Positions 1 to 64,000 of a stretch of 64,000 nt of DNA are shown here, in pieces; position 1 is the stretch's first letter; each line of letters opens with the position of its first letter. Under the pieces are notes generated by a model. It was not told the DNA's origin and made no database searches. It worked only from the letters and a program-made list of their open reading frames with translations. The stretch is from Bacteroidota bacterium (GTDB lineage: Bacteria; Bacteroidota; Bacteroidia; Bacteroidales; F082), in the NCBI GenBank assembly GCA_020444415.1, contig JAHLLA010000001.1:744001-808000 (forward strand). The letters run 5' to 3'. A program made the translations under genes and the position numbers.

Positions 1-896
1 TATATCTCCGGATCACGCTGGCTGCTATCGCCTATCAAAACAAATGGTATGTCAGGGAAAAAATTGAGTAATGCTTTTATGCTTTCCAACTTATGCAAAT
101 GATTACCACCTCCCGCTTTTAGTAACTTTAACAAGCTTGTCTGAAAGTTTCGCAACAAAAAAGGGCCTTTCGGGATGCCTCTGAACTCGCAAAAATCAAC
201 CAGCAAATCGTATAGATTGCGTTCGCTGCTCGACACATAAAAGATCGGATTGAAAATCCTTTCATCAAGGCCTTTTTGCAATGCTTTGTAAAAAGCTGCT
301 ACGCCCGGAAAAGGCAGGCGCGTCATTGCATTTTTAAACAACATCAATCTTATTTTTTTTACAAATTGGGTGGAGTGCGACACCAAAAAAGTATCATCGA
401 CATCCGATACTATAATAAATTCTGGATTTTGGCTGATCATCAATACATCGCCGGTTGTGCTTACTTCCGGTTGGTCTGCCATAATCTTATCCAATAGGAG
501 GTAGCTGGCTGAAGTCCATAAGATCTCTTTTGAAGTAGGTTTTTCGATCTTAAATTGACAACTGAAAAAACCTTCCTCATTGGTTTCCACTTCCTTAACA
601 TTTCCTTCATATTCAATCCTGAGTTTCAAACCCGCAAATTCATCACCTACATATCTTTTCATCATCGAAAGAATATTGGAAATTTTACTCTGGTTTACAT
701 GTGGTTTAGATAATCCCCGATCCTCAATGACGGAACCGGAAAGGTATACTTCTTTTCCATTGCTATATCCCATATAAGGATAAATCCTTGGACAACCCAA
801 CCAGCCCAATTGCTTTTTCAGGATAATTTTAAGCTTCACCCAGGGCCAGCGTGTTTTCTTTACAATGTATTTTAATTTTTTGTCTATTCTTTTCAT
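1..896 (-). CDS. App1-type (DUF2183) phosphatase domain protein, 3' end outside window
   Basis: Partial gene: 298 codons are present and the C-terminus lies beyond the left edge. All three HAD-like motifs of the App1/DUF2183 phosphatase family are visible: the nucleophile motif SDVDDT (residues 164-169), YVSSSERNLYD (220-230) and the acidic motif IGDSSQRDPEI at the very edge (288-298). The first ~150 residues form a basic, beta-rich N-terminal domain typical of bacterial members. The family includes yeast App1, a phosphatidate phosphatase; the bacterial substrate is unsettled. The divergent neighbour is a diacylglycerol-kinase-type lipid kinase, so a lipid phosphate substrate is plausible but inferred. 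Start chosen at the first ATG, MKRIDKKLKY. Confidence 0.85.
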   Translation of the reverse strand, partial: MKRIDKKLKYIVKKTRWPWVKLKIILKKQLGWLGCPRIYPYMGYSNGKEVYLSGSVIEDRGLSKPHVNQSKISNILSMMKRYVGDEFAGLKLRIEYEGNVKEVETNEEGFFSCQFKIEKPTSKEILWTSASYLLLDKIMADQPEVSTTGDVLMISQNPEFIIVSDVDDTFLVSHSTQFVKKIRLMLFKNAMTRLPFPGVAAFYKALQKGLDERIFNPIFYVSSSERNLYDLLVDFCEFRGIPKGPFLLRNFQTSLLKLLKAGGGNHLHKLESIKALLNFFPDIPFVLIGDSSQRDPEI

Positions 897-1034
897 ATAA
901 AACTCGCGTAACAGCCGTGCAAAATCTTCGCCAAAAAATTTCTACGTCATAAAATTACGATTTATGTCTCCTTTGGTATATTTTTCGATAAGCTTTTACC
1001 AGGATGTATCGAATTCTCCAAATCAAAATAATTA

Positions 1035-1925
1035 ATGACACAGCATAAAATCTTATTTGTAATAAACCCAGTCTCGGGAAATACCGATAAAACGATATTT
1101 TTAGACCTTTTAAAAACGAAATCCCGGGATCCTGAATACACTTTTTCCACCTATCTGACAACTGGAAAAAATGACGCTGCGAAAATTAAATCAGAAATAG
1201 ACAGATTGAAACCCGCAACGGTTGTGGCGGTTGGTGGTGATGGCACTGTGAAATTAGTAGCATCCTTATTGGTAAATACGCCCATTTCTCTTGGTATCAT
1301 TCCTATGGGATCGGCCAACGGACTGGCATTTGAGCTTAAGCTTCCCACCGAGGTATCAACCGGGTTGGAATTAATTTTAGAAGGGAATACACGGCGTATA
1401 GATGCTATAAGAATAAATGGGCAAACCTCTTTTCACTTGAGCGACCTGGGCATCAATTCAAGAATTATAAAAGGCTTTGATGAAAATGAAAAACGTGGCT
1501 TTTGGGGATATTTACGTTCATTTTTAAAAGAATCAAAGCATATGCAACGCTTTCGTTGTACTATTGAAACCAACGGAAAGAAAATACGGCATCATGCAAT
1601 GATGGTTGTCATTGCCAATGGTTCATATTATGGTACCGGAGCCAATATAAACCCAACGGGCGCCTTAAACGACGGCCAATTTGAAATCATTCTTGTAAAA
1701 CCACATTCGTTGAAACTAATGCTTAAACTGTCGGTAGATTTTTTCACCCATTCGTTACATAAGCATGAATCGACCCGGGTGGTATCTTGCACAAGCGCGG
1801 AGATTAATGTTCAGCCTCAACAGTTTTTGCAAATTGATGGTGAAATACAAACCGAAACCAATCATGTGACTGCAGAGGTTATCCCTGGCGCCATACAAGT
1901 GATCGCCGGTAAAGAAAAATCATGA
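1035..1925 (+). CDS. Diacylglycerol kinase family lipid kinase (YegS/BmrU-like)
   Basis: 296 aa, the usual length for the soluble bacterial DAGK-catalytic family. The N-terminal nucleotide-binding domain shows NPVSGN (11-16), the signature GGDGT (67-71) and IPMGSAN (89-95) that bind ATP; the C-terminal beta-sandwich follows, with the conserved DGE near residue 275. Known members phosphorylate diacylglycerol or related lipids at the membrane surface. It lies divergent to the App1-type phosphatase and convergent (6 bp apart) with an SDR, so it is probably monocistronic. The exact lipid substrate cannot be told from sequence. Confidence 0.9.
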   Translation: MTQHKILFVINPVSGNTDKTIFLDLLKTKSRDPEYTFSTYLTTGKNDAAKIKSEIDRLKPATVVAVGGDGTVKLVASLLVNTPISLGIIPMGSANGLAFELKLPTEVSTGLELILEGNTRRIDAIRINGQTSFHLSDLGINSRIIKGFDENEKRGFWGYLRSFLKESKHMQRFRCTIETNGKKIRHHAMMVVIANGSYYGTGANINPTGALNDGQFEIILVKPHSLKLMLKLSVDFFTHSLHKHESTRVVSCTSAEINVQPQQFLQIDGEIQTETNHVTAEVIPGAIQVIAGKEKS

Positions 1926-1931
1926 ACTTGT

Positions 1932-2642
1932 TTATAAAAACTCACGCACATCCAGAAATGAGCCGCTCTTGTAATTCAATGCCTTTTCAAATGCATTCAC
2001 CAGTTTTTCCGAAACCTCCCCGGGTGGAGGCATATCAGGTGTATTTTTAGCTTTTTTAAGCTTTTTAACGGCCGGATAATCCAATGTGTCAGGTAACGAT
2101 GAAATATAATCCTGCATGCCTGTATCAATTATGCCGGGTGCAATTGCGCTAAAATGAGTAGTTGTATGTTCTTTAGCATAGAGATCAATCAGCATATTGA
2201 GTGCTGCTTTTGAAAGTGAATACGCATTCCAGCCCCTGGAACCTGAAACCGCCGCCCCGGATGAAATGGCCACTACCTGATCAACTTTTTCAAGCATATC
2301 AAAACAGATATCAACGATGATTTTGTTCACCCATACATTTACATCCATCACGTTTTTTATCTCCTCTATCGGGGTATCTTTCAAATCCTTAATTTCATTT
2401 AAGATGCCCGCATTTAATATAACGAGACCCATATTCCCTGCCTGTTGAATAAATGGAGGTAATTTCTCTTTTACCTTCTTAAAATCTGAAAGGTCAAGCG
2501 ACAGGAAAGTAAAGTTATCATTTGCATTTAGTTTGGCGTTTGCACTGCGGCTGATACCAAAAACTTTATGCCCTTTTTCGAGGTATTTCATAGCCAATGC
2601 GGCACCTATTCCTTTACTGGTTCCGGTAATGAGGATATTCAT
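1932..2642 (-). CDS. SDR family NAD(P)-dependent oxidoreductase
   Basis: 236 aa classical short-chain dehydrogenase. Rossmann glycine motif TGTSKGIG (7-14), NAG (77-79), an active-site serine in SSG (127-129) and the catalytic YxxxK as Y141/K145. The arginines after the glycine loop (SRSAN, 31-35) favour NADPH, by family rule. Substrate unknown. It lies 65 bp downstream of the encapsulin gene on the same strand and could be the last gene of that operon, but SDRs are too generic for the context to prove a link. Confidence 0.88.
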   Translation of the reverse strand: MNILITGTSKGIGAALAMKYLEKGHKVFGISRSANAKLNANDNFTFLSLDLSDFKKVKEKLPPFIQQAGNMGLVILNAGILNEIKDLKDTPIEEIKNVMDVNVWVNKIIVDICFDMLEKVDQVVAISSGAAVSGSRGWNAYSLSKAALNMLIDLYAKEHTTTHFSAIAPGIIDTGMQDYISSLPDTLDYPAVKKLKKAKNTPDMPPPGEVSEKLVNAFEKALNYKSGSFLDVREFL

Positions 2643-2707
2643 TATACTTTTATTTTGATCAAAGTTTGTAATTTACGCTTTTCTCAATATCAATGATGTG
2701 GCGCTTG

Positions 2708-3502
2708 TTAATTAAAAACAATGATGGCTTCCGGCGAAAGTACGCGGAATGTATATGTAGCTGTAAAATAGAGTTTCACTTTTTCCTTGTCATGGCTCTC
2801 ATAACCAATCGTATGGTCCTGACCGATCACCAGTTCGTAATCACCTCCCTGTTCTGAAAGCAACAAGGATTTTTTTAGATTATGATTCACGATGATTTTT
2901 CCGCCAATAATATTTTTAAGCTGTTTTGTAAACGGATATCCTTCAGTAAGTTTTACAAGCTTTTCCCATACTTTCTCGCTTATAACCATCGAATATGGAC
3001 CATTTACATATGATTTTCTGAGTTGTATCACCTGTTCGGCTACCGATTTCAAAAACTCATCCGTATTCTCGGGGGTGCTTACTGCTTTATGATCTGCACT
3101 TTTTATAAGCCCTTTTACATTTCCTTTATCAAATCCGTTGTAAATCAGGTTTTCCTCAAAAAGTGCCATTTCAGACGCTGCTTTTTGCAAACTATCAAGG
3201 TCGACATCTTTTGCGCCTCTGCTGAGATTATCCAACTCCCATATGTTCAGGTAGAATGGTTTTCTTACCTCAATTAAGGGCAGTACTTCCCTGATGCCAT
3301 AATTAACAGCCGACTTTGATTGATTTTCAGGCACCTTTAACCTTCCGGTGGCAACAGCATTGAAATCCATTCCCAGCGGGCCTTCAATATCAACAATTTC
3401 GCGCGCTGTTAAGCTGGTTTTAAAAACTTTATCCGCCTCTGATTTTATTTCATCCCAAGCCTGATCAGTGATCGGTGCAAGTGATTTTTTTAAAATATTC
3501 AT
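2708..3502 (-). CDS. Family 1 encapsulin shell protein
   Basis: 264 aa, matching the T=1 encapsulin (linocin M18-like, HK97 fold) family. Recognisable landmarks are the N-terminal MNILKKSLAPITDQAWDEI helix that forms the inner cargo-binding face, the ...ARE.VDIEGPLG.DF.AV.TGR segment (about 33-54), the EVRKPFYL.IWELDN.SRGA..VDLD stretch (about 78-103) and the C-terminal F.V.SPEAI motif. Encapsulins assemble into roughly 24 nm protein compartments. The gene follows the ferritin-like cargo gene by 29 bp and a Mn-type SOD lies upstream of that, so the compartment most likely stores iron and limits oxidative damage. No phage genes are nearby, which argues against a prophage capsid. Confidence 0.93.
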   Translation of the reverse strand: MNILKKSLAPITDQAWDEIKSEADKVFKTSLTAREIVDIEGPLGMDFNAVATGRLKVPENQSKSAVNYGIREVLPLIEVRKPFYLNIWELDNLSRGAKDVDLDSLQKAASEMALFEENLIYNGFDKGNVKGLIKSADHKAVSTPENTDEFLKSVAEQVIQLRKSYVNGPYSMVISEKVWEKLVKLTEGYPFTKQLKNIIGGKIIVNHNLKKSLLLSEQGGDYELVIGQDHTIGYESHDKEKVKLYFTATYTFRVLSPEAIIVFN

Positions 3503-3531
3503 TCTGTTATCCTTTCTGTTTTTTTCTGTTA

Positions 3532-3822
3532 CTATTCTTCTTCAATATTCAGGATATTTTTTTCAGTGAAGAGGTAGGTGCGCAACTGCTCGTCCCAGCC
3601 GTCCATATTTCTGCGCAGCCATTCCAGCATCATGGCAGCATGCTCCATTTCTTCCTTCATATTGTGTTCTAGAATTTTTTTTAGATGTTTATCTCCGGTA
3701 GCGTCCATGCGTTGCCGGTACCAATCTACTGCTTCGATTTCTTCCTTTAATGAGTTTAAAGCCCGAATAAAATTTCTTGTTTCTTCCGACAATTCGGTGG
3801 CCGGTTCGTGATAATTTGTCAT
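3532..3822 (-). CDS. Encapsulated ferritin-like protein (EncFtn), no visible cargo-loading tail
   Basis: 96 aa, matching the EncFtn half-ferritin domain, which pairs two two-helix chains to build one ferroxidase centre. The metal ligands correspond to E28, E58 and H61 (in EEIEAVDWY and KEEMEHA), and the domain ends in the conserved QLRTYLFTE (79-87). EncFtn oxidises Fe(II) inside the encapsulin lumen; characterised members then carry about 20-30 more residues ending in a cargo-loading peptide such as a GSL(K/R) motif. Here the stop codon TAG follows NILNIEEE directly, and I see no such peptide in this frame or after the stop. Middle gene of sod-encFtn-encapsulin, with 15 bp and 29 bp spacers. 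Confidence 0.9.
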   Translation of the reverse strand: MTNYHEPATELSEETRNFIRALNSLKEEIEAVDWYRQRMDATGDKHLKKILEHNMKEEMEHAAMMLEWLRRNMDGWDEQLRTYLFTEKNILNIEEE

Positions 3823-3837
3823 GGTTCTTTTTATTTA

Positions 3838-4446
3838 TTAAACTTTCATTTTATAGCGGTTTGCTACTTCTTTCCAGTTTACAACATGCCAGAATGCTTC
3901 AATGTATTCGGGCCTTTTATTGCGGTATTTAAGATAATAGGCATGCTCCCATACATCGAGGCATAAAAGCGGATTTCCGTTGATCTCAGATACATTCATT
4001 AATGGGTTAACCTGGTTTGGTGTGGAGGTAATTACCAGTTCTCCATTTCTTTTTTTGATCAACCAGGCCCAGCCTGATCCAAATCGTGTAGCCGCGGCAT
4101 TGCTGAAATCTTCTTTAAAATTCTCGAATGTGCCAAAATACTTGATAATGGCATCGAACAATTCACCGTCGGGCTTTTCCTGCTGATCGGGTGCCAGATT
4201 TTTCCAAAACAGGTTGTGGTTATAAAAACCTCCACCATTATTTTTCACCGCATCAGGGTATTTCGATATATTTTCAAAAATATCTTCAATTTCCATTTTT
4301 TCCATTTCCGTATTTTTTATCGCTTTAACAAACTTATCAAGATAAGCCTGGTGATGCTTCTGGTGGTGGATTTTCATTGTTTCTTCATCGATGTAGGGTT
4401 CCAGCGCATCATACGCGTACGGTAATTCCGGTAGTTTGTAATTCAT
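3838..4446 (-). CDS. sodA: Superoxide dismutase, Mn-type signature
   Basis: 202 aa Fe/Mn-family SOD. Metal ligands are H27, H77, D164 and H168 (IHHQKHH, NHNLFW, DVWEHAY). The glycine run before the second ligand (GGGFYNH) with Q145 in the TPNQVNP loop is the arrangement of Mn enzymes; Fe enzymes carry the outer-sphere Gln at the earlier site. I start at MNYKLPELPY because family members begin there; an in-frame ATG 12 codons upstream adds MCIFKKHLKISI, which has no counterpart. First gene of a tight operon with encapsulated ferritin and encapsulin, so superoxide removal is coupled to iron storage. No cargo-loading peptide at the C-terminus (RYKMKV). A second, Fe-type SOD is at 47.2 kb. Confidence 0.92.
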   Translation of the reverse strand: MNYKLPELPYAYDALEPYIDEETMKIHHQKHHQAYLDKFVKAIKNTEMEKMEIEDIFENISKYPDAVKNNGGGFYNHNLFWKNLAPDQQEKPDGELFDAIIKYFGTFENFKEDFSNAAATRFGSGWAWLIKKRNGELVITSTPNQVNPLMNVSEINGNPLLCLDVWEHAYYLKYRNKRPEYIEAFWHVVNWKEVANRYKMKV

Positions 4447-4750
4447 GATACTAATTTTTAAATGTTTTTTGAAAATACACATTCAAAATTTCATGCCATA
4501 TTTAAATTGGTGAATAAATTGAAGACTAAAACAGGTGTTCATTATCAATATGGATCCTTTTTGATTCGATTGGCAGCACCTGAACAAGGCATGGGCTATC
4601 CATTGAGGGAAAAAGGGCAAATTTTCAGGTGTAATGTTACAAGATATCGGTATTACCGTGAAATGTTTGTAGAGTATTTACCCACATAGTGGGAAGATTT
4701 CTACACGCATGCATCATAACAGTTGAGAAACATAGGAATGGTCCTAATTC
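4447..4750. other. Intergenic region upstream of the SOD-encapsulin operon
   Basis: About 300 bp between the SOD start and the stop of the sigma-54 regulator gene. It should hold the operon promoter. I do not see a convincing TAnnTTTG box or a sigma-54 -24/-12 pair on the SOD strand, nor a clear terminator for the upstream genes. A 75-codon open frame on the plus strand has no recognisable family features. Confidence 0.4.
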
Positions 4751-6112
4751 CTATTTCGATACAATTGAAATATTGTACTCCTTAATTTTATTATATAATG
4801 TTTTACGGTCGATGTTAAGCAATTTTGCCGCTTTTGATTTGTTAAAATTGCTTTTAATCAATGCATTGGTGATGACTTCTTTTTCCGCTTCCGAAGTGGC
4901 TTCTTTCAGCTCAAATACTGATTGTTCACTATTATTTGCCTCCTGTTTTGTTGTTTCAGCACCTTCATATTGAAGTATTTCTTCCGGTAACAAATCGGCG
5001 GTAATAAGAGGCCCGGTGGAAAGAAGAACACATCTTTTGACCACGTTTTCCAATTCGCGGATATTGCCGTACCAATAGTAATTCATAAAAATTTTGTGTA
5101 CTTCTTTATCAATACCTTCCACTGTTTTATCAAATTCCCTGTTGGCATTACGGATAAATTTATACACAAATTCCATAATATCCTCATTCCGCTCCCTGAG
5201 AGGTGGCAAATTGATTTTAAAACCGTTGATCCGGTGGTACAAATCCTCTCTGAAATTATTTTCCTTTACCTCGTTTAAAAGATCATCATTACTGGCAGTG
5301 ATCACTCTAACATCAACTTTGATTGTTTTATTATCGCCGACCTTGCTGATCACTCTTTCCTGTAAAGCACGCAACAGTTTCATCTGGTTTTCGTATGGAA
5401 GGTTACCTACCTCATCCAGAAATAGTGTGCCTCCCTTAGCCTGCTCAAAGTATCCCACTTTATCTTTAATGGCCCCGGTAAACGCACCTTTTATATGGCC
5501 AAACAATTCGCTGTTGGCCAACTCTTTGGGTATCACTCCACAGTCGACAGCAATAAACGGCTGGTTTTTTCTATCGCTGGCATAATGGATGTTTCGTGCG
5601 ATGAATTCTTTACCCGATCCGGTTTCGCCTTGTATGAGTACCGACAGTTCGGTGGGTGCCACTGTTTTTACATGGTTTAAAACTTCCCTTATCTTTTTAC
5701 TTTTTCCTGCAATAAATTTTTTGCTGAAGGTGGTTTGGGATTCTTTCTTTTTTCTTCCTTCAAATGCCTTTTTAATCGTGTTTAATATTTTTTCGTGCAG
5801 GATGGGTTTGGTAACGAAATCGAAAGCGCCCAGTTTGATTGCTTTCACAGCCGTGGGAATTTCAGCATAGGCCGTCATGATGATCACCTGGATTTTGTCG
5901 TTTTTCGACTTGGCATGTTTGAGCACTTCCATACCGTCTATATCGGGCAAGCGGTAATCGCAAAGCAAGAGATCATATTCATGTGCATTTAACTTTGCGA
6001 TCGCATCCTTTCCTTTATAAACGCCTTCTGTTTCGTATCCGTTTTTTTCCAGATACTTTTCGAGCAGGTCGCAAATATAGGCGTCATCATCAACAATTAA
6101 TATTCTTTTCAT
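4751..6112 (-). CDS. Sigma-54-dependent response regulator (NtrC family)
   Basis: 453 aa with three domains in order: receiver (about 1-120, acidic pocket D8-D10, phosphoacceptor D52 in LLLCDYRLPD), AAA+ sigma-54 activator (about 134-370; Walker A GETGSGKE 162-169, sigma-54 contact loop GAFTGA 209-214, Walker B FLDEVG 231-236) and a C-terminal Fis-type helix-turn-helix (about 425-445, KSKAAKLLNIDRKTLYNKI). With GAFTGA intact it should open sigma-54 promoters by ATP hydrolysis. It is encoded 160 bp downstream of a cytosolic hybrid histidine kinase in the same orientation, the likely partner. Target genes cannot be named. Confidence 0.95.
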   Translation of the reverse strand: MKRILIVDDDAYICDLLEKYLEKNGYETEGVYKGKDAIAKLNAHEYDLLLCDYRLPDIDGMEVLKHAKSKNDKIQVIIMTAYAEIPTAVKAIKLGAFDFVTKPILHEKILNTIKKAFEGRKKKESQTTFSKKFIAGKSKKIREVLNHVKTVAPTELSVLIQGETGSGKEFIARNIHYASDRKNQPFIAVDCGVIPKELANSELFGHIKGAFTGAIKDKVGYFEQAKGGTLFLDEVGNLPYENQMKLLRALQERVISKVGDNKTIKVDVRVITASNDDLLNEVKENNFREDLYHRINGFKINLPPLRERNEDIMEFVYKFIRNANREFDKTVEGIDKEVHKIFMNYYWYGNIRELENVVKRCVLLSTGPLITADLLPEEILQYEGAETTKQEANNSEQSVFELKEATSEAEKEVITNALIKSNFNKSKAAKLLNIDRKTLYNKIKEYNISIVSK

Positions 6113-6190
6113 GCTTAGGGCAATATAGCTAATAATTTTGGTCTCTGTTTTTTTCTTTAATAGTTTATAAGTTCAATGGCATAAAAAGAA

Positions 6191-6198
6191 CAAAGATA
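6191..6198 (-). promoter_or_regulatory. Bacteroidota-type -7 box upstream of the sigma-54 regulator gene
   Basis: Reads TATCTTTG on the minus strand (consensus TAnnTTTG), about 80 bp before the regulator start. It suggests the regulator has its own promoter as well as any read-through from the kinase gene. Pattern match only. Confidence 0.45.
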
Positions 6199-6272
6199 TA
6201 AAGGTTTCTGGCGCTTTTAATGCCGCTTATGCAACTACTTTAACAAATATAATTCTTTAATGATGGATTCAG

Positions 6273-8570
6273 TTATTGCTTGCGAAGATTTTCTTTTTCT
6301 TCCTCAATCCGGGTTAATACCTTTTCAGTTTTTGGTATTATTTCCTTAATAGTTTCCTCAATAAGAGTGGTTTCAGACTGATCCCGGATCATCGTTTCCA
6401 AATGCTGAAAAAGTGGAATAATCTCTTCTAATTTCAAATGAATAACAGAAGGAAGTAATTTATGCGCCATTTCACCCGCCTTTTTCCAGTCTTTTCCTGG
6501 GATTGTATTTCTAAGAACCTCCAGCCCTTCTTCCATATTTTTTGTAAAAGTGTCGAGCATTGACAATAAAAAAACATCATCGTTCCCTGCCATGGCTCTT
6601 AGTTCAGAAAGATCATAAGCTGTTTTGTTTTTTCCGGTCTGGTAAGTACTTTTTTCAACAATGATTTTACGTTCCGTTAAAAGCTTACTGATCGCATTGT
6701 ATAGTTTGTTTTCCTTAAAGGGTTTGCTCATATAATCGTTAATCCCGGCCGCTTTATACTTTTGTATATCTTTTTTCATGAAAGCGGCTGTAACAGCGAG
6801 TATTTTGGTAGTTTCATCTTGTTTTACCTGCCTGAGGAAGTTGGCCACATCTATTCCGCTTACGCCCGGCATATAAATGTCAAGAACGAGAATATCGTAC
6901 GTATGATCATTTAAAATTTCTATTGCTTCGGCGCCTCCTTCGGCCAGATCAACTTCAAATCCGAGGTTTTCAAGAATAATTTGCCCCAACAAGCGAATCA
7001 TTCTGTCATCATCAACAAGCAAGGCCTTTTTGCCTTCAAACTTAATTTTCTGCTTAGGTGTCGTTTCTTCATAATAACTTATACTACGCGCCTTGTTAAA
7101 GGGAAGCGTTACTGTAAATGTTGTGCCTGCACCCAATACACTTTTAACTTTAATGTCACCCCCAATGGCTTCAACCAGCCTTTTACTGATGGAAAGGCCC
7201 AGCCCTGTACCTCCGTATTTTTTTGTAACTGCCGAATCTGCCTGGCGGAACTGATCGAATATAACGTTCTGTTTATCCTCAGCAATACCAACGCCGGTAT
7301 CAATCACTTCAAAACGGACAAACAATTGGTCATTTGTTTCATATTCAACAAATCCATTCATTGTTACATTCCCTTCATCTGTAAATTTTATTGCATTGCC
7401 CACCAAATTGGTAAGTATTTGGTTCAGGCGCATTTCATCGCCCAAAACGATTTGTTTTAATCCCGCATCTATTTCGCATTTAAAATCAATCTGTTTCTCA
7501 TCGGCACTCAGTTTCATAAAACGGTAAATGTAATCCAACACATCATGAATCTTAAACGGGTCATCGTCCAATTCAATCCTGCCAGCCTCAATTCTTGACA
7601 ATATCAGCAGATCTTCCACGAGTTCCAGCAATTGCTCGGATGACTTTTCAACGATTTGTGTTAGTTCGCGCTGTTTTGCAGACATTTCCATTTTTAATAA
7701 TTGTTCAGTAAACCCAACGATGGTACTTAATGGTGTGCGTATTTCGTGGCTAATATTGGCTAAAAATTCACTTTTGGCTCTATTGGCCTTTTCTGCTTCT
7801 TTTTTTGCACTTGATAATCGCCTGGCGTTTTCTTTTTCATCGGTTATATTTTGTGAAATCGACATGCCGCCATATATTTCCCCTTCTTTATTAAATAGTG
7901 GAAAAACAGAAATTTTATACGTGTTTTTGTTGAACTCAAGTTCTGTAGACATATCCGTTCCTTCCAAGGCACATTTAAACAGTGGCTCCAATAGTTCCTG
8001 CATATTCGGATCACGTAATTCGGAAAGGGTTTTGCCTTCGAAATAATCCGAGCTTAACCCATGGTCTTTCATTTCCGAACCTTCAGCAATGATAAATCGC
8101 ATATCCGTATCGAATAAATACATATTGATGCCGGGAACACTTGCTGCCAGCATCCGGTGAAGTGAAATACTTTGATAAAGATCCTGCTGGGTATTCATAT
8201 GATCCGTAATATCTTTGCCTGATAACAGAATACTGTCAAAAGCATTGTTGTCATACACAGCCACCATTTTAAATTCGATGTATTTGGTTTCACCGTACTT
8301 GGTCCTGACCCTGAAACGGTTTGCCCTGATATCCCTATCGATATCCTCATAATGATGGAGAAAATCTTCGAAAATTGCTTTGTCGGCATCCGTAATCAGG
8401 AAATCGGCCCATAATTTACCAATCATTTCCTGTTCTTCAAAATCTAACAATTGATTCCCTGTTTTGTTTAACATCATAATTCTGCCCTGCTGATCGGTAG
8501 TGATGATCAGCATATCATACAGATCAAAGCATTTGTAAGTCAGTTCTTCTTTATTTTTTATCGTTTTCAT
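6273..8570 (-). CDS. Cytosolic hybrid sensor histidine kinase with REC and Hpt domains
   Basis: 765 aa with no transmembrane segment. Two PAS-type sensor domains (about 10-125 and 135-245) lead through a short coiled coil to HisKA (phospho-acceptor H275 in SHEIRTPLS), HATPase_c (N box near 388-397, DTGVGI 424-429, GTGLGLSISK 454-463), a receiver domain (about 515-630, phosphoacceptor D564) and a C-terminal Hpt domain (H703 in AHKLLPS). All modules needed for a His-Asp-His relay are in one chain; the missing last Asp is supplied naturally by the adjacent NtrC-type regulator. The signal is presumably intracellular, via PAS; I see no haem or flavin signature I would trust. Confidence 0.93.
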   Translation of the reverse strand: MKTIKNKEELTYKCFDLYDMLIITTDQQGRIMMLNKTGNQLLDFEEQEMIGKLWADFLITDADKAIFEDFLHHYEDIDRDIRANRFRVRTKYGETKYIEFKMVAVYDNNAFDSILLSGKDITDHMNTQQDLYQSISLHRMLAASVPGINMYLFDTDMRFIIAEGSEMKDHGLSSDYFEGKTLSELRDPNMQELLEPLFKCALEGTDMSTELEFNKNTYKISVFPLFNKEGEIYGGMSISQNITDEKENARRLSSAKKEAEKANRAKSEFLANISHEIRTPLSTIVGFTEQLLKMEMSAKQRELTQIVEKSSEQLLELVEDLLILSRIEAGRIELDDDPFKIHDVLDYIYRFMKLSADEKQIDFKCEIDAGLKQIVLGDEMRLNQILTNLVGNAIKFTDEGNVTMNGFVEYETNDQLFVRFEVIDTGVGIAEDKQNVIFDQFRQADSAVTKKYGGTGLGLSISKRLVEAIGGDIKVKSVLGAGTTFTVTLPFNKARSISYYEETTPKQKIKFEGKKALLVDDDRMIRLLGQIILENLGFEVDLAEGGAEAIEILNDHTYDILVLDIYMPGVSGIDVANFLRQVKQDETTKILAVTAAFMKKDIQKYKAAGINDYMSKPFKENKLYNAISKLLTERKIIVEKSTYQTGKNKTAYDLSELRAMAGNDDVFLLSMLDTFTKNMEEGLEVLRNTIPGKDWKKAGEMAHKLLPSVIHLKLEEIIPLFQHLETMIRDQSETTLIEETIKEIIPKTEKVLTRIEEEKENLRKQ

Positions 8571-8768
8571 TTCTTTTTTCTTGCAAAACCGGTTTGAGCG
8601 ACAAATTCAATGCACTTTTCTTTTAACTTAAATAAAAAGTGGCCTAAAATTAATATATAATCTGAAATTGTATATTTTTCCTATTATACAAACAGCTGCT
8701 GCAAACCGGCTGAATTTTATTTATGTTTATACTGAAATTGAGTGTCAACGTTCATTAATCTCCTGACG

Positions 8769-8984
8769 ATGAAAAATGAAGTTAACAAAGAACTGATGGA
8801 TCCCATGCGTAAAAATCCTGACAACTGGAAATGGATTTTTTATATAAATCGCAGAGATCCTCGACTGATTGTGCCCAAATTAAACCCAACCATGGGATGG
8901 ACAATAAACCTTGGAAATACCTGGGCGGTTACCGGATTAATTCTAATTACGGCTATTGTTGTTGGTTGGTCGATTTGGATGTAG
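8769..8984 (+). CDS. DUF5808 family small membrane protein
   Basis: 71 aa. The middle has the DUF5808 pattern: NPDNWKWIFYINRRDPRLIVPK followed by .GWTINLG.TWA, split here by ordinary residues. The C-terminal ~20 residues form one hydrophobic helix (TGLILITAIVVGWSIWM). DUF5808 has no assigned function; larger members have several membrane segments. Start is at MKNEVNKEL; an ATG nine codons upstream is possible but lacks a counterpart in the pattern. It stands alone between the divergent kinase gene and a thioesterase gene. Confidence 0.7.
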   Translation: MKNEVNKELMDPMRKNPDNWKWIFYINRRDPRLIVPKLNPTMGWTINLGNTWAVTGLILITAIVVGWSIWM

Positions 8985-9196
8985 GTTGAATTTTAAACCA
9001 ATATAAATGTCAGTCCCTAATTTAATAAACTATTCTAAAATAGACTAGAGTTATAAATCGGCTTTTGTTAGAGAAAACTAAAGACCCACTGAAAGCTTTC
9101 TCAAAACCTTCAATAATAACGTAGCTATTGTTAGTGTGTATAAAATAAAAAAGAATGGATAAAATTTCTACTTTCGTTCTTAAAATATTAATTAAT

Positions 9197-9697
9197 ATGG
9201 AAATCAAAGCATTCCAGGATTATTATCCCGATGACTTCAATCAGTGCTATGGATGTGGTGGATTAAATGAACATGGCCATCAAATTAAGAGTTTTTGGGA
9301 AGGCGATAAGGCCATTGCTGAATTTGAGCCCAAACCCTACCATACTTCGCTTCCCGGTTACGTTTATGGTGGACTAATTGCCTCACTCATCGATTGCCAC
9401 AGTACAGGAACTGCGGCAGCAGCACTTTACAAAAAGGAAGGTCGGCCAATGGATTCAACACCACCCTTTAGGTGTGTAACCGCTAGCCTGCATGTGGATT
9501 ATCTCCGTCCTACCCCATTGGATGGAAAATTAAAGCTGGAAGCCACCGTAAAAAATATTGATGGCAAAAGGGTAAATATTTTAGTAGAACTATTCTGGGG
9601 TGGCAAGCTTTGCGCCAAAGGTGAAGTTGTAGCTGTTGCTGTTGGTGAAAAGTGGCTCAGTCGCTGGATTAGTAATTCTGATGAATCATTAATATAA
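9197..9697 (+). CDS. PaaI-family (hotdog fold) thioesterase
   Basis: 166 aa single hotdog domain. Visible features are the N-terminal CYGCGGLNEHGH, a pattern shared by 4HBT/PaaI-like proteins that open with a Cys pair, then HTSLPGYVYGGLIASLID with the family's Gly-Gly turn and an acidic residue on the hotdog helix, and SLHVDYLRPTP on the central sheet. Members hydrolyse acyl-CoA thioesters in the cytosol; the acyl chain is unknown. An upstream ATG adds 14 residues (MDKISTFVLKILIN); I prefer MEIKAFQDYY because it begins just before conserved sequence. Confidence 0.85.
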   Translation: MEIKAFQDYYPDDFNQCYGCGGLNEHGHQIKSFWEGDKAIAEFEPKPYHTSLPGYVYGGLIASLIDCHSTGTAAAALYKKEGRPMDSTPPFRCVTASLHVDYLRPTPLDGKLKLEATVKNIDGKRVNILVELFWGGKLCAKGEVVAVAVGEKWLSRWISNSDESLI

Positions 9698-9852
9698 AAA
9701 GAGCTACTTACCATCTCGAATTAATAACGCTTATTACATTAATGTCGATATTATCCGTGTTTCACTTATTTCCTAAGTAAAACGTTATTAATATATTGTA
9801 CGATTGATTATCTGAGTATTATGAGGGTTTCTGTATTTTACACTAAAAAACA

Positions 9853-9897
9853 AAAGAAAACCTCAACTATTGAATTACAATGAGTTGAGGTTTCTTT
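9853..9897. terminator. Bidirectional intrinsic terminator between thioesterase gene and tRNA
   Basis: A ~15 bp inverted repeat (AAAGAAACCTCAACT and its complement, one bulged A) around a 14-nt loop. It is followed by T-rich sequence on the minus strand, where it would end the tRNA transcript, and more weakly on the plus strand for the thioesterase gene. Confidence 0.8.
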
Positions 9898-9901
9898 GAA
9901 G

Positions 9902-9975
9902 TGGGCCCACCAGGACTTGAACCTGGGACAACCTGATTATGAGTCAGGGACTCTAACCAACTGAGCTATAGGCCC
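9902..9975 (-). tRNA. tRNA with CAT anticodon (Met, or Ile2 if lysidine-modified)
   Basis: A 74-nt cloverleaf: acceptor GGGCCTA with TGGGCCC, D arm around AGCTCAGTTGGTTAGAG, anticodon stem CCTGA/TCAGG enclosing loop CTCATAA (anticodon CAT), T loop GGTTCAAGTCC, discriminator A. CCA is not encoded. CAT tRNAs may be initiator Met, elongator Met or lysidinylated Ile2. The paired first base (G-C) argues against an initiator; Met versus Ile2 cannot be settled by eye. Confidence 0.93.
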
Positions 9976-10006
9976 GGATTTGACATACAAATCCCAAATG
10001 TGGCTG

Positions 10007-10036
10007 CAAAAATACATATTTGTAAGCAAAAAGCAA
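10007..10036 (-). promoter_or_regulatory. Promoter of the CAT tRNA gene
   Basis: On the minus strand TTG (10036-10034) is followed 19 nt later by TATTTTTG (10014-10007), a match to the Bacteroidota -33 TTG / -7 TAnnTTTG promoter. It ends about 30 bp before the mature tRNA 5' end. Confidence 0.6.
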
Positions 10037-10125
10037 CACAATCAACTGAAATTTTGATTAGCTTGCAGGCTCGAATTAAGCAGGAACTTTCCTGTATCAT
10101 TTGAATGCTGAAAAGTTAAAAACAG

Positions 10126-10779
10126 ATGAAAGCAAAGAACATTAAAACCATTATTTTCGATTTTGGCGGTGTTATCTTAGATATTGATCCCCAGATCACT
10201 ATCAAAGAATTTCAGAAAATGGGGTTTAAAGATGTGGCCAAAACTAAAAGCAAAGAATTTATTGAGGACATCATCAGGAAATTTGAAAGGGGCATTTACA
10301 CCCCAGAAGTTTTTAGAAAAAAATTACGGGCTTTTCTTGAACTGGATGTGTCCGACCAAAAACTGGATGATGCCTGGAACGCCCTGATTTATGACATCCC
10401 TGCCGAACGGATTGAAATATTGGAACAAGTAAAGAAAAACTATCAAATGTTGCTACTGAGCAATTCAAATGAAATCCATTACGACCTTTATGTCCGCGAT
10501 TTACAACTTAGGTTTGGGTACCGTGAATTTGATGAATTATTCGACAAAGCATACTTTTCATTTGATATGCATTTAAGCAAACCTGACCCGGAAGTATATG
10601 AATTCATTATCAACCAGCACAACCTGAAACCTTCTCAAACTTTATTTATTGACGATAACGAAGAAAACATAGCTGCCGCCTCTAAACTGGGTTTAAAAAC
10701 CTATTTATTGGCCAAACCTGAACGGGTAAGGGATATATTTGAAAATGGGGTACTCAAGCCCGGTCTGGAAATAAACTAA
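10126..10779 (+). CDS. HAD-IA family hydrolase (YihX-like phosphatase)
   Basis: 217 aa HAD enzyme. Motif I is FDFGGVILDID (nucleophile D in the DFGG variant found in YihX and epoxide-hydrolase-like members), motif II is LLLSNSNE, and motifs III/IV are KPDPEVYEF and FIDDNEENI. A helical cap of about 70 residues sits between I and II, as in subfamily IA. Cytosolic; likely a sugar-phosphate or nucleotide phosphatase, but YihX-type members are promiscuous. Its stop codon overlaps the stop of the convergent dusB gene by 2 bp. Confidence 0.85.
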   Translation: MKAKNIKTIIFDFGGVILDIDPQITIKEFQKMGFKDVAKTKSKEFIEDIIRKFERGIYTPEVFRKKLRAFLELDVSDQKLDDAWNALIYDIPAERIEILEQVKKNYQMLLLSNSNEIHYDLYVRDLQLRFGYREFDELFDKAYFSFDMHLSKPDPEVYEFIINQHNLKPSQTLFIDDNEENIAAASKLGLKTYLLAKPERVRDIFENGVLKPGLEIN

Positions 10780-11774
10780 ACGTAAAATTCTTCTATTTTT
10801 CTGAGCAATTGATCCACTTCTTCCAGTGTTTCAAGTTCCATCATTTTTTGCCTGAAGGGCTTAAAATGCGGATAACCTTTAAAATAATCAGCCCAGTGCT
10901 TTCTCAGTTCCATCACACCCCTTCTCTCACCTTTCCATTCGCAGGATTTATGAAGTTGTATTTTACTGATCCTGATACGCTCTTGGATGGCCGGAGGAGG
11001 AATCAGTTCTCCTGTTTTTAAATAATGTTTTATTTCTTTAAATATCCAGGGGTTACCATACACAGCGCGGGCTACCATAAGCCCGTCCACACCATAAGTA
11101 TCTTTAAAATATTTGGCCGACACGGGATCCACTACATCTCCATTTCCGAATACCGGAATATGCATGCGCGGGTTGTTTTTCACTTCGCCAATTAAAGTCC
11201 AGTCGGCGGGCACCCTTGGGCGTTGCGTACGCGTACGGCCATGAATAGTAATGGCTTTGATGCCTACATCCTGCAACCGTTCCGCTATTTCAACAATATC
11301 ACGATGTTCATCGTCATAGCCCAATCGGGTCTTTATGCTTACCGGCAATTTCACAGCCTTAACAACAGCTTCCGTCATTTTTACCATCTTCGGTAAGTCG
11401 TTCAAAATACCTGAACCCGCTCCTTTTGCAACTACCTTTCTTACAGGACATCCGTAATTTATATCAATCAAATCAGGATTGGCACGCTCGGCATATTGTG
11501 CCGCTTGCACCATCGAATCAATATCGTGGCCGAATATCTGAATTCCGATAGGTCTTTCAAACTCTTCGAAATCAAGCTTTTTCACACTCTTGCCTGCATC
11601 CCTGATGAGTCCTTCGGATGAAATAAACTCGGTATACATCATATCAGCTCCAAAAAGCTTGCATACATACCTGAATGGCGGGTCTGTTACATCTTCCATG
11701 GGTGCAAGCAAAATGGGAAACTCGCCCAATTCTATCTGATCAATCTTTACCAACTCTATTTTTTTTGAAAGCAT
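10776..11774 (-). CDS. dusB: tRNA-dihydrouridine synthase DusB
   Basis: 332 aa FMN-dependent enzyme that reduces uridines in the tRNA D loop. TIM-barrel signatures: LLAPMEDVTDPPFR (about 23-36), INYGCPVRKVVAKGAG (with the catalytic cysteine and conserved Lys), IKTRLGYDDEH, ITIHGRTR and the FMN-phosphate motif GNGDV...DGLMVARA. The start is open: a TATTTTTG box sits only 1 bp upstream of the ATG, so an in-frame TTG at residue 8 (giving a start just before VKIDQIELGEFP, where DusB proteins normally begin) is a real alternative. Confidence 0.93.
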   Translation of the reverse strand: MLSKKIELVKIDQIELGEFPILLAPMEDVTDPPFRYVCKLFGADMMYTEFISSEGLIRDAGKSVKKLDFEEFERPIGIQIFGHDIDSMVQAAQYAERANPDLIDINYGCPVRKVVAKGAGSGILNDLPKMVKMTEAVVKAVKLPVSIKTRLGYDDEHRDIVEIAERLQDVGIKAITIHGRTRTQRPRVPADWTLIGEVKNNPRMHIPVFGNGDVVDPVSAKYFKDTYGVDGLMVARAVYGNPWIFKEIKHYLKTGELIPPPAIQERIRISKIQLHKSCEWKGERRGVMELRKHWADYFKGYPHFKPFRQKMMELETLEEVDQLLRKIEEFYV

Positions 11775-11792
11775 GCAAAAATACTACATTTG
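11764..11792 (+). promoter_or_regulatory. Promoter of the CPBP protease gene
   Basis: TTTG (11764-11767), 17 nt, TACATTTG (11785-11792); the ATG follows 24 bp later. It is back to back with the dusB promoter, so the two -7 boxes are separated by one base. Confidence 0.6.
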
Positions 11793-11806
11793 CAATATAT
11801 TCAAAA
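11776..11806 (-). promoter_or_regulatory. Promoter of dusB
   Basis: On the minus strand a TTTG within the T run at about 11802-11806 is followed by ~18 nt and TATTTTTG (11783-11776). The box lies 1 bp from the annotated dusB ATG and 1 bp from the -7 box of the opposite promoter. Confidence 0.5.
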
Positions 11807-11816
11807 AAACCTCCTG

Positions 11817-12740
11817 ATGGCTCGAATAGCATTTCTTGAGAACACATCCATAGCAGGAAAAATCATGTTGTTGTTGGGGTTGATCCTGATCTGCACAATT
11901 CTAACCGCATTTAGCGGATTGCTAATCGGTAAAATGTTTTTAGGAGTAGATATGGCAGCACTGGGCGGATACCTTTTAGTACCCGAAACAGATGAAGCCA
12001 TCGCTTTTACAAAATTCTACCAGTTGCTCAATCAACTGGGTGTATTTATCCTTCCGGCCATATTGTTCAGTTTCCTGGTGAGTGCAGAACCCATGAGCTA
12101 TCTAAGGTTAAAGCAAAAGCCAAAAACGATTATTTTCTCTGTTTCGTTTCTGATTATTTTTACCATCTTACCTTTTGTAAATTACCTGGAGGAATTGAAC
12201 CAGGGTTTACAATTACCTCAACTATTCAGTGCTATTGAAGAGTGGATGAGTGAAAAAGAACAACAAGCGGCTTATTTAACGGAGGTGATTATTAAAACCA
12301 GCACCTTTTCGGGTTTACTCTTAAATTTATCCATCGTAGCGCTCATTCCTGCCATCGGCGAAGAATTGTTATTCAGGGGTGTGCTTTTAAAACTGCTGAA
12401 AGATATAACTAAGAATCCCCATTGGGCAGTGATTATTTCTGCTGCCCTTTTCAGTGCCTTCCATTTGCAGTTTTATGGTTTTTTACCCAGGTTTGCATTA
12501 GGCCTTGTATTGGGATACCTTTTTGTCATCACCAATAATTTATGGGTTCCCATTTTTGTTCATTTTATAAATAATGCGGCAGCAGTGATTGTGTTCTACC
12601 TACATTATAACGGATATATTAAAGTTTCGATGGAAGATTTCGGCGCCCTCAATAACCCGGTTTATATCATTGGAAGCATATTGATAAGCTTGTGGCTGAT
12701 ATCCATTATTTATAAAAAGGAACGCTTTTTATTCCAATAA
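11817..12740 (+). CDS. CPBP family intramembrane glutamic endopeptidase
   Basis: 307 aa, with about seven hydrophobic segments. CPBP/Rce1 signatures are present: motif 1 EELLFRG (E182, E183, R187), motif 2 FSAFHLQFYGF (H216) and motif 3 FVHFINNA (H249, N253). The conserved Glu and His residues form the membrane-embedded active site of this family, related to type II CAAX prenyl proteases and bacteriocin-immunity proteins. Substrate unknown. Start at MARIAFLENT; the frame is open upstream through a TTG, but that codon lies inside the -7 box and cannot be translated from this promoter. Confidence 0.9.
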   Translation: MARIAFLENTSIAGKIMLLLGLILICTILTAFSGLLIGKMFLGVDMAALGGYLLVPETDEAIAFTKFYQLLNQLGVFILPAILFSFLVSAEPMSYLRLKQKPKTIIFSVSFLIIFTILPFVNYLEELNQGLQLPQLFSAIEEWMSEKEQQAAYLTEVIIKTSTFSGLLLNLSIVALIPAIGEELLFRGVLLKLLKDITKNPHWAVIISAALFSAFHLQFYGFLPRFALGLVLGYLFVITNNLWVPIFVHFINNAAAVIVFYLHYNGYIKVSMEDFGALNNPVYIIGSILISLWLISIIYKKERFLFQ

Positions 12741-12775
12741 AAAAAGGGCTCCTGTTCCAGAAGCCCTTTACTTTC
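12738..12775. terminator. Bidirectional terminator between CPBP gene and exbD
   Basis: An 8-bp stem AAAGGGCT / AGCCCTTT around an 11-nt loop, flanked by an A run on the left and T-rich sequence on the right. It serves both convergent genes. Confidence 0.75.
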
Positions 12776-12788
12776 TATTGAAATCTAA

Positions 12789-13259
12789 TTAACGATTTCT
12801 TTCAACTTTTTTCCGTGTTGAATAATTGATCTTAAATGCACCTGATTTTCGCAATTCCTGCTTCACATCAGTAACAATACCCATTTTCGTACTCCCGTCC
12901 ACTTTAAGTGAGGTGGTAAGAAATTTACGGTCTGCTTCGTCCCTTGCTTCTCTTTCTTTAGCTATAAATTCAGGAATATCATCCACGTCGGCAAAAACAT
13001 CGTTCAACTGGATTCTTGAATTGGTACCGTATAACTTGGTGTTTTTGGGTTCGCCGATATAAATAAAGCTTACCAGCGATTTTTTATCAAGTTTCTGTAT
13101 TTCTGTTGCTTCAGGCATCTGTTGTTTTACGCGAACTGTTACTTCGCGCATAGTTGTAGATACCATAAAGAAGAATAACAACATGAAAATAATATCAGGT
13201 AGCGAGGAAGTATTAATTCCCGGTCTGCCTTTTCCTTTTTTTGTTTTAAACCTTGACAT
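12789..13259 (-). CDS. exbD: ExbD/TolR biopolymer transport protein (second copy)
   Basis: 156 aa. One N-terminal transmembrane helix carries the proton-path aspartate in SSLPDIIFMLLFFFMVST (D about 22), and the remainder is a periplasmic domain with the basic tail usual in Bacteroidota. ExbD works with ExbB to energise TonB-dependent outer-membrane transport, or a Tol-like process, using the proton motive force. Last gene of exbB-membrane protein-exbD-exbD; 1 bp after the first exbD. Two non-identical ExbDs in tandem are common in this phylum and probably form a heteromeric stator peptide pair (inference). No tonB is in the window. Confidence 0.9.
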   Translation of the reverse strand: MSRFKTKKGKGRPGINTSSLPDIIFMLLFFFMVSTTMREVTVRVKQQMPEATEIQKLDKKSLVSFIYIGEPKNTKLYGTNSRIQLNDVFADVDDIPEFIAKEREARDEADRKFLTTSLKVDGSTKMGIVTDVKQELRKSGAFKINYSTRKKVERNR

Positions 13260-13260
13260 A

Positions 13261-13842
13261 TTATGATCCTCCTCCTATATCTTCAGGTTCAGCTTCTGAA
13301 ATACGAACCGGAACCAAAGCATTGATAATATCAATTTTAGTTTCGTCAACCAGTTGCGAATACTTTACACCAAAAAGTTCAACTGATTTTTCATCTTTCA
13401 TTTCATTAAATGCGCGGGCAAGTTCATTTTGAACCATGATATACATCTCATAGGATGTACCCCTATCATTCTTTAATGAAATGACACCTTTTGATGATGG
13501 AACCTCCTTACCAAGCTCTTCAATAAATTTAGGAGCTACTTCAGGATAATCAGGATTATCGGGATGCAATGCCATAAAGTCTTTTGCTTTATCTTTCAAT
13601 TGTCTTACATCACCTCTTTTTCCGTCAACCATGAGCATATCCTGACTGTTCACGAGGATTTTTAGAACGTTACGTTCTTTCACATCCACGTCTTCATCGG
13701 GGTTTTCAACAGGTGGAGGCAGCTTCCTGGTAATACCTGTATCTACGTCCATTGTAGTTGTTACAAGGAAGAAGATAAGCAGGAGGAAGGCAATGTCTGC
13801 CATCGACCCCGCATTTATTTCTGGTGCTGCTCTTCTAGCCAT
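13261..13842 (-). CDS. exbD: ExbD/TolR biopolymer transport protein (first copy)
   Basis: 193 aa, longer than the second copy. The transmembrane helix with the essential aspartate is SMADIAFLLLIFFLVTTTM (D about 16). A Pro/Asp-rich linker (KLPPPVENPDEDVDV) leads to the periplasmic domain. MARRAAPEINAGSMADIAFLL is a typical Bacteroidota ExbD N-terminus. Lies between the 153-aa membrane protein (7 bp) and the second exbD (1 bp), implying one transcript with exbB. Confidence 0.92.
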   Translation of the reverse strand: MARRAAPEINAGSMADIAFLLLIFFLVTTTMDVDTGITRKLPPPVENPDEDVDVKERNVLKILVNSQDMLMVDGKRGDVRQLKDKAKDFMALHPDNPDYPEVAPKFIEELGKEVPSSKGVISLKNDRGTSYEMYIMVQNELARAFNEMKDEKSVELFGVKYSQLVDETKIDIINALVPVRISEAEPEDIGGGS

Positions 13843-13849
13843 AGTTTTA

Positions 13850-14311
13850 TTATTTAAATATTCTTACTACCGATGAGTAAAGAAGTGCCAGTATAGCAAG
13901 CCCGAAAGCGATGTAAGTAGTATAAAGTCCTACCCCTACTCTTTTTGAACCGGCTTCTGATAATCCATATTTAACGGACTGCACCTCTGTTACTGTATTG
14001 TCAGCTAACATATAAGCAATAACTACGATTACCGCAGCTATTCCTAAGCTTATAAGTAACATTCCCAGGTTTTTCGGGTTAATGATATAACCGTAAATTG
14101 GAGAAATAATCGTGACAATAATGGTTAGTGCCAGTAAGATAGCTCCCCAATACAGAAATTCGATCAGGTATTGATTATTTAAATCGTCTAAAAGCACTGT
14201 GAGGGCTCTGCCTGAATCGTAAAACAGGTAGAACACGACACCTGAAATCACAGAAAGTGCCAGTAGAAGATACAAGACCCACCTTGATATGTTGGCAATA
14301 TTATCTTTCAT
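13850..14311 (-). CDS. Small four-helix membrane protein of the exbB/exbD cluster
   Basis: 153 aa with four predicted membrane helices (about 12-32, 50-75, 82-103 and 128-150). I do not recognise a named family. A protein of this size commonly sits between exbB and exbD in Bacteroidota, so it may be an accessory subunit of the energising complex; that is context only. Spaced 6 bp after exbB and 7 bp before exbD. Confidence 0.75.
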   Translation of the reverse strand: MKDNIANISRWVLYLLLALSVISGVVFYLFYDSGRALTVLLDDLNNQYLIEFLYWGAILLALTIIVTIISPIYGYIINPKNLGMLLISLGIAAVIVVIAYMLADNTVTEVQSVKYGLSEAGSKRVGVGLYTTYIAFGLAILALLYSSVVRIFK

Positions 14312-14317
14312 GATTTC

Positions 14318-15127
14318 TTATTTTTTTGCGTATTTAGCCAAAATGTCAATGAAAGCAATTGAACTGTCTTCCATATCATTTACAAGGCTCTCAATTTTTG
14401 AGATAATGAAGTTGTAAAATATCTGCAATATAATCGCAACGATCAAACCGAATACGGTTGTCAACAACGCAACTTTAATACCGTCAGCAACAACTGTAGG
14501 TGAAATGTCACCCGCTGCAGCGATATCATCAAAAGCTTTGATCATACCTATTACAGTACCCATAAACCCGAGCATCGGTGCCAAAGCAATAAACAATGAA
14601 ATCCAGCTTACGCCGCTTTCGAGCCTGCCTGTTACAACGCTACCGTAAGCAATAATTGCTTTTTCAACTTCAGCCATACCATCATCATAACGGTTTAAGC
14701 CTTCACTGAAGATACTTGCAACGGGGCCACGTGTGTTACGAACGACGTCTTTTGCATCATTTACGCCGCCAGAGTCAAGTGCTGACTCAACATTTTTTAA
14801 TAATTTCTTTGTGTTTACCGAGGCCATACTCAGATAAAGGATACGCTCAATACTGATGGCGAGACCAAAAATCAATGCCAACAATACGATTCCCATAAAC
14901 CCAGGGCCACCTTCAATAAACTTTTCCTTTAAAATTTGGTGGAAGGTTTGTGGAGCTTCGGGCTCCTCTGCTACGAGCTCTACTATCTCTTCAGCAGTAT
15001 TGTCAACATAAGTTGAGTCCGCTGCTTCCATTTGAGCAGTATCACTGCCTTCCTGTGCATAAACATTAGTTGATAACGTAAGCGTTACCAATGCGATAAT
15101 TGAAAAAAACGCGATTAATTTTTTCAT
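14318..15127 (-). CDS. exbB: MotA/TolQ/ExbB proton channel family protein
   Basis: 269 aa. A signal-peptide-like first helix (MKKLIAFFSIIALVTLTLS) and an acidic, Glu-rich linker (about 22-65) precede the conserved three-helix ExbB core, with GFMGIVLLALIFGLAIS, the cytoplasmic loop and the TolQ signature APMLGFMGTVIGMIKAF and VADGIKVALLTTVFGLIVAI. It forms the pentameric inner-membrane channel around ExbD. Start chosen at MKKLIA because a -7 box lies at 15173-15180; an upstream ATG (15175) would overlap that promoter. The long extracytoplasmic linker is a Bacteroidota trait. Confidence 0.93.
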   Translation of the reverse strand: MKKLIAFFSIIALVTLTLSTNVYAQEGSDTAQMEAADSTYVDNTAEEIVELVAEEPEAPQTFHQILKEKFIEGGPGFMGIVLLALIFGLAISIERILYLSMASVNTKKLLKNVESALDSGGVNDAKDVVRNTRGPVASIFSEGLNRYDDGMAEVEKAIIAYGSVVTGRLESGVSWISLFIALAPMLGFMGTVIGMIKAFDDIAAAGDISPTVVADGIKVALLTTVFGLIVAIILQIFYNFIISKIESLVNDMEDSSIAFIDILAKYAKK

Positions 15128-15172
15128 GATTTTGAAAATTGATTTCCAATAAAAAGTAAATTTAAGAACTGA

Positions 15173-15180
15173 CAAAGTTA
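15173..15180 (-). promoter_or_regulatory. Likely -7 box of the exbB operon
   Basis: TAACTTTG on the minus strand, about 45 bp before the chosen exbB start. It excludes the longer reading frame as the translated form. Confidence 0.5.
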
Positions 15181-15227
15181 AAAATTAATTTGATTTATTG
15201 TTATTCAAAAATTAATTCTTTGCCTTG

Positions 15228-15315
15228 CGGAGAGAGCGGGATTCGAACCCGCGATACCCTTTTGGGGTATACACGCTTTCCAGGCGTGCCTCTTCAGCCA
15301 CTCGAGCACCTCTCC
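15228..15315 (-). tRNA. tRNA-Ser (GGA)
   Basis: An 88-nt class II tRNA: acceptor GGAGAGG with TCTCTCC, discriminator G as in serine tRNAs, anticodon loop CTGGAAA (anticodon GGA) on stem CACGC/GCGTG, long variable arm TACCCCAAAAGGGTA, T loop GGTTCGAATCC. CCA not encoded. Confidence 0.96.
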
Positions 15316-15334
15316 ATTTTAAAAAGCAAGAGGC

Positions 15335-15342
15335 CAAAAGTA
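15335..15342 (-). promoter_or_regulatory. -7 box of the tRNA-Ser gene
   Basis: TACTTTTG on the minus strand, 19 bp before the mature 5' end, in a good position for a short pre-tRNA leader. Confidence 0.5.
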
Positions 15343-15426
15343 TAAAATTCTTGTAAATGCCTTCCATTTAAAAGATTTTAGAACCTGTTTAAATAACGAA
15401 ACTATGCTGTAAAAATTTTATTTGTA

Positions 15427-16452
15427 CTATTCCATCTCTCCGCGCAGAGATTTTTGTATAAGTTGGATGGTTTCGTCCAGGTTTAATTCTTTCCCCAAAA
15501 TATACATAAGCTTTGTAATGGCAGCCTCTGTAGTAATATCTTTCCCGCTGATTACACCTATTTCTTTTAAAGTAGCGCTGGTTTCATATTTGCCTTGCTC
15601 TACAGAACCCGTAAGACACTGCGTTACATTTAAAATAATCAGTCCTTTTTCGATGGCTGTTTTAAATGCATCGATAAACCATGGACTAAGCGGGGCGTTG
15701 CCGGTTCCAAAAGATTCCAGCACCAATGCCTGTAAACCATTCATATTTAAAATACTATTCACATATGCTTCGGTTAAACCCGGAAAGAGTTTTAATACAG
15801 CCACATTTCTGTTGAGCTTTGTATGTACTTTCAGGTTTTTGAAATTCGGTTTCAGGAGTTTTGATGTATTGTATTTGATGTACACGCCCACTTCAGCGAG
15901 TAATGGATAATTGGCTGAAATAAACGCGTTAAAGTTCTCGGCATTATATTTTACCGTCCGGTTGCCTCTCATCAGTCGATTTTCAAAATATACACAGACT
16001 TCAGGAACAAGGGGCGTGTTATCCTCTTTTGCAGCAGCAATTTCAATAGCAGTAATGAAATTCTCCCTTCCATCGGTTCTTAATTCGCCAAGCGGTAGTT
16101 GTGAACCTGTTAGAATAACAGGTTTGTTCAGGTTTTCCAGCATAAAACTTAAAGCAGAAGCTGAATAAGCCATAGTGTCTGATCCGTGGAGAACGACAAA
16201 ACCATCATAATGCTCATAATTATGGGCAATTATTTCAGCCATCATCACCCACTCATCAGGCCCAACGCTGGACGAATCCAGCAATGGATCAAAACAATGA
16301 AAATCCAGTTTATACAGGAATTTTCTCAGTGTAGGAATATGATCATATACCTTATCAAAATTAAACGGCCTTAAAGCATTCGTTTGCTCATCCCTAATCA
16401 TACCAATGGTACCGCCGGTATAAATAATTAATATGGAAGTTTCTTCTGTCAT
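15427..16452 (-). CDS. ansA: Type I L-asparaginase
   Basis: 341 aa. The two catalytic threonine motifs are visible: IIYTGGTIGM (about 8-17) and VLHGSDTMAYS with the Thr-Asp pair (about 85-95). Absence of a signal peptide and the length match cytosolic AnsA, which hydrolyses Asn to Asp and ammonia. Start at MTEETSILIIYTGG; the upstream ATG adds 13 residues that overlap the tatD end. It follows tatD by 7 bp and is co-transcribed. A structurally unrelated Ntn-type isoaspartyl peptidase/asparaginase occurs at 19.6 kb. Confidence 0.93.
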   Translation of the reverse strand: MTEETSILIIYTGGTIGMIRDEQTNALRPFNFDKVYDHIPTLRKFLYKLDFHCFDPLLDSSSVGPDEWVMMAEIIAHNYEHYDGFVVLHGSDTMAYSASALSFMLENLNKPVILTGSQLPLGELRTDGRENFITAIEIAAAKEDNTPLVPEVCVYFENRLMRGNRTVKYNAENFNAFISANYPLLAEVGVYIKYNTSKLLKPNFKNLKVHTKLNRNVAVLKLFPGLTEAYVNSILNMNGLQALVLESFGTGNAPLSPWFIDAFKTAIEKGLIILNVTQCLTGSVEQGKYETSATLKEIGVISGKDITTEAAITKLMYILGKELNLDETIQLIQKSLRGEME

Positions 16453-16459
16453 CTTCTGA

Positions 16460-17233
16460 TTACATTTTAAGCTTAAAAACAGAGGCTGCATTGGCTGTTG
16501 TCATTTCAGCAACTTCTGTTAATGTTATCCCTTTTATCTCTGCCAGTTTTTTTGCGATCTGTACCAGGTATTTACTTTCATTCCGTTTTCCCCTGAAAGG
16601 CACCGGAGAGAGAAACGGGGCATCAGTTTCCAATACCAGGTGTTCCATCGGAATATCCTTTACCACCTCAGCCAGCCCGGCATTTTTAAAAGTAAGAATG
16701 CCACCCAGGCCCATTTTAAAACCAAGCTCCACAATCTTTTCTGATTCTTCCAGGGTGCCGGTAAAACAGTGAAATATTCCATTTAGAGCTGATGTCTTTT
16801 CTTCTTTAACAATCTGATAAATATCGTTGAATGAATCGCGCATATGAATGGAAACCGGTAACTCAAATTCTTTGGCCCACATCAATTGTCTTCTGAAAGC
16901 TTCTTTTTGTTGTTCTTTAAAAGTTTGATCCCAATACAGATCAATCCCAATTTCTCCGATGGCTACATAATGAGACGACCGGAGCTCATTTTCAATTATT
17001 ACAAGTTCCTTTTCAAAATCAGCATTTACCGATGTAGGATGCAAACCCACCATCGACAGACAATTGTCAGGATAGAATTCACTCAGTTTTTTCTGATCTT
17101 CAAATGTCTTGCTGTCAATCCTTGGAAGCAGCATATATTTAACACCCGATTCAATGGCTGAATCTACTACTTCACGCCAGTCCGCATCAAAATCATCCAG
17201 GTACAAATGGGTATGTGTATCTACTAAAATCAT
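16460..17233 (-). CDS. tatD: TatD family metal-dependent hydrolase
   Basis: 257 aa TIM-barrel amidohydrolase-like enzyme. Metal ligands: VDTHTHLYLDDF (H6, H8), the bridging Glu in AIGEIGIDLYWD, HMRDSF, FHCFTGT and the final Asp in LETDAPFLSP. Family members are DNases or deoxyribonuclease-like enzymes for damaged DNA; the name stems from the E. coli tat operon but it is not a translocase part. Start at MILVDTHTHLY; the nine upstream residues lie across the promoter box. Operon with ansA. Confidence 0.92.
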   Translation of the reverse strand: MILVDTHTHLYLDDFDADWREVVDSAIESGVKYMLLPRIDSKTFEDQKKLSEFYPDNCLSMVGLHPTSVNADFEKELVIIENELRSSHYVAIGEIGIDLYWDQTFKEQQKEAFRRQLMWAKEFELPVSIHMRDSFNDIYQIVKEEKTSALNGIFHCFTGTLEESEKIVELGFKMGLGGILTFKNAGLAEVVKDIPMEHLVLETDAPFLSPVPFRGKRNESKYLVQIAKKLAEIKGITLTEVAEMTTANAASVFKLKM

Positions 17234-17237
17234 GTGG

Positions 17238-17256
17238 CAAAAATACGCTAATTTTG
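17238..17256. promoter_or_regulatory. Back-to-back -7 boxes for tatD (minus) and the LOG-like gene (plus)
   Basis: CAAAAATA (17238-17245) is TATTTTTG on the minus strand facing tatD; TAATTTTG (17249-17256) faces the LOG-like gene, with three bases between. The tatD box lies 4 bp from its ATG, which implies a leaderless or nearly leaderless tatD mRNA. The -33 elements are not obvious. Confidence 0.5.
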
Positions 17257-17277
17257 TCACGAAGAAATAAGAGGATC

Positions 17278-17874
17278 ATGCGAAGAATATGTGTGTTTTG
17301 TGGTTCAAGTATGGGTTATCGCGAGGAATATCAAGTGGCAGCGAGAGACCTCGGTTTGTTTTTAGCTAACAATGGAATTGGGCTTGTGTATGGCGGTGCC
17401 AATGTCGGTTTGATGAAGGTGATTGCAGATACCATGTTATCAAAAGGTGCCGAAGTAATTGGCGTAATGCCGCACCATCTTGTGGCCAGGGAAGTGGCAC
17501 ATGTAAAATTAACAGAAATGATCATTGTAGATACCATGGCTGAACGTAAGAAACAAATGGTAACCTTATCTGATGGTTTTATTGCGCTTCCGGGAGGATT
17601 CGGAACGCTCGATGAACTATCGGAGATCCTAACTTTTAATCAATTGCGCATAAGTGATAAACCCCTGGGTATATTAAATATATCAGGGTATTTTGATCAC
17701 CTGTTGCGATTTTTTGATCATGCTGTAGGGGAAGGATACGTACGTGAAGAACACCGTAACAACCTGATCGTTTCAGATAAAATAAACGATTTAATGCAAT
17801 TCATGCACCAATATAAACCACTTACTATGGGCAAGTGGATTGAAGACATACTTAATGAAAGTAACCATTTATAA
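17278..17874 (+). CDS. LOG family protein (TIGR00730 Rossmann fold, nucleoside-monophosphate phosphoribohydrolase)
   Basis: 198 aa. Contains the LOG signature PGGFGTLDELSEIL (PGGxGTxxE) and the N-terminal ICVFCGSSMGYR and VYGGANVGLMKVIAD. LOG enzymes cleave the N-glycosidic bond of nucleotide 5'-monophosphates (AMP, cytokinin nucleotides) to base plus ribose 5-phosphate. Start at MRRICVFCGS, 21 bp after a TAATTTTG box. First gene of a run with a P-loop kinase (9 bp) and an MFS transporter (overlapping). Confidence 0.9.
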   Translation: MRRICVFCGSSMGYREEYQVAARDLGLFLANNGIGLVYGGANVGLMKVIADTMLSKGAEVIGVMPHHLVAREVAHVKLTEMIIVDTMAERKKQMVTLSDGFIALPGGFGTLDELSEILTFNQLRISDKPLGILNISGYFDHLLRFFDHAVGEGYVREEHRNNLIVSDKINDLMQFMHQYKPLTMGKWIEDILNESNHL

Positions 17875-17883
17875 AATACTACG

Positions 17884-18435
17884 ATGCTCGTAATTGGTGT
17901 AACAGGCACACTGGGTGCTGGAAAAGGAACCATCGTTGACCATTTGGTGAATGAACATGGGTTTAAGCATTATTCTGTCAGGCAATATCTGTTAAATGAA
18001 ATAGAGAAACAAGGGTTGCCAGCCAACAGGGACAGCATGGTCATCGTTGCAAATGCTTTAAGGACAGAACACACACCTCATTATATTATATCCGAGTTAT
18101 TCGACCGGGCCATTCATGAAGGTGAAGATGCGGTGATCGAAAGCATCAGAACGCCGGGCGAAGTGGATTTTCTGCGGAAGCAGGACCAGTTTTTATTACT
18201 GGCCATTGATGCAGATCCCTATTTAAGATACGAGCGTATTAAAAGCCGAAAATCGGAAACCGATGATATTGATTTTGCCACTTTTATCGAAAACGAAAAA
18301 CGGGAAATGACCGCATCAGACCCTAACAAGCAAAATCTGCAGAAATGTATACAGATGGCGGACATTAAGTTTATAAACAATGGCAGCATTAAAGAATTAA
18401 TTTACCAAGTGGATGAAAAACTATTCGGAGGCTGA
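17884..18435 (+). CDS. P-loop nucleotide kinase-like protein
   Basis: 183 aa. Walker A GTLGAGKGT (8-16) at the N-terminus, an NMP-binding-type region (YSVRQYLLNEIEKQG), an RTPGEVDFLRK segment and a LID-like stretch RIKSRKSETDD. The overall look is that of the NMP kinase / dephospho-CoA kinase fold, closest to the archaeal-type dephospho-CoA kinase-like group, but I cannot assign the substrate. It sits between a LOG-type nucleotide hydrolase (9 bp) and an MFS gene (23 bp overlap), so a nucleotide-salvage role is possible but unproven. Confidence 0.75.
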   Translation: MLVIGVTGTLGAGKGTIVDHLVNEHGFKHYSVRQYLLNEIEKQGLPANRDSMVIVANALRTEHTPHYIISELFDRAIHEGEDAVIESIRTPGEVDFLRKQDQFLLLAIDADPYLRYERIKSRKSETDDIDFATFIENEKREMTASDPNKQNLQKCIQMADIKFINNGSIKELIYQVDEKLFGG

Positions 18436-19591
18436 AAAAGGCAAATTCCAGCGATCGAATATCATATTGCTATCGCTTACGCACCTATTGCACGATATTT
18501 ATTCTTCCTTTCTGGCACCATTGCGACCTTTACTCATTGAAAAGTTTGGAATTACACTGGCTGTAGCATCCTTATGGGACTTGTTCCAAAGAATACCATG
18601 GCTTTTAAATCCGTTTATCGGGATGATTGCTGAACGCACCGCTGCCAGGTATTTTGTTATTCTAACACCTGCAATCACTGCCGTTTCGATGAGTTTACTG
18701 GGCGTGGCTCCTTCATTTACCGTTGTGTCCATTTTGTTATTGGTAATGGGTATCAGCAGTGCAGCTTTTCATGTTCCTTCACCCGTGATGATCAAAAAAG
18801 TTTCAGGTAAATTTACCGGAAAAGGCATGAGCTATTTTATGTTTGGGGGAGAAATGGCAAGAACACTAGGCCCGCTTGTTATTACCGGGGCAGTTTCTTT
18901 ATGGGGGCTGGAAGGCACCTGGAAACTAATCCCTTTTGGCCTGGTCGCTTCACTCTTATTATATTTTAAGCTCCGGAAAATTAAAATTTCTTCCGACTTT
19001 AAAAAGGCAGACAAAAAGCCTCAATACTGGTCGTCCACGAAAAAGCTGATTCCCTTTTTTTTAGTATTGATCGGGATTACTTTTTTCAGGGCCATTATGA
19101 AATCAGGATTAACTGCATTTTTACCCACTTATTTTTATACCGATAAAGGTGAAACATTGTGGTTTGCCAATTCAGCACTGGCAGTCTTTCAACTGGCCGG
19201 AGCCATTGGGACTTTGCTTGCAGGCACTCTTTCGGACAAAGTTGGGCGAAAAACATCCCTGCTGATCATCAGTATCATAACTCCATTTCTAATGGCGCTA
19301 TTTGTAAGTTCAAGCGGGGTATGGAGTTTTGTATTCCTGCTGCTGTTGGGCATTTTTGTTTTTGCTCCCGGTCCGGTGCTGATGGCATTGGTACAGGATG
19401 TATCAAAAGAACTACCTGTTTTTATGAATAGTATTTATATGACGATCAGTTTCGGAACTTCAGCCGTTTCAGTTGTATTCGCCGGCGTATTGGGCGATTG
19501 GGTGGGTCTAGAACAAACCTATCTCATTTCGGCGGTTATTGCTATTGGTGCAGTGCCGTGTGTATTATTTTTAAAATCGAAAAGGGAATAG
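18413..19591 (+). CDS. MFS transporter (fosmidomycin-resistance-like)
   Basis: 392 aa with twelve hydrophobic segments. The MFS loop 2-3 motif is degenerate (GMIAERTAARYF) but the second-half repeat is clear as GTLSDKVGRKTS. The N-terminus with THLLHDIYSSFLAPLRPLLIEKFG, split by ordinary residues, resembles Fsr-type exporters. Substrate not predictable. The start overlaps the upstream kinase gene by 23 bp, implying translational coupling. Confidence 0.85.
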   Translation: MKNYSEAEKGKFQRSNIILLSLTHLLHDIYSSFLAPLRPLLIEKFGITLAVASLWDLFQRIPWLLNPFIGMIAERTAARYFVILTPAITAVSMSLLGVAPSFTVVSILLLVMGISSAAFHVPSPVMIKKVSGKFTGKGMSYFMFGGEMARTLGPLVITGAVSLWGLEGTWKLIPFGLVASLLLYFKLRKIKISSDFKKADKKPQYWSSTKKLIPFFLVLIGITFFRAIMKSGLTAFLPTYFYTDKGETLWFANSALAVFQLAGAIGTLLAGTLSDKVGRKTSLLIISIITPFLMALFVSSSGVWSFVFLLLLGIFVFAPGPVLMALVQDVSKELPVFMNSIYMTISFGTSAVSVVFAGVLGDWVGLEQTYLISAVIAIGAVPCVLFLKSKRE

Positions 19592-19594
19592 TTT

Positions 19595-20578
19595 TTATTT
19601 TCCCTGATAAATCAACACTTCCTTTTCACCATCTGAAGTAATAAAACCCCTGTACATACCTGCGGTATTGAACGTCATTGAAATATGGCCATTTTTGTCC
19701 ACAGCAACAATACCCCCATCGCCACCTATGCCTTTCAGTTTATTCATAATCACCTCATCAGTTGCTTGTTGTAGGGTTAAGTTTTTATATTTCATCAATG
19801 CAGAAATATCGTATGCCACCACATTCCTGATAAAATATTCACCATGGCCGGTTGCAGAAACAGCACAAGTATTATTATCCGCATAAGTTCCCGCCCCGAT
19901 AATAGGCGAGTCACCCACCCGGCCTTTCAATTTATTGGTCATGCCACCTGTTGAAGTACCTGCCGCCAGATTACCAAATTTATCCAGTGCTACAGCCCCT
20001 ACCGTTCCGAATTTTTCTGCTTTATCTTTCGCTCTCAAATAGCTGTTCCAGCGAGATTTTGTAAAAAAATAGGATGTGTCGACCATTTCCAGCCCTGCTG
20101 AAATAGCCAATTCTTCAGCTCCTTCGCCTGTTAGCATCACATGACTGGTTTCTTCCATTACTGCCCTGGCCCCCAGGATTGGGTTTTTTATGTGATGAAC
20201 TCCTGTTATAGCTCCCGCCTGAAGCCGGCTGCCCTCCATGATGGAGGCGTCCATTTCGTTGATTCCTTCAGCCGTAAAAACGGCGCCTTTTCCGGCATTG
20301 AACAGGGGTGAGTTTTCCATCACCATAATGGTTGCCGTGACCGCTTCCAGGCTGGTACCACCATCTTTTAAAATGCTTTTGCCTGCTTCCAATGCTTCAT
20401 TCAGTTTTTCAATGTACGCAGTTTCAGTTTCAGGTGTCATGTTTTCTTTAAGGATGGTTCCCGCTCCACCATGTATCACCAGCACATATTTAGGTTGAGT
20501 TTGAGCATCAGCCTGCGGATTTTTACAAGCATGGAAACCAACAACAAGCAGCAGAAGGATAAGCTTATAAACTTTCAT
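19595..20578 (-). CDS. Isoaspartyl peptidase / L-asparaginase (Ntn hydrolase) lipoprotein
   Basis: 327 aa. A lipoprotein signal peptide ends in VVGFHAC (Cys about 18), so the enzyme is exported and lipid-anchored. The Ntn core has VLVIHGGAGTI near the start and the autocleavage/catalytic threonine in GTVGAVALDKFGN, followed by GTSTGGMTNK and GRVGDSPIIGAGTYAD that line the active site. The precursor cuts itself before that Thr to yield alpha and beta subunits. It removes isoaspartyl dipeptides or hydrolyses Asn/beta-aspartyl peptides in the periplasm. Last gene of thiL-TSUP-iaaA, 5 bp after the transporter. Confidence 0.92.
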   Translation of the reverse strand: MKVYKLILLLLVVGFHACKNPQADAQTQPKYVLVIHGGAGTILKENMTPETETAYIEKLNEALEAGKSILKDGGTSLEAVTATIMVMENSPLFNAGKGAVFTAEGINEMDASIMEGSRLQAGAITGVHHIKNPILGARAVMEETSHVMLTGEGAEELAISAGLEMVDTSYFFTKSRWNSYLRAKDKAEKFGTVGAVALDKFGNLAAGTSTGGMTNKLKGRVGDSPIIGAGTYADNNTCAVSATGHGEYFIRNVVAYDISALMKYKNLTLQQATDEVIMNKLKGIGGDGGIVAVDKNGHISMTFNTAGMYRGFITSDGEKEVLIYQGK

Positions 20579-20583
20579 CTTTT

Positions 20584-21369
20584 TTAATTTAATAAACCTG
20601 CGATAAGGCTTTTAAAATCATACAATCCGAACATATCTCCTGAAGTTATCAGAATCACGATCACAATCACCCACTTCACGAAAACAACACCTTTGGAAAC
20701 GGCTAGTCGTGAAGCAATAAATGCACCTACTACGCTACCAATAGCCATGATCAGTCCGTATTTCCAGTCGATGAGATCATTCCATAAAAATACGGCAAGC
20801 GTAAAGGGCGTGTACACCATCACAATAAATACCTTAATGGCATTGGCCTTTACCAGGTCGAATCCGGCACCCAGAACTATGCCCATCAGCAGAAAATAAC
20901 CAATACCCATATGAATAAATCCACCATAAATACCTATGAAAAAGAAGATCAGGTATATTTTCCAATTCAGAGGTTTTTCAATCACTTCTACCCTGCCATA
21001 AATATATTTATGAGGCTTGTAAAGTATGAATATGAGCATGATCAGCATTATGGCACCGATGGCTTTTTCAAAGATCTCTTCGTTAATATCCACCGCGATC
21101 CACGATCCTATCAGCGAACCCAATACAGCCGGAATGGAAAGGTAGATCGATTTTCGCAGGGGTAATACTTTTTGTTGTTTAAAGCTGGAAGTAGCCGTTA
21201 AAGTTTGAATGGCGATAGCTACCCGGTTGGTACCATTTGCCAATGGGGCAGGCAACCCCAACATCATCAGTATGGATAATGAAATGATACTGCCACCACC
21301 TGCCAGGGTATTGATGAATCCAACCATCAACCCGGCAACAATAAGAATAATAATTTCGCTCCACGGCAT
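20584..21369 (-). CDS. TSUP family (TauE/SafE) membrane transporter
   Basis: 261 aa with seven to eight hydrophobic segments. The family pattern GFINTLAGGGSIISL.ILM..GLP...ANGTNRVA is present (about 17-48), as is the repeat GIYGGFIHMGIGYF in the second half. TSUP proteins move sulfite, sulfonates or other small organosulfur anions; substrate here unknown. Its start is 1 bp from the thiL stop, so the two are co-transcribed. Confidence 0.88.
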   Translation of the reverse strand: MPWSEIIILIVAGLMVGFINTLAGGGSIISLSILMMLGLPAPLANGTNRVAIAIQTLTATSSFKQQKVLPLRKSIYLSIPAVLGSLIGSWIAVDINEEIFEKAIGAIMLIMLIFILYKPHKYIYGRVEVIEKPLNWKIYLIFFFIGIYGGFIHMGIGYFLLMGIVLGAGFDLVKANAIKVFIVMVYTPFTLAVFLWNDLIDWKYGLIMAIGSVVGAFIASRLAVSKGVVFVKWVIVIVILITSGDMFGLYDFKSLIAGLLN

Positions 21370-21370
21370 G

Positions 21371-22459
21371 TTATTCGGTATTTGTTTTGTCGGAAGTTAA
21401 ATTATCCAATTCCCTTTTCTTTAGTGCATCCCAGCCCTGTGCTTCGAGCTTGAAGAGCTGGTTGTCGTTTGAAACCAGTTTTTCGCCTTCTGACTCATCC
21501 GTGATATATCCAATAACGGTAACACCTTCCACTTCTTTAATTTTGTCGTAGTCTTCCTGCTTTATGGTAAACAAGAGTTCATAATCTTCTCCCCCATTCA
21601 GTGCTGCTACTGAAGGAATAATATTAAATTCCTTGGCTGTATCATAGGTATTTTGATCTATGGGTATTTTCTCTTCATAAATCATGCATCCCTTTTTCGA
21701 TGCCATGCAAATATGAAGCGCTTCGGAAGCCAGCCCATCAGAAATGTCAATCATCGATGTTGGTACGATTCCTTTTTCATCAAATAGTTTAATAATATCT
21801 TTCCTGGCCTCTGGTTTTAGCTGTCGTTCCAATATATAATTATGCTGCGACAGATCAGGTTGCATGTCAGGATTCACCTTAAAAACCTGTTTTTCTCTTT
21901 CCAAAACGAGTAGTCCCATGTACGCGCCACCCAGGTCACCGCTTACACACAACAAGTCATTTACATCTGCACCGCTTCGGTAGGTTACCTTATCCTCTCC
22001 GATTTCGCCAACAACGGTAACTGAAATAAATAAACCTGATATACTGGATGTGGTATCGCCACCCACGAAATCGACTTGATAAACCTCACACGCTTTTTTA
22101 ATACCCGCATAAATCTCTTCAAGCGCTTCCACCGAAAATTTACTCGACACACCCAAGCCAACGATCATTTGTTTGGGGATGCCATTCATGGCCACTATAT
22201 CAGAAAAATTCACCACCGCTGCTTTATAACCCAAATGTTTCAAGGGCATATACGTTAAATCAAAATGCACGCCTTCAATCAGTAAATCTTTTGATAAAAG
22301 AGTCACATGGTCGGCTGTTGGTTTCAAAACCGCGGCATCATCACCTATACCTTTTATGGTAGATTCATTTACAATGGGAATATTTTTTGTCAGGTAGTCG
22401 ATCAAACCGAATTCTCCCAGTTCTGACAGTTCGGTTAATTTTGATTCAGCTTTACTCAT
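21371..22459 (-). CDS. thiL: Thiamine-monophosphate kinase
   Basis: 362 aa. PurM/ThiL-fold signatures: IKGIGDDAAVL (Mg-ATP binding, about 36-46), the DLLIEGVHFDL stretch that binds thiamine phosphate, GGDTTSS, VSGDLGGAYMG, SMIDISDGLASE and GGEDYELLF. ThiL phosphorylates thiamine phosphate to thiamine diphosphate in the cytosol, the last step of the pathway. No other thi genes are near; it heads an operon with a TSUP transporter and an asparaginase. Confidence 0.94.
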   Translation of the reverse strand: MSKAESKLTELSELGEFGLIDYLTKNIPIVNESTIKGIGDDAAVLKPTADHVTLLSKDLLIEGVHFDLTYMPLKHLGYKAAVVNFSDIVAMNGIPKQMIVGLGVSSKFSVEALEEIYAGIKKACEVYQVDFVGGDTTSSISGLFISVTVVGEIGEDKVTYRSGADVNDLLCVSGDLGGAYMGLLVLEREKQVFKVNPDMQPDLSQHNYILERQLKPEARKDIIKLFDEKGIVPTSMIDISDGLASEALHICMASKKGCMIYEEKIPIDQNTYDTAKEFNIIPSVAALNGGEDYELLFTIKQEDYDKIKEVEGVTVIGYITDESEGEKLVSNDNQLFKLEAQGWDALKKRELDNLTSDKTNTE

Positions 22460-22568
22460 GCCGGAAATTTTTTGCTAAAATACACGGATATTCTTAAATT
22501 AAAATTAAGCTTAAAAGCGGTTTTCCCATTCTTTCCGAAATATTACTTTTTCAATCATTTATAATTAT

Positions 22569-22576
22569 TATATTTG
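22569..22576 (+). promoter_or_regulatory. -7 box of the atpDC operon
   Basis: TATATTTG, 34 bp before the atpD ATG. No clear -33 TTG upstream. Confidence 0.55.
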
Positions 22577-22598
22577 CCCGCACATTAAATACCTTTAA

Positions 22599-24119
<1,521 letters not shown>

Positions 24120-24130
24120 TACGCATCAAC

Positions 24131-24364
24131 ATGAATCTTGAAATTATAACCCCCGACAAAACGATCTATAAAGGAGAAGCTGACCTGGTGCAACTGCCAG
24201 GTATTGATGGTTCATTTGAAATTTTAAACAACCACGCGCCATTAATTTCTGCATTGGTGAAAGGAAAAATTAAAGTTAAAAAAAGCGGGAGTGTAGAATT
24301 TTACGAAGTAAATGGCGGTGTTATCGAAGTATTGGATAACAAGGTTCTGATACTTGCCGAATAA
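24131..24364 (+). CDS. atpC: ATP synthase F1 subunit epsilon, short form
   Basis: 77 aa, just the N-terminal beta-sandwich (MNLEIITPDKTIYKGEAD, PGIDGSFEILNNHAPLISAL, GGVIEV.DNKV.ILAE). The C-terminal two-helix domain that inhibits ATP hydrolysis in E. coli is absent, as in other Bacteroidota, so epsilon-type self-inhibition cannot operate here. Ends at a strong terminator. Confidence 0.95.
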   Translation: MNLEIITPDKTIYKGEADLVQLPGIDGSFEILNNHAPLISALVKGKIKVKKSGSVEFYEVNGGVIEVLDNKVLILAE

Positions 24365-24381
24365 AATTTAATTGCCAAAAA

Positions 24382-24418
24382 ACAAAAACCCTGATAGGCT
24401 TTATCGGGGTTTTTTGTT
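24382..24418 (+). terminator. Terminator of atpDC
   Basis: Stem AAAAACCCTGATA / TTATCGGGGTTTTT with a short loop and a T6 run. The A-rich 5' flank means it can also stop the convergent lipoprotein gene. Confidence 0.85.
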
Positions 24419-24440
24419 TACCAAATACTGCGAATCTATT

Positions 24441-24938
24441 TTACTTTCCAACCCCAACCGAAGCTGGTACTGACAGATGTGCCTGGACAATTTTCCATTC
24501 GCCATTCATTTTTTCCAATACGCCCGTAAAGCGAAGCCCTTCATAACTTCTGGCTTCACCCTTATATACAAAATTATAATTGAGGGTTTCGGCAAACCAG
24601 GCGGTATTTCCTGTACAGTTCAATTTGATAAACTGATCGGAAGCAGAAATATATGTATCGGTAATTTGACTGAACTGATCCTTTATCGCTGACCTGATAT
24701 TTGTCCATCCCATTAATCGATCATCTGAGTCAGTACCATACAATATGATATCTGGATTGGGGGCCCAAATTTCTTCTGTTAATTCAAAATCCTGGTTTTC
24801 ATTTGCAATGATATACTTCTCAAGTACATTTTCAATGGCCACCGTTTCATCTCTCAAATTCAAATCTTCATCACAATTTGAGCAAGATAATATAAACAGG
24901 AAGCCAGCTAATAGTAACAATGTTGGTAAACTTCTCAT
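24441..24938 (-). CDS. NTF2/SnoaL-like lipoprotein
   Basis: 165 aa. A lipoprotein signal ends in LFILSC (Cys about 19). The mature part has the NTF2/SnoaL cone-fold pattern: an N-terminal helix VLEKYIIANENQDFELTEEIWAP, a middle W..IR.AIK helix, and C-terminal strands AWFAETLNYNFV, GLRFTGVLEK and GEWKIVQAHLSVP. Such ketosteroid-isomerase-like proteins bind or convert small hydrophobic ligands; no catalytic role can be claimed. It lies on the reverse strand between the two halves of the ATP synthase locus. Confidence 0.8.
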   Translation of the reverse strand: MRSLPTLLLLAGFLFILSCSNCDEDLNLRDETVAIENVLEKYIIANENQDFELTEEIWAPNPDIILYGTDSDDRLMGWTNIRSAIKDQFSQITDTYISASDQFIKLNCTGNTAWFAETLNYNFVYKGEARSYEGLRFTGVLEKMNGEWKIVQAHLSVPASVGVGK

Positions 24939-25160
24939 AATTAAAGATATTTGCTGTACATACTTTTTTTGCTTGTTCGTGAAGATACAAAAAAATCAAA
25001 ACTGAGACAAGTCGAAAGCAACTTAGCTGTGTTGAAAAGAATATTGGATAATGAGTAAGCCTCTCATTGACTGATTAAAACAAATTAAAAAAACCTTTTT
25101 CTAATTCAGCTTTTATTCGTATCATTGCATCCAATTTTGAAACCACACTTTCCATCGTAA

Positions 25161-26285
25161 ATGAGTGATAAATCAGGAGTTAAGAGAACAGTTTACCATT
25201 TAGGGCTACTCATTTTAATCAGCCTTTTCTTATCAGGAAATTTAGCTGCACAGCACCACGCAGATAATCCGGTAATTAATGAGGAAGATCAGCACAAGAT
25301 GGAAGAAGCCGATTTTCAGGCCGGTGAACTCATCATAGAACACATAAGCGATTCATACGATTGGCACATTATTGATTTTGGCAATACTCATATTTCCATT
25401 CCCCTGCCTGTAATTTTATACGACGATGGGCAATGGCATGTATTTATGTCGTCCAATTTTCATCACGGTCACGATGCCTACAAAGGGTATTTTATTTCAC
25501 ATGAAGATATGAATTCTGGAAAAATCGTAAAACTGGATGAAGCAGGGCACGAAGTAAGACCTACTTTAGATGTTTCGATCACCAAAAACGTAGTCGCTAT
25601 TTTTCTCAGTTCTTTATTTCTGATTATCATCTTTGTTTCGGTAGCAAGAAGTTATAATAAAAGAAGGGATCACGCCCCAAAGGGCTTACAGTCATTTCTT
25701 GAACCCATCATTATTTTCGTCCGCGACGACATTGCCAAAGCATCAATTGGCGAAAAACGATACGAAAAATATTTACCTTTTTTATTAACGATATTCTTTT
25801 TTATACTCCTTAACAACATCATGGGTATCATCCCATTCTTTCCGGGTGGCGCTAATGTTACCGGAAATATTGGTGTTACAGGCGTATTGGCAGCCTTTAC
25901 ATTTATTATTACCACTTTTAGCGGAAATAAAAACTACTGGACACATATTATCAATGCGCCCGGTGTACCGTGGTGGCTGAAAATCCCTGTACCATTGATG
26001 CCGATTGTTGAACTGATGGGTGTATTTACCAAACCTTTTGTGTTGATGGTGCGTCTCTTTGCTAACATTACAGCAGGACATATCATCATACTGGGTTTTA
26101 TCAGCCTCATCTTTATTTTTGGTGAGATGAGTGCCGGACTTGGATATGGCGTTTCAGTTATTTCCGTAGGATTCTCCATTTTTATGGATTTCCTTGAATT
26201 GCTGGTAGCTTTTATCCAGGCATATGTTTTTACATTGCTTTCAGCCTTGTATTTTGGCATGGCTACGGAGGAAGCACATCATTAA
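25161..26285 (+). CDS. atpB: ATP synthase F0 subunit a
   Basis: 374 aa, about 100 longer than E. coli subunit a. The extra N-terminal part starts with a signal-like helix (YHLGLLILISLFLSGNLAAQ) and a His/Asp-rich extracytoplasmic segment, as in other Bacteroidota. The core has five to six helices and the essential arginine in LMVRLFANITAGH (about R300). It forms the proton half-channels against the c ring. First gene of atpBEFHAG. Confidence 0.96.
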   Translation: MSDKSGVKRTVYHLGLLILISLFLSGNLAAQHHADNPVINEEDQHKMEEADFQAGELIIEHISDSYDWHIIDFGNTHISIPLPVILYDDGQWHVFMSSNFHHGHDAYKGYFISHEDMNSGKIVKLDEAGHEVRPTLDVSITKNVVAIFLSSLFLIIIFVSVARSYNKRRDHAPKGLQSFLEPIIIFVRDDIAKASIGEKRYEKYLPFLLTIFFFILLNNIMGIIPFFPGGANVTGNIGVTGVLAAFTFIITTFSGNKNYWTHIINAPGVPWWLKIPVPLMPIVELMGVFTKPFVLMVRLFANITAGHIIILGFISLIFIFGEMSAGLGYGVSVISVGFSIFMDFLELLVAFIQAYVFTLLSALYFGMATEEAHH

Positions 26286-26306
26286 TTAATTTGAATCCAT
26301 TAATAA

Positions 26307-26585
<279 letters not shown>

Positions 26586-26667
26586 ACAACTTCTGTGAAT
26601 CTCCGGTGCATTTCAGCGGTTGGCTGCGATGCACCGGATAAATTTTAAAAACTAAAAACAATATATC

Positions 26668-27162
26668 ATGTCATTGATCAACCCCGGATTCGGACTCATT
26701 ATCTGGATGACCATTGCGCTGCTCGTCGTGCTGTTCGTCCTGAAAAAATATGCCTGGAAACCTATTATGAATGCATTGAAGGAGCGTGAAGATTCTATTG
26801 AAGAATCATTGCGTGCTGCTGACCGGGCAAAAGAAGAAATGAAAGAGCTGAAACTTGATAACGAAAAGTTATTGAGAGAAGCAAAAGATGAGCGTGATGC
26901 TATTTTAAGAGAAGCGCGTAAGATTAAGGATAAGTTGATTGAAGACGCGAAAGAAAAGGCCGGCATAGAGGCTGGTAACATTGTAGAGAACGCCAAAGTA
27001 CGGATTGAAAATGAAAAGAAAGCCGCTTTGGTAGAGATTAAGAATACCATTGCTACTTACTCTATTGAAATTGCCGAAAAAGTATTAAGAGAAGAGTTAA
27101 AGGATAAAAAGAAACAGGAAGAATATATCAGGACCCTGTTGAAAGAAACCAGTTTAAATTAA
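26668..27162 (+). CDS. atpF: ATP synthase F0 subunit b
   Basis: 164 aa. One N-terminal membrane helix (GLIIWMTIALLVVLFVL) followed by a long charged coiled coil (about 40-150, heptads rich in Ala, Glu, Lys), the peripheral stalk of the complex. Spacing 82 bp from atpE and 15 bp to atpH. Confidence 0.95.
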   Translation: MSLINPGFGLIIWMTIALLVVLFVLKKYAWKPIMNALKEREDSIEESLRAADRAKEEMKELKLDNEKLLREAKDERDAILREARKIKDKLIEDAKEKAGIEAGNIVENAKVRIENEKKAALVEIKNTIATYSIEIAEKVLREELKDKKKQEEYIRTLLKETSLN

Positions 27163-27177
27163 GAACAGGATACGCAA

Positions 27178-27735
27178 ATGAGAGTTACACTTCTGGCGAA
27201 ACGATATGCTCAGGCCCTATTCGATCTGGCTGTTGAAAATAACATCCTCGAAGAGGTAGCGCAGGATATGATCCTTGTTAAATCTGTTCTGGAGGAAAGC
27301 CGGGTATTGCGAAAATTGATGGCAAATCCTGTGATTGATTACCCAAAAAAAATTAAAGTTTTAGATAGAATATTCGATAAAAAAATTCAGAAGCTTACAC
27401 ATAAATTCTTGCAATTGATCACCCGCAAGGGAAGAGAAGTGTATATCACTTTCATCGCAACAGCATTTGATGTAATTTATAAAGAATATAAGAATATACT
27501 ACCTGTAAAACTCACAACTGCAATTGCTGTTGATGAAAAAATTAAGAAAGAGATTCTAGATAAACTTGCGCAGGTAACAGATATGAACCTGGAAGTAACC
27601 GAAATAGTTGACAAGGAATTGATTGGTGGATTCAAACTGAATTTTGAAGACTACCAGTATAATAACAGTGTGAAGAAACAACTACAGCGATTGGCTAAAG
27701 TTTTTTCAGAAAATCTTTATATCAGTAAAAAATAA
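27178..27735 (+). CDS. atpH: ATP synthase F1 subunit delta
   Basis: 185 aa. N-terminal helical bundle beginning LAKRYAQALFDLAVENN, with the C-terminal strand/helix pattern LEVTEIVDKELIGGFKLNFEDYQYNNSVKKQL (signature IGGF), interrupted by ordinary residues. Links the b stalk to the alpha3beta3 head. 18 bp before atpA. Confidence 0.94.
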   Translation: MRVTLLAKRYAQALFDLAVENNILEEVAQDMILVKSVLEESRVLRKLMANPVIDYPKKIKVLDRIFDKKIQKLTHKFLQLITRKGREVYITFIATAFDVIYKEYKNILPVKLTTAIAVDEKIKKEILDKLAQVTDMNLEVTEIVDKELIGGFKLNFEDYQYNNSVKKQLQRLAKVFSENLYISKK

Positions 27736-27753
27736 CTAAAGAATAAAAACAAC

Positions 27754-29337
27754 ATGGCAGAAATTAAACCAGCAGAAGTATCAGCCATTTTACGACAGGA
27801 ATTAGCAGGCTACGAATCGGAAGCTGTATTGGAGGAAGTAGGTACCATTCTTCAAATTGGTGACGGTATTGCCCGCATTTATGGCATGAACAATGCCGAA
27901 GCCAATGAGTTGGTGGAATTTGAGAAAAACGGACTGATGGGCATCGTCCTTAACCTGGAAGAAGACAACGTAGGTGTGGTACTTTTAGGTGAAGCCGAAA
28001 ATTTGAATGAAGGCGACAAAGTAAAACGTACCGGACGGATCGCTTCCATTAAAGTTGGTGAAGGTTTGTTAGGACGCGTGGTGAATACGCTGGGAGAAAC
28101 AGTTGATGGCAAAGGTGAAATCGGTGGAGATCTTTACGAGATGCCACTTGAACGCAAAGCACCGGGTGTTATTTTCCGTCAGCCCGTAAACGAACCATTG
28201 CAAACAGGTATTAAAGCCATTGATGCCATGATACCGATCGGCCGTGGACAGCGTGAGTTGATCATTGGAGACCGTCAGACGGGAAAAACAGCCATTGCCA
28301 TTGATACCATCATCAACCAGAAAGAATTTTACGAAAAAGGCGAGCCCGTTTATTGTATCTATGTGGCCACCGGCCAGAAAGGCTCGACCGTTGCCAATAT
28401 TGTAAAAACCCTGGAAGACAGCGGCGCGATGGCCTACACCGTGATTGTGATGGCCACTGCTTCTGATCCCGCAGCCATGCAATTTTACGCGCCTTTTGCA
28501 GGTGCCGCTATTGGTGAATTCTTCCGTGATACAGGCCGTCCGGCACTGGTGATTTATGATGACCTCTCTAAACAGGCTGTTGCTTACAGGGAAGTTTCAT
28601 TGCTGCTGCGTCGTCCTCCGGGCCGTGAAGCCTATCCGGGTGATGTTTTTTACCTCCATTCAAGATTACTAGAACGTGCTGCGAAAGTCATTAATTCAGA
28701 TGCGATCGCCAAAACCATGAACGACCTCCCTGTTAGTTTAAAAGACAAAGTAAAAGGTGGCGGATCATTAACAGCCTTACCTATTATCGAAACACAGGCC
28801 GGTGACGTTTCGGCTTATATCCCAACCAACGTAATTTCAATTACCGACGGACAGATTTTCTTAGAAAGTAACCTCTTTAATGCGGGTATTCGTCCGGCTA
28901 TTAACGTGGGTATTTCCGTTTCGAGGGTGGGTGGAAATGCACAAATCAAATCCATGAAAAAAGTGGCCGGAACACTCAAACTCGACCAGGCGCAGTATCG
29001 TGAGCTGGAAGCGTTTGCCAAGTTCGGTTCCGACCTCGACCCGGCAACCATGGCCGTACTTGAAAAAGGAAAAAGGAATGTCGAAATTCTGAAACAACCA
29101 CAGTACTCACCGATGACAGTCGAGCACCAGGTAGCCATCATTTATTGTGGTGTGAATAACCTGCTGAAAACCGTTCCGGTAAATAGTATTATCGACTTCG
29201 AAACAGAGTATTTACATCATCTTGATATACACCATGCCGATGCACTCAAAACGATCAAAGAGGGTAAATTGACCGATGAAGTAATCGAGATTTTGAAAAA
29301 GGCAGCGGCCGACATTGCACATAAATACAAAGCATAA
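27754..29337 (+). CDS. atpA: ATP synthase F1 subunit alpha
   Basis: 527 aa, full length. Walker A GDRQTGKT (about 172-179), [16 protein letters not shown] in the nucleotide-binding domain, and the ATP synthase alpha/beta signature [14 protein letters not shown]. Alpha carries the non-catalytic nucleotide sites. 17 bp before atpG. Confidence 0.97.
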
Positions 29338-29354
29338 ATATTGGATTGTAGCAT

Positions 29355-30245
29355 ATGGCAAATTTAAAAGAAGTACGTGTACGAATAGCCTCTGTAAAAT
29401 CTACCAGGCAAATCACCAGCGCCATGAAAATGGTGGCTGCTTCTAAACTCCGAAGAGCTCAAAACGCGATCCTGGGGATGAGGCCTTATGCACAAAAGCT
29501 ACATGAGATCATGCAAAATCTCAGCAGTGGTATGGATGGTTCTGATGAAGGTATATATGCACAAAACAGGGGCAATGAAAGCGTATTGCTCGTGCCTGTT
29601 ACTTCAAACCGCGGATTGTGCGGCGCATTCAATGCGAACATCATCAAAGCAACCACCAATTATATTCATACAAACCTACCGGCCCAGCTAAAATCCGGAA
29701 ATGTTGATCTGTATTGCATTGGAAAAAAAGGCGCCGATATTTTTAAATCACGCGGATATAGTATTGTTGAAATAAATACTGACATATTCGATGACCTCAC
29801 TTTCGACAACTCTGTTGTAATTGCTGAAGAGCTGATGCAAATTTTTGCCGAAAAGAAACACGATCAAATTATTCTGATCTACAACCAATTTAAAAATGCT
29901 GCTGTACAGGTGCTGCAAGTTGAACAGTTTCTGCCGGTTTCAAAAAGTATAGCTGATGAAAGTGCTGCTGAAGCAGAACCCAAGGCAAATTATATTTTCG
30001 AACCCAATAAGGAAGAGATTCTTGAAGCATTGGTACCAAAATCCATAAAAGTACAATTGTACAAAGCACTTGCAGATAGTCTGGCTGCTGAGCATGGTGC
30101 ACGAATGACTGCCATGCACCAGGCCACTGAAAATGCCGACTCATTGCTTAAAGACCTTAACTTATCCTACAACAAAGCCCGCCAGGCAGCCATAACGAAT
30201 GAAATTCTTGAAATTGTAAGTGGTGCCGAGGCGTTGAAGGGATAA
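29355..30245 (+). CDS. atpG: ATP synthase F1 subunit gamma
   Basis: 296 aa. N-terminal coiled coil MANLKEVRVRIASVKSTRQI..AMKMVAASKLRRAQ, the Rossmann-like middle with SNRGLCGAFN, and the C-terminal helix with the signature AEHGARMTAMHQATENA. Rotor shaft coupling c ring and catalytic sites. Last gene of the operon. Confidence 0.96.
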   Translation: MANLKEVRVRIASVKSTRQITSAMKMVAASKLRRAQNAILGMRPYAQKLHEIMQNLSSGMDGSDEGIYAQNRGNESVLLVPVTSNRGLCGAFNANIIKATTNYIHTNLPAQLKSGNVDLYCIGKKGADIFKSRGYSIVEINTDIFDDLTFDNSVVIAEELMQIFAEKKHDQIILIYNQFKNAAVQVLQVEQFLPVSKSIADESAAEAEPKANYIFEPNKEEILEALVPKSIKVQLYKALADSLAAEHGARMTAMHQATENADSLLKDLNLSYNKARQAAITNEILEIVSGAEALKG

Positions 30246-30288
30246 CATTCCTGATAATATTTATGAATCGCACAGCAGGGTAAACTAA

Positions 30289-30330
30289 AACCCGATGAGT
30301 GGGCTATTGCTCTCGGCGGGTTGAGATTTT
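30289..30330 (+). terminator. Probable terminator of atpBEFHAG
   Basis: Imperfect stem with AACCCG / CGGGTT at the base and GAG / CTC nearer the loop, followed by a T-rich stretch. Weaker than the atpDC terminator. Confidence 0.5.
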
Positions 30331-30347
30331 AATTACAAAATATCTTC

Positions 30348-30379
30348 GACCCGCTAAATGCAAGTCCATTTAGCGGGTC
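30348..30379. other. Perfect 13-bp hairpin downstream of atpG
   Basis: GACCCGCTAAATG (30348-30360), loop of six, then the exact complement (30367-30379). There is no T run after it, so it is not a standard intrinsic terminator; it may be an RNA 3' end stabiliser or a processed structure. Confidence 0.6.
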
Positions 30380-30477
30380 ATTCATAAATACGGCTACCTG
30401 ATCGAGTTTTTGATTTCAACAGGATTATTCTTCAGAAGTTTATTTTTTCATTCGGCACATCCTTTTTTTAATTTCCA

Positions 30478-30485
30478 TACCTTTG
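30478..30485 (+). promoter_or_regulatory. -7 box of the ferritin gene
   Basis: TACCTTTG, 25 bp before the ferritin ATG. No iron-box-like palindrome was recognised next to it. Confidence 0.6.
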
Positions 30486-30510
30486 TAAATCTCATTTAAA
30501 ACCTTAAAAA

Positions 30511-31020
30511 ATGAACCAGAAAACAGAAAACGCGCTCAATGAGCAAATAAAAAAAGAAGAATATTCATCACGATTATACCTGGCCATGGCCAGTTGGTGT
30601 GAAGCAAACGGATTTCCCGGAGCCTCCGTATTTCTTTACGAACACTCCGAAGAAGAACGCATGCACATGCTGAAAATGATCCATTTTGTGAACGACCGGG
30701 GCGCCCATGCCAAATTACTCGATATTGAAGCACCTCAACTGGAATATAATTCACTGCTGGAGATATTTACTGAAATTCTGGTACACGAGCAATACATCAC
30801 CGAATCCATCAACAACCTGTACCAGGTAGCAATTGACGAGAAAGATTACACCACGGCCAACTTTCTGCAATGGTATATTACCGAGCAGGTGGAAGAAGAG
30901 AGTTTATTCAGTACCATCCTAGACAGAATCAAACTGGTGGGCAACGACAAAGCCGGCATGTTCCATATTGATAAAGAATTGGAAGGTATGGCCGCTGGTA
31001 GCTCAAGCGAAACTGCCTAA
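30511..31020 (+). CDS. ftnA: Non-haem ferritin
   Basis: 169 aa four-helix bundle. Ferroxidase ligands are in EQIKKEEYSSRLYLAMASW (Glu about 17, Tyr 24), EHSEEERMHMLKM (Glu 50, His 53) and the third-helix ILVHEQYITESINNLY / EEQVEEE type segment (TEQVEEESLF). It stores iron as a 24-mer in the cytosol. This is a classical ferritin, separate from the encapsulated ferritin at 3.5 kb. Own promoter; convergent with the DUF3109 gene, 1 bp apart. Confidence 0.95.
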   Translation: MNQKTENALNEQIKKEEYSSRLYLAMASWCEANGFPGASVFLYEHSEEERMHMLKMIHFVNDRGAHAKLLDIEAPQLEYNSLLEIFTEILVHEQYITESINNLYQVAIDEKDYTTANFLQWYITEQVEEESLFSTILDRIKLVGNDKAGMFHIDKELEGMAAGSSSETA

Positions 31021-31021
31021 T

Positions 31022-31579
31022 TTACTTTTTTAATTCTTTTACAAGTTTTTCGTACCAGGCTGCACCAAACTTCCTGATTAAAGAGGATTTAAGGTACACA
31101 TAAAGAGGTATGCCCTCTTTTCTGCCATTAATAATAGCGGGTGCGCAGATGTTCCATTTATGGTAATTAACAGCGGTAAACTCGCCTACTTTACTTAACC
31201 GAACCGGGTACAAATGGCAGGATACGGGTTTTTGGAATTTGATCTTTCCTTCTAAAAATGCTTTTTCGATCGCGCAGAAGTTGATGCCGTTTTCCTTATA
31301 CACGAAAGCGCATTCCCGGTTTTTCACCAGGGGTGTTACATAATCTCCATCGGCATCATAATCAAATACCCCGTTTTTTTCGATCACTTCTTTACCCTGA
31401 TCCGTCATATAAGATTTCACCTCATCAATATAATCTTCCAGTATGGATATTTCTTCTTCTTCAAGTGGCGCCCCGGCATCACCTTCCACGCAGCAGTCGC
31501 CATTGCAAGCTTTGAGATGGCAGGCAAAATAAGTGTCCTTCAGCTCATCGGATACCAGTACATGATCAATTTTCAACAT
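31022..31579 (-). CDS. DUF3109 family cysteine-rich protein
   Basis: 185 aa. The DUF3109 cysteine pattern is visible: CHLKACNGDCCVEGDAGAPL near residues 20-40, then NRECAFVY, NFCAIE, SCHLYPVR and WNICAPA. The arrangement resembles the CxxxxCC-type (YkgJ-like) proteins thought to bind zinc or an iron-sulfur cluster; function unknown. Start at MLKIDHVLVS because a TACTTTTG box begins 5 bp upstream of that ATG; the frame is open further up but would cross the promoter. Confidence 0.85.
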   Translation of the reverse strand: MLKIDHVLVSDELKDTYFACHLKACNGDCCVEGDAGAPLEEEEISILEDYIDEVKSYMTDQGKEVIEKNGVFDYDADGDYVTPLVKNRECAFVYKENGINFCAIEKAFLEGKIKFQKPVSCHLYPVRLSKVGEFTAVNYHKWNICAPAIINGRKEGIPLYVYLKSSLIRKFGAAWYEKLVKELKK

Positions 31580-31583
31580 GCTG

Positions 31584-31591
31584 CAAAAGTA
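31584..31591 (-). promoter_or_regulatory. -7 box of the DUF3109 gene
   Basis: TACTTTTG on the minus strand, ending 4 bp from the ATG, which implies a leaderless or very short-leader mRNA. Confidence 0.5.
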
Positions 31592-31634
31592 CAATTTTAC
31601 CCACTTACAGCAGGTGGTTTTTTGAAAACGAAAG

Positions 31635-31668
31635 TTGACAAGTACATAGCAAAATTTCCTTACTTTTG
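31635..31668 (+). promoter_or_regulatory. Promoter of the ornithine carbamoyltransferase gene
   Basis: TTG (31635-31637), 23 nt, TACTTTTG (31661-31668), then a 57-bp leader to the ATG. The leader includes the beginning of an A/T-rich stretch but no recognisable arginine box. Confidence 0.6.
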
Positions 31669-31725
31669 CGCTGCTTTTACAAGGCAAAAACACCTTGATA
31701 ATCATCATAAATAAATTCGATTGTT

Positions 31726-32727
31726 ATGTCATATAATTTGAGAAACAGGAATTTTTTGAAGTTGCTCGACTTCACTCCTAAAGAAATTAAATTTTTACTC
31801 GACCTTTCTGCCGATCTGAAAAAAGCGAAATACGCAGGCACAGAACAGCAGAAGTTGAAAGGCAAAAACATTGCACTGATCTTTGAAAAAGCATCCACAC
31901 GCACCCGTTGTGCTTTTGAAACGGCAGCTTACGACCAGGGCGCTCATGTTACTTATCTCGGCCCTACCGGATCGCAGATCGGTAAAAAAGAAACCATGAA
32001 AGATACCGCCCGTGTATTGGGCCGCATGTATGATGGCATCCAATACCGGGGTTTCGGACAGGAAAAAGTGGAAGAGTTGGGCCAGTTTGCAGGTGTTCCT
32101 GTTTGGAACGGACTGACCAACGAATATCACCCTACCCAGATTTTGGCCGATTTCCTCACCATGTTGGAACATTCGGATAAACCGCTGCACCAGGTTTCAT
32201 TTGCTTATTTAGGCGATGCCCGCAATAATATGGGCAACTCACTGATGGTAGGCGCTGCCAAAATGGGTATGGACTTTCGCGCTGTGGCACCCAAACAGTT
32301 TCTACCTGAAAAAGCATTGGTAGACCAATGTTTGGAAATTGCTAAAGAAACAGGTGCCAAAATTACACTGACCGACAATGTGGATGAAGGCGTAAAAGGC
32401 GTTGATTTTCTGTATACTGATGTTTGGGTTTCCATGGGCGAACCGGAAGAAGCTTTTAAAGAACGTATCAAGCTGATGATGCCTTACCAGGTGAATACTG
32501 AAATGATGATGAAAACAGGAAACCCGAAATGTAAATTCCTGCATTGTTTACCGGCATTTCATAACCGCGACACGGAAATAGGCGAAGACATTTATCAGAA
32601 ATTTGGCGTTGATGCTATGGAAGTTTCGGAAGAAGTATTCGAATCACCGGCTTCTATCGTTTTCGACGAAGCGGAAAATCGCTTACATACCATCAAAGCT
32701 GTAATGGTAGCTACCCTCGGATCATAA
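31726..32727 (+). CDS. argF: Ornithine carbamoyltransferase
   Basis: 333 aa. Carbamoyl-phosphate motif STRTR (57-61), HPTQ (135-138), the ornithine-binding DVWVSMG loop (232-238) and HCLPAFH (273-279) are all the classical ornithine-specific forms; acetylornithine or succinylornithine carbamoyltransferases of Bacteroidota differ in these loops. It makes citrulline from ornithine and carbamoyl phosphate, or the reverse in arginine fermentation. No other arginine genes are adjacent, so anabolic versus catabolic role is open. Confidence 0.92.
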
Positions 32728-32732
32728 ATTTT

Positions 32733-32808
32733 ATTTTACCCACCATTCCCCTCCTGCCTGTCCGCCGAACAATCTGGCAGGCGGAGGAGAGGTAAGGGGA
32801 GGGTAAAA
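32733..32808. repeat. GC-rich inverted-repeat element between argF and glyS
   Basis: Outer arms TTTTACCC and GGGTAAAA enclose a GC-rich core with CCTGCCTGTCCGCC and GGCAGGCGGAGG. The core shares CCTGCCTGTC with the palindrome at 50030-50049, so it looks like a dispersed REP-type element; it may also act as an RNA hairpin terminator. Confidence 0.6.
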
Positions 32809-32838
32809 AACCATCATCAAACAAACTAATCAATCAAC

Positions 32839-34362
32839 ATGGCCAACCAGGAAGACCTTTTAAAGAAAATAATCGCACATGCCAAAGAGTATGGTTTTGT
32901 GTTTCAGTCAAGCGAAATTTATGACGGCCTTAGCGCTGTTTACGATTATGGCCCGAATGGAACCGAATTAAAAAACAACATCAGGAGTTACTGGTGGAAA
33001 GCCATGGTACAAATGCATGAAAATATTGTTGGCATTGATTCGGCCATTTTCATGCACCCAACCATCTGGAAAGCCTCCGGACACGTGGATGCTTTTAACG
33101 ATCCATTGATTGATAACAAAGATTCCAAAAAAAGGTATCGTGCCGATGTGCTGGTGGAAGATCATATGGCGAAGATTGAAGGCAAGATCGATAAAGAAGT
33201 GGAAAAAGCCCGCAAACGTTTCGGCGACAGTTTCGACGAACAACAATTCCTGGAAACCAACCCCAGGGTGCTCGCTAATAAAGGCAAACTGGATGATATT
33301 AAAGGCCGATTATATCCAGCAATGGATAATGATGATATGGAAGCCATCAAAAAGCTGATTGAAGACCTGGAAATTGCATGCCCTATTTCAGGCTCACGCA
33401 ACTGGACAGAGGTACGCCAATTCAACCTGATGTTTTCCACCAGCATGGGATCTACTTCCGAAGGTGCTACACAAATATTTTTAAGACCAGAAACTGCCCA
33501 GGGTATTTTTGTGAATTACCTGAATGTGCAAAAAACCAGCCGGATGAAAATCCCCTTTGGTATAGCCCAAACGGGAAAAGCCTTCCGCAATGAGATCGTA
33601 GCCCGTCAGTTCATCTTTCGTATGCGTGAGTTTGAACAGATGGAAATGCAATTTTTTGTCCGTCCCGGTGAAGAAATGAAATGGTACGAGTACTGGAAAG
33701 AGCAGCGCATGAACTGGCATACATCCACCGGAATACCGGCAGAAAAATTTCGTTTCCACGACCATGATAAACTGGCACATTATGCCAATGCGGCCGCGGA
33801 TATCGAATTTGAATTCCCAATGGGATTTAAAGAATTGGAAGGTATCCACTCGCGTACCGATTTCGACCTGGGTGCACATGAAAAACATTCAGGAAAAAAA
33901 TTACGTTACCACGATGCGGAGATCAATGAAAGCTATGTGCCATACGTTATTGAAACCTCCATTGGCCTCGACCGTATGTTTTTAGCCATAATGACTAATG
34001 CGTTTACCGAAGAAAAACTGGAAGATGGCTCGGAACGCCTTGTGATGAAAATTCCACCGGTCTTGGCACCCTTTAAGGTAGCCGTTTTTCCTTTGACTAA
34101 GAAAGACGGCTTGCCTGAGAAGGCCACTGAAATTATGGATGGTTTGAAACAGGATTATATGTGTTTTTATGAAGAGAAAGACACCATCGGCAAACGCTAC
34201 CGCCGCCACGACGCCATCGGTACGCCCTATTGCGTTACCGTTGACCACCAAACCCTAGAAGATAATACAGTGACCATCCGTGAGCGCGACAGCATGCAGC
34301 AGGAAAGGGTTGCTATTGATAAGATCGGAAGTATGGTGGCGGAAAGGTTGAAGGGGAAATAA
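32839..34362 (+). CDS. glyQS: Glycyl-tRNA synthetase (dimeric type)
   Basis: 507 aa class II synthetase of the alpha2 (eukaryote/archaeon-like) type used by Bacteroidota. N-terminal AKEYGFVFQSSEIYDGLSAVYDYGP (split here), motif 2 FRNEIVARQFIFRMREFEQME, motif 3 region ETSIGLDRMFLAIM, and an anticodon-binding domain from about 395 (LAPFKVAVFPLT). An acidic/helical insertion with Lys-Glu repeats (about 105-170) is a lineage feature. The last 72 bp of this gene are repeated at 36394-36465. Confidence 0.95.
   Translation: MANQEDLLKKIIAHAKEYGFVFQSSEIYDGLSAVYDYGPNGTELKNNIRSYWWKAMVQMHENIVGIDSAIFMHPTIWKASGHVDAFNDPLIDNKDSKKRYRADVLVEDHMAKIEGKIDKEVEKARKRFGDSFDEQQFLETNPRVLANKGKLDDIKGRLYPAMDNDDMEAIKKLIEDLEIACPISGSRNWTEVRQFNLMFSTSMGSTSEGATQIFLRPETAQGIFVNYLNVQKTSRMKIPFGIAQTGKAFRNEIVARQFIFRMREFEQMEMQFFVRPGEEMKWYEYWKEQRMNWHTSTGIPAEKFRFHDHDKLAHYANAAADIEFEFPMGFKELEGIHSRTDFDLGAHEKHSGKKLRYHDAEINESYVPYVIETSIGLDRMFLAIMTNAFTEEKLEDGSERLVMKIPPVLAPFKVAVFPLTKKDGLPEKATEIMDGLKQDYMCFYEEKDTIGKRYRRHDAIGTPYCVTVDHQTLEDNTVTIRERDSMQQERVAIDKIGSMVAERLKGK
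34291..34362 (+). repeat. Direct repeat, copy 1: authentic 3' end of glyQS
   Basis: The final 24 codons of glyQS including the stop. It matches 36394-36465 at 69 of 72 positions without gaps, by hand alignment. The two copies are 2,103 bp apart and bracket the TlpA-fulvocin cassette. Confidence 0.95.
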
Positions 34363-34374
34363 TAAACCCTGTTT

Positions 34375-35274
34375 CTAGCGTGCAAATTCTTTATTGATGA
34401 GTTTGTTTAGCTTTCTGTATGTATTATTAACTATAACATGATCAGCAGTTATCAATTCTCCTTTATATTCAACTCTTCCGTCTTTACCCATTATTATCAG
34501 GGTCGGAACAGCATTGAATTGAAAAATAGATTTGATTTGTTTTGCCTCTTCATTTGATGTAAATAGCGTTGGAAATGAATAGTTGTAATTGGTGATCACT
34601 TTCTTAATCTCATCAGATGTTTGACCTTTATGCGATAGATTCACAGCATAAAATTCAACCTCAGAACTAAATTTATAATAATTGTATAGTTTATCAAATT
34701 CAGGAAATTGTTTTAAGCATATTGCACAACTGGTACTCCAAAAATCCAGTACCACAATTTTACCTTTTAAATCGCCTAAATAGAAAGTGGAGTCATGCTC
34801 ATTTCTGAGTTTCAAATTATGAACAGCACTGATTTGAACGGTCTCCTGCTCACCTGGTTTACTAAAGACATATGCCAACCAATTTGGCATTCCTAAATAT
34901 CCTAAGATAGCAAGGAAGATAACAAAAAGTGCAGAATAAGTATATTTACGTACTGATGCGTTGACGCCAAATTTGCTATTGATTAAAAGTCCAATTGGAC
35001 AAGTAATAAGCGGTAGGAATGCTATCGGATAAACATGAATTGCATTTGAACTTACAACAACTCCCCCATAAATTATTATAAATGGTAACAAAACCAGAAA
35101 ACCATATACACTCCTCTTCAGTCCAAATCTTTTGTTATAAACTAGTCCTCCGATAAAAAAGAGAGTCCCAACTATAATAAATTGGTTAATCCAGTTTAAT
35201 GCACCAGCCAGTATTGATAATCCGCTAATTACTACTATTATTACTATTAAAAAGAGGATATTTTTATATCTCAT
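34375..35274 (-). CDS. Membrane-anchored TlpA/thioredoxin-like protein
   Basis: 299 aa. The first ~135 residues hold four or five membrane helices (about 5-25, 32-46, 58-75, 82-100, 112-128) with no family I recognise. Residues ~145-299 form a TlpA-like thioredoxin domain with VLDFWSTSCAICLKQFPEF (redox pair C183/C186) and the cis-proline in NAVPTLII. CAIC is a variant of the CxxC found in extracytoplasmic thiol-disulfide oxidoreductases. It lies 62 bp downstream of a protein with eight C-terminal cysteines, so forming or reshuffling disulfides in that product is a natural hypothesis; a hairpin sits between the two genes. A/T-rich accessory region. Confidence 0.85.
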   Translation of the reverse strand: MRYKNILFLIVIIVVISGLSILAGALNWINQFIIVGTLFFIGGLVYNKRFGLKRSVYGFLVLLPFIIIYGGVVVSSNAIHVYPIAFLPLITCPIGLLINSKFGVNASVRKYTYSALFVIFLAILGYLGMPNWLAYVFSKPGEQETVQISAVHNLKLRNEHDSTFYLGDLKGKIVVLDFWSTSCAICLKQFPEFDKLYNYYKFSSEVEFYAVNLSHKGQTSDEIKKVITNYNYSFPTLFTSNEEAKQIKSIFQFNAVPTLIIMGKDGRVEYKGELITADHVIVNNTYRKLNKLINKEFAR

Positions 35275-35288
35275 TCTTATAAAAATTA

Positions 35289-35320
35289 AAATGAAGGTGG
35301 TTTACATAGACCACCTTCAT
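35289..35320 (-). terminator. Hairpin attenuator/terminator between the fulvocin-like and TlpA genes
   Basis: A perfect 12-bp inverted repeat (AATGAAGGTGGT / ACCACCTTCATT, loop of eight). On the minus strand it is followed by TTTTAATTTTTAT and then the TlpA start, so it should partly end transcription after the upstream gene, lowering TlpA expression relative to it. Confidence 0.75.
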
Positions 35321-35336
35321 TAGATTATGAAATTTA

Positions 35337-36038
35337 TCAATCACCTCCTGGCTCAACTAATGCACATTTACCATCACAAGGACTTGTCCATAGGGTGCCG
35401 CAACCTAAAGAGGAATATGTGCAATTATCATGATGCAATTTACATTTTTGTGAAGTTCCATACCCGGAGATATCACACCAGTCAGAAGTTGTGCTACATG
35501 TACATGTCCCAAAAATATCACGATCTGCCTCTTCTACTGCTTTCATATAATCTACTAATTTATTATCCTCTGAATATAAATCAAGTGTGACTACAATTGA
35601 ATAAACTATCCCTTCAGAAAAACCGATCTCATTTATTCCAGTCTCTATCCAGTTTCTCAAGTAAGCATCAATTATGTTTTTATAATTAGGATTACTTAAT
35701 TTCTCTTCGTTAAACCATCCTACACTCATTTCATTTCTAAGTTTAATAATATGATCAAACTCATCTTGACTCCACTCTAATTTAAGTGTTTCAAATAGTT
35801 TATCATTCCAACATGAATATCTATTTTCTGGCGACATCGCCCTGAACATTGCTCTTTGGTATTCTATATTGTACGTAATCAAATCTTTTCTGTTCATATC
35901 ACTAATTTTATCAAGATTCTCAACTACAAAACAATTAATTTCTTCATCGCAACTATAACGATGAGACTCACTCTTTTGGCATGAGGATAAAATAAAAAGA
36001 AGGATACTTAAAATTGACAAATATTTTTTCATTATCAT
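35337..36038 (-). CDS. Fulvocin C-related, bacteriocin-like cysteine-rich lipoprotein precursor
   Basis: 233 aa. Lipoprotein signal peptide ending LFILSSC (C20). A ~155-residue acidic, mainly helical middle part with three more cysteines (C30, C36, C76) leads to a C-terminal module with eight cysteines: C179, C181, C188, C199, C206, C213, C221, C225. Its core TCTCSTTSDWC and LGCGTLW closely match the myxobacterial bacteriocin fulvocin C (eight cysteines, 45 residues; recalled from memory as NCSCSTASDYC and TGCGTGW). The layout, propeptide plus C-terminal 50 residues, fits a secreted peptide released by cleavage. MKKYLS two codons in is an equally good start. Next gene down is a TlpA-type thioredoxin. 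Confidence 0.75.
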   Translation of the reverse strand: MIMKKYLSILSILLFILSSCQKSESHRYSCDEEINCFVVENLDKISDMNRKDLITYNIEYQRAMFRAMSPENRYSCWNDKLFETLKLEWSQDEFDHIIKLRNEMSVGWFNEEKLSNPNYKNIIDAYLRNWIETGINEIGFSEGIVYSIVVTLDLYSEDNKLVDYMKAVEEADRDIFGTCTCSTTSDWCDISGYGTSQKCKLHHDNCTYSSLGCGTLWTSPCDGKCALVEPGGD

Positions 36039-36096
36039 TAATTTTTTTGATTCGTATTTTAAATAAATCTAATACTTTTTTCCCTTGTATCGTATC

Positions 36097-36388
36097 GGGT
36101 ATTAAACCTAAATCATCCCGTCTTAGGTTTAATATCTATTATGTTCATTTAATTATCTTTGCCGTCATGCCTCCTTTCTTTGTTTATGGTTCGTATATGG
36201 TTGTATGGTCATTAACATTTAAAGGGGGTTTTATTTTAAACACCCCGTGTCAACTGTAATAAAATATTACGGAAGTTTTGTGGAAATCCGTTTTGTCCAT
36301 TTTTCATAATTGCTTGATTCGTAAAGGTTAAAAAAAAAAAACGATAGAAAACACGTTCTTTTATAGTTTAGAACATTTTTAAATAAGC
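36097..36388. repeat. Diverged intergenic element, copy 1
   Basis: Aligns to 39169-39448. The first 94 positions align without gaps at about 79% identity by hand and include a TATCTTTG box and a 21-nt identical run; after a short indel a second block shares TTCATAATTGCTTGATT and an A12 run. Each copy lies upstream of a minus-strand lipoprotein gene and marks the distal end of a cassette. The rest of the 36039-36522 gap is A/T-rich without other recognised signals. Confidence 0.85.
36167..36259 (+). CDS. Possible 30-aa hydrophobic peptide in intergenic element copy 1
   Basis: MPPFFVYGSYMVVWSLTFKG followed by ten more residues. A TATCTTTG box ends 5 bp before the ATG. The equivalent frame in copy 2 (39242-39295) keeps PPFFVYG.Y and mostly conservative changes (M/L, V/L, V/I, S/T, T/A) but has TTA in place of ATG and stops earlier. 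This pattern could reflect past coding or chance in hydrophobic A/T-rich codons. Confidence 0.25.
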   Translation: MPPFFVYGSYMVVWSLTFKGGFILNTPCQL

Positions 36389-36393
36389 ACAAT

Positions 36394-36465
36394 AGCATGC
36401 AGCAGGAAAGGGTTGCTATTGATAAGATCGGAAGTATGGCGGCGGAAACGTTGAAGGGAAAATAA
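36394..36465 (+). repeat. Direct repeat, copy 2: detached 3' end of glyQS
   Basis: 72 bp identical to the end of glyQS except three substitutions (two missense, one silent), still in frame to the stop codon. It begins immediately after intergenic element copy 1. No open frame leads into it, so it is a fossil fragment. Confidence 0.95.
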
Positions 36466-36522
36466 AACAAATTGTCACGCGCATAATGCGCGCGCCAGTT
36501 TAATTTACACTCCCTCCCGATT

Positions 36523-37983
36523 TTACTTTTTAATCCACTTTCCCCTATAAATCATTTTATCATTCACGTTTTTCAACCTATAAAAGTATATCCCGCCAGG
36601 TAAATCCTCAGTATTAATGATATTAAGACCTTTATGAAGCTTTTTACTGATCATTACTTTCCCTTCACTATTTAATAGTTCAAGATGAAGTATATCCTCA
36701 AAAATATGAATTGATATATTGTTTGCACCAGGATTTGGATAAACACTAATTTGTTTTTTATTCTCACTTAATTCATCTTTAAGAACAATTGTTCCGCCCT
36801 GATCTACTTTAATAATAATGATATCCCGGTTCGGTATATCCGTACTTCTCCAATCGTAATATGAGGACATTAGTACACTTCCACCATCAGAAGTCGCAAA
36901 TAAATTCGTCATTCGATAACAACCATCTCCTCCATACATATAATTCCACTCTATGTTCTGATCTTCAAAATTCTTTTTTTGTAAAATCAACCACCTATCT
37001 TCATCTTGAAAGGGCGATACAGTTGGGTAATGTGCATTATGGGTCCCACCATAAAATACAGCATCTAACGAATTAAAATCCAATCCTCCGAAGATATCCA
37101 GTGTATCGGTTGAAAAAATCTGAGCAGAATCCAAAATTTGAAATTCTGGGTTTAAAATATACAAACCAACATCGTAAGGATCCTGAATGGAGTTGAAATT
37201 CAATTTTACACCCCCAATTATAAAATTACTATTATTTACTTGTTTTTCATACCCTGAATTAAAAAACCTATTTACATATTGAGGATATATAAGCGTATCT
37301 CTATGAAAAGAAAGATCATATTTTATAAAACTGGACGATGTTATAACAAAATATCCTCCATGGTACTGATTGTACATAATTTTATAAACCCCGTTCTCAT
37401 ATTCATAATAATCATCGTAAATAATCTCGTAAGGACTGCCCTCCACATTTGTCTTTATAAATACATGACCCCCATCCTCATTCGTTATTCCATTTCTGCA
37501 ATAAAGAATAACTTCATTAAGATGGTTGACTGCTATATCGGAATACCATTCAAAAATAGTATCACTTCCAAATAATTCACAATTAATCAAATCAAGATTT
37601 ACATTATATGCCGCATAAAACACTTGTTCATCAGAATAGTCGTTTTTTACCGTACGCCCAACGACAATTATGGTGTCATTAATTTTTTTAATTGTTCTGG
37701 CAGAAATATAATAATCTTCAAACAGATTTAGACTGATTGAATCAAGCACATTCAAGTCATTATCAGTCATAATAATATAACTTTCATACTCGAATATTTC
37801 GGGATAGGAAGCACTGGTATCAATATAAGCTCCGGTATTGATTATAAAACAATATAGATTTTCATTTATCTCAATTCCTCCTCTGACAATTTCGTCATTA
37901 AGTGTACCCATACACATTTTATTTGATTGAGCATTTACCAGCACATTAGAAAGGATAAGAGATATAATTAATAGATATTTCAT
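36523..37983 (-). CDS. Secreted protein with T9SS type A sorting domain
   Basis: 486 aa. Signal peptide (MKYLLIISLILSNVLVNAQS), then about 390 residues of beta-rich sequence with recurring Asn/Asp/Tyr-rich strands that suggests a propeller, and a C-terminal sorting tail from about 410 (ISVYPNPGANNISIHI ... GIYFYRLKNVNDKMIYRGKWIKK), the type A signal recognised by the type IX secretion system. Cargo is moved across the outer membrane and the tail is cleaved. No catalytic motif seen. A/T-rich; likely co-transcribed with the lipoprotein gene 95 bp upstream. Confidence 0.85.
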   Translation of the reverse strand: MKYLLIISLILSNVLVNAQSNKMCMGTLNDEIVRGGIEINENLYCFIINTGAYIDTSASYPEIFEYESYIIMTDNDLNVLDSISLNLFEDYYISARTIKKINDTIIVVGRTVKNDYSDEQVFYAAYNVNLDLINCELFGSDTIFEWYSDIAVNHLNEVILYCRNGITNEDGGHVFIKTNVEGSPYEIIYDDYYEYENGVYKIMYNQYHGGYFVITSSSFIKYDLSFHRDTLIYPQYVNRFFNSGYEKQVNNSNFIIGGVKLNFNSIQDPYDVGLYILNPEFQILDSAQIFSTDTLDIFGGLDFNSLDAVFYGGTHNAHYPTVSPFQDEDRWLILQKKNFEDQNIEWNYMYGGDGCYRMTNLFATSDGGSVLMSSYYDWRSTDIPNRDIIIIKVDQGGTIVLKDELSENKKQISVYPNPGANNISIHIFEDILHLELLNSEGKVMISKKLHKGLNIINTEDLPGGIYFYRLKNVNDKMIYRGKWIKK

Positions 37984-38078
37984 TTAATCTTGGCTATTTT
38001 TTTCATTAACCTGTCTTTAACTTCGTAATTTACTGGCAGGTTCGTGTTCACGAACCCACCAGTAATTTTAAATCCTAT

Positions 38079-39071
38079 TTATTCTATATCAGGAATATGA
38101 ATAATTTCATAAAACCAAAGCGTAACCAGATGTTCATTCCAAGGTATGTCATCACTGAATGGAACAATACTAAAATAACCTAGAAAATATACACCGCCAG
38201 TATAGTTATTTTCGTCAATAACCTCTTTTGTTGACATCAAATAACCATTAAGTTCGTCTTCCCCATCGGTATCCAAAATATAATACGTAATCACACTTTT
38301 ATACAGTCTACCATTAATTCCTGGCGAATCAGGACCGAAACCATTCATTGAATGTAAATCAATATAATAATTATAAGGTTCATATTCAGGTGGTGGACCC
38401 CAGAATTCTATCTTTTTTTCGTATTCTTCAGCTGCACTTTTCCAATATTTTCCATCGCAATATGAAGGATAACAAGCGTACATACAAGTGTAGTCCGGAA
38501 ATGGTATTGGATCTACACCCGGTGGTAATATATATGGGAAATTCTGAGCTCTAATTGATGTTATTTGCAATCTTAATTCGTCGTTATTCAAATCAAGAGT
38601 GTCAACTTCAACAAAACAGCACCAGAATGCAACTGAATCATTATTATTGCTAATAGTTTCATTTCTTTTTGAAACATAATGCATGTAAATATCATTACCA
38701 TCTAATATTGGCATACCACCAACGCCGTAACTTTTTATTTCATAGGTGTATGTATCAATCACTTTTTCAAACTTCCTTGCCATTCTAAATGGAAATCCAT
38801 GAAATGAATTTAAAGTCGTCTGAAATTGCCAAACAGCCTCACTCGCGAGCTTATCAACCGGTTCAATATTCCTTAACCCATTTTCTTTTATCTCAATTTC
38901 ATTTACAAATTCTTTATAAAGAACTACTCCTTCATTTGAGTTTGGTTTAAATTCATTTATTTCTTTTATAATGTTTATTTTTTTTAAATCCGTTTTAAAC
39001 TCCACATCCTTTTTATTGCAGTTTGTCAATACAATAAGTAAAACTCCAGATAATAAAATTAAGTTTTTCAT
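38079..39071 (-). CDS. Lipoprotein of unknown function
   Basis: 330 aa. Lipoprotein signal MKNLILLSGVLLIVLTNC (C18). The mature part is rich in aromatic and acidic residues and has a short cysteine cluster, YTCMYACYPSYCDGKYW (about 196-212), plus a C-C pair in FWCCFVEVDTL. I recognise no family. It is preceded by intergenic element copy 2, as the fulvocin-like gene is preceded by copy 1, so the two may share regulation or origin. Confidence 0.75.
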   Translation of the reverse strand: MKNLILLSGVLLIVLTNCNKKDVEFKTDLKKINIIKEINEFKPNSNEGVVLYKEFVNEIEIKENGLRNIEPVDKLASEAVWQFQTTLNSFHGFPFRMARKFEKVIDTYTYEIKSYGVGGMPILDGNDIYMHYVSKRNETISNNNDSVAFWCCFVEVDTLDLNNDELRLQITSIRAQNFPYILPPGVDPIPFPDYTCMYACYPSYCDGKYWKSAAEEYEKKIEFWGPPPEYEPYNYYIDLHSMNGFGPDSPGINGRLYKSVITYYILDTDGEDELNGYLMSTKEVIDENNYTGGVYFLGYFSIVPFSDDIPWNEHLVTLWFYEIIHIPDIE

Positions 39072-39168
39072 TTTAAATCAATATTTAAATTCATATAATA
39101 AAATTTGGAAGAAGTTTTATTTTCCCTGACTTCATATGACATGCATTAACAGTAATACATGCTTAACA

Positions 39169-39448
39169 GGGCATTAAAACCAAATCATCCCAATTTGAAT
39201 CTAATAAATATTCTATTCAATTAATTATCTTTGTCACCTTACCTCCTTTCTTTGTTTATGGTATGTATTTGCTGATATGTACATATGCATTTTAAGGGGG
39301 TTTTATTTTTAAATTCCAAATATTAAATTAAATGAACGCGCATGGGAAGCCCACCATGCTCATCATTCATAATTGCTTGATTTGTAAAGTTATAAAAAAA
39401 AAAAACGAATAAAATATCCTTCTTTTACAATTTATAATTATTCTGAAT
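39169..39448. repeat. Diverged intergenic element, copy 2
   Basis: Partner of 36097-36388, same orientation: TATCTTTG at 39226-39233, the PPFF coding-like run, GGGGGTTTTATTTT, TTCATAATTGC and an A12 run in the same order. No glyQS fragment follows it. The remaining ~105 bp to the pth stop codon hold nothing I recognise. Confidence 0.85.
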
Positions 39449-39553
39449 AAGAGAATTTAATGCTATTTTAATAATAACAAGCGCTTTGGAGTTATTAAAA
39501 AAGGGATTCAATTCATTTGAACTATTATATCCAATAGGTTGCAGGAGAATAAA

Positions 39554-40138
39554 CTACTTATTATTATAAGCTGTCATTGTCCGGTCGATACCGAGGGTTA
39601 CAAAACTTTTGATCACTTCAACAGCCGTTTCAACACGCGGGATCATCAGTTTTTCTTCTGACCGGCTCCACTGGCCCAGCACATAATCTGCCTGGTAACC
39701 CCGTGGGAAGTCATCGCCAATACCCATTCTCAAGCGGGGGAAAACATCGGTATCCAGTTTCAGGATAATGTCGGTTAAACCATTATGGCCTGCATCTCCA
39801 CCACGGGCTTTCATCCGTAAAGTTCCCAATGGCAGGGCAATATCATCGAGCACAACTAAAATCCTTTCAATAGGTATTTTTTCCTGGTCCATCCAGTATT
39901 TCACGGATTTACCACTCAGGTTCATATAAGTGGTGGGTTTGATGATCACCAGCGTTCTGCCTTTAAATTTTACCTTGCTGACAGAGGCCAAACGTTCCAC
40001 TGAAAAGCTGCCATTCAGATCGTTGTTTAAAGCATCAGCCACTACAAAGCCAATATTATGGCGCGTATTGGCATACTCAACACCTATATTTCCAAGTCCT
40101 GCGATGAGGTATTTCAAACTGTATTTCTTTATGTTCAA
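39554..40138 (-). CDS. pth: Peptidyl-tRNA hydrolase
   Basis: 194 aa. Family signatures YLIAGLGNIGVEYANTRHNIGF (catalytic H27), KPTTYMNLSGKSV with the active-site Asn, and VLDDIALPLGTLRMKARGGDAGHNGL. Releases tRNA from peptidyl-tRNA that drops off the ribosome. Last gene of prs-rplY-pth (57 bp after rplY), a cluster seen widely in bacteria. Confidence 0.95.
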   Translation of the reverse strand: MNIKKYSLKYLIAGLGNIGVEYANTRHNIGFVVADALNNDLNGSFSVERLASVSKVKFKGRTLVIIKPTTYMNLSGKSVKYWMDQEKIPIERILVVLDDIALPLGTLRMKARGGDAGHNGLTDIILKLDTDVFPRLRMGIGDDFPRGYQADYVLGQWSRSEEKLMIPRVETAVEVIKSFVTLGIDRTMTAYNNK

Positions 40139-40195
40139 AAAAATAAAGGGATAAAGTTACACACTTTACCCCTTTACAAATATAATTTTGATCAA

Positions 40196-40858
<663 letters not shown>

Positions 40859-40876
40859 GATTAAAAAATTAAATGA

Positions 40877-41821
40877 TTATTTATTTAAATTAAATAGTGA
40901 ACTTATTGATTCATAACTCTGTACGCGTAATATAACTTCTGCAAACAGATCGGCTGTTGAAAGCACGGTTATCTTCTCACAATCCTGTTTCAACGGTATA
41001 GTATCTGTCACAATGACTTCATTAAACGCTGAATTAGTAATTCTTTCGTAGGCGCTTCCCGAAAAAATGGGGTGCGTACAAAAAGCACGTACACTGTTGG
41101 CGCCCATATCCATGATCAGATTGGCTGCCTTTGTAATCGTTCCGGCCGTATCGATAATATCATCCACCAACACCACATCTTTATCTGTAACATCACCAAT
41201 AAGTTGCATTTGCTCCACAACATTGGGTTTGGCCCGTTGCTTATAACAAATAACAAAACCTGTATTCAGTGCCTTGGCATAACTGGCTGCGCGCCTGGTT
41301 CCACCTGTATCAGGCGAAGCCATAATTAAATCCGGCAGATTAAGTTTTTTCAGGTACGGCACAAATATATTGGAAGCAAATACATGATCCACGGGCACAT
41401 CAAAAAATCCTTGAATCTGATCGGCATGTAAGTCGATGGTAATAACCCGCTGCACACCGGCCGACATAAGCAAATTAGCACTCAGTTTTGATGCAATTGA
41501 AACCCGGGGTTTATCTTTACGATCCTGCCTTCCATAACCAAAGTAAGGTATTACAGCAATTATTTTCCTGGCTGATGCTCTTTTTGCTGCATCAATCATC
41601 ATCAGGAGTTCCATAAAATTATCAGCCGGAGGCGTAGTTGACTGAACAATAAACACATCACGGCCCCTGATGTTTTCTTCGTAGGAAGTTTGAAACTCAC
41701 CATCAGAAAATTCCGTAACAATTGATTTACCAAGGTCAATTCCAAAACTGGCCGCAATTTTCTCAGCAAGATACCTGCTGTTGCGCCCCGAAAATATGCT
41801 AACACCTTTTTTTGAAGACAT
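40877..41821 (-). CDS. prs: Ribose-phosphate pyrophosphokinase
   Basis: 314 aa. Class I PRPP synthetase signatures: GVSIFSGRNSRYLAEKIA, FSDGEFQ, the ATP loop RQDRKD, the Mg-binding DLHADQIQGFFD and the PRPP loop VLVDDIIDTAGTI. Makes PRPP from ribose 5-phosphate and ATP for nucleotide, His and Trp synthesis. First gene of the prs-rplY-pth operon with a well-placed promoter. Confidence 0.97.
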   Translation of the reverse strand: MSSKKGVSIFSGRNSRYLAEKIAASFGIDLGKSIVTEFSDGEFQTSYEENIRGRDVFIVQSTTPPADNFMELLMMIDAAKRASARKIIAVIPYFGYGRQDRKDKPRVSIASKLSANLLMSAGVQRVITIDLHADQIQGFFDVPVDHVFASNIFVPYLKKLNLPDLIMASPDTGGTRRAASYAKALNTGFVICYKQRAKPNVVEQMQLIGDVTDKDVVLVDDIIDTAGTITKAANLIMDMGANSVRAFCTHPIFSGSAYERITNSAFNEVIVTDTIPLKQDCEKITVLSTADLFAEVILRVQSYESISSLFNLNK

Positions 41822-41854
41822 AAAATGCTGTTAATTTGGTCGTTTAAAGCGCTG

Positions 41855-41884
41855 CAAAAATAGCAATTAATTTGTTCGATACAA
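41855..41884 (-). promoter_or_regulatory. Promoter of prs-rplY-pth
   Basis: On the minus strand TTG (41884-41882), 19 nt, TATTTTTG (41862-41855), then about 33 bp to the prs start. Confidence 0.6.
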
Positions 41885-42091
41885 ATATATTAGCTTCTCA
41901 AAGCCCGCATTTAAGTGCATCGGCTCTATTTCCACTTACATATAAAATTCTGAAAATAGTAATCCTTGTCTTACACCAGTAAATCAAAGTAAAGATCGGC
42001 TTTTACAATTCTGCTAGCTAAGCTTTTATAAAAATTGTTTTTATCGCGTATAAATAGTCTTTTAGTGTTATTTAATTAACAGTAAATTCTA

Positions 42092-42099
42092 TAATTTTG
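42092..42099 (+). promoter_or_regulatory. -7 box of the proline dehydrogenase gene
   Basis: TAATTTTG ends 1 bp before the first in-frame ATG (42101). That ATG would lie at or before the transcription start, so the next ATG (42125) is favoured. Confidence 0.55.
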
Positions 42100-42124
42100 C
42101 ATGCCAATTGTAAAATATACAGCT

Positions 42125-43042
42125 ATGTTATGGTTTAATAAAATGATTGCGTCCATCCTTCCGTTTATGCCTAAAGGTTTTGTATGGATTTTTTCAAAAA
42201 GATATATTGCCGGTAAAAAGATAGAGGATGCCATCAAGGTTTCAAAATCATTGAATGAGGAGGGTACGATGGTAACGGTTGATTTATTGGGAGAATTTAT
42301 CACCCAGCTAAGCGAAGCCGAGCAAAATAAGAACGAATACCTTGATATTATTGACACCTTTGAGAAGAACGATATAAACGGGAACTATTCACTAAAGCCC
42401 ACCATGTTTGGTTTGCTGATTGACAAAGATGCTTGCTATAAATACATTCGCGAAATTGTTAAAAAAGCGGCTGATTATCATAATTTCGTCAGGGTAGATA
42501 TGGAAGATTCGCAGTGTGTTGATTTGGAAATAGAATTGTTCAGAAAGCTTAAAAAAGAATTTCCTAAAAATGTGGGGCTCGTATTACAGGCCTATCTAAA
42601 ACGCACGAAGAGCGATATTGAAAACATGATGGACCTGCATACCAAGGAGATCCCGTTAAGCTATCGCCTGTGTAAAGGTATTTATGTGGAACCTGAACAA
42701 ATAGCTTACAAAAAATATGGGGTCATCAATGAGCATTTCCTTGAAGACCTGGAGATCATGTTTAAGAATGGTATTTATGTAGGTATCGCCACCCACGATA
42801 CACCACTTGTAGAGGGCGCTTATAAATTGATAGAAAAATATAAGGTCCCCAGAGAGAATTTTGAATTCCAAATGCTGTATGGTGTTACGCCCGCATTAAG
42901 GAAATCCATTACCGATAAAGGTTACAGGATGCGGGTATATGTGCCTTATGGTGAAAAATGGTTCGCCTATTCCACAAGAAGATTGAAAGAAAATCCTAAA
43001 ATGGCTACGGAAATTATCAAAGCATTATTTGTAAGGGGATAA
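42125..43042 (+). CDS. Proline dehydrogenase
   Basis: 305 aa FAD-dependent TIM barrel of the monofunctional PRODH family. Features: VTVDLLGEF near 60, LSLKPTMFG-like SLKPTMFGLL, VRVDMEDSQ, LQAYLKRT, RLCKGIYVEPE and YVPYGEKWFAYSTRRLKENP that binds proline. Oxidises proline to pyrroline-5-carboxylate at the inner membrane. The promoter position supports the start at MLWFNKMIAS rather than eight codons earlier. No P5C dehydrogenase next to it. Confidence 0.92.
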   Translation: MLWFNKMIASILPFMPKGFVWIFSKRYIAGKKIEDAIKVSKSLNEEGTMVTVDLLGEFITQLSEAEQNKNEYLDIIDTFEKNDINGNYSLKPTMFGLLIDKDACYKYIREIVKKAADYHNFVRVDMEDSQCVDLEIELFRKLKKEFPKNVGLVLQAYLKRTKSDIENMMDLHTKEIPLSYRLCKGIYVEPEQIAYKKYGVINEHFLEDLEIMFKNGIYVGIATHDTPLVEGAYKLIEKYKVPRENFEFQMLYGVTPALRKSITDKGYRMRVYVPYGEKWFAYSTRRLKENPKMATEIIKALFVRG

Positions 43043-43136
43043 TCTTTTCACATTTTTTAATAGTTTGAACTTCTTCCTTATTTACACAAATCATTGTAAC
43101 AAAAGAACTTAATAAAAAACATGTGTATTTGCTAAA

Positions 43137-43167
43137 TTGTTTAGTAGACATTTTTTTACTACCTTTG
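43137..43167 (+). promoter_or_regulatory. Promoter of the starch synthase-like/DUF4270/glmS operon
   Basis: TTG (43137-43139), 20 nt, TACCTTTG (43160-43167), and 28 bp to the ATG. One of the best matches to the phylum consensus in this window. Confidence 0.7.
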
Positions 43168-43195
43168 CACCCTTCAAATCACATATCTTTTTATT

Positions 43196-44008
43196 ATGGA
43201 AAAAAAGAGGGTCCTCTTTGTCAATCAGGAAATAACACCCTATCTTCCTGAAACCCCAATGAGTGAAATCGGTCGTTATCTGCCTCAAAAAACTCAGGAA
43301 AGCAACAAAGAAATCAGAACTTTCATGCCCCGTTACGGCTTGGTTAATGAAAGAAGAAACCAGCTTCACGAAGTGATCAGGTTATCCGGAATGAACCTGA
43401 TCATTGACGATATTGACCACCCGCTTATCATCAAAGTGGCTTCCATACAGCAGGCCCGCATGCAGGTATACTTTATTGATAATGAAGATTATTTCCATAG
43501 AAAGTCGATCTTTTCAAATAAAGCCGGTAAATTCCATAAGGATAATGACGAACGGGCGATTTTCTTCGCCAAAGGTGTGCTGGAAACTGTAAAGAAGCTC
43601 GGCTGGGCTCCTGATCTGATCCATTGCAATGGCTGGTTCTCAAGCCTATTACCTCTTTTTGTGAAAACCGCTTATAAAGATAGTCCGATATTTTCCAATG
43701 CCAAGGTGATCGTTTCCCTGTATAATGATGATTTTTCTGATCAGTTTAAAAAAGGTTACGAGAAAAAAATGCTCATGAACGGCTTAGAAAGTGACGAGTT
43801 TATGCACTATAGTGACGGAACTTACGTTTCACTCATGAAAGGTGCCATTGACCGTTCTGACGCACTTATTATTGGTAGTAAAGAATTGAATCCTGAAGTG
43901 TTGGAATATGCCAAAGCATCCGGAAAACCTATATTAGAATATCAAGACAGTGAAGATTATTATGTGGCGTATAACGAATTCTATGACAAAATCATTGGCG
44001 AAGATTAA
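43196..44008 (+). CDS. Glycogen/starch synthase catalytic-domain protein, N-terminal half only
   Basis: 270 aa matching only the N-terminal Rossmann half (GT5 domain) of glycogen synthase: KRVLFVNQEITPYLPETPMSEIGRYLP, split here, aligns with the usual FV..E..P..K.GGLADV, and the LIHCNGWFSSLLP motif corresponds to the DIVHAHDW region. The usual lysine in KxGGL is replaced (ETPMSE), and the C-terminal GT1-like half that binds the ADP-glucose phosphates is absent. A free-standing half enzyme is unlikely to make glycogen by itself. Such proteins recur in Bacteroidota beside DUF4270; role unknown. Overlaps the DUF4270 start by 26 bp. Confidence 0.85.
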   Translation: MEKKRVLFVNQEITPYLPETPMSEIGRYLPQKTQESNKEIRTFMPRYGLVNERRNQLHEVIRLSGMNLIIDDIDHPLIIKVASIQQARMQVYFIDNEDYFHRKSIFSNKAGKFHKDNDERAIFFAKGVLETVKKLGWAPDLIHCNGWFSSLLPLFVKTAYKDSPIFSNAKVIVSLYNDDFSDQFKKGYEKKMLMNGLESDEFMHYSDGTYVSLMKGAIDRSDALIIGSKELNPEVLEYAKASGKPILEYQDSEDYYVAYNEFYDKIIGED

Positions 44009-45341
44009 ATCTCTCCCCCAAAAAAGTATAAAAGGATGGTTCTTTTTTACTTTCATTTTTCTTATCTTTTCATTCAGCTCATGCTATAAACCGGCCGGAG
44101 AGATTGGTGCTATTATACAGCCTGAAGACAGCAAATTACAGGTTTTCTGGACTGACACCGCTTTTGTTTATGCCTATTCTATACCTGATGATACTCTAAA
44201 ATCAAGTAGCTTAAGTACAACACTATTCGGAAGTATTATGGATCCTACTTTCGGACATTCAACTGCCAGTTTCTACACACAATTTATGCTTGAAAAAAGC
44301 GGGCACCGTTTTGGTGAAAATGCTCAGGTTGACTCTCTTGTTTTACAATTAAGGTATACAGGTAATTCTTACGGAGATACAACTACACATTTAACGGCAA
44401 ATGTATTCCAGATGGAGGGATCAATTCATATTGACAGTATTTACAATTCTAATATTAATATTCCTGTTTTCCCTACAAATTATGCAGAGTATACGTTTAC
44501 CCCGAAACCACATGACAGCATTGTGGTTGGAGGTGATACGCTACCAGCAGCATTACGAATTAATTTGAGCTATTTAAGCCCCGACCTTGGAAACTATCTG
44601 ATAAATATTGACACTACACTGATGGATACCAATGATCTTTTTATGGATTATTTTAAAGGTTTATATGTATCAACTTTGCCTGTTGGTACAGGAGGATCTT
44701 TAGTGAATCTTGACCTGATAAATAATAGATCGAAAATGACTTTGTATTACCACAACAATGAAGAAGATTCATTAACATTCGATTATCCAATAACAGTTAT
44801 TACACAATATGTATCAAAATATGAACATAATCGCGAAACTGGTGATGCGGATTTTGTGCAACAAGTGGTTCAGGGGGATATTGCCTTAGGAAGTAAAAAA
44901 TTTTATGCACAGGGTATAGCAGGGGTTGCGTCCATAATTCACATTCCTAATATGCCATCATGGAACAGGTTGGGCGATGTTGCTTTAAATGAAGCAAAGC
45001 TTGTGTTACCGGGAAATAGCAGCGACACATTATATAAAGCCCCAATACAAATGGCACTGGCCGAAATAAAAGAAGATGGCACTTATGGTTTTTTAATTGA
45101 TGATAATGGACAGGGAAATTATTTTGGTGGTGATTACAACGCTTCTACCAGATCGTATACTTTCAGGATAACCAGGTATCTACAATCACTAATTGATGAT
45201 CCAGCCATTAATAATAATGGACTCATTTTGATAGTAAAAGGGGGATCCATCTATCCAAACAGATTTGTTTTTAATGGACACGATCCTGAATCTGACACAA
45301 CCCGACTTCACTTGGAAATAACATATACCAATTTAGATTAA
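43983..45341 (+). CDS. DUF4270 family lipoprotein
   Basis: 452 aa. A charged N-terminus leads into a signal helix ending FSFSSC (lipobox Cys about 34). The DUF4270 body has the family's beta-rich pattern with SLSTTLFGSIMDPTFGHSTASFYTQF-like sequence early (split), and a C-terminal RYLQSLID...NNGLILIVKGGS...RFVFNGHD. Function unknown; Bacteroidota-specific and outer-membrane lipoprotein-like. I start at MTKSLAKIKS; codons upstream lie deep in the preceding gene. Operon between the half starch synthase and glmS. Confidence 0.88.
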   Translation: MTKSLAKIKSLPQKSIKGWFFFTFIFLIFSFSSCYKPAGEIGAIIQPEDSKLQVFWTDTAFVYAYSIPDDTLKSSSLSTTLFGSIMDPTFGHSTASFYTQFMLEKSGHRFGENAQVDSLVLQLRYTGNSYGDTTTHLTANVFQMEGSIHIDSIYNSNINIPVFPTNYAEYTFTPKPHDSIVVGGDTLPAALRINLSYLSPDLGNYLINIDTTLMDTNDLFMDYFKGLYVSTLPVGTGGSLVNLDLINNRSKMTLYYHNNEEDSLTFDYPITVITQYVSKYEHNRETGDADFVQQVVQGDIALGSKKFYAQGIAGVASIIHIPNMPSWNRLGDVALNEAKLVLPGNSSDTLYKAPIQMALAEIKEDGTYGFLIDDNGQGNYFGGDYNASTRSYTFRITRYLQSLIDDPAINNNGLILIVKGGSIYPNRFVFNGHDPESDTTRLHLEITYTNLD

Positions 45342-45353
45342 AACTAACATACA

Positions 45354-47192
45354 ATGTGCGGTATCGTTGCTTATATTGGACCTAAACAAGCATACCCAAT
45401 ATTATTAAAAGGATTACAAAGACTGGAATACAGGGGGTACGACAGTGCGGGTATCGCGCTTTTAAATGGCGGACTTATCCTCTTTAAAACCAAAGGTAAA
45501 GTAGCTGAACTGGAAGATTACCTGAAGGATAAAAACCTGAAAGGTACCATTGGCATAGCACATACACGTTGGGCTACCCATGGTGAACCCAACCAAACGA
45601 ATGCCCATCCACATTTTTCAAAGTCAAAAAAACTGGCCATTATCCACAATGGTATCATTGAAAATTATGCAGCACTTAAAAAGGAGCTGACAAAAAGAGG
45701 CTATACTTTTGATTCAGATACGGATACCGAAGTGCTTATCAACCTGATTGAAGATATTCAGCAAAATGAAAATGTATCCCTGGAGGAAGCGGTTCGCATT
45801 TCGTTAAACCAGGTGATTGGTGCATACGCCATTGTAGTGTTGTCGCAGGACAACCCGGATATGCTGATTGCCGCCAGAAAAGGAAGCCCATTGGTGATTG
45901 GCGTTGGAGAAGATGATTATTTTATTGCCTCTGATGCCACACCGATTATTGAATACACAAAAAACGTGGTCTACCTGGAAGATGAAGAAGTAGCCGTTGT
46001 AAAAAGGGGTGAGGACCTACAGATCAGAAATATCAAAAACCGAAAAAAAACACCTTACATTCAGGAACTAGAATGGAACCTGAACGAGCTTGAAAAAGGT
46101 GGCTACGAGCACTTTATGCTTAAAGAGATATACGAGCAACCGCGTTCGGTAAAAGATAGCATGAGGGGCCGATTGAATGCACAAAGCGGTATCGTTTCGC
46201 TGGGGGGTATTGTGGATTATGAAGATAAAATGCTCAAAGCACGGCGGATTATTATGATTGCTTGTGGTACTTCGTGGCATGCAGGGCTTGTGGGAGAATA
46301 TTTATTTGAAGACATTGCACGCATACCTGTTGAAGTGGAGTATGCTTCTGAGTTCAGGTATCGAAACCCCATCATCGACGAAAATGATGTGGTCATCGCT
46401 ATTTCGCAATCAGGAGAAACGGCAGATACGCTCGCTGCCATTGAAATGGCCAGGAGTAAAGGTGCAACCATTCTTGGTATTTGTAATGTAGTGGGTTCAT
46501 CCATTGCCCGTGCTACAGACGCAGGAACCTATACCCATGCCGGACCTGAAATTGGCGTAGCATCTACCAAAGCATTTACAGCACAGGTAACGGTTTTAAC
46601 ATTGATGGCGCTCCGCCTGGCCAAATTAAAAGGTACTTTACCCAAATCAAGGTTCATGCAACTTTTAAATGAGCTGGAAGCCTTACCTGAAAAGATCACA
46701 AAAGTGCTCGATGACCATGGGATTACAGAGCGTATTGCAGAAGAATTTAAAGCAGCTTCCAACTTCCTGTATCTCGGAAGAGGGTATAATTTCCCTGTGG
46801 CACTGGAAGGTGCTCTAAAGCTTAAAGAGATATCTTATATTCATGCTGAGGGCTACCCTGCCGCCGAAATGAAACACGGGCCCATTGCCCTGATTGACGA
46901 AAACATGCCGGTAGTTTTTATCGCACCCAACAAGGGTATTTACGAAAAAGTGGTGAGCAACATCCAGGAGGTAAAAGCGCGAAACGGAAAAATTATAGCC
47001 ATTGTAACCGAAGGGGATACAACTGTAAAAGATCTCGCTGATTATATTATTGAAATACCTGAAACGGAAGAGATGCTGGTTCCTATTCTGGCCTCAGTTC
47101 CTTTGCAGAAACTGGCCTATTATATTGCCATCTTGCGTGGCTGTAATGTCGATCAGCCGAGGAATCTTGCCAAATCAGTAACCGTGGAATAA
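45354..47192 (+). CDS. glmS: Glutamine-fructose-6-phosphate aminotransferase (isomerizing)
   Basis: 612 aa, full length. N-terminal class II glutaminase with catalytic C2 (MCGIVAYIG) and HTRWATHGEPN; two SIS sugar-isomerase domains with ACGTSWHAGLV, SQSGETADT, GVASTKAFTAQV and the C-terminal DQPRNLAKSVTVE tail. Makes glucosamine 6-phosphate for peptidoglycan and LPS. Start ATG is fixed by the catalytic cysteine. 12 bp after DUF4270. No glmS ribozyme-like leader could be present because of this short spacing. Confidence 0.97.
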   Translation: MCGIVAYIGPKQAYPILLKGLQRLEYRGYDSAGIALLNGGLILFKTKGKVAELEDYLKDKNLKGTIGIAHTRWATHGEPNQTNAHPHFSKSKKLAIIHNGIIENYAALKKELTKRGYTFDSDTDTEVLINLIEDIQQNENVSLEEAVRISLNQVIGAYAIVVLSQDNPDMLIAARKGSPLVIGVGEDDYFIASDATPIIEYTKNVVYLEDEEVAVVKRGEDLQIRNIKNRKKTPYIQELEWNLNELEKGGYEHFMLKEIYEQPRSVKDSMRGRLNAQSGIVSLGGIVDYEDKMLKARRIIMIACGTSWHAGLVGEYLFEDIARIPVEVEYASEFRYRNPIIDENDVVIAISQSGETADTLAAIEMARSKGATILGICNVVGSSIARATDAGTYTHAGPEIGVASTKAFTAQVTVLTLMALRLAKLKGTLPKSRFMQLLNELEALPEKITKVLDDHGITERIAEEFKAASNFLYLGRGYNFPVALEGALKLKEISYIHAEGYPAAEMKHGPIALIDENMPVVFIAPNKGIYEKVVSNIQEVKARNGKIIAIVTEGDTTVKDLADYIIEIPETEEMLVPILASVPLQKLAYYIAILRGCNVDQPRNLAKSVTVE

Positions 47193-47231
47193 AAAAGGCT
47201 GCCATCACAACAAGGGCAGCCTATATCCTTT
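47191..47231. terminator. Terminator after glmS
   Basis: Stem AGGCTGCC / GGCAGCCT with an 11-nt loop, A6 on the left and a T-rich right flank. Serves glmS and the convergent SOD gene. Confidence 0.8.
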
Positions 47232-47244
47232 TAATAAAGTCTTT

Positions 47245-47820
47245 TTACAGTCTTTTACCAATCGTATTCCAGTCAACTACTTTCCAGAAGTCTTCGATAT
47301 AAGCAGGTCTTAAATTGCGTTTATCAATATAATATGCATGTTCCCAAACATCGCATGTCATAATGGGTTCTTTTCCACTTCGTAATGGATTTCCGGCATT
47401 ACTTTCCTGGACAATTTCCAATTTTCCTGAAGGTGATTTTACCAGCCAGGCCCAACCTGAACCAAATAGTGTAGCTGCTGCTTTACTGAACTGCTCTTTA
47501 AAAGCTTCAAACGAGCCAAAGTCACTTTTGATAGCATTTAATAATGCACCCGTAGGTTCTCCACCGCCATCAGGAGCCATACAATTCCAGTAAAAAGTGT
47601 GATTCCATACCTGGGCACCATTATTGAAAATACCACCATCGGCTTTTTTAACAATTGCTTCCAGTCCTGAGTTTTCAAACTCCGTACCAGTTACTAAACC
47701 ATTCAGGTTTTTTACATATCCTGCGTGATGTTTACCATAATGGTATTCAAGTGTTTCTTTTGAAATTTGAGGTTCCAACGCGTTTAAGTCATAGGGTAAA
47801 GCAGGTAATTCGTATGCCAT
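47245..47820 (-). CDS. sodB: Superoxide dismutase, Fe-type signature
   Basis: 191 aa. Metal ligands H27, H74, D157, H161 (YHYGKHH, WNHTFYW, DVWEHAY). The outer-sphere glutamine is Q70 in NNGAQVWNHTFYWNC with Ala at 142 (SNAGNP), the classical Fe-SOD arrangement, unlike the Mn-type enzyme at 3.8 kb. Dismutates superoxide in the cytosol. Monocistronic with its own promoter box. Confidence 0.95.
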   Translation of the reverse strand: MAYELPALPYDLNALEPQISKETLEYHYGKHHAGYVKNLNGLVTGTEFENSGLEAIVKKADGGIFNNGAQVWNHTFYWNCMAPDGGGEPTGALLNAIKSDFGSFEAFKEQFSKAAATLFGSGWAWLVKSPSGKLEIVQESNAGNPLRSGKEPIMTCDVWEHAYYIDKRNLRPAYIEDFWKVVDWNTIGKRL

Positions 47821-47863
47821 AATATTTAAATTTAATGTGATTTATTTAGATGAATTCTAAATA

Positions 47864-47871
47864 CAAAAATA
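47864..47871 (-). promoter_or_regulatory. -7 box of the Fe-type SOD gene
   Basis: TATTTTTG on the minus strand, 43 bp before the ATG, with a CAA (TTG on the minus strand) 17 bp further up. Confidence 0.5.
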
Positions 47872-47910
47872 TAAAAAGTTTTCCTTCCAAATTTTTCTGA
47901 TCCTGATTAA

Positions 47911-49524
47911 TTAATTATTCAATTCATACACGGCTCTTTTAAAGGTCGTATCAATTTTATGATAAATAGGGTAAAATCCTTTTTCATCCAGTATGTTCCT
48001 TCCGACGAATGCTTTGAATAGAATTTTCACCTTATCTTTTGAAACACGGATTTCCTCCTGGGTCGCTTCAATACCTTTGTCTTCAGCATAAGCAACCAGG
48101 TCTGCATATTCACTGTTCGACATTTCATAACCTCCTTCAAAAACTTTCGCATTATCGTATTTTGCTAATTCGGCCCTATTCGCATCTGTATAATCAAAAG
48201 CAAATTGAAAGATGAGCCCTTTATTGGCAAGTAAATTATAGTAGGTGTGGACCGAGTCTGTGATCATCGGGATAAAAATATCAGGCATGATACCGCCACC
48301 GCCATACACAATCTTTCCTCCCGGTGTTACATATTTCAATGAATCAGCAAATTTGATACTATCAGCGCTTTGTAATTCGCCATTGAACAGCCGATGGAAT
48401 TGTTCTCCATAATATTCGTCAAATCCCTCTTCGTACGGGCGCTGGATACAACGGCCCGTTGGTGTGTGATACCTGGCAACCGTTAACCTCAGTGCTGATC
48501 CGTCAGGCAGGTTCATTTGTTCCTGCACCAGCCCTTTACCAAACGACCGCCTTCCAATGATGGTCCCCATATCATTGTCTTGTATAGCACCCGCTACAAT
48601 TTCACTGGCAGAAGCAGAACCCCCGTCAATTAAAATGATTACTTCCATATCTTGCAGGTTGCCTCTGTCAGTGGCAAAAGCGAAGTTTTTCGATCTGCTT
48701 TTTCCTTCGGTATACACGATGAGTTTCCCGGATGGCAGGAATTCATCGGCAATGCTGATCGCAGCATTTAAATAGCCTCCCGGGTTGCCCCTCAGGTCGA
48801 GGATTAACTTTGTCATACCCTCACCTATCAATTCCTTAACTGCCTTTTTAAACTCCTTTTCAGTGGTTGCTGAGAAATTTCGCAACTTAACATAACCAAT
48901 TTTATCATTTACCATATAAGCTACATCGAGGCTGTAGGTCGGGATTACATCGCGGGTGATGGTAAAATCAATGAGTTTGGGCACCCCCCTCCTGAAAATG
49001 GAAACTTTTACTTTGGTGCCTTTTTCGCCTTTCAATTTCCTGATGGCGTCATTATTTGTAATACCGGTTCCGGCCACAAGTGTATCTTCAATTTTTACGA
49101 TCCTGTCGCCCGCCATCAGTCCCACTTTTTCAGAAGGCCCACCAGGTATCGGACTGATCACGGTGATGGTATCTTTTTCAATGCGAAACGAAATACCGAT
49201 TCCTTCAAAACTACCCAGCAGGTCATCATTTACCGCGTGGAATTCTTCCACGGTAATATACTGCGAATGCGGATCCAGTTCTTTCAGCATTTCTTTGATC
49301 GCCGTAGTTTCCAGGTCGGTTGGTTTTACAGTATCCACATAATTATATTCGATGTAATCAATAATATCATCCACTTTTCCGTAGTTTGAATTATTATTTG
49401 GAGATATGATGTGGTGCACAGGATTGTTCCGGTTTAAAAGAGAACCCAGCAATATGCCTGCGACAAGCACTATTGAAAAAGCGATGGGTAGATATATAAA
49501 ATATTGACGATTCGATCGATTCAT
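47911..49524 (-). CDS. S41 family C-terminal processing peptidase
   Basis: 537 aa. N-terminal membrane anchor (YFIYLPIAFSIVLVAGILLG), a helical region with LKELDPHSQYIT, a PDZ domain (about 90-175; FEGIGISF, GPSEKVGLMAGDRIV), and the protease core with catalytic Ser in GGSASASEIVAGAIQD and Lys in GRRSFGKGLVQ. Periplasmic; CTPs trim or degrade envelope proteins from the C-terminus. The long C-terminal extension beyond ~430 is common in Bacteroidota. Confidence 0.93.
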   Translation of the reverse strand: MNRSNRQYFIYLPIAFSIVLVAGILLGSLLNRNNPVHHIISPNNNSNYGKVDDIIDYIEYNYVDTVKPTDLETTAIKEMLKELDPHSQYITVEEFHAVNDDLLGSFEGIGISFRIEKDTITVISPIPGGPSEKVGLMAGDRIVKIEDTLVAGTGITNNDAIRKLKGEKGTKVKVSIFRRGVPKLIDFTITRDVIPTYSLDVAYMVNDKIGYVKLRNFSATTEKEFKKAVKELIGEGMTKLILDLRGNPGGYLNAAISIADEFLPSGKLIVYTEGKSRSKNFAFATDRGNLQDMEVIILIDGGSASASEIVAGAIQDNDMGTIIGRRSFGKGLVQEQMNLPDGSALRLTVARYHTPTGRCIQRPYEEGFDEYYGEQFHRLFNGELQSADSIKFADSLKYVTPGGKIVYGGGGIMPDIFIPMITDSVHTYYNLLANKGLIFQFAFDYTDANRAELAKYDNAKVFEGGYEMSNSEYADLVAYAEDKGIEATQEEIRVSKDKVKILFKAFVGRNILDEKGFYPIYHKIDTTFKRAVYELNN

Positions 49525-49848
49525 GCGATAAATGTTTAGCCGGTAAAATTATAAAAAAAGCTTTGCTGAAGTGTTAAAGAAAACAAATCACAATTTATCT
49601 CAGTTAACATAAGCTGGAAGCAAGGCTATAAGAATGTGATGAAGGAATATTAATTTTATACACCGTTAATAATTTTGTTTTTAAACGAAATTAATACAAC
49701 AAAAAACTACCGAAAATAACTGATATATTTAGGTGTTACTCTCTGATATGTGCAGAGTTTCTGCAAATCAGATCAATTCCCAAAGTATTTCGTTTGTGTA
49801 AATGTTGTAAACGAAGTTTTTCAACACGGATCTTATTACCCTAAAATA
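49525..49848. other. Intergenic region upstream of the S41 protease gene
   Basis: About 320 bp of A/T-rich sequence. I see no gene, no clear TAnnTTTG box on the protease strand and no repeat. Confidence 0.4.
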
Positions 49849-49872
49849 CAAAAAGGCACCTAAAGTGCCTTC
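49849..49872 (-). terminator. Terminator of tRNA-Leu
   Basis: On the minus strand AAGGCAC / GTGCCTT with a 5-nt loop followed by a T5 run, starting just after the tRNA 3' end. Confidence 0.85.
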
Positions 49873-49876
49873 TTTG

Positions 49877-49960
49877 TACCTGAGGCCGGGATCGAACCGG
49901 CACGAGAATTACCTCACTGGTTTTTGAGACCAGCGCGTCTACCAATTCCGCCACTCAGGC
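49877..49960 (-). tRNA. tRNA-Leu (CAA)
   Basis: An 84-nt class II tRNA: acceptor GCCTGAG with CTCAGGT (first pair G-U), D arm TGGCGGAATTGGTAGACG, anticodon stem CTGGT/ACCAG with loop CTCAAAA (anticodon CAA), variable arm GAGGTAATTCTC, T loop GGTTCGATCCC, discriminator A as in leucine tRNAs. CCA not encoded. Confidence 0.95.
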
Positions 49961-50020
49961 TTCATAGCCACATTCGGAATCCTTTCTTTCTTCAATACCT
50001 TGCAGCTTATTACATCTGCT

Positions 50021-50065
50021 CGTCTACCACCTGCCTGTCGGCAGGCAGGATTCCGCCACTCAGGC
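50021..50065 (-). pseudogene. Broken copy of the tRNA-Leu 5' region, interrupted by a palindrome
   Basis: Reading the minus strand, GCCTGAGTGGCGGAAT equals the first 16 nt of the neighbouring tRNA-Leu, then a 20-nt foreign palindrome, then TGGTAGACG, which continues the tRNA exactly. After that the match ends. So it is a 25-nt tRNA fragment with a clean insertion in the D arm. Confidence 0.9.
50030..50049. repeat. 20-bp palindrome inserted in the tRNA fragment
   Basis: CCTGCCTGTCGGCAGGCAGG, two 9-nt arms that are near-perfect complements around two central bases. It shares CCTGCCTGTC with the element at 32753-32762. No target-site duplication is evident beyond a possible single T. Confidence 0.85.
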
Positions 50066-50087
50066 TAGCCATTTTTAAAACGGTTTG

Positions 50088-50095
50088 CAAAGGTA
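50088..50095 (-). promoter_or_regulatory. -7 box upstream of the tRNA-Leu fragment and tRNA-Leu
   Basis: TACCTTTG on the minus strand, 22 bp before the broken copy. It would transcribe the fragment and then the intact tRNA as one precursor. Confidence 0.5.
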
Positions 50096-50191
50096 AAAAT
50101 ATTCTACAAATACTTTATAGTAAATTTATTACAATCATTAAAAAATGCAGCGCTGATTTGATAAAAATTTGTAAAACAAAATAATAATACC

Positions 50192-50199
50192 TACTTTTG
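50192..50199 (+). promoter_or_regulatory. -7 box of DUF177-rpmF
   Basis: TACTTTTG, 24 bp before the ATG of the DUF177 gene. Confidence 0.6.
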
Positions 50200-50223
50200 C
50201 CGCCCGATTTTGAATAGGTGAAG

Positions 50224-50721
50224 ATGGAAACAGCGTATGCAATACCGTTTAAAGGATTAGGAGTCGGACAGCATCATTTCACATTTGAAATAGATGCAAC
50301 GTTCTTTGAGAAATTTGATTTTCAAGACATTAAAAGTGGTTCAGCAAAGGTTTTACTTGATTTAACCAGAGAATCCGCTTTGATGGATATGCATTTCAAC
50401 ATCAAAGGTACATTTGAAGTTACCTGCGACAGATGCCTCGGCAATTATATGCAACCTATTGAAGGCGAATTCAGGCTGATCGTAAAATTTGGCGATGATT
50501 ATGAAGAAGAGTCGGATGAAGTGGTGATTATACCCAAAACCGAAAGCCGCATTGATCTGAGCCAGTACATTTACGAATATGTGAATTTACTGCTCCCCAT
50601 ACAACGGAAACACCCAAACATTGAGGACTGTGATCCTGAAATGATCGAGAAAATCAACAAACACTCAAAACCTGAAGTGGACCCCAGGTGGGAAAAGTTA
50701 AAGAATATAAAACTGAAATAA
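50224..50721 (+). CDS. DUF177 (YceD) family protein
   Basis: 165 aa. The YceD pattern is present: CDRCLGNY (about 71-78) after F.V...L, then the acidic PIEGEFRLIVKFGDDYEEESDEV and IDLSQYIYEYVNLLLPI, and the C-terminal DPRWEKLKNIK. YceD proteins are linked to 23S rRNA metabolism and are almost always encoded next to rpmF, as here (18 bp). A GTG two codons upstream is possible; ATG preferred. Confidence 0.9.
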   Translation: METAYAIPFKGLGVGQHHFTFEIDATFFEKFDFQDIKSGSAKVLLDLTRESALMDMHFNIKGTFEVTCDRCLGNYMQPIEGEFRLIVKFGDDYEEESDEVVIIPKTESRIDLSQYIYEYVNLLLPIQRKHPNIEDCDPEMIEKINKHSKPEVDPRWEKLKNIKLK

Positions 50722-50739
50722 CGATAAAGAAATAAAAAA

Positions 50740-50931
50740 ATGGCACATCCAAAAAGAAAAATTTCTAAAACGAGAAGAGATAAAAGAAGAACGCATTACA
50801 AAGCGGAAGCTCCTCAATTAGCTACTTGTCCTACAACAGGTACGGTTCATGTATATCATCGTGCTTACTATGTGGATGGCGACCTTTACTACAAAGGCAA
50901 AATAGTGATGGAAAACGCGAAAGCTGAGTAA
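50740..50931 (+). CDS. rpmF: 50S ribosomal protein L32
   Basis: 63 aa. [23 protein letters not shown] is the L32 N-terminus, split here by this note's length limit. Only one Cys (ATCPTTG) remains of the four that bind zinc in other L32 forms, so this is a zinc-independent variant. Ends in a terminator; plsX does not follow. Confidence 0.96.
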
Positions 50932-50979
50932 ATACACTCCAAAATCCGTTTTAAGAAACAATTTCATAAAAAGTTAATG

Positions 50980-51013
50980 AAACCCTTATTCAATTCCGGA
51001 TAAGGGTTTTTTA
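50980..51013 (+). terminator. Terminator after rpmF
   Basis: Stem AACCCTTAT / ATAAGGGTT, loop of about ten, then a T run. It separates rpmF from fabH, which has its own promoter box. Confidence 0.85.
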
Positions 51014-51067
51014 GTTTCTGCCCTATTCTCAAAAGCCTATTTATACCCGTCTGCTATTTAAAATTGT

Positions 51068-51075
51068 TAATTTTG
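51068..51075 (+). promoter_or_regulatory. -7 box of fabH
   Basis: TAATTTTG, 28 bp before the fabH ATG. Confidence 0.55.
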
Positions 51076-51103
51076 CATCCAATTATTCATTAATCGATTT
51101 AAT

Positions 51104-52102
51104 ATGACACAGGTTCGAGCCGCAATAACAGGTATCCATGGATGGGTTCCGGACTATATACTTACCAATGCTGAGCTGGAAAAAATGGTCGACACCACCG
51201 ATGAGTGGATCATGACCCGCACCGGAATCAGAGAAAGACATATTTTAAAAGGTGAAGGACTAGGATCGTCTGATATTGGTGCTGAAGCAGTTAAAGGCTT
51301 ACTCAAAAAAACAAATACCGCACCTGATGATATTGATTTGCTGATCATGGCAACTGTTACCCCTGATATGTTATTTCCGGCTTCCTCAAATATTGTTTGC
51401 GATAAAGTGGGTATTAAAAATGCCTGGAGTTTTGATATGAATGCCGCCTGTTCAGGCTTTCTTTTCGCTTTAAACACAGCCGCTAAATTTGTTGAATCAG
51501 GCCAATATAAAAAAGTTATTGTAGTGGGTGCCGATAAAATGTCAGCCATTACGGATTATACCGATCGGACTACCTGTGTGCTATTTGGAGATGCCGGTGG
51601 CGCTGTCCTGTTAGAGCCTAATACAGATGGTTACGGTATTATTGACAGTCAAAATTACACGGATGGTTCAGGTCGAATTTACCTGTACCAGACAGCAGGC
51701 GGATCGGTAAAGCCACCTACACACGAAACCATTGATGCCCGTGAACATTACATCCACCAGGAAGGCCAACAGGTTTTTAAATTTGCTGTAAAAGGTATGG
51801 CTGATGTTTCTGTGGAAATGATGGAGCGTAATAACCTTACCAGCGATGATATCGCTTACCTTATACCACACCAGGCCAACCTTCGTATTATTGATGCCAC
51901 TGCTAGGAGAATGGGTCTCGATCCTGAAAAAGTAACCATTAATATTGAACGCTACGGAAATACCACCAATGGCACCATCCCAATGTGCATGCACGAATGG
52001 GAACACAAGATTAAAAAAGGTGACAATATCATATTGGCGGCTTTTGGTGGTGGCTTTACATGGGGTGCCATGTACATTAAATGGGCTTACGATCCCAAAT
52101 AG
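51104..52102 (+). CDS. fabH: Beta-ketoacyl-ACP synthase III
   Basis: 332 aa. Thiolase-fold condensing enzyme with the Cys-His-Asn triad: C116 in DMNAACSGF, His in LIPHQANLRI, Asn in YGNTTNGTIP. N-terminal DEWIMTRTGIRERHI is the FabH acyl-CoA/ACP-binding signature. Starts fatty acid synthesis by condensing acetyl- or branched acyl-CoA with malonyl-ACP. Close to rpmF but separated by a terminator. Confidence 0.95.
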   Translation: MTQVRAAITGIHGWVPDYILTNAELEKMVDTTDEWIMTRTGIRERHILKGEGLGSSDIGAEAVKGLLKKTNTAPDDIDLLIMATVTPDMLFPASSNIVCDKVGIKNAWSFDMNAACSGFLFALNTAAKFVESGQYKKVIVVGADKMSAITDYTDRTTCVLFGDAGGAVLLEPNTDGYGIIDSQNYTDGSGRIYLYQTAGGSVKPPTHETIDAREHYIHQEGQQVFKFAVKGMADVSVEMMERNNLTSDDIAYLIPHQANLRIIDATARRMGLDPEKVTINIERYGNTTNGTIPMCMHEWEHKIKKGDNIILAAFGGGFTWGAMYIKWAYDPK

Positions 52103-52116
52103 AAATTAAATGATAT

Positions 52117-52142
52117 AAAAAAGCGGCTTTCGCCGCTTTTTT
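52117..52142. terminator. Bidirectional terminator between fabH and hsp20
   Basis: AAAAAAGCGGC, loop TTTC, GCCGCTTTTTT: a near-perfect symmetric hairpin with A and T runs, usable from both sides. Confidence 0.9.
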
Positions 52143-52145
52143 AAT

Positions 52146-52577
52146 TTAAGCAATCTTAATTTCTTTCGATTTCGGAATAACCTCATCTTTTTTAGGCAAC
52201 ACCAGTTTCAAAACGCCATCATTATATTTGGCATCAATTTTCTCCTGATTGATCGATTCAGGCAAAGTGAATGACCTGCTGAACGAATGATAGCTGAATT
52301 CCTTACGGGTGAAATTCTTATCCTTTTCTTCTTTCTCTTCCTTTTTCTCAGTAGAAACCGTCAGCACATTGCGGTCAATGTTTACTTTAAAATCGTTTTT
52401 CTTCAATCCCGGTGCGGCCAGTTCAAGTTCAAATTCTTTATCTGTTTCGTTAATATTTACTGCCGGAACTGTCGCACCTCTTGATGCCACGGCAGGCAAA
52501 TTAAATAAATCGTTGTTGAAAAAGTCTTCCCATACTGAAGGGAAGCCCCAATCATCATTTCTTTTAATAAGTTTCAT
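52146..52577 (-). CDS. Hsp20/alpha-crystallin small heat-shock protein
   Basis: 143 aa. Alpha-crystallin domain from about 38 to 130: VPAVNINETDKEFELELAAPGLKKNDF (split), the conserved A.PGL, and GVL.L.LPK near the end, with the C-terminal IPKSKEIKIA carrying the I-x-I type contact. N-terminal WEDFFNND is usual for Bacteroidota Hsp20. ATP-independent holdase in the cytosol. Confidence 0.94.
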   Translation of the reverse strand: MKLIKRNDDWGFPSVWEDFFNNDLFNLPAVASRGATVPAVNINETDKEFELELAAPGLKKNDFKVNIDRNVLTVSTEKKEEKEEKDKNFTRKEFSYHSFSRSFTLPESINQEKIDAKYNDGVLKLVLPKKDEVIPKSKEIKIA

Positions 52578-52734
52578 GGTAAAACCCTCCTTTAATTTAA
52601 GTTAAACAATTCGTTTTTATTACTTTACAAAATAAGCGATCAAAATAAATACCAAATGGATTTTCAGAAATTTTGGCAGATTTTCACCCACATTTTGAAG
52701 TTGAAAATGAAAAAATGTCGCTTAGGATTGTAAT

Positions 52735-53592
52735 TTATTGCAGAGACCTCGATACCCAAATATGGTTTTCAAGCATCATAACTTCCTTAAAGCCTAATTC
52801 GACCAGGTGTTTCACTGCCTCATCAAATAAGTTATTGATCTCATCCGGGTGATGGGCATCGGAGCTGATGATGACAGGAATATTTAATTCGTGTACCTTT
52901 TTTAAGGTCTGGTGATCGGGAAAAAAGCTGTCACTCGTTTTTTTATACATGCCGCGGGTATTCACTTCAACGATCAGGTTTTTTCGCCTGATGAGTTCCA
53001 GCGTTTCATCTACAAGATTACGATACCATTTTTCATGTTCCGAAAAAAACCTTCTCCGGTTATGCATTTTTATTTTGTCGACATGGCCTACAATTTCAAA
53101 TTTCTGGCTTTCGATCATTTGGTTGGTTTGCTGGTAGAAGGTTTGCACTGCTTTACGAATATCTCCCCCGAAAAACTGCTGTAAGCCTTCGTCATAAATT
53201 TTGTAATCGGGTCCATCGGTAAACCACAATTCATCTGTTCCGTCAGGTTTTACGAGATGAACTGAACCAATCAGGTAATCCACTCTAACTCTGCCTCTCC
53301 AGTAATCGAAATTTTCTGAAACACCTGGAATATAATCCATTTCCAGCGCTCTGTAAATTTCGATCTGACCGGTAAACTGTTCTCTTAACTTATCAACAGC
53401 AGCAATATAGTCATCTACTTTTTCTTCTTTAAGTGAAAATGGATTCGAAAATGGCAACGGCGAATGCTCTGAGAAACCAAGCTGGGAGAAGCCCAAATCA
53501 ATGGCTTTTTCTACATACTTCCTAGGTGTTTCTTTCCCATCTGAGAATTTGGTATGCTGATGCAGGTTATATTTGATCTCTTTGCCTTTCAT
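52735..53592 (-). CDS. PHP-domain histidinol-phosphatase
   Basis: 285 aa. PHP metal motifs: NLHQHTKFSDG (H11, H13), LGFSEHSPLPF, EMDYIPG, GSVHLV, GHVDKI, EVNTRGMYKK and SSDAHHPDEI. This is the HisK/HisJ-type monofunctional phosphatase that converts histidinol phosphate to histidinol. No his genes nearby, so a different small phosphate substrate is possible. Its start overlaps folA by 26 bp. Confidence 0.85.
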   Translation of the reverse strand: MKGKEIKYNLHQHTKFSDGKETPRKYVEKAIDLGFSQLGFSEHSPLPFSNPFSLKEEKVDDYIAAVDKLREQFTGQIEIYRALEMDYIPGVSENFDYWRGRVRVDYLIGSVHLVKPDGTDELWFTDGPDYKIYDEGLQQFFGGDIRKAVQTFYQQTNQMIESQKFEIVGHVDKIKMHNRRRFFSEHEKWYRNLVDETLELIRRKNLIVEVNTRGMYKKTSDSFFPDHQTLKKVHELNIPVIISSDAHHPDEINNLFDEAVKHLVELGFKEVMMLENHIWVSRSLQ

Positions 53593-54070
53593 AAACTATA
53601 AAATCGTAGTCGTATGGATTGTTTTCATCTGCTTTCCTGCGGTCGATGGAAACCTCTTCCCAGGTATTCATATCCAATTCAGGGTAGAAGGTGTCTCCAT
53701 CAACCTCAGCATGGACCCGCGTAAGATAAATCCTGTCAGTTACCGGCATGGCCAGTTTGTAAATCTCTTCACCTCCCACGACGTACAATTCCTTTTCTCC
53801 TGATTTACGTGCGATATCGATGGCCTCTTCCAATTCGTTTACTACCATACCGTCAGAAATTTGATAGTCAGGATTACGAGTCAAAACGATATTGACTCTT
53901 CCGGGAAGGGCTTTTCCTTCAACTTCATAATTTCGTCTTCCGGTTAGAATGTGATGACGCCAGGTTTTATTTTTAAAATAGGCCATATCCGTCGGCATAT
54001 GCCAGGGCAGGCCATTGTCTTTTCCAATGACATTGTTCAGCGAAGCAGCTACTATTTGGGAAATGATCAT
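53567..54070 (-). CDS. folA: Dihydrofolate reductase
   Basis: 167 aa. NNVIGKDNGLPWHMPTDMAYFK with the catalytic Asp/Met loop, HHILTGRRNYE for NADPH phosphate, ELYVVGGEEIYKLAMP, and DRIYLTRV. Regenerates tetrahydrofolate. Starts immediately after the U32 gene stop (TAAATG) and overlaps the PHP gene, so the three are translationally coupled. Confidence 0.95.
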   Translation of the reverse strand: MIISQIVAASLNNVIGKDNGLPWHMPTDMAYFKNKTWRHHILTGRRNYEVEGKALPGRVNIVLTRNPDYQISDGMVVNELEEAIDIARKSGEKELYVVGGEEIYKLAMPVTDRIYLTRVHAEVDGDTFYPELDMNTWEEVSIDRRKADENNPYDYDFIVYERQRDQI

Positions 54071-55339
54071 TTATTGTTGAACTAAGTTTGGTACATTTCT
54101 GTCAGCCGGAACGATTTTATAAAGCTTATCACCCCTGCGAACTAATTCTTTGACACGAATAGAGCAAATATCTCCTTTGCCGGCTTCATCCACTGTTTTC
54201 AGGTCCACCCTGATCTCTGAGATCACATCTTCATACACACCCGTGGTGGGCCCGATGATCTTTATTTCATCATCCAGAGCAAGTGAATTCGTTTCAATTT
54301 TAATTTCCGCCACCCCGATGTTGGAATAGTAATTGGTAATTTTTCCGACATACATTTTCCGAACTGTTGCCTGGTTGCCATAATCCTCGGTCCACTCCCC
54401 TGTTTTCCTTCCGAGGTAATACCCATCCCAAAAACCACGGTTGTAAACTTTCGCAAGCCGTTCATTCCATTTATCAATTTGCTCCTGATTGTATTTACCA
54501 TCAAACCACGCATTCACTGCTTCACGGTACACTGAAGCCACGGTTTTAACATACTCGGGCGAGCGACCACGGCCTTCCAATTTTAAAACCCTGACTCCGG
54601 CATCCAATATTTTATCCAGAAACGACACCGTATTCAGGTCTTTTGGCGACATGATGTATTCATTGTCAATTTCAAGTTCGATATCGGAATCCTTTTCTTT
54701 CACGATGTATTTCCTTCGACACTGTTGCAAGCAAGCACCCCTGTTAGCCGACGAATTCAGGTTGTCAAGGCTCAGGTAACATTTACCGGACACCGCCATA
54801 CAAAGGGCACCATGAGCGAATACTTCAATTTGAACCAATTCACCCGATGGCCCGGTGATATTTTGCTCTTTGATCGCTGTTGTTATTGATTTTACTTGCT
54901 CCAGCGCCAGTTCACGTGCTGTTACCATCACATCAGCAAATTGGGCATAGTATTTTACAGTTTCCAGATTGGTGATATTGGTTTGTGTCGACATATGGAT
55001 TTCCATACCTACCGAAGAAGCATAGTTAATAACCGACATGTCGGAAGCAATGATGGCTGTAATATTATTTGCTTTAGCCGCATCTACGATTGATCTCATT
55101 TTTTCCATCTCATGATCGTAGATGACCGTATTCAGTGTAATGTATGTCCGTATTTGGTTTTCCCTGCAAATGCGCGTGATTTCCTTTAAATCATCGATGG
55201 TAAAATTCTGCGATGACTTGGAGCGCATATTCAGGTTTTCTATCCCAAAGTATACCGAGTTGGCGCCTCCCTGTATCGCAGCCATCAGCGATGCGTAGGA
55301 GCCCACGGGGGCCATTATTTCAATGTCTTTAGCCGTCAT
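54071..55339 (-). CDS. U32 family peptidase (TrhP/RlhA-like)
   Basis: 422 aa. N-terminal TIM-barrel IEIMAPVGSYASLMAAIQGGAN.VYFG and the U32 signature EVFAHGALCMAVSGKCYLS with the CYLS...GACLQQCRRKY cysteines, which in characterised relatives bind an iron-sulfur cluster. C-terminal beta-barrel from about 330 (EWTEDYGNQATVRKMYVGKI). Known members TrhP and RlhA hydroxylate tRNA or 23S rRNA; others were called collagenases. Promoter box 20 bp upstream; operon with folA and a PHP phosphatase. Confidence 0.92.
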   Translation of the reverse strand: MTAKDIEIMAPVGSYASLMAAIQGGANSVYFGIENLNMRSKSSQNFTIDDLKEITRICRENQIRTYITLNTVIYDHEMEKMRSIVDAAKANNITAIIASDMSVINYASSVGMEIHMSTQTNITNLETVKYYAQFADVMVTARELALEQVKSITTAIKEQNITGPSGELVQIEVFAHGALCMAVSGKCYLSLDNLNSSANRGACLQQCRRKYIVKEKDSDIELEIDNEYIMSPKDLNTVSFLDKILDAGVRVLKLEGRGRSPEYVKTVASVYREAVNAWFDGKYNQEQIDKWNERLAKVYNRGFWDGYYLGRKTGEWTEDYGNQATVRKMYVGKITNYYSNIGVAEIKIETNSLALDDEIKIIGPTTGVYEDVISEIRVDLKTVDEAGKGDICSIRVKELVRRGDKLYKIVPADRNVPNLVQQ

Positions 55340-55358
55340 TCTTCGTTTTTAACTGCTG

Positions 55359-55366
55359 CAAAAATA
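55359..55366 (-). promoter_or_regulatory. -7 box of the U32-folA-PHP operon
   Basis: TATTTTTG on the minus strand, 19 bp before the U32 ATG, in the recurring context GCTGCAAAAATAGC seen also before prs. Confidence 0.5.
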
Positions 55367-55434
55367 GCAAGATATGTGCAACTTAGATTGATAATAATTT
55401 AACACGGGAACAAGTTCTGATTATCAATTATCGA

Positions 55435-55442
55435 TAATTTTG
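55435..55442 (+). promoter_or_regulatory. -7 box of the alkaline phosphatase gene
   Basis: TAATTTTG ends 2 bp before the first ATG (55445), so translation most likely begins at the next ATG (55466), which also starts a normal signal peptide. Confidence 0.5.
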
Positions 55443-55465
55443 CCATGATCAAACAAAATGTATCA

Positions 55466-56902
55466 ATGAAAAAGTTTTTAAAGTTTGTATTTATCAGCCT
55501 GGCAATCGGCCTGTTGTTTTACTCATGCGAACATCCACATCATAAAGCCAAATATGTATTTTATTTTATCGGCGACGGGATGGGACAGGTGCAGATCAAT
55601 GCAGCGGAAGCTTATTTGGCAGCGATACATGACGAAAAAGGATTTCAGCATTTTGCTTTTACCCAATTTCCGGCTGCCGGTTATGCAAGCACGTATGCTG
55701 ACAATCGTTTTATTACCGGATCAGCGGCAGCAGGAACGGCATTGGCTTGTGGTAAAAAAACAAATATCAACCGTATATCCATGAACCCGGATGCAACGGA
55801 ATCCTATAAAACCATTGCTGAAAAATGTAAAGAGATAGGCATGAAAGTAGGCATTTTGTCAAGTGTATCTATTGACCATGCCACCCCGGCTGTTTTTTAT
55901 GCCCATCAGGCATCACGTAGCAATTATTTTGAAATTGGACTAGACTTAGCCAATTCTTCGTTCGACTTTTTTGGCGGAGGTGGTTTCAAATCACCCGAAG
56001 GTGAAGTGGATAACGTATTTATAAATGCCATTGATGAAGCCAAAAAGAACGGCTTCAATTATGTGAATTCAGTTGAAGACATCCAGGCACTGAATAAAAA
56101 TTCAGGCCGTGTGATCGCGGTATCCAATTTATTGGAAGAAAGTGGCGCCATGCGATATGCTCTTGATCTGAACGAAACGAATCTTCAACTTAGTGACTTC
56201 ACGGCCAAAGCTATTGAATTATTGGAAGGTGAAGAAGGTTTTTTCATTATGGTTGAAGGTGGTAAAATCGACTGGGCCTGTCATGCCAATGATGCAGCAT
56301 CAACCATCCACGAAACCATCGAATTCTCAAACGCCATTGATGTGGCCATTGAATTTTTTAAAGCACACCCCGAAGAAACCTTAATTGTTGTCACTGCCGA
56401 CCATGAAACAGGCGGTATGGCACTTGGTAACGGACCCATGAAGTATGAAACAAATCTGGCTGTATTGCAGCATCAAATAATTTCATCTCAGGCTTTCGTG
56501 GAAGTCATCAGGGATTTCAGGGTAAATTTAACGGGAGATATGGAGTTGGACTTTAAACATATGATGGAGATTATGGACTGGTATTTTGGATTGGGAAACC
56601 CGGATAAAATTCCTTTGACCGAAAAAGAAATTGCTACCATTAAAAAATCTTTTTTAACAAGTTTATATACTTCAGAAGGTGCAGAACCCGACCATGCCTA
56701 CCATGATGAGGAACCGCTGGCAAATCTGTTGAATAAAATGATGAGCGACAAAGCAGGAATTGGCTGGACTACATTTTCGCACACAGGGGTCAATGTACCT
56801 GTTTACGCCATTGGTGTTGGGGCTGAGTATTTTTCAGTCAATATTGACAATACAGACATCCCCATATTCATGGAAAAGATTATCATACATGGAGCACACT
56901 AA
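55466..56902 (+). CDS. Alkaline phosphatase family lipoprotein
   Basis: 478 aa. Signal peptide MKKFLKFVFISLAIGLLFYSC with lipobox Cys. Metal/active-site motifs: YFIGDGMGQVQ (metal Asp), ITGSAAAGTALACGKK with the nucleophile in the DSA(S)AG-type position replaced as GSAAAGTA (Ser at the usual site), SIDHATPA, MVEGGKIDWACHANDA, VTADHETGG and FSHTGVNVPVYAIG. Hydrolyses phosphate monoesters in the periplasm or on the cell surface. Regulation by phosphate not visible. Confidence 0.93.
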   Translation: MKKFLKFVFISLAIGLLFYSCEHPHHKAKYVFYFIGDGMGQVQINAAEAYLAAIHDEKGFQHFAFTQFPAAGYASTYADNRFITGSAAAGTALACGKKTNINRISMNPDATESYKTIAEKCKEIGMKVGILSSVSIDHATPAVFYAHQASRSNYFEIGLDLANSSFDFFGGGGFKSPEGEVDNVFINAIDEAKKNGFNYVNSVEDIQALNKNSGRVIAVSNLLEESGAMRYALDLNETNLQLSDFTAKAIELLEGEEGFFIMVEGGKIDWACHANDAASTIHETIEFSNAIDVAIEFFKAHPEETLIVVTADHETGGMALGNGPMKYETNLAVLQHQIISSQAFVEVIRDFRVNLTGDMELDFKHMMEIMDWYFGLGNPDKIPLTEKEIATIKKSFLTSLYTSEGAEPDHAYHDEEPLANLLNKMMSDKAGIGWTTFSHTGVNVPVYAIGVGAEYFSVNIDNTDIPIFMEKIIIHGAH

Positions 56903-56906
56903 TCCT

Positions 56907-57614
56907 TTAAAAGTGAATGTTGAGGGATAAAAATCCTAAAGGCCCGAACTGGGTTCTGAACCCACTTGATTTATCTGTATCCTGCTCCTCACCATTGTAT
57001 TCATAAATGGTTTTACCGGTAAACGCTTTGGTAATAAATTTTATCTCGGTACCAATAGACAGGTTCGGAGTAATAAAGAAGTTCACACCCACAAGCGGAC
57101 TTATACCATAAGATATCTCCCTTGATTTAGTGATATGCTCATCATTATTGACATTGTTTGTATAGTTGTAATTGATATGTGAAACTGACAGATCGAACCC
57201 ATAATAGATATTCACCCTATTAAAGGTAGAATGCCATTCATAACCTGCGTTAAATCCAGCATCCAGAACCCTATTACTTGAAGAAGTTTCTGTATTATCG
57301 TCATTATCAAACTTTTTGCTATTGTAGGTAAACTCGGCAGCCAGTCTGACAGCTCCTTTTGGGTTATGAAGCTTCAATCCAGCTATTAGCTTAGTTCTTG
57401 GTTGGTTGAAATCATCAAAATAGGGATATATTAAGTCGCCGTCGTATAGATAATAAGGATACAAATAATTTTTAGAGAAAATATTGGCAATAGCAATATT
57501 AATTTCTGTTTTTTTGGTATTGAATGCTGCTTTTTCAGTTTCCTGGCTTTGCACTGCAGAGGTGATTCCAATTGAGAAAATAACAGTGAGAAGCATTGAA
57601 AGTGTCTTTTTCAT
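56907..57614 (-). CDS. Outer-membrane beta-barrel-like protein
   Basis: 235 aa. Signal peptide (MKKTLSMLLTVIFSIGITSAVQS), then alternating hydrophobic strands with Tyr/Asn-rich turns (AGYEWHSTFNRVNIYYGFDLSVSHI-type segments, broken here) and a C-terminal aromatic-ended strand FGPLGFLSLNIHF, the usual outer-membrane insertion signal. Eight or ten strands fit the length. Function unknown. Convergent with the phosphatase gene. Confidence 0.75.
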   Translation of the reverse strand: MKKTLSMLLTVIFSIGITSAVQSQETEKAAFNTKKTEINIAIANIFSKNYLYPYYLYDGDLIYPYFDDFNQPRTKLIAGLKLHNPKGAVRLAAEFTYNSKKFDNDDNTETSSSNRVLDAGFNAGYEWHSTFNRVNIYYGFDLSVSHINYNYTNNVNNDEHITKSREISYGISPLVGVNFFITPNLSIGTEIKFITKAFTGKTIYEYNGEEQDTDKSSGFRTQFGPLGFLSLNIHF

Positions 57615-57682
57615 AAGAATGTGTTTTTGGTTTTATTCTCTAACGAAATTCACCTATGAAAAAGTATTTGCCCTATTTACAA

Positions 57683-59437
57683 TTATTTTTTCAAATCAAG
57701 CTTCAGCCCCAGCTCATCCAACTGCTCCTTTGCAATAACAGATGGCGAGTCGATCATCACATCGCGCCCGGCATTATTTTTTGGGAAGGCGATGAAATCG
57801 CGGATCGAGTCCTGGCCGGCAAACAAAGCCACCAGCCTGTCGAAACCCAATGCAATACCCCCATGTGGTGGTGCACCAAATTCAAAGGCATTCATCAAAA
57901 ATCCGAATTGCGCCTGTGCTTCTTCATCTGTAAATCCAAGTACCTGGAACATTTTCTTTTGCAATTCACGATTATGAATCCTGATAGAACCTCCACCAAT
58001 TTCAACTCCATTTATTACCAAATCGTAAGCATTGGCATTTACTTTTCCGGGATCCGTTGAAAGCATGGCTTCATGTTCCGGTTTGGGTGAAGTAAACGGA
58101 TGATGCATGGCATGAAAGCGTTTGGATTCTTCATCCCATTCCAAAAGCGGAAAGTCTACCACCCATAGCGGTTTGAAAACCTTTGGATCCCGTAAATTCA
58201 GTTGATTGCCCATTTCCAGTCGCAATTCATTAAGTTGCTTGCGTGTTTTTTCTGCTTCACCGGAAAGAACCAACAGTAAATCACCAGGTCGAGCATTGAA
58301 TTTCTCTGCCCATGTTTTTAAGTCTTCCTCTGAATAGAATTTATCAACCGAAGATTTGAAAGTACCATCAGCATTGTATTTAACGTAAACAAGGCCTTTG
58401 GCGCCAATTTGTGGTTTTTTGACAAAATCTGTCAGTTTATCCAGCTGTTTCCGGGAGTATTCAGCACATCCTGCAGCATCGATACCCACTACCAATTCCG
58501 CTTCATCAAACACATTGAATCCTTTTCCCTGGGCCACTTCGTTCAATTCAACAAATTCCATCCCAAATCGAAGATCAGGTTTGTCACTACCATATTTCTG
58601 CATGGCTTCTGCATAGGTCATATGAGGTAAGTTTTCAATATCGATGCCTTTTACTTCTTTGAAAAGATACCTGACCAGGCCTTCGAATGTATCCAATACA
58701 TCCTGCTGCTCTACGAATGCCATTTCGCAATCAATCTGGGTGAATTCAGGTTGCCGATCCGCTCTCAGGTCTTCATCTCGGAAACATTTGACCAACTGAA
58801 AATAACGGTCGTAACCGGCTACCATAAGCAATTGCTTAAATGTTTGGGGCGACTGTGGCAACGCATAAAATTGTCCTTCATTCATACGCGATGGCACCAC
58901 AAAGTCGCGTGCACCTTCCGGAGTGGATTTAATTAAGAAAGGCGTTTCAATATCGATAAACCCCTGGTTGTCGAGGTATTTCCTGGTTTCGAGTGACAAA
59001 CGATGGCGGAGTGAGATGTTTTCTCTTAACGGATTTCTTCTTAAATCAAGATAACGGTATTTCATCCTGAGTTCATCACCGCCATCCGTATCGTCTTCGA
59101 TCGTAAAGGGAGGCGTTTTTGAAGCATTCAGCACCTTTAAAGCCGTCAAATCAATCTCTATTTCACCGGTAGCCATCTTTGGGTTTTTCGATTCTCTTTC
59201 AATCACATTTCCCGAGGCCTGGATCACGAATTCACGTCCTAATTTTCTTGCTGTATCCACAACTTGCTGTGCCGACCTGCCTTCTTCCATCAATAACTGG
59301 GTCATTCCATATCGATCCCTGAGATCGATCCAAATGAGCCCGCCTTTATCACGAATTCGCTGTACCCATCCACTCAATTTTACCTCTTTATTTACATCTG
59401 CAGTTCGAAGTTCTCCACAAGTATGCGTGCGCAACAT
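57683..59437 (-). CDS. aspS: Aspartyl-tRNA synthetase (bacterial type)
   Basis: 584 aa class IIb enzyme. N-terminal OB-fold [40 protein letters not shown], motif 2 [18 protein letters not shown], a GAD insertion domain (about 290-410), and motif 3 [16 protein letters not shown]. Charges tRNA-Asp. ATG start fixed by the conserved RTHTCGEL. Confidence 0.97.
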
Positions 59438-59550
59438 AATGATCTGAATTTTATGAATAATGTGGCTGCGAAAATACGAAAAAGGAAGGGATGAATTGAG
59501 GCGGAAATTCTATTTTTACAGACGAAAGACTAAACAATATATATTGCATC

Positions 59551-60732
59551 ATGAACTTTTTAACCGCCAACTCAATTGAAGGATTGAAATTAAAGAACAG
59601 GTTCATGCGTGCCGGCTGTTTTGAGGGCATGTGCCAGAACGGACAAGTTACAGATCAATTGATCGAACATCATCGCCGGGTTGCTGAAGGTGGTGTGGCC
59701 ATGTCAACCGTTGCCTATTGTTCTGTCAGTCAGGATGGCCTGACATTTCCTCATGAACTTTGGATGCGAAAAGAGATCATGCCTGATTTAAAACGACTGA
59801 CAGACGTTATCCATAGAGAAGGAGCTGCAGCATCCATTCAATTGGGCCATAGTGGATTTTTTACAAGTAAAAATGTGATCGGAAAAAGACCATTGGGAGC
59901 CTCTCCGAAGTTGTGTGTATTTACTTTGTCTTACTGCCGTGAAATGACAGAAACAGATATTTCTGAAAAAATTGCAGCTTTTGCAAGTGCGGCTTTGATG
60001 GCAAAGGAATCAGGATTTGATGCCGTTGAAATACATGCAGGTCACGGATATTTACTCAGTCAATTTCTTTCTCCCTGGACCAATAAACGAAAAGACAAGT
60101 ATGGCGGCAGCCTGGAAAACCGTTTACGTTTTCCGGCTGAAGTGATCAAACAAGTACGAAAGTCTGTTGGGAAGGATTTTCCAATACTGGTAAAAATGAA
60201 CCAGCGTGATGGCATGCGCGGGGGTATTGAAATTGAAGATGCGATACAAATAGCCAGGGCATTTGAAAAAGCAGGTGCCAGTGCGTTGATTCCCAGTACC
60301 GGATTTACTTCAAAAGTCCCGTTTCTAATGCTTCGTGGAAACTTACCTGTAAAGGAAATGAGCAACAACCAAACCGAATTTATAAAAAGGATCGGGTTGA
60401 AATTGTTTGGCCGGTTTATGGTGCCCCAGCACGATTATCAACCTTTATTTTTACTTGAAGGCGCAAAAAAGTTTAAAGCAGCAGTAGGCATTCCGGTTAT
60501 CTATATCGGTGGTACTGATTCTTTTGATGGCATTAATGAATTGCTGGACGCCGGATTTGACTTTATCCAAATTGGCAGGGCCACCATACAGGACCCGGAT
60601 TTTGTCAAAAAATTATCCTCAGGAGAAATTCAAAAATCCGTTTGCGATCATTGTAACCGATGCGTCGCAGCTATGGATGCGGGTGGGGTGTATTGTGTTT
60701 CGAATGAAGCAGGGTTTCTTGAATCCTCCTAA
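59551..60732 (+). CDS. NADH:flavin oxidoreductase, Old Yellow Enzyme family
   Basis: 393 aa FMN TIM barrel. KLKNRFMRAGCFEGM near the start, QLGHSG, VEIHAGHGYLLSQFLSPWTN with the catalytic His pair, DKYGGSLENRLRFP, LVKMN and the C-terminal phosphate-binding GRATIQDPDF. It ends in CDHCNRC...C, a remnant of the iron-sulfur region of 2,4-dienoyl-CoA reductases, but the FAD/NADPH half of those enzymes is absent. Reduces activated alkenes; substrate unknown. Confidence 0.88.
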   Translation: MNFLTANSIEGLKLKNRFMRAGCFEGMCQNGQVTDQLIEHHRRVAEGGVAMSTVAYCSVSQDGLTFPHELWMRKEIMPDLKRLTDVIHREGAAASIQLGHSGFFTSKNVIGKRPLGASPKLCVFTLSYCREMTETDISEKIAAFASAALMAKESGFDAVEIHAGHGYLLSQFLSPWTNKRKDKYGGSLENRLRFPAEVIKQVRKSVGKDFPILVKMNQRDGMRGGIEIEDAIQIARAFEKAGASALIPSTGFTSKVPFLMLRGNLPVKEMSNNQTEFIKRIGLKLFGRFMVPQHDYQPLFLLEGAKKFKAAVGIPVIYIGGTDSFDGINELLDAGFDFIQIGRATIQDPDFVKKLSSGEIQKSVCDHCNRCVAAMDAGGVYCVSNEAGFLESS

Positions 60733-60736
60733 AAGC

Positions 60737-61417
60737 TTAAATAAAAAATATACTCCCTACGTCCAGCAGCGGACCGTTATATAATTCGATGATCTCGTAT
60801 CCCGATAAAAAATCTCTGATTTTATCTCCTTCTAAAAAATAATTCAGGTTGCCCAGAAAGTAAACCTGATTTTTAAATATCCCCGCGGTTCCAGAAATAA
60901 ATCCATGATCAAAACCTGGTAATTGAATATCTTTCGGATTCACATACAAAGTTCCCAAACCTTTCTCCGTCAGTATTTTTTCAATTCTTTTATCAGAAGT
61001 TATAAACCTGTTATGAGAAAGCGCCAGTAAATTACACCTCGTATATCCCTGCTTAACATGAATAACTTCCTTTCCGGAAATTAATTCAAGTATTTTTTTA
61101 TCTATAAAATATGTATTACCGATCAGAAAATCATGGGTAACAACACAATTATATTTAGCTGTTTCAGGATATTTTACGCCTACAGGTTCATAACCTTCAG
61201 TAAATTCCAATTTTAAAGTTATAAACTCGTTTTTAATTGTTTCCGGCAGATTGGGAGCTATCACTAATTGCTCATCAATGGGGCAAATAAAAATATCCGG
61301 ATGCCCTGAAATGGCGGGGTACGTTATATTTTCCGTTTGCAATAAAATCAACTCACCATATAAAGAAAGCTGTTGTAGTGCTTGCGCTGGAATATTTTTG
61401 TTCGCCAGAATGACCAT
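60737..61417 (-). CDS. GME-fold protein, DUF6873-like
   Basis: 226 aa. Runs from MVILANKNIPAQALQQL to LLDVGSIFFI. Features point to the guanidino-modifying-enzyme-like fold: repeated strand-helix units, VTHDFLIGNTYFIDKK, KQGYTRCNLLAL with a conserved Cys, and a C-terminal GPLLDVGSIFFI. I believe this is the DUF6873 group but have not searched; the deiminase triad is not clearly conserved. The open frame extends upstream but only antisense to the next gene, so I start at MVILANK. Convergent, 4 bp from the OYE gene. Confidence 0.65.
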   Translation of the reverse strand: MVILANKNIPAQALQQLSLYGELILLQTENITYPAISGHPDIFICPIDEQLVIAPNLPETIKNEFITLKLEFTEGYEPVGVKYPETAKYNCVVTHDFLIGNTYFIDKKILELISGKEVIHVKQGYTRCNLLALSHNRFITSDKRIEKILTEKGLGTLYVNPKDIQLPGFDHGFISGTAGIFKNQVYFLGNLNYFLEGDKIRDFLSGYEIIELYNGPLLDVGSIFFI

Positions 61418-61460
61418 AAATTGTATTTTTACGCCTCCATAAAAATACATTAAACTACTT

Positions 61461-62294
61461 ATGAATAAAACGGAAAAAATTAAAGCCCTGGTTATTGTGG
61501 CGTTGGTGTATATTATTGCTGGATTGGCAGCGATAGTCACGTTGGAATATTTGCCCATAAGTATCATTCTAAGGAAAACAATGGTTGCGGATATTGTGGC
61601 CACATTGGTTGTTTTTATTTTCAGCATGTTGTACAAAAATTCCAGTATGTATGATCCTTATTGGAGTGTAGCGCCCATTTTTATAGCATTTTACTGGCTA
61701 TTTAAAGCGTATGGCTTTCCATTTCCAGGGGCCGATTTCACCATTTGGATCATAATCATCCTGCTTGTAACGTGGGGTGTTAGGCTTACCTGGAACTGGA
61801 TGCTCAGGTGGGAAGGTTTTAGTGATGAAGACTGGCGCTATGTTAAAATAAAGAAGAAAACAGGTTTATTCTACTGGCCCTCAAGTTTCATCAGTATTCA
61901 TTTAATGCCCACTTTATGGGTTTTCGCTGGCATGGTACCTGTGTATTATGCGATCAACGCCAATACGACTCCGGTTTCAATGTTGTTTTCGCTGGCCACG
62001 CTAGTGACCATTGTTGCTATCTCTCTTGAAACCATCGCTGACAACCAACTCAGAAAGCATCTTCGTACCCGGAAAAGCAAAGATGAATTGCTGAAAACCG
62101 GTTTGTGGGGCATCATGAATTATCCAAATTATACTGGTGAAATGCTTTTTTGGTGGGGAATGTATTTGTTTGCCCTGGCATTTAATATTGATTTATGGTG
62201 GACTATCTTTGGGCCGCTTTCCATCACCTTACTTTTTGTTTTTATCAGCATCCCCATGATGAAAAAGCGCAGAGAAAACAAAGTAGCTGTGTAA
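61461..62294 (+). CDS. DUF1295 family membrane protein (steroid 5-alpha-reductase-like)
   Basis: 277 aa with seven or so hydrophobic segments. C-terminal reductase/ICMT-like motif KDELLKTGLWGIMNYPNYTGEMLFWWG (split by limit), with Asn/Tyr residues that bind NADPH in the superfamily. Likely reduces or modifies a lipid-soluble substrate in the membrane. Followed by a membrane-anchored metallophosphoesterase 13 bp on. Confidence 0.85.
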   Translation: MNKTEKIKALVIVALVYIIAGLAAIVTLEYLPISIILRKTMVADIVATLVVFIFSMLYKNSSMYDPYWSVAPIFIAFYWLFKAYGFPFPGADFTIWIIIILLVTWGVRLTWNWMLRWEGFSDEDWRYVKIKKKTGLFYWPSSFISIHLMPTLWVFAGMVPVYYAINANTTPVSMLFSLATLVTIVAISLETIADNQLRKHLRTRKSKDELLKTGLWGIMNYPNYTGEMLFWWGMYLFALAFNIDLWWTIFGPLSITLLFVFISIPMMKKRRENKVAV

Positions 62295-62307
62295 TTGTTA
62301 TGCAGGT

Positions 62308-63462
62308 ATGAAAAATTTCGGTTTTATTTTTTTCTTTTCGATCGTTTTGGTGCTTTATGCGCTGATCAATTATTATATCATTAGGCGGGGAATATCTGTT
62401 TTACCCCAGGGTTCATCATTGAAAATGTGGCTCATTTTAGGCGTTTCATTCATGGCAGTGGCATTTATTGCAGGGCGTTTCCTTGAGCGGGTTTCTGTGA
62501 ACTGGTTCACGGCCACGCTGATCTGGATAGGGTCATTCTGGCTCGGCATCATGGTGTATTTGCTGCTTCAACTTGTACTTATCGATTTGGTGCGATTGTT
62601 GAATATAATTTTTGGCTTTCTGCCTGCACTCTCTGATCCCGAAAAAATAAGAAAAATAATAGGGATTACGGTTATTTCAATTACCGGGTTCATTGTATTG
62701 ACTGGTCATATAAACACCTGGTTTCCTGTTATTCGTAACATTGAATTAGAAGTCGATAAGGGTGGTGGGAAGATGAAGGAATTGCATATTGTAGCATTTT
62801 CGGATGTCCATCTTGGAACGACCATTGAAAAAAGACATTTATCTATCATTGTCAATAAAGTCAATGCGCTGAAGCCTGATGTAATCTTGATTCCGGGAGA
62901 TATCATTGATGAAGATATCGCTCCGGTGATCCATAATAATGTTGGTGAAATACTCAAGCAACTTAAAGCCAGGTATGGGGTTTACGCGGTAACCGGTAAC
63001 CACGAGTATATTGGTGGTGTTATGGCATCCAAAAAATATCTCGCCGGGCATGGTGTTGAATTATTAAACGATACTGCTTTACTGATTGATGATTCATTTT
63101 ATGTGGTGGGAAGGGAAGATCTGACGATCAAACAATTCACCAATGACAAGCGAAAAGAACTCAGTGAAATTATGATGGGGTTAGATCACTCGAAGCCTAT
63201 TATTTTAATGGATCACCAGCCGTTTAAACTGGAAGTGGCTGAACAAAACGGAGTAGATTTACAATTATCGGGGCATACGCATCATGGTCAATTGTGGCCT
63301 TTTAACTATATTACCAATATGGTTTACGAATTAGGTTGGGGCTACAAAAAGAAAGGCAATACGCATTATTATGTGTCGAGTGGCGTTGGAGGCTGGGGAC
63401 CACCTATCAGAACGGTAAACAGGCCGGAGATCGTTTCTATCAAACTAAAATTTACCAAATAA
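62308..63462 (+). CDS. Membrane-anchored metallophosphoesterase
   Basis: 384 aa. Three to four N-terminal membrane helices (about 5-25, 36-55, 70-95, 115-135), then a calcineurin-like domain with all metal motifs: FSDVHLG (about 164-170), PGDIIDE, TGNHEY, MDHQP and LSGHTHHGQLWP. Resembles YkuE/YaeI-type phosphoesterases that act on lipid-linked phosphates at the membrane; substrate not known. 7 bp before an SDR gene. Confidence 0.9.
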   Translation: MKNFGFIFFFSIVLVLYALINYYIIRRGISVLPQGSSLKMWLILGVSFMAVAFIAGRFLERVSVNWFTATLIWIGSFWLGIMVYLLLQLVLIDLVRLLNIIFGFLPALSDPEKIRKIIGITVISITGFIVLTGHINTWFPVIRNIELEVDKGGGKMKELHIVAFSDVHLGTTIEKRHLSIIVNKVNALKPDVILIPGDIIDEDIAPVIHNNVGEILKQLKARYGVYAVTGNHEYIGGVMASKKYLAGHGVELLNDTALLIDDSFYVVGREDLTIKQFTNDKRKELSEIMMGLDHSKPIILMDHQPFKLEVAEQNGVDLQLSGHTHHGQLWPFNYITNMVYELGWGYKKKGNTHYYVSSGVGGWGPPIRTVNRPEIVSIKLKFTK

Positions 63463-63469
63463 GATAGCC

Positions 63470-64000
63470 ATGCAAAAGTCGAAATGGAAGCTGGAAGGTA
63501 AAATTGCACTCATCACAGGTGGCACCAAAGGTATTGGCCTGGCCATTGCAGATGAGTTCGTGGAATTAGGCGCCCAGGTTTTTATTGTTGCCCGCGATCA
63601 GCAAATGATTGATAAGCAAGTTGAGAAATACCGGGCTAATGGTCACAAGGCATGGGGATGTAAAGCAGATGTCACCAGGAAAGAAGATCGCATCCATATA
63701 TTTGAAAAGATACATGCCGAAGCTGGAAAACTGGATATCGTAGTCAATAATGTAGGCATGAACATCCGCAAGAAAACGGTTACTTATTCTGAAGAAGAAT
63801 ATCTGCAGATCATCAACACGAATATGCATTCCTCTTTCGATATTAGCCAGCGGTCATATGAGCTGTTGAAAAAATCGGATGCAGGTGTGTTGGTAAATAT
63901 TGTTTCAACAGCCGGATTGACCCATGTAAGAACCGGAGCACCTTACGGGATGACAAAAGCAGCTTTGGTACAACTCACCCGCAACCTGGCAGGAGAATGG
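63470..64000 (+). CDS. SDR family oxidoreductase (tropinone-reductase-like), 3' end outside window
   Basis: 177 codons present, no stop before the right edge. Rossmann motif TGGTKGIG, NNVG, catalytic Ser in IVSTAG and YGMTKAAL (YxxxK), so the catalytic core is complete. The opening KWKLEGKIALITGGTKGIG, split from what follows, is typical of tropinone-reductase-like SDRs. Operon with the DUF1295 and metallophosphoesterase genes. Substrate unknown. Confidence 0.88.
   Translation, partial: MQKSKWKLEGKIALITGGTKGIGLAIADEFVELGAQVFIVARDQQMIDKQVEKYRANGHKAWGCKADVTRKEDRIHIFEKIHAEAGKLDIVVNNVGMNIRKKTVTYSEEEYLQIINTNMHSSFDISQRSYELLKKSDAGVLVNIVSTAGLTHVRTGAPYGMTKAALVQLTRNLAGEW

Follow-up and report, generated by a model that had tools for sequence, protein, structure and literature searches.

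On balance, the gene at positions 35337 to 36038 of the window (the whole 64,000-nucleotide stretch of Bacteroidota DNA analyzed here) and the gene directly downstream of it appear to form a two-gene cassette, in which a disulfide-rich bacteriocin of the fulvocin C type would be matured by a dedicated membrane thioredoxin and its cysteine module released to act on competitors. That the family is related to fulvocin C was known before; the newer part is the conserved thiol-redox partnership, together with the exchange of C-terminal tips between carriers. The openly accessible papers covered by the literature search gave nothing on this operon or on how a fulvocin-type peptide is made. The conserved partner offers a testable route to maturation, and perhaps to immunity, for a bacteriocin-related family. 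If the proposal is true, the precursor-thioredoxin pair could serve as a kit for producing peptides with four disulfides.

The Lipoprotein Precursor

The precursor gene and its parts are located as follows.

35337..36038, minus strand: fulvocin C-related lipoprotein precursor, whole open reading frame (NF033852.1 match and list of open reading frames)
35979..36038, minus strand: signal peptide with lipobox, residues 1 to 20 (LSSC, C20; direct sequence reading)
35592..35945, minus strand: helical carrier domain, approximately residues 32 to 149 (AlphaFold2 and profile match)
35361..35504, minus strand: eight-cysteine fulvocin-like module, approximately residues 179 to 226 (conserved cysteines and GCG; profile test)

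The open reading frame of 233 codons starts with ATG and encodes 233 amino acids. The signal peptide ends in the lipobox ...LFILSSC, with C20 as its last residue, and is followed by a middle part of ∼158 residues and a C terminus of the form CTCSTTSDWC...GCGTLW...CDGKC, with eight cysteines between C179 and C225. This bears out the earlier note, which had described a lipobox precursor with a long middle part and an eight-cysteine C-terminal module. The NCBIfam model NF033852.1 (bacteriocin fulvocin C-related protein) matches residues 61 to 225 over profile positions 1 to 149 of 150, with a score of 107.7 bits (E = 9.5e-31) against a cutoff of 35, so that membership in this already named family is established at the sequence level. 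Pfam contains no family matching the precursor at its cutoff, and sequence matches in the PDB are at chance level (best E values of 0.6 and 0.32).

AlphaFold2, run with 11 sequences, models the helical domain well, with pLDDT values of 81 to 97 in blocks of ten residues. Residues 170 to 213 and 222 to 233, that is, most of the module, have values below 50, and nothing is therefore claimed on the fold of the module. Neither Foldseek (best E of 1.3) nor VIA-align (best Z of 3.0) names a relative of the helical domain; this absence does not prove a new fold.

C20 is nearly invariant in 16 sequences. The residues that follow, QKSE, are similar to the signal that directs Bacteroidota lipoproteins to the surface, for which one study gives the consensus QKDDE (PMC5080379). 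Lysine occupies position +3 in 14 of the 22 lipoprotein-type sequences, the window included, a count that comprises two lipoboxes read by hand. The lipobox is absent from the members in Acidobacteria and Streptomyces and from loci L033 and L062, which means that lipid anchoring is not general.

These features bear on an alternative in which the module stays on the lipidated precursor and, similar to the SitA lipoproteins, acts as a surface-displayed toxin on touching cells. The nearly invariant C20, the export-like lysine at +3, and the combination of a carrier with an exchangeable tip are in line with such a contact toxin, which nevertheless appears quite improbable, given the members lacking a lipobox and the fact that fulvocin C was reportedly isolated as a free 45-residue peptide in a 1981 study.

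Distribution of the Family

At an E value of 0.001 or better, NF033852 is found in 7 of 295 genomes of the order, 9 of 395 of the class, 4 of 395 of the phylum, and 4 of 100 of the family, in samples that all include the window's own genome and partly overlap. Two of the four genus members within the family sample carry it. Scanning genome contigs for the pattern yielded 10 loci, of which five were discarded as repeats of contigs collected before, and two plasmids, one from Bacteroides finegoldii and one from Streptomyces, were found when plasmids were searched with the window protein. After the removal of repeats, including a third family-sample locus at the same place as L038, 26 loci were compared: the window, 16 loci from the order, class, and phylum samples, 5 from the pattern scan, 2 from plasmids, and 2 from the family sample. 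The family thus occurs in Bacteroidota (including the Bacteroides plasmid), Acidobacteria, and Streptomyces, and its occurrence across the sampled genomes is patchy. No match to the precursor was found in phages, nor did the pattern scan of viral contigs return one; a phage or virus origin is rejected on these results.

The Eight-Cysteine Module and Fulvocin C

Fulvocin C is a bacteriocin of Myxococcus fulvus whose mature form, if the 45-residue reference sequence used here is right, consists of the module alone. A profile built from 11 modules scores 35.3 bits against this sequence, compared to maxima of 4.7 bits in 1,000 full shuffles and 19.5 bits in 1,000 shuffles with fixed cysteines. This supports homology between the module and fulvocin C, provided that the reference sequence is right, and together with the NF033852 score it upholds the relationship proposed before. 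The accompanying description of the cysteines as spaced like those of fulvocin C holds with respect to homology and only loosely with respect to spacing: the intervals in the window are 1,6,10,6,6,7,3, whereas those of fulvocin C, which we take to be 1,6,5,5,6,6,1, are identical at three of seven places. Within the family, the intervals are often 1,6,5,4,6,7,3; the long third loop of the window (10 residues) has counterparts of 9 to 11 residues in L033, L038, L039, and L052.

All 28 unbroken modules in the homologue set, the window included, contain eight cysteines; 22 of these were identified by a strict spacing pattern and the other 6 by visual count, and the set leaves out L022 (an open reading frame without a module), the two pieces of the broken L035, and the duplicate L063. 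The module piece of L035 carries ten cysteines. Five further copies from Streptomyces comprise four with eight cysteines and one, L084, with ten in altered spacing; L084 is the NBC_01224 plasmid. Homologues with an absent or scrambled module, which had been named as counterevidence to the bacteriocin assignment, are hence limited to a few relatives, namely, two helical open reading frames, L084, and the broken L035.

Conservation is higher in the module than in the carrier in each of the seven pairs of Bacteroidota sequences compared. Between the window and L038, 36 of 47 module residues (77%) are identical, compared to 77 of 176 carrier residues (44%). This is not the usual picture of a toxin in an arms race. 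The conservation is one of the points in favor of a nonweapon role, in which the module would be a redox-active, metal-binding, or signaling domain of the envelope, with its disulfide state read or reset by the partner, and the term bacteriocin would be an overannotation derived from fulvocin C. The partnership with thiol-redox proteins described below fits this explanation as well, as does the fact that the papers searched gave no report of killing by a family member. The explanation is unlikely, albeit worth serious consideration, since the module is clearly similar to a bacteriocin that presumably consists of nothing else, the family is distributed patchily, and tips are exchanged in Streptomyces.

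The Membrane Thioredoxin Partner

The preferred reading, maturation of a released bacteriocin, draws on the gene adjacent to the precursor gene, of which the earlier note made no mention.

34375..35274, minus strand: partner of 299 amino acids with five predicted transmembrane helices and a ResA-like thioredoxin domain with a CAIC motif (Pfam, NCBIfam, structure model, Foldseek)

The partner matches the Pfam family AhpC-TSA with an E value of 5e-13. The NCBIfam model for ResA reaches 1e-17 yet stays under its cutoff, as do the other NCBIfam thioredoxin models, and a Foldseek search with the structure model ranks ResA first (1e-8). C183, C186, and P257 are invariant in eight of eight sequences, and P257 lies at the place expected of the cis-proline, a label assigned in this analysis. 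The partners of L038 and L042 contain no cysteine outside the CxxC motif, so that a relay of cysteines across the membrane part is no general feature. The partner may oxidize, isomerize, or reduce a client.

In 18 of the 26 loci, a search with the partner profile identifies a CxxC-bearing homologue directly downstream of the precursor gene and in the same orientation. The same order of precursor and thioredoxin genes is annotated in the record of the Bacteroides finegoldii plasmid. The largest gap among those measured between the two genes is 187 nucleotides, at L025. In the window's own genome, the profile finds one full-length match (371.7 bits) and 14 others below 60 bits; on this basis, a simple binomial estimate puts the association far from chance, although this estimate assumes 2,800 genes and, as the loci are related by descent, its figure is no true probability.

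Among the eight loci without a downstream partner, three (L020, L031, and L046) have a gene for a DUF1573 protein with a CxC motif beside the precursor gene, L034 carries a ResA-like gene close upstream in the opposite orientation, and L037, a Streptomyces form, has a thioredoxin-like head with CxxC fused to the precursor. For L022, the broken L035, and L047, no thiol-redox neighbor was found with the profiles used. L036 has both types of partner, the membrane thioredoxin and DUF1573. A DUF1573 protein with a UGC motif is listed in a selenoprotein table of one study (PMC9312934), which fits a redox role.

The pairing is not exclusive. A search with the membrane half of the partner gives matches in 5 of 100 genomes of the family and 8 of 295 of the order, where 13 candidates per genome were scored; this search is insensitive and missed the partners of L053 in the family sample and of L023 and L025 in the order sample, all of which the longer profile found. 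L077, L078, and L079 encode a partner and no recognizable fulvocin precursor, which counts against exclusive pairing. L081 shows only an apparent module end (18.5 bits) near the start of its contig beside the partner, and two further partner-only candidates begin at the contig start (L080) or are broken (L082). Judged by gene content, partners without a precursor would fit a role as orphan immunity genes. Upstream of the partner gene of L077, at ∼4500 to 5000, lies a cysteine-rich frame with no clear start, perhaps a different or decayed client.

Exchange of Tips on a Nearly Constant Carrier in Streptomyces, and Other Signs of Modularity

Carrier and module also occur apart. In L033, the module follows an apparently plain signal peptide without the helical domain, in a protein of 105 amino acids that scores 34.8 bits against the cutoff of 35. 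The gene directly upstream of this module-only peptide gene, at 8370 to 8759, encodes a DCC1-like thiol-disulfide oxidoreductase (Pfam E of 3.3e-17). Open reading frames with the helical domain and no module adjoin a full-length member in L022 (148 amino acids, 48.6 bits) and in L047/L063 (123 amino acids, 29.6 bits, below the cutoff of 35). In L062, a module fragment lies ∼2.6 kb from the full member, beyond a transposase-like open reading frame recognized by eye, and looks like a copy truncated by an insertion; in this stretch (8507 to 10986), a DUF1573-like gene follows shortly downstream.

The clearest cases of exchange come from Streptomyces. The Streptomyces protein has matches in 15 plasmid records, 10 of which cover at least 80% of its length; seven copies from six plasmids were read in addition to pieces from S. 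clavuligerus. In their frames, a head and a Tat-like segment precede the helical carrier and the module. Models of Tat signals match three of six proteins weakly, under their cutoffs. Thioredoxins are the best matches of the head profile, although weak ones (best E of 0.0084); a DCC1-like identity of the head is unsupported (hhalign probability of 1.8). Plasmid NBC_00012 carries two tandem copies, nearly identical over ∼780 bases of DNA and diverging at the module: head and carrier are identical at 272 of 284 residues (∼96%), compared to 23 of 42 (55%) in the module, as expected of an exchangeable tip. The related plasmid NBC_00046 joins the 5' part of copy 1 (799 of 800 bases) to the tip of copy 2 (180 of 180 bases), and its tip agrees with that of copy 1 at only 50 of 180 bases. 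The Streptomyces module thus behaves as an exchangeable tip on a nearly constant carrier. Agreement between NBC_01224 and NBC_00826 falls from 82% in the head to 43% in the carrier and 36% in the module; their records annotate the start after the head, so that the head there rests on the open frame. S. clavuligerus plasmid pSCL4 (L088, ∼4030 to 4560) encodes a carrier and a module of eight cysteines in an open frame that lacks the head; the copy is apparently broken.

The same head and Tat-like segment occur on plasmids of Rubrobacter and Thermomicrobium, where they are fused to other domains whose cysteine-rich ends differ.

L087, 3968-5131, and L090, 4034-5053: fusions of the head to other cysteine-rich C termini, each with an S8 peptidase gene a few genes away

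From their sequences, these fusions may represent sister peptide families.

The separate helical proteins suggest another explanation, a self-protecting precursor similar to that of halocin C8. Here, immunity would come from the helical carrier or from the partner's membrane half, made together with the toxin tip, and the stand-alone helical relatives would be free immunity proteins. The position of these relatives directly beside full-length members in L022 and L047/L063 agrees with this, and so do the lack of a recurring separate immunity gene, the thioredoxin partners without a toxin gene as candidate orphan immunity genes, and the precedent of halocin C8, where one Tat-exported precursor yields the immunity protein HalI and the peptide (PMC11509114). 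In NBC_00012, however, the carrier stays nearly constant while the tip changes, contrary to the covariation expected of a cognate immunity domain. The helical-only frames, moreover, lie beside just 2 of the 26 loci and are distant from their full-length neighbors (48 of 140 and 29 of 117 residues identical). Self-protection by the carrier is accordingly regarded as doubtful.

Expression Signals and Neighboring Genes

Two terminator-like hairpins flank the precursor gene.

35290..35321, minus strand: terminator-like hairpin between the precursor and partner genes, with a 12-bp stem, an 8-nt loop, and a T-rich tail (folding z-score of -4.6)
36476..36494, minus strand: terminator-like hairpin between the upstream gene of the type IX secretion system (T9SS) type and the precursor gene

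Three terminator-like sites are found in the region, compared to 1.1 expected (standard deviation of 1.2). Where present, a hairpin between the two genes would allow an excess of precursor to be produced. Such a hairpin is clear in only 4 of the 12 gaps of at least 25 nucleotides, those of the window, L038, L021, and L023, in a count that leaves out five loci with shorter gaps or overlaps as well as L028; the sequences differ, and a conserved hairpin is rejected on these numbers. An inverted repeat at 36101 to 36133 with 11-bp arms (ATTAAACCTAA/TTAGGTTTAAT), ∼63 to 95 nucleotides upstream of the precursor start, is possibly regulatory. The promoter search found no element of the Bacteroidota type TAnnTTTG, and the number of sigma-70-like sites, 14 compared to 11.5 expected, does not exceed chance.

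The T9SS-type gene upstream of the precursor gene (36523 to 37983) encodes a secreted protein with a homologue in L078 (5767 to 7233; 40% over 181 amino acids), where it directly precedes the thioredoxin partner gene without a recognizable fulvocin gene. Membership of this gene in the cassette is rejected, as it has its own terminator-like site in the window and none was found at L038. A defense system is likewise rejected, the only match being a marginal one to AbiEi (E of 0.0077). Beside the Bacteroidota loci, where a library search annotated only a minority of the neighbors, no gene for a transporter, a processing protease, or immunity was found repeatedly. Genes for O-antigen ligases (Wzy_C) lie near 3 of the 26 loci (L020, 9247 to 10596; L036, 14717 to 16285; L042, 3883 to 5400) and raise the question of glycosylation.

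Proposed Maturation

The proposed cassette builds on the homology of the module, the precursor architecture, the conserved cysteines, the partner gene with its CxxC motif, and the tip exchange in Streptomyces. The precursor would be exported and, as its lipobox suggests, lipidated at C20; the QK-type sequence after C20 would then probably direct it to the surface of the outer membrane. The C-terminal module of ∼47 residues would constitute the active tip, with the helical domain as a carrier or prodomain. In the predicted orientation, the five-helix partner would present its ResA-like CxxC thioredoxin domain to the periplasm, where it would form or shuffle the four disulfides expected in the module. 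A cleavage in the flexible linker may free the module, in accordance with mature fulvocin C presumably being the module alone, and the freed module would act on, and possibly kill, competing bacteria.

The earlier note is confirmed in what it observed, and its interpretation is supported in part, with respect to the fulvocin relation, the lipoprotein architecture, and the modularity. A broader version of the proposal, a long shot at present, would define a class of disulfide-rich bacteriocins, spanning phyla, that swap tips and are accompanied by a thioredoxin of their own. The five-helix membrane thioredoxin of Bacteroidota would act as both maturase and, through its membrane half, immunity protein; in Streptomyces, a thioredoxin-like head would sit on the same chain; and in Rubrobacter and Thermomicrobium, the same head would be placed on unrelated cysteine-rich tips.

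Comparison with Known Systems

The members of NF033852 share the helical region and the eight-cysteine C terminus, and no protein feature sets the window precursor apart from them. Fulvocin C, judged by the reference sequence, is homologous to the window module over its length, including CxCS...SDxC and GCGTxW, and differs in the last two cysteine intervals, 6,1 in contrast to 7,3. Its mature form, the only form compared, is taken to be the module by itself, whereas the window module is placed on a lipoprotein carrier.

The SitA lipoproteins of myxobacteria are described as modular toxins delivered by membrane exchange. They resemble the window precursor in having a lipoprotein carrier with an exchangeable C-terminal tip. 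The SitA tips are nucleases acting in the cytoplasm, in contrast to the short cysteine module of the window, and no SitA-type C-terminal nuclease domain was found in the precursor, which has no significant match in Pfam. The halocin C8 precursor ProC8 is exported as a single chain that has a helper domain at its N terminus and the peptide at its C terminus (PMC11509114). The comparison with the window precursor is one of layout, and immunity conferred by the window carrier would be hypothetical.

PedC and the related thiol-disulfide oxidoreductases BdbA and BlpGst serve cysteine-containing bacteriocins; PedC is encoded in the pediocin operon and is thought to serve pediocin (PMC4919988). The likeness lies in a thioredoxin-fold protein with CxxC beside a bacteriocin gene, an arrangement found here at 18 of 26 loci. 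Unlike in these systems, the thioredoxin of the window is mounted on five predicted transmembrane helices, and its presumptive client is an eight-cysteine peptide borne by a lipoprotein carrier.
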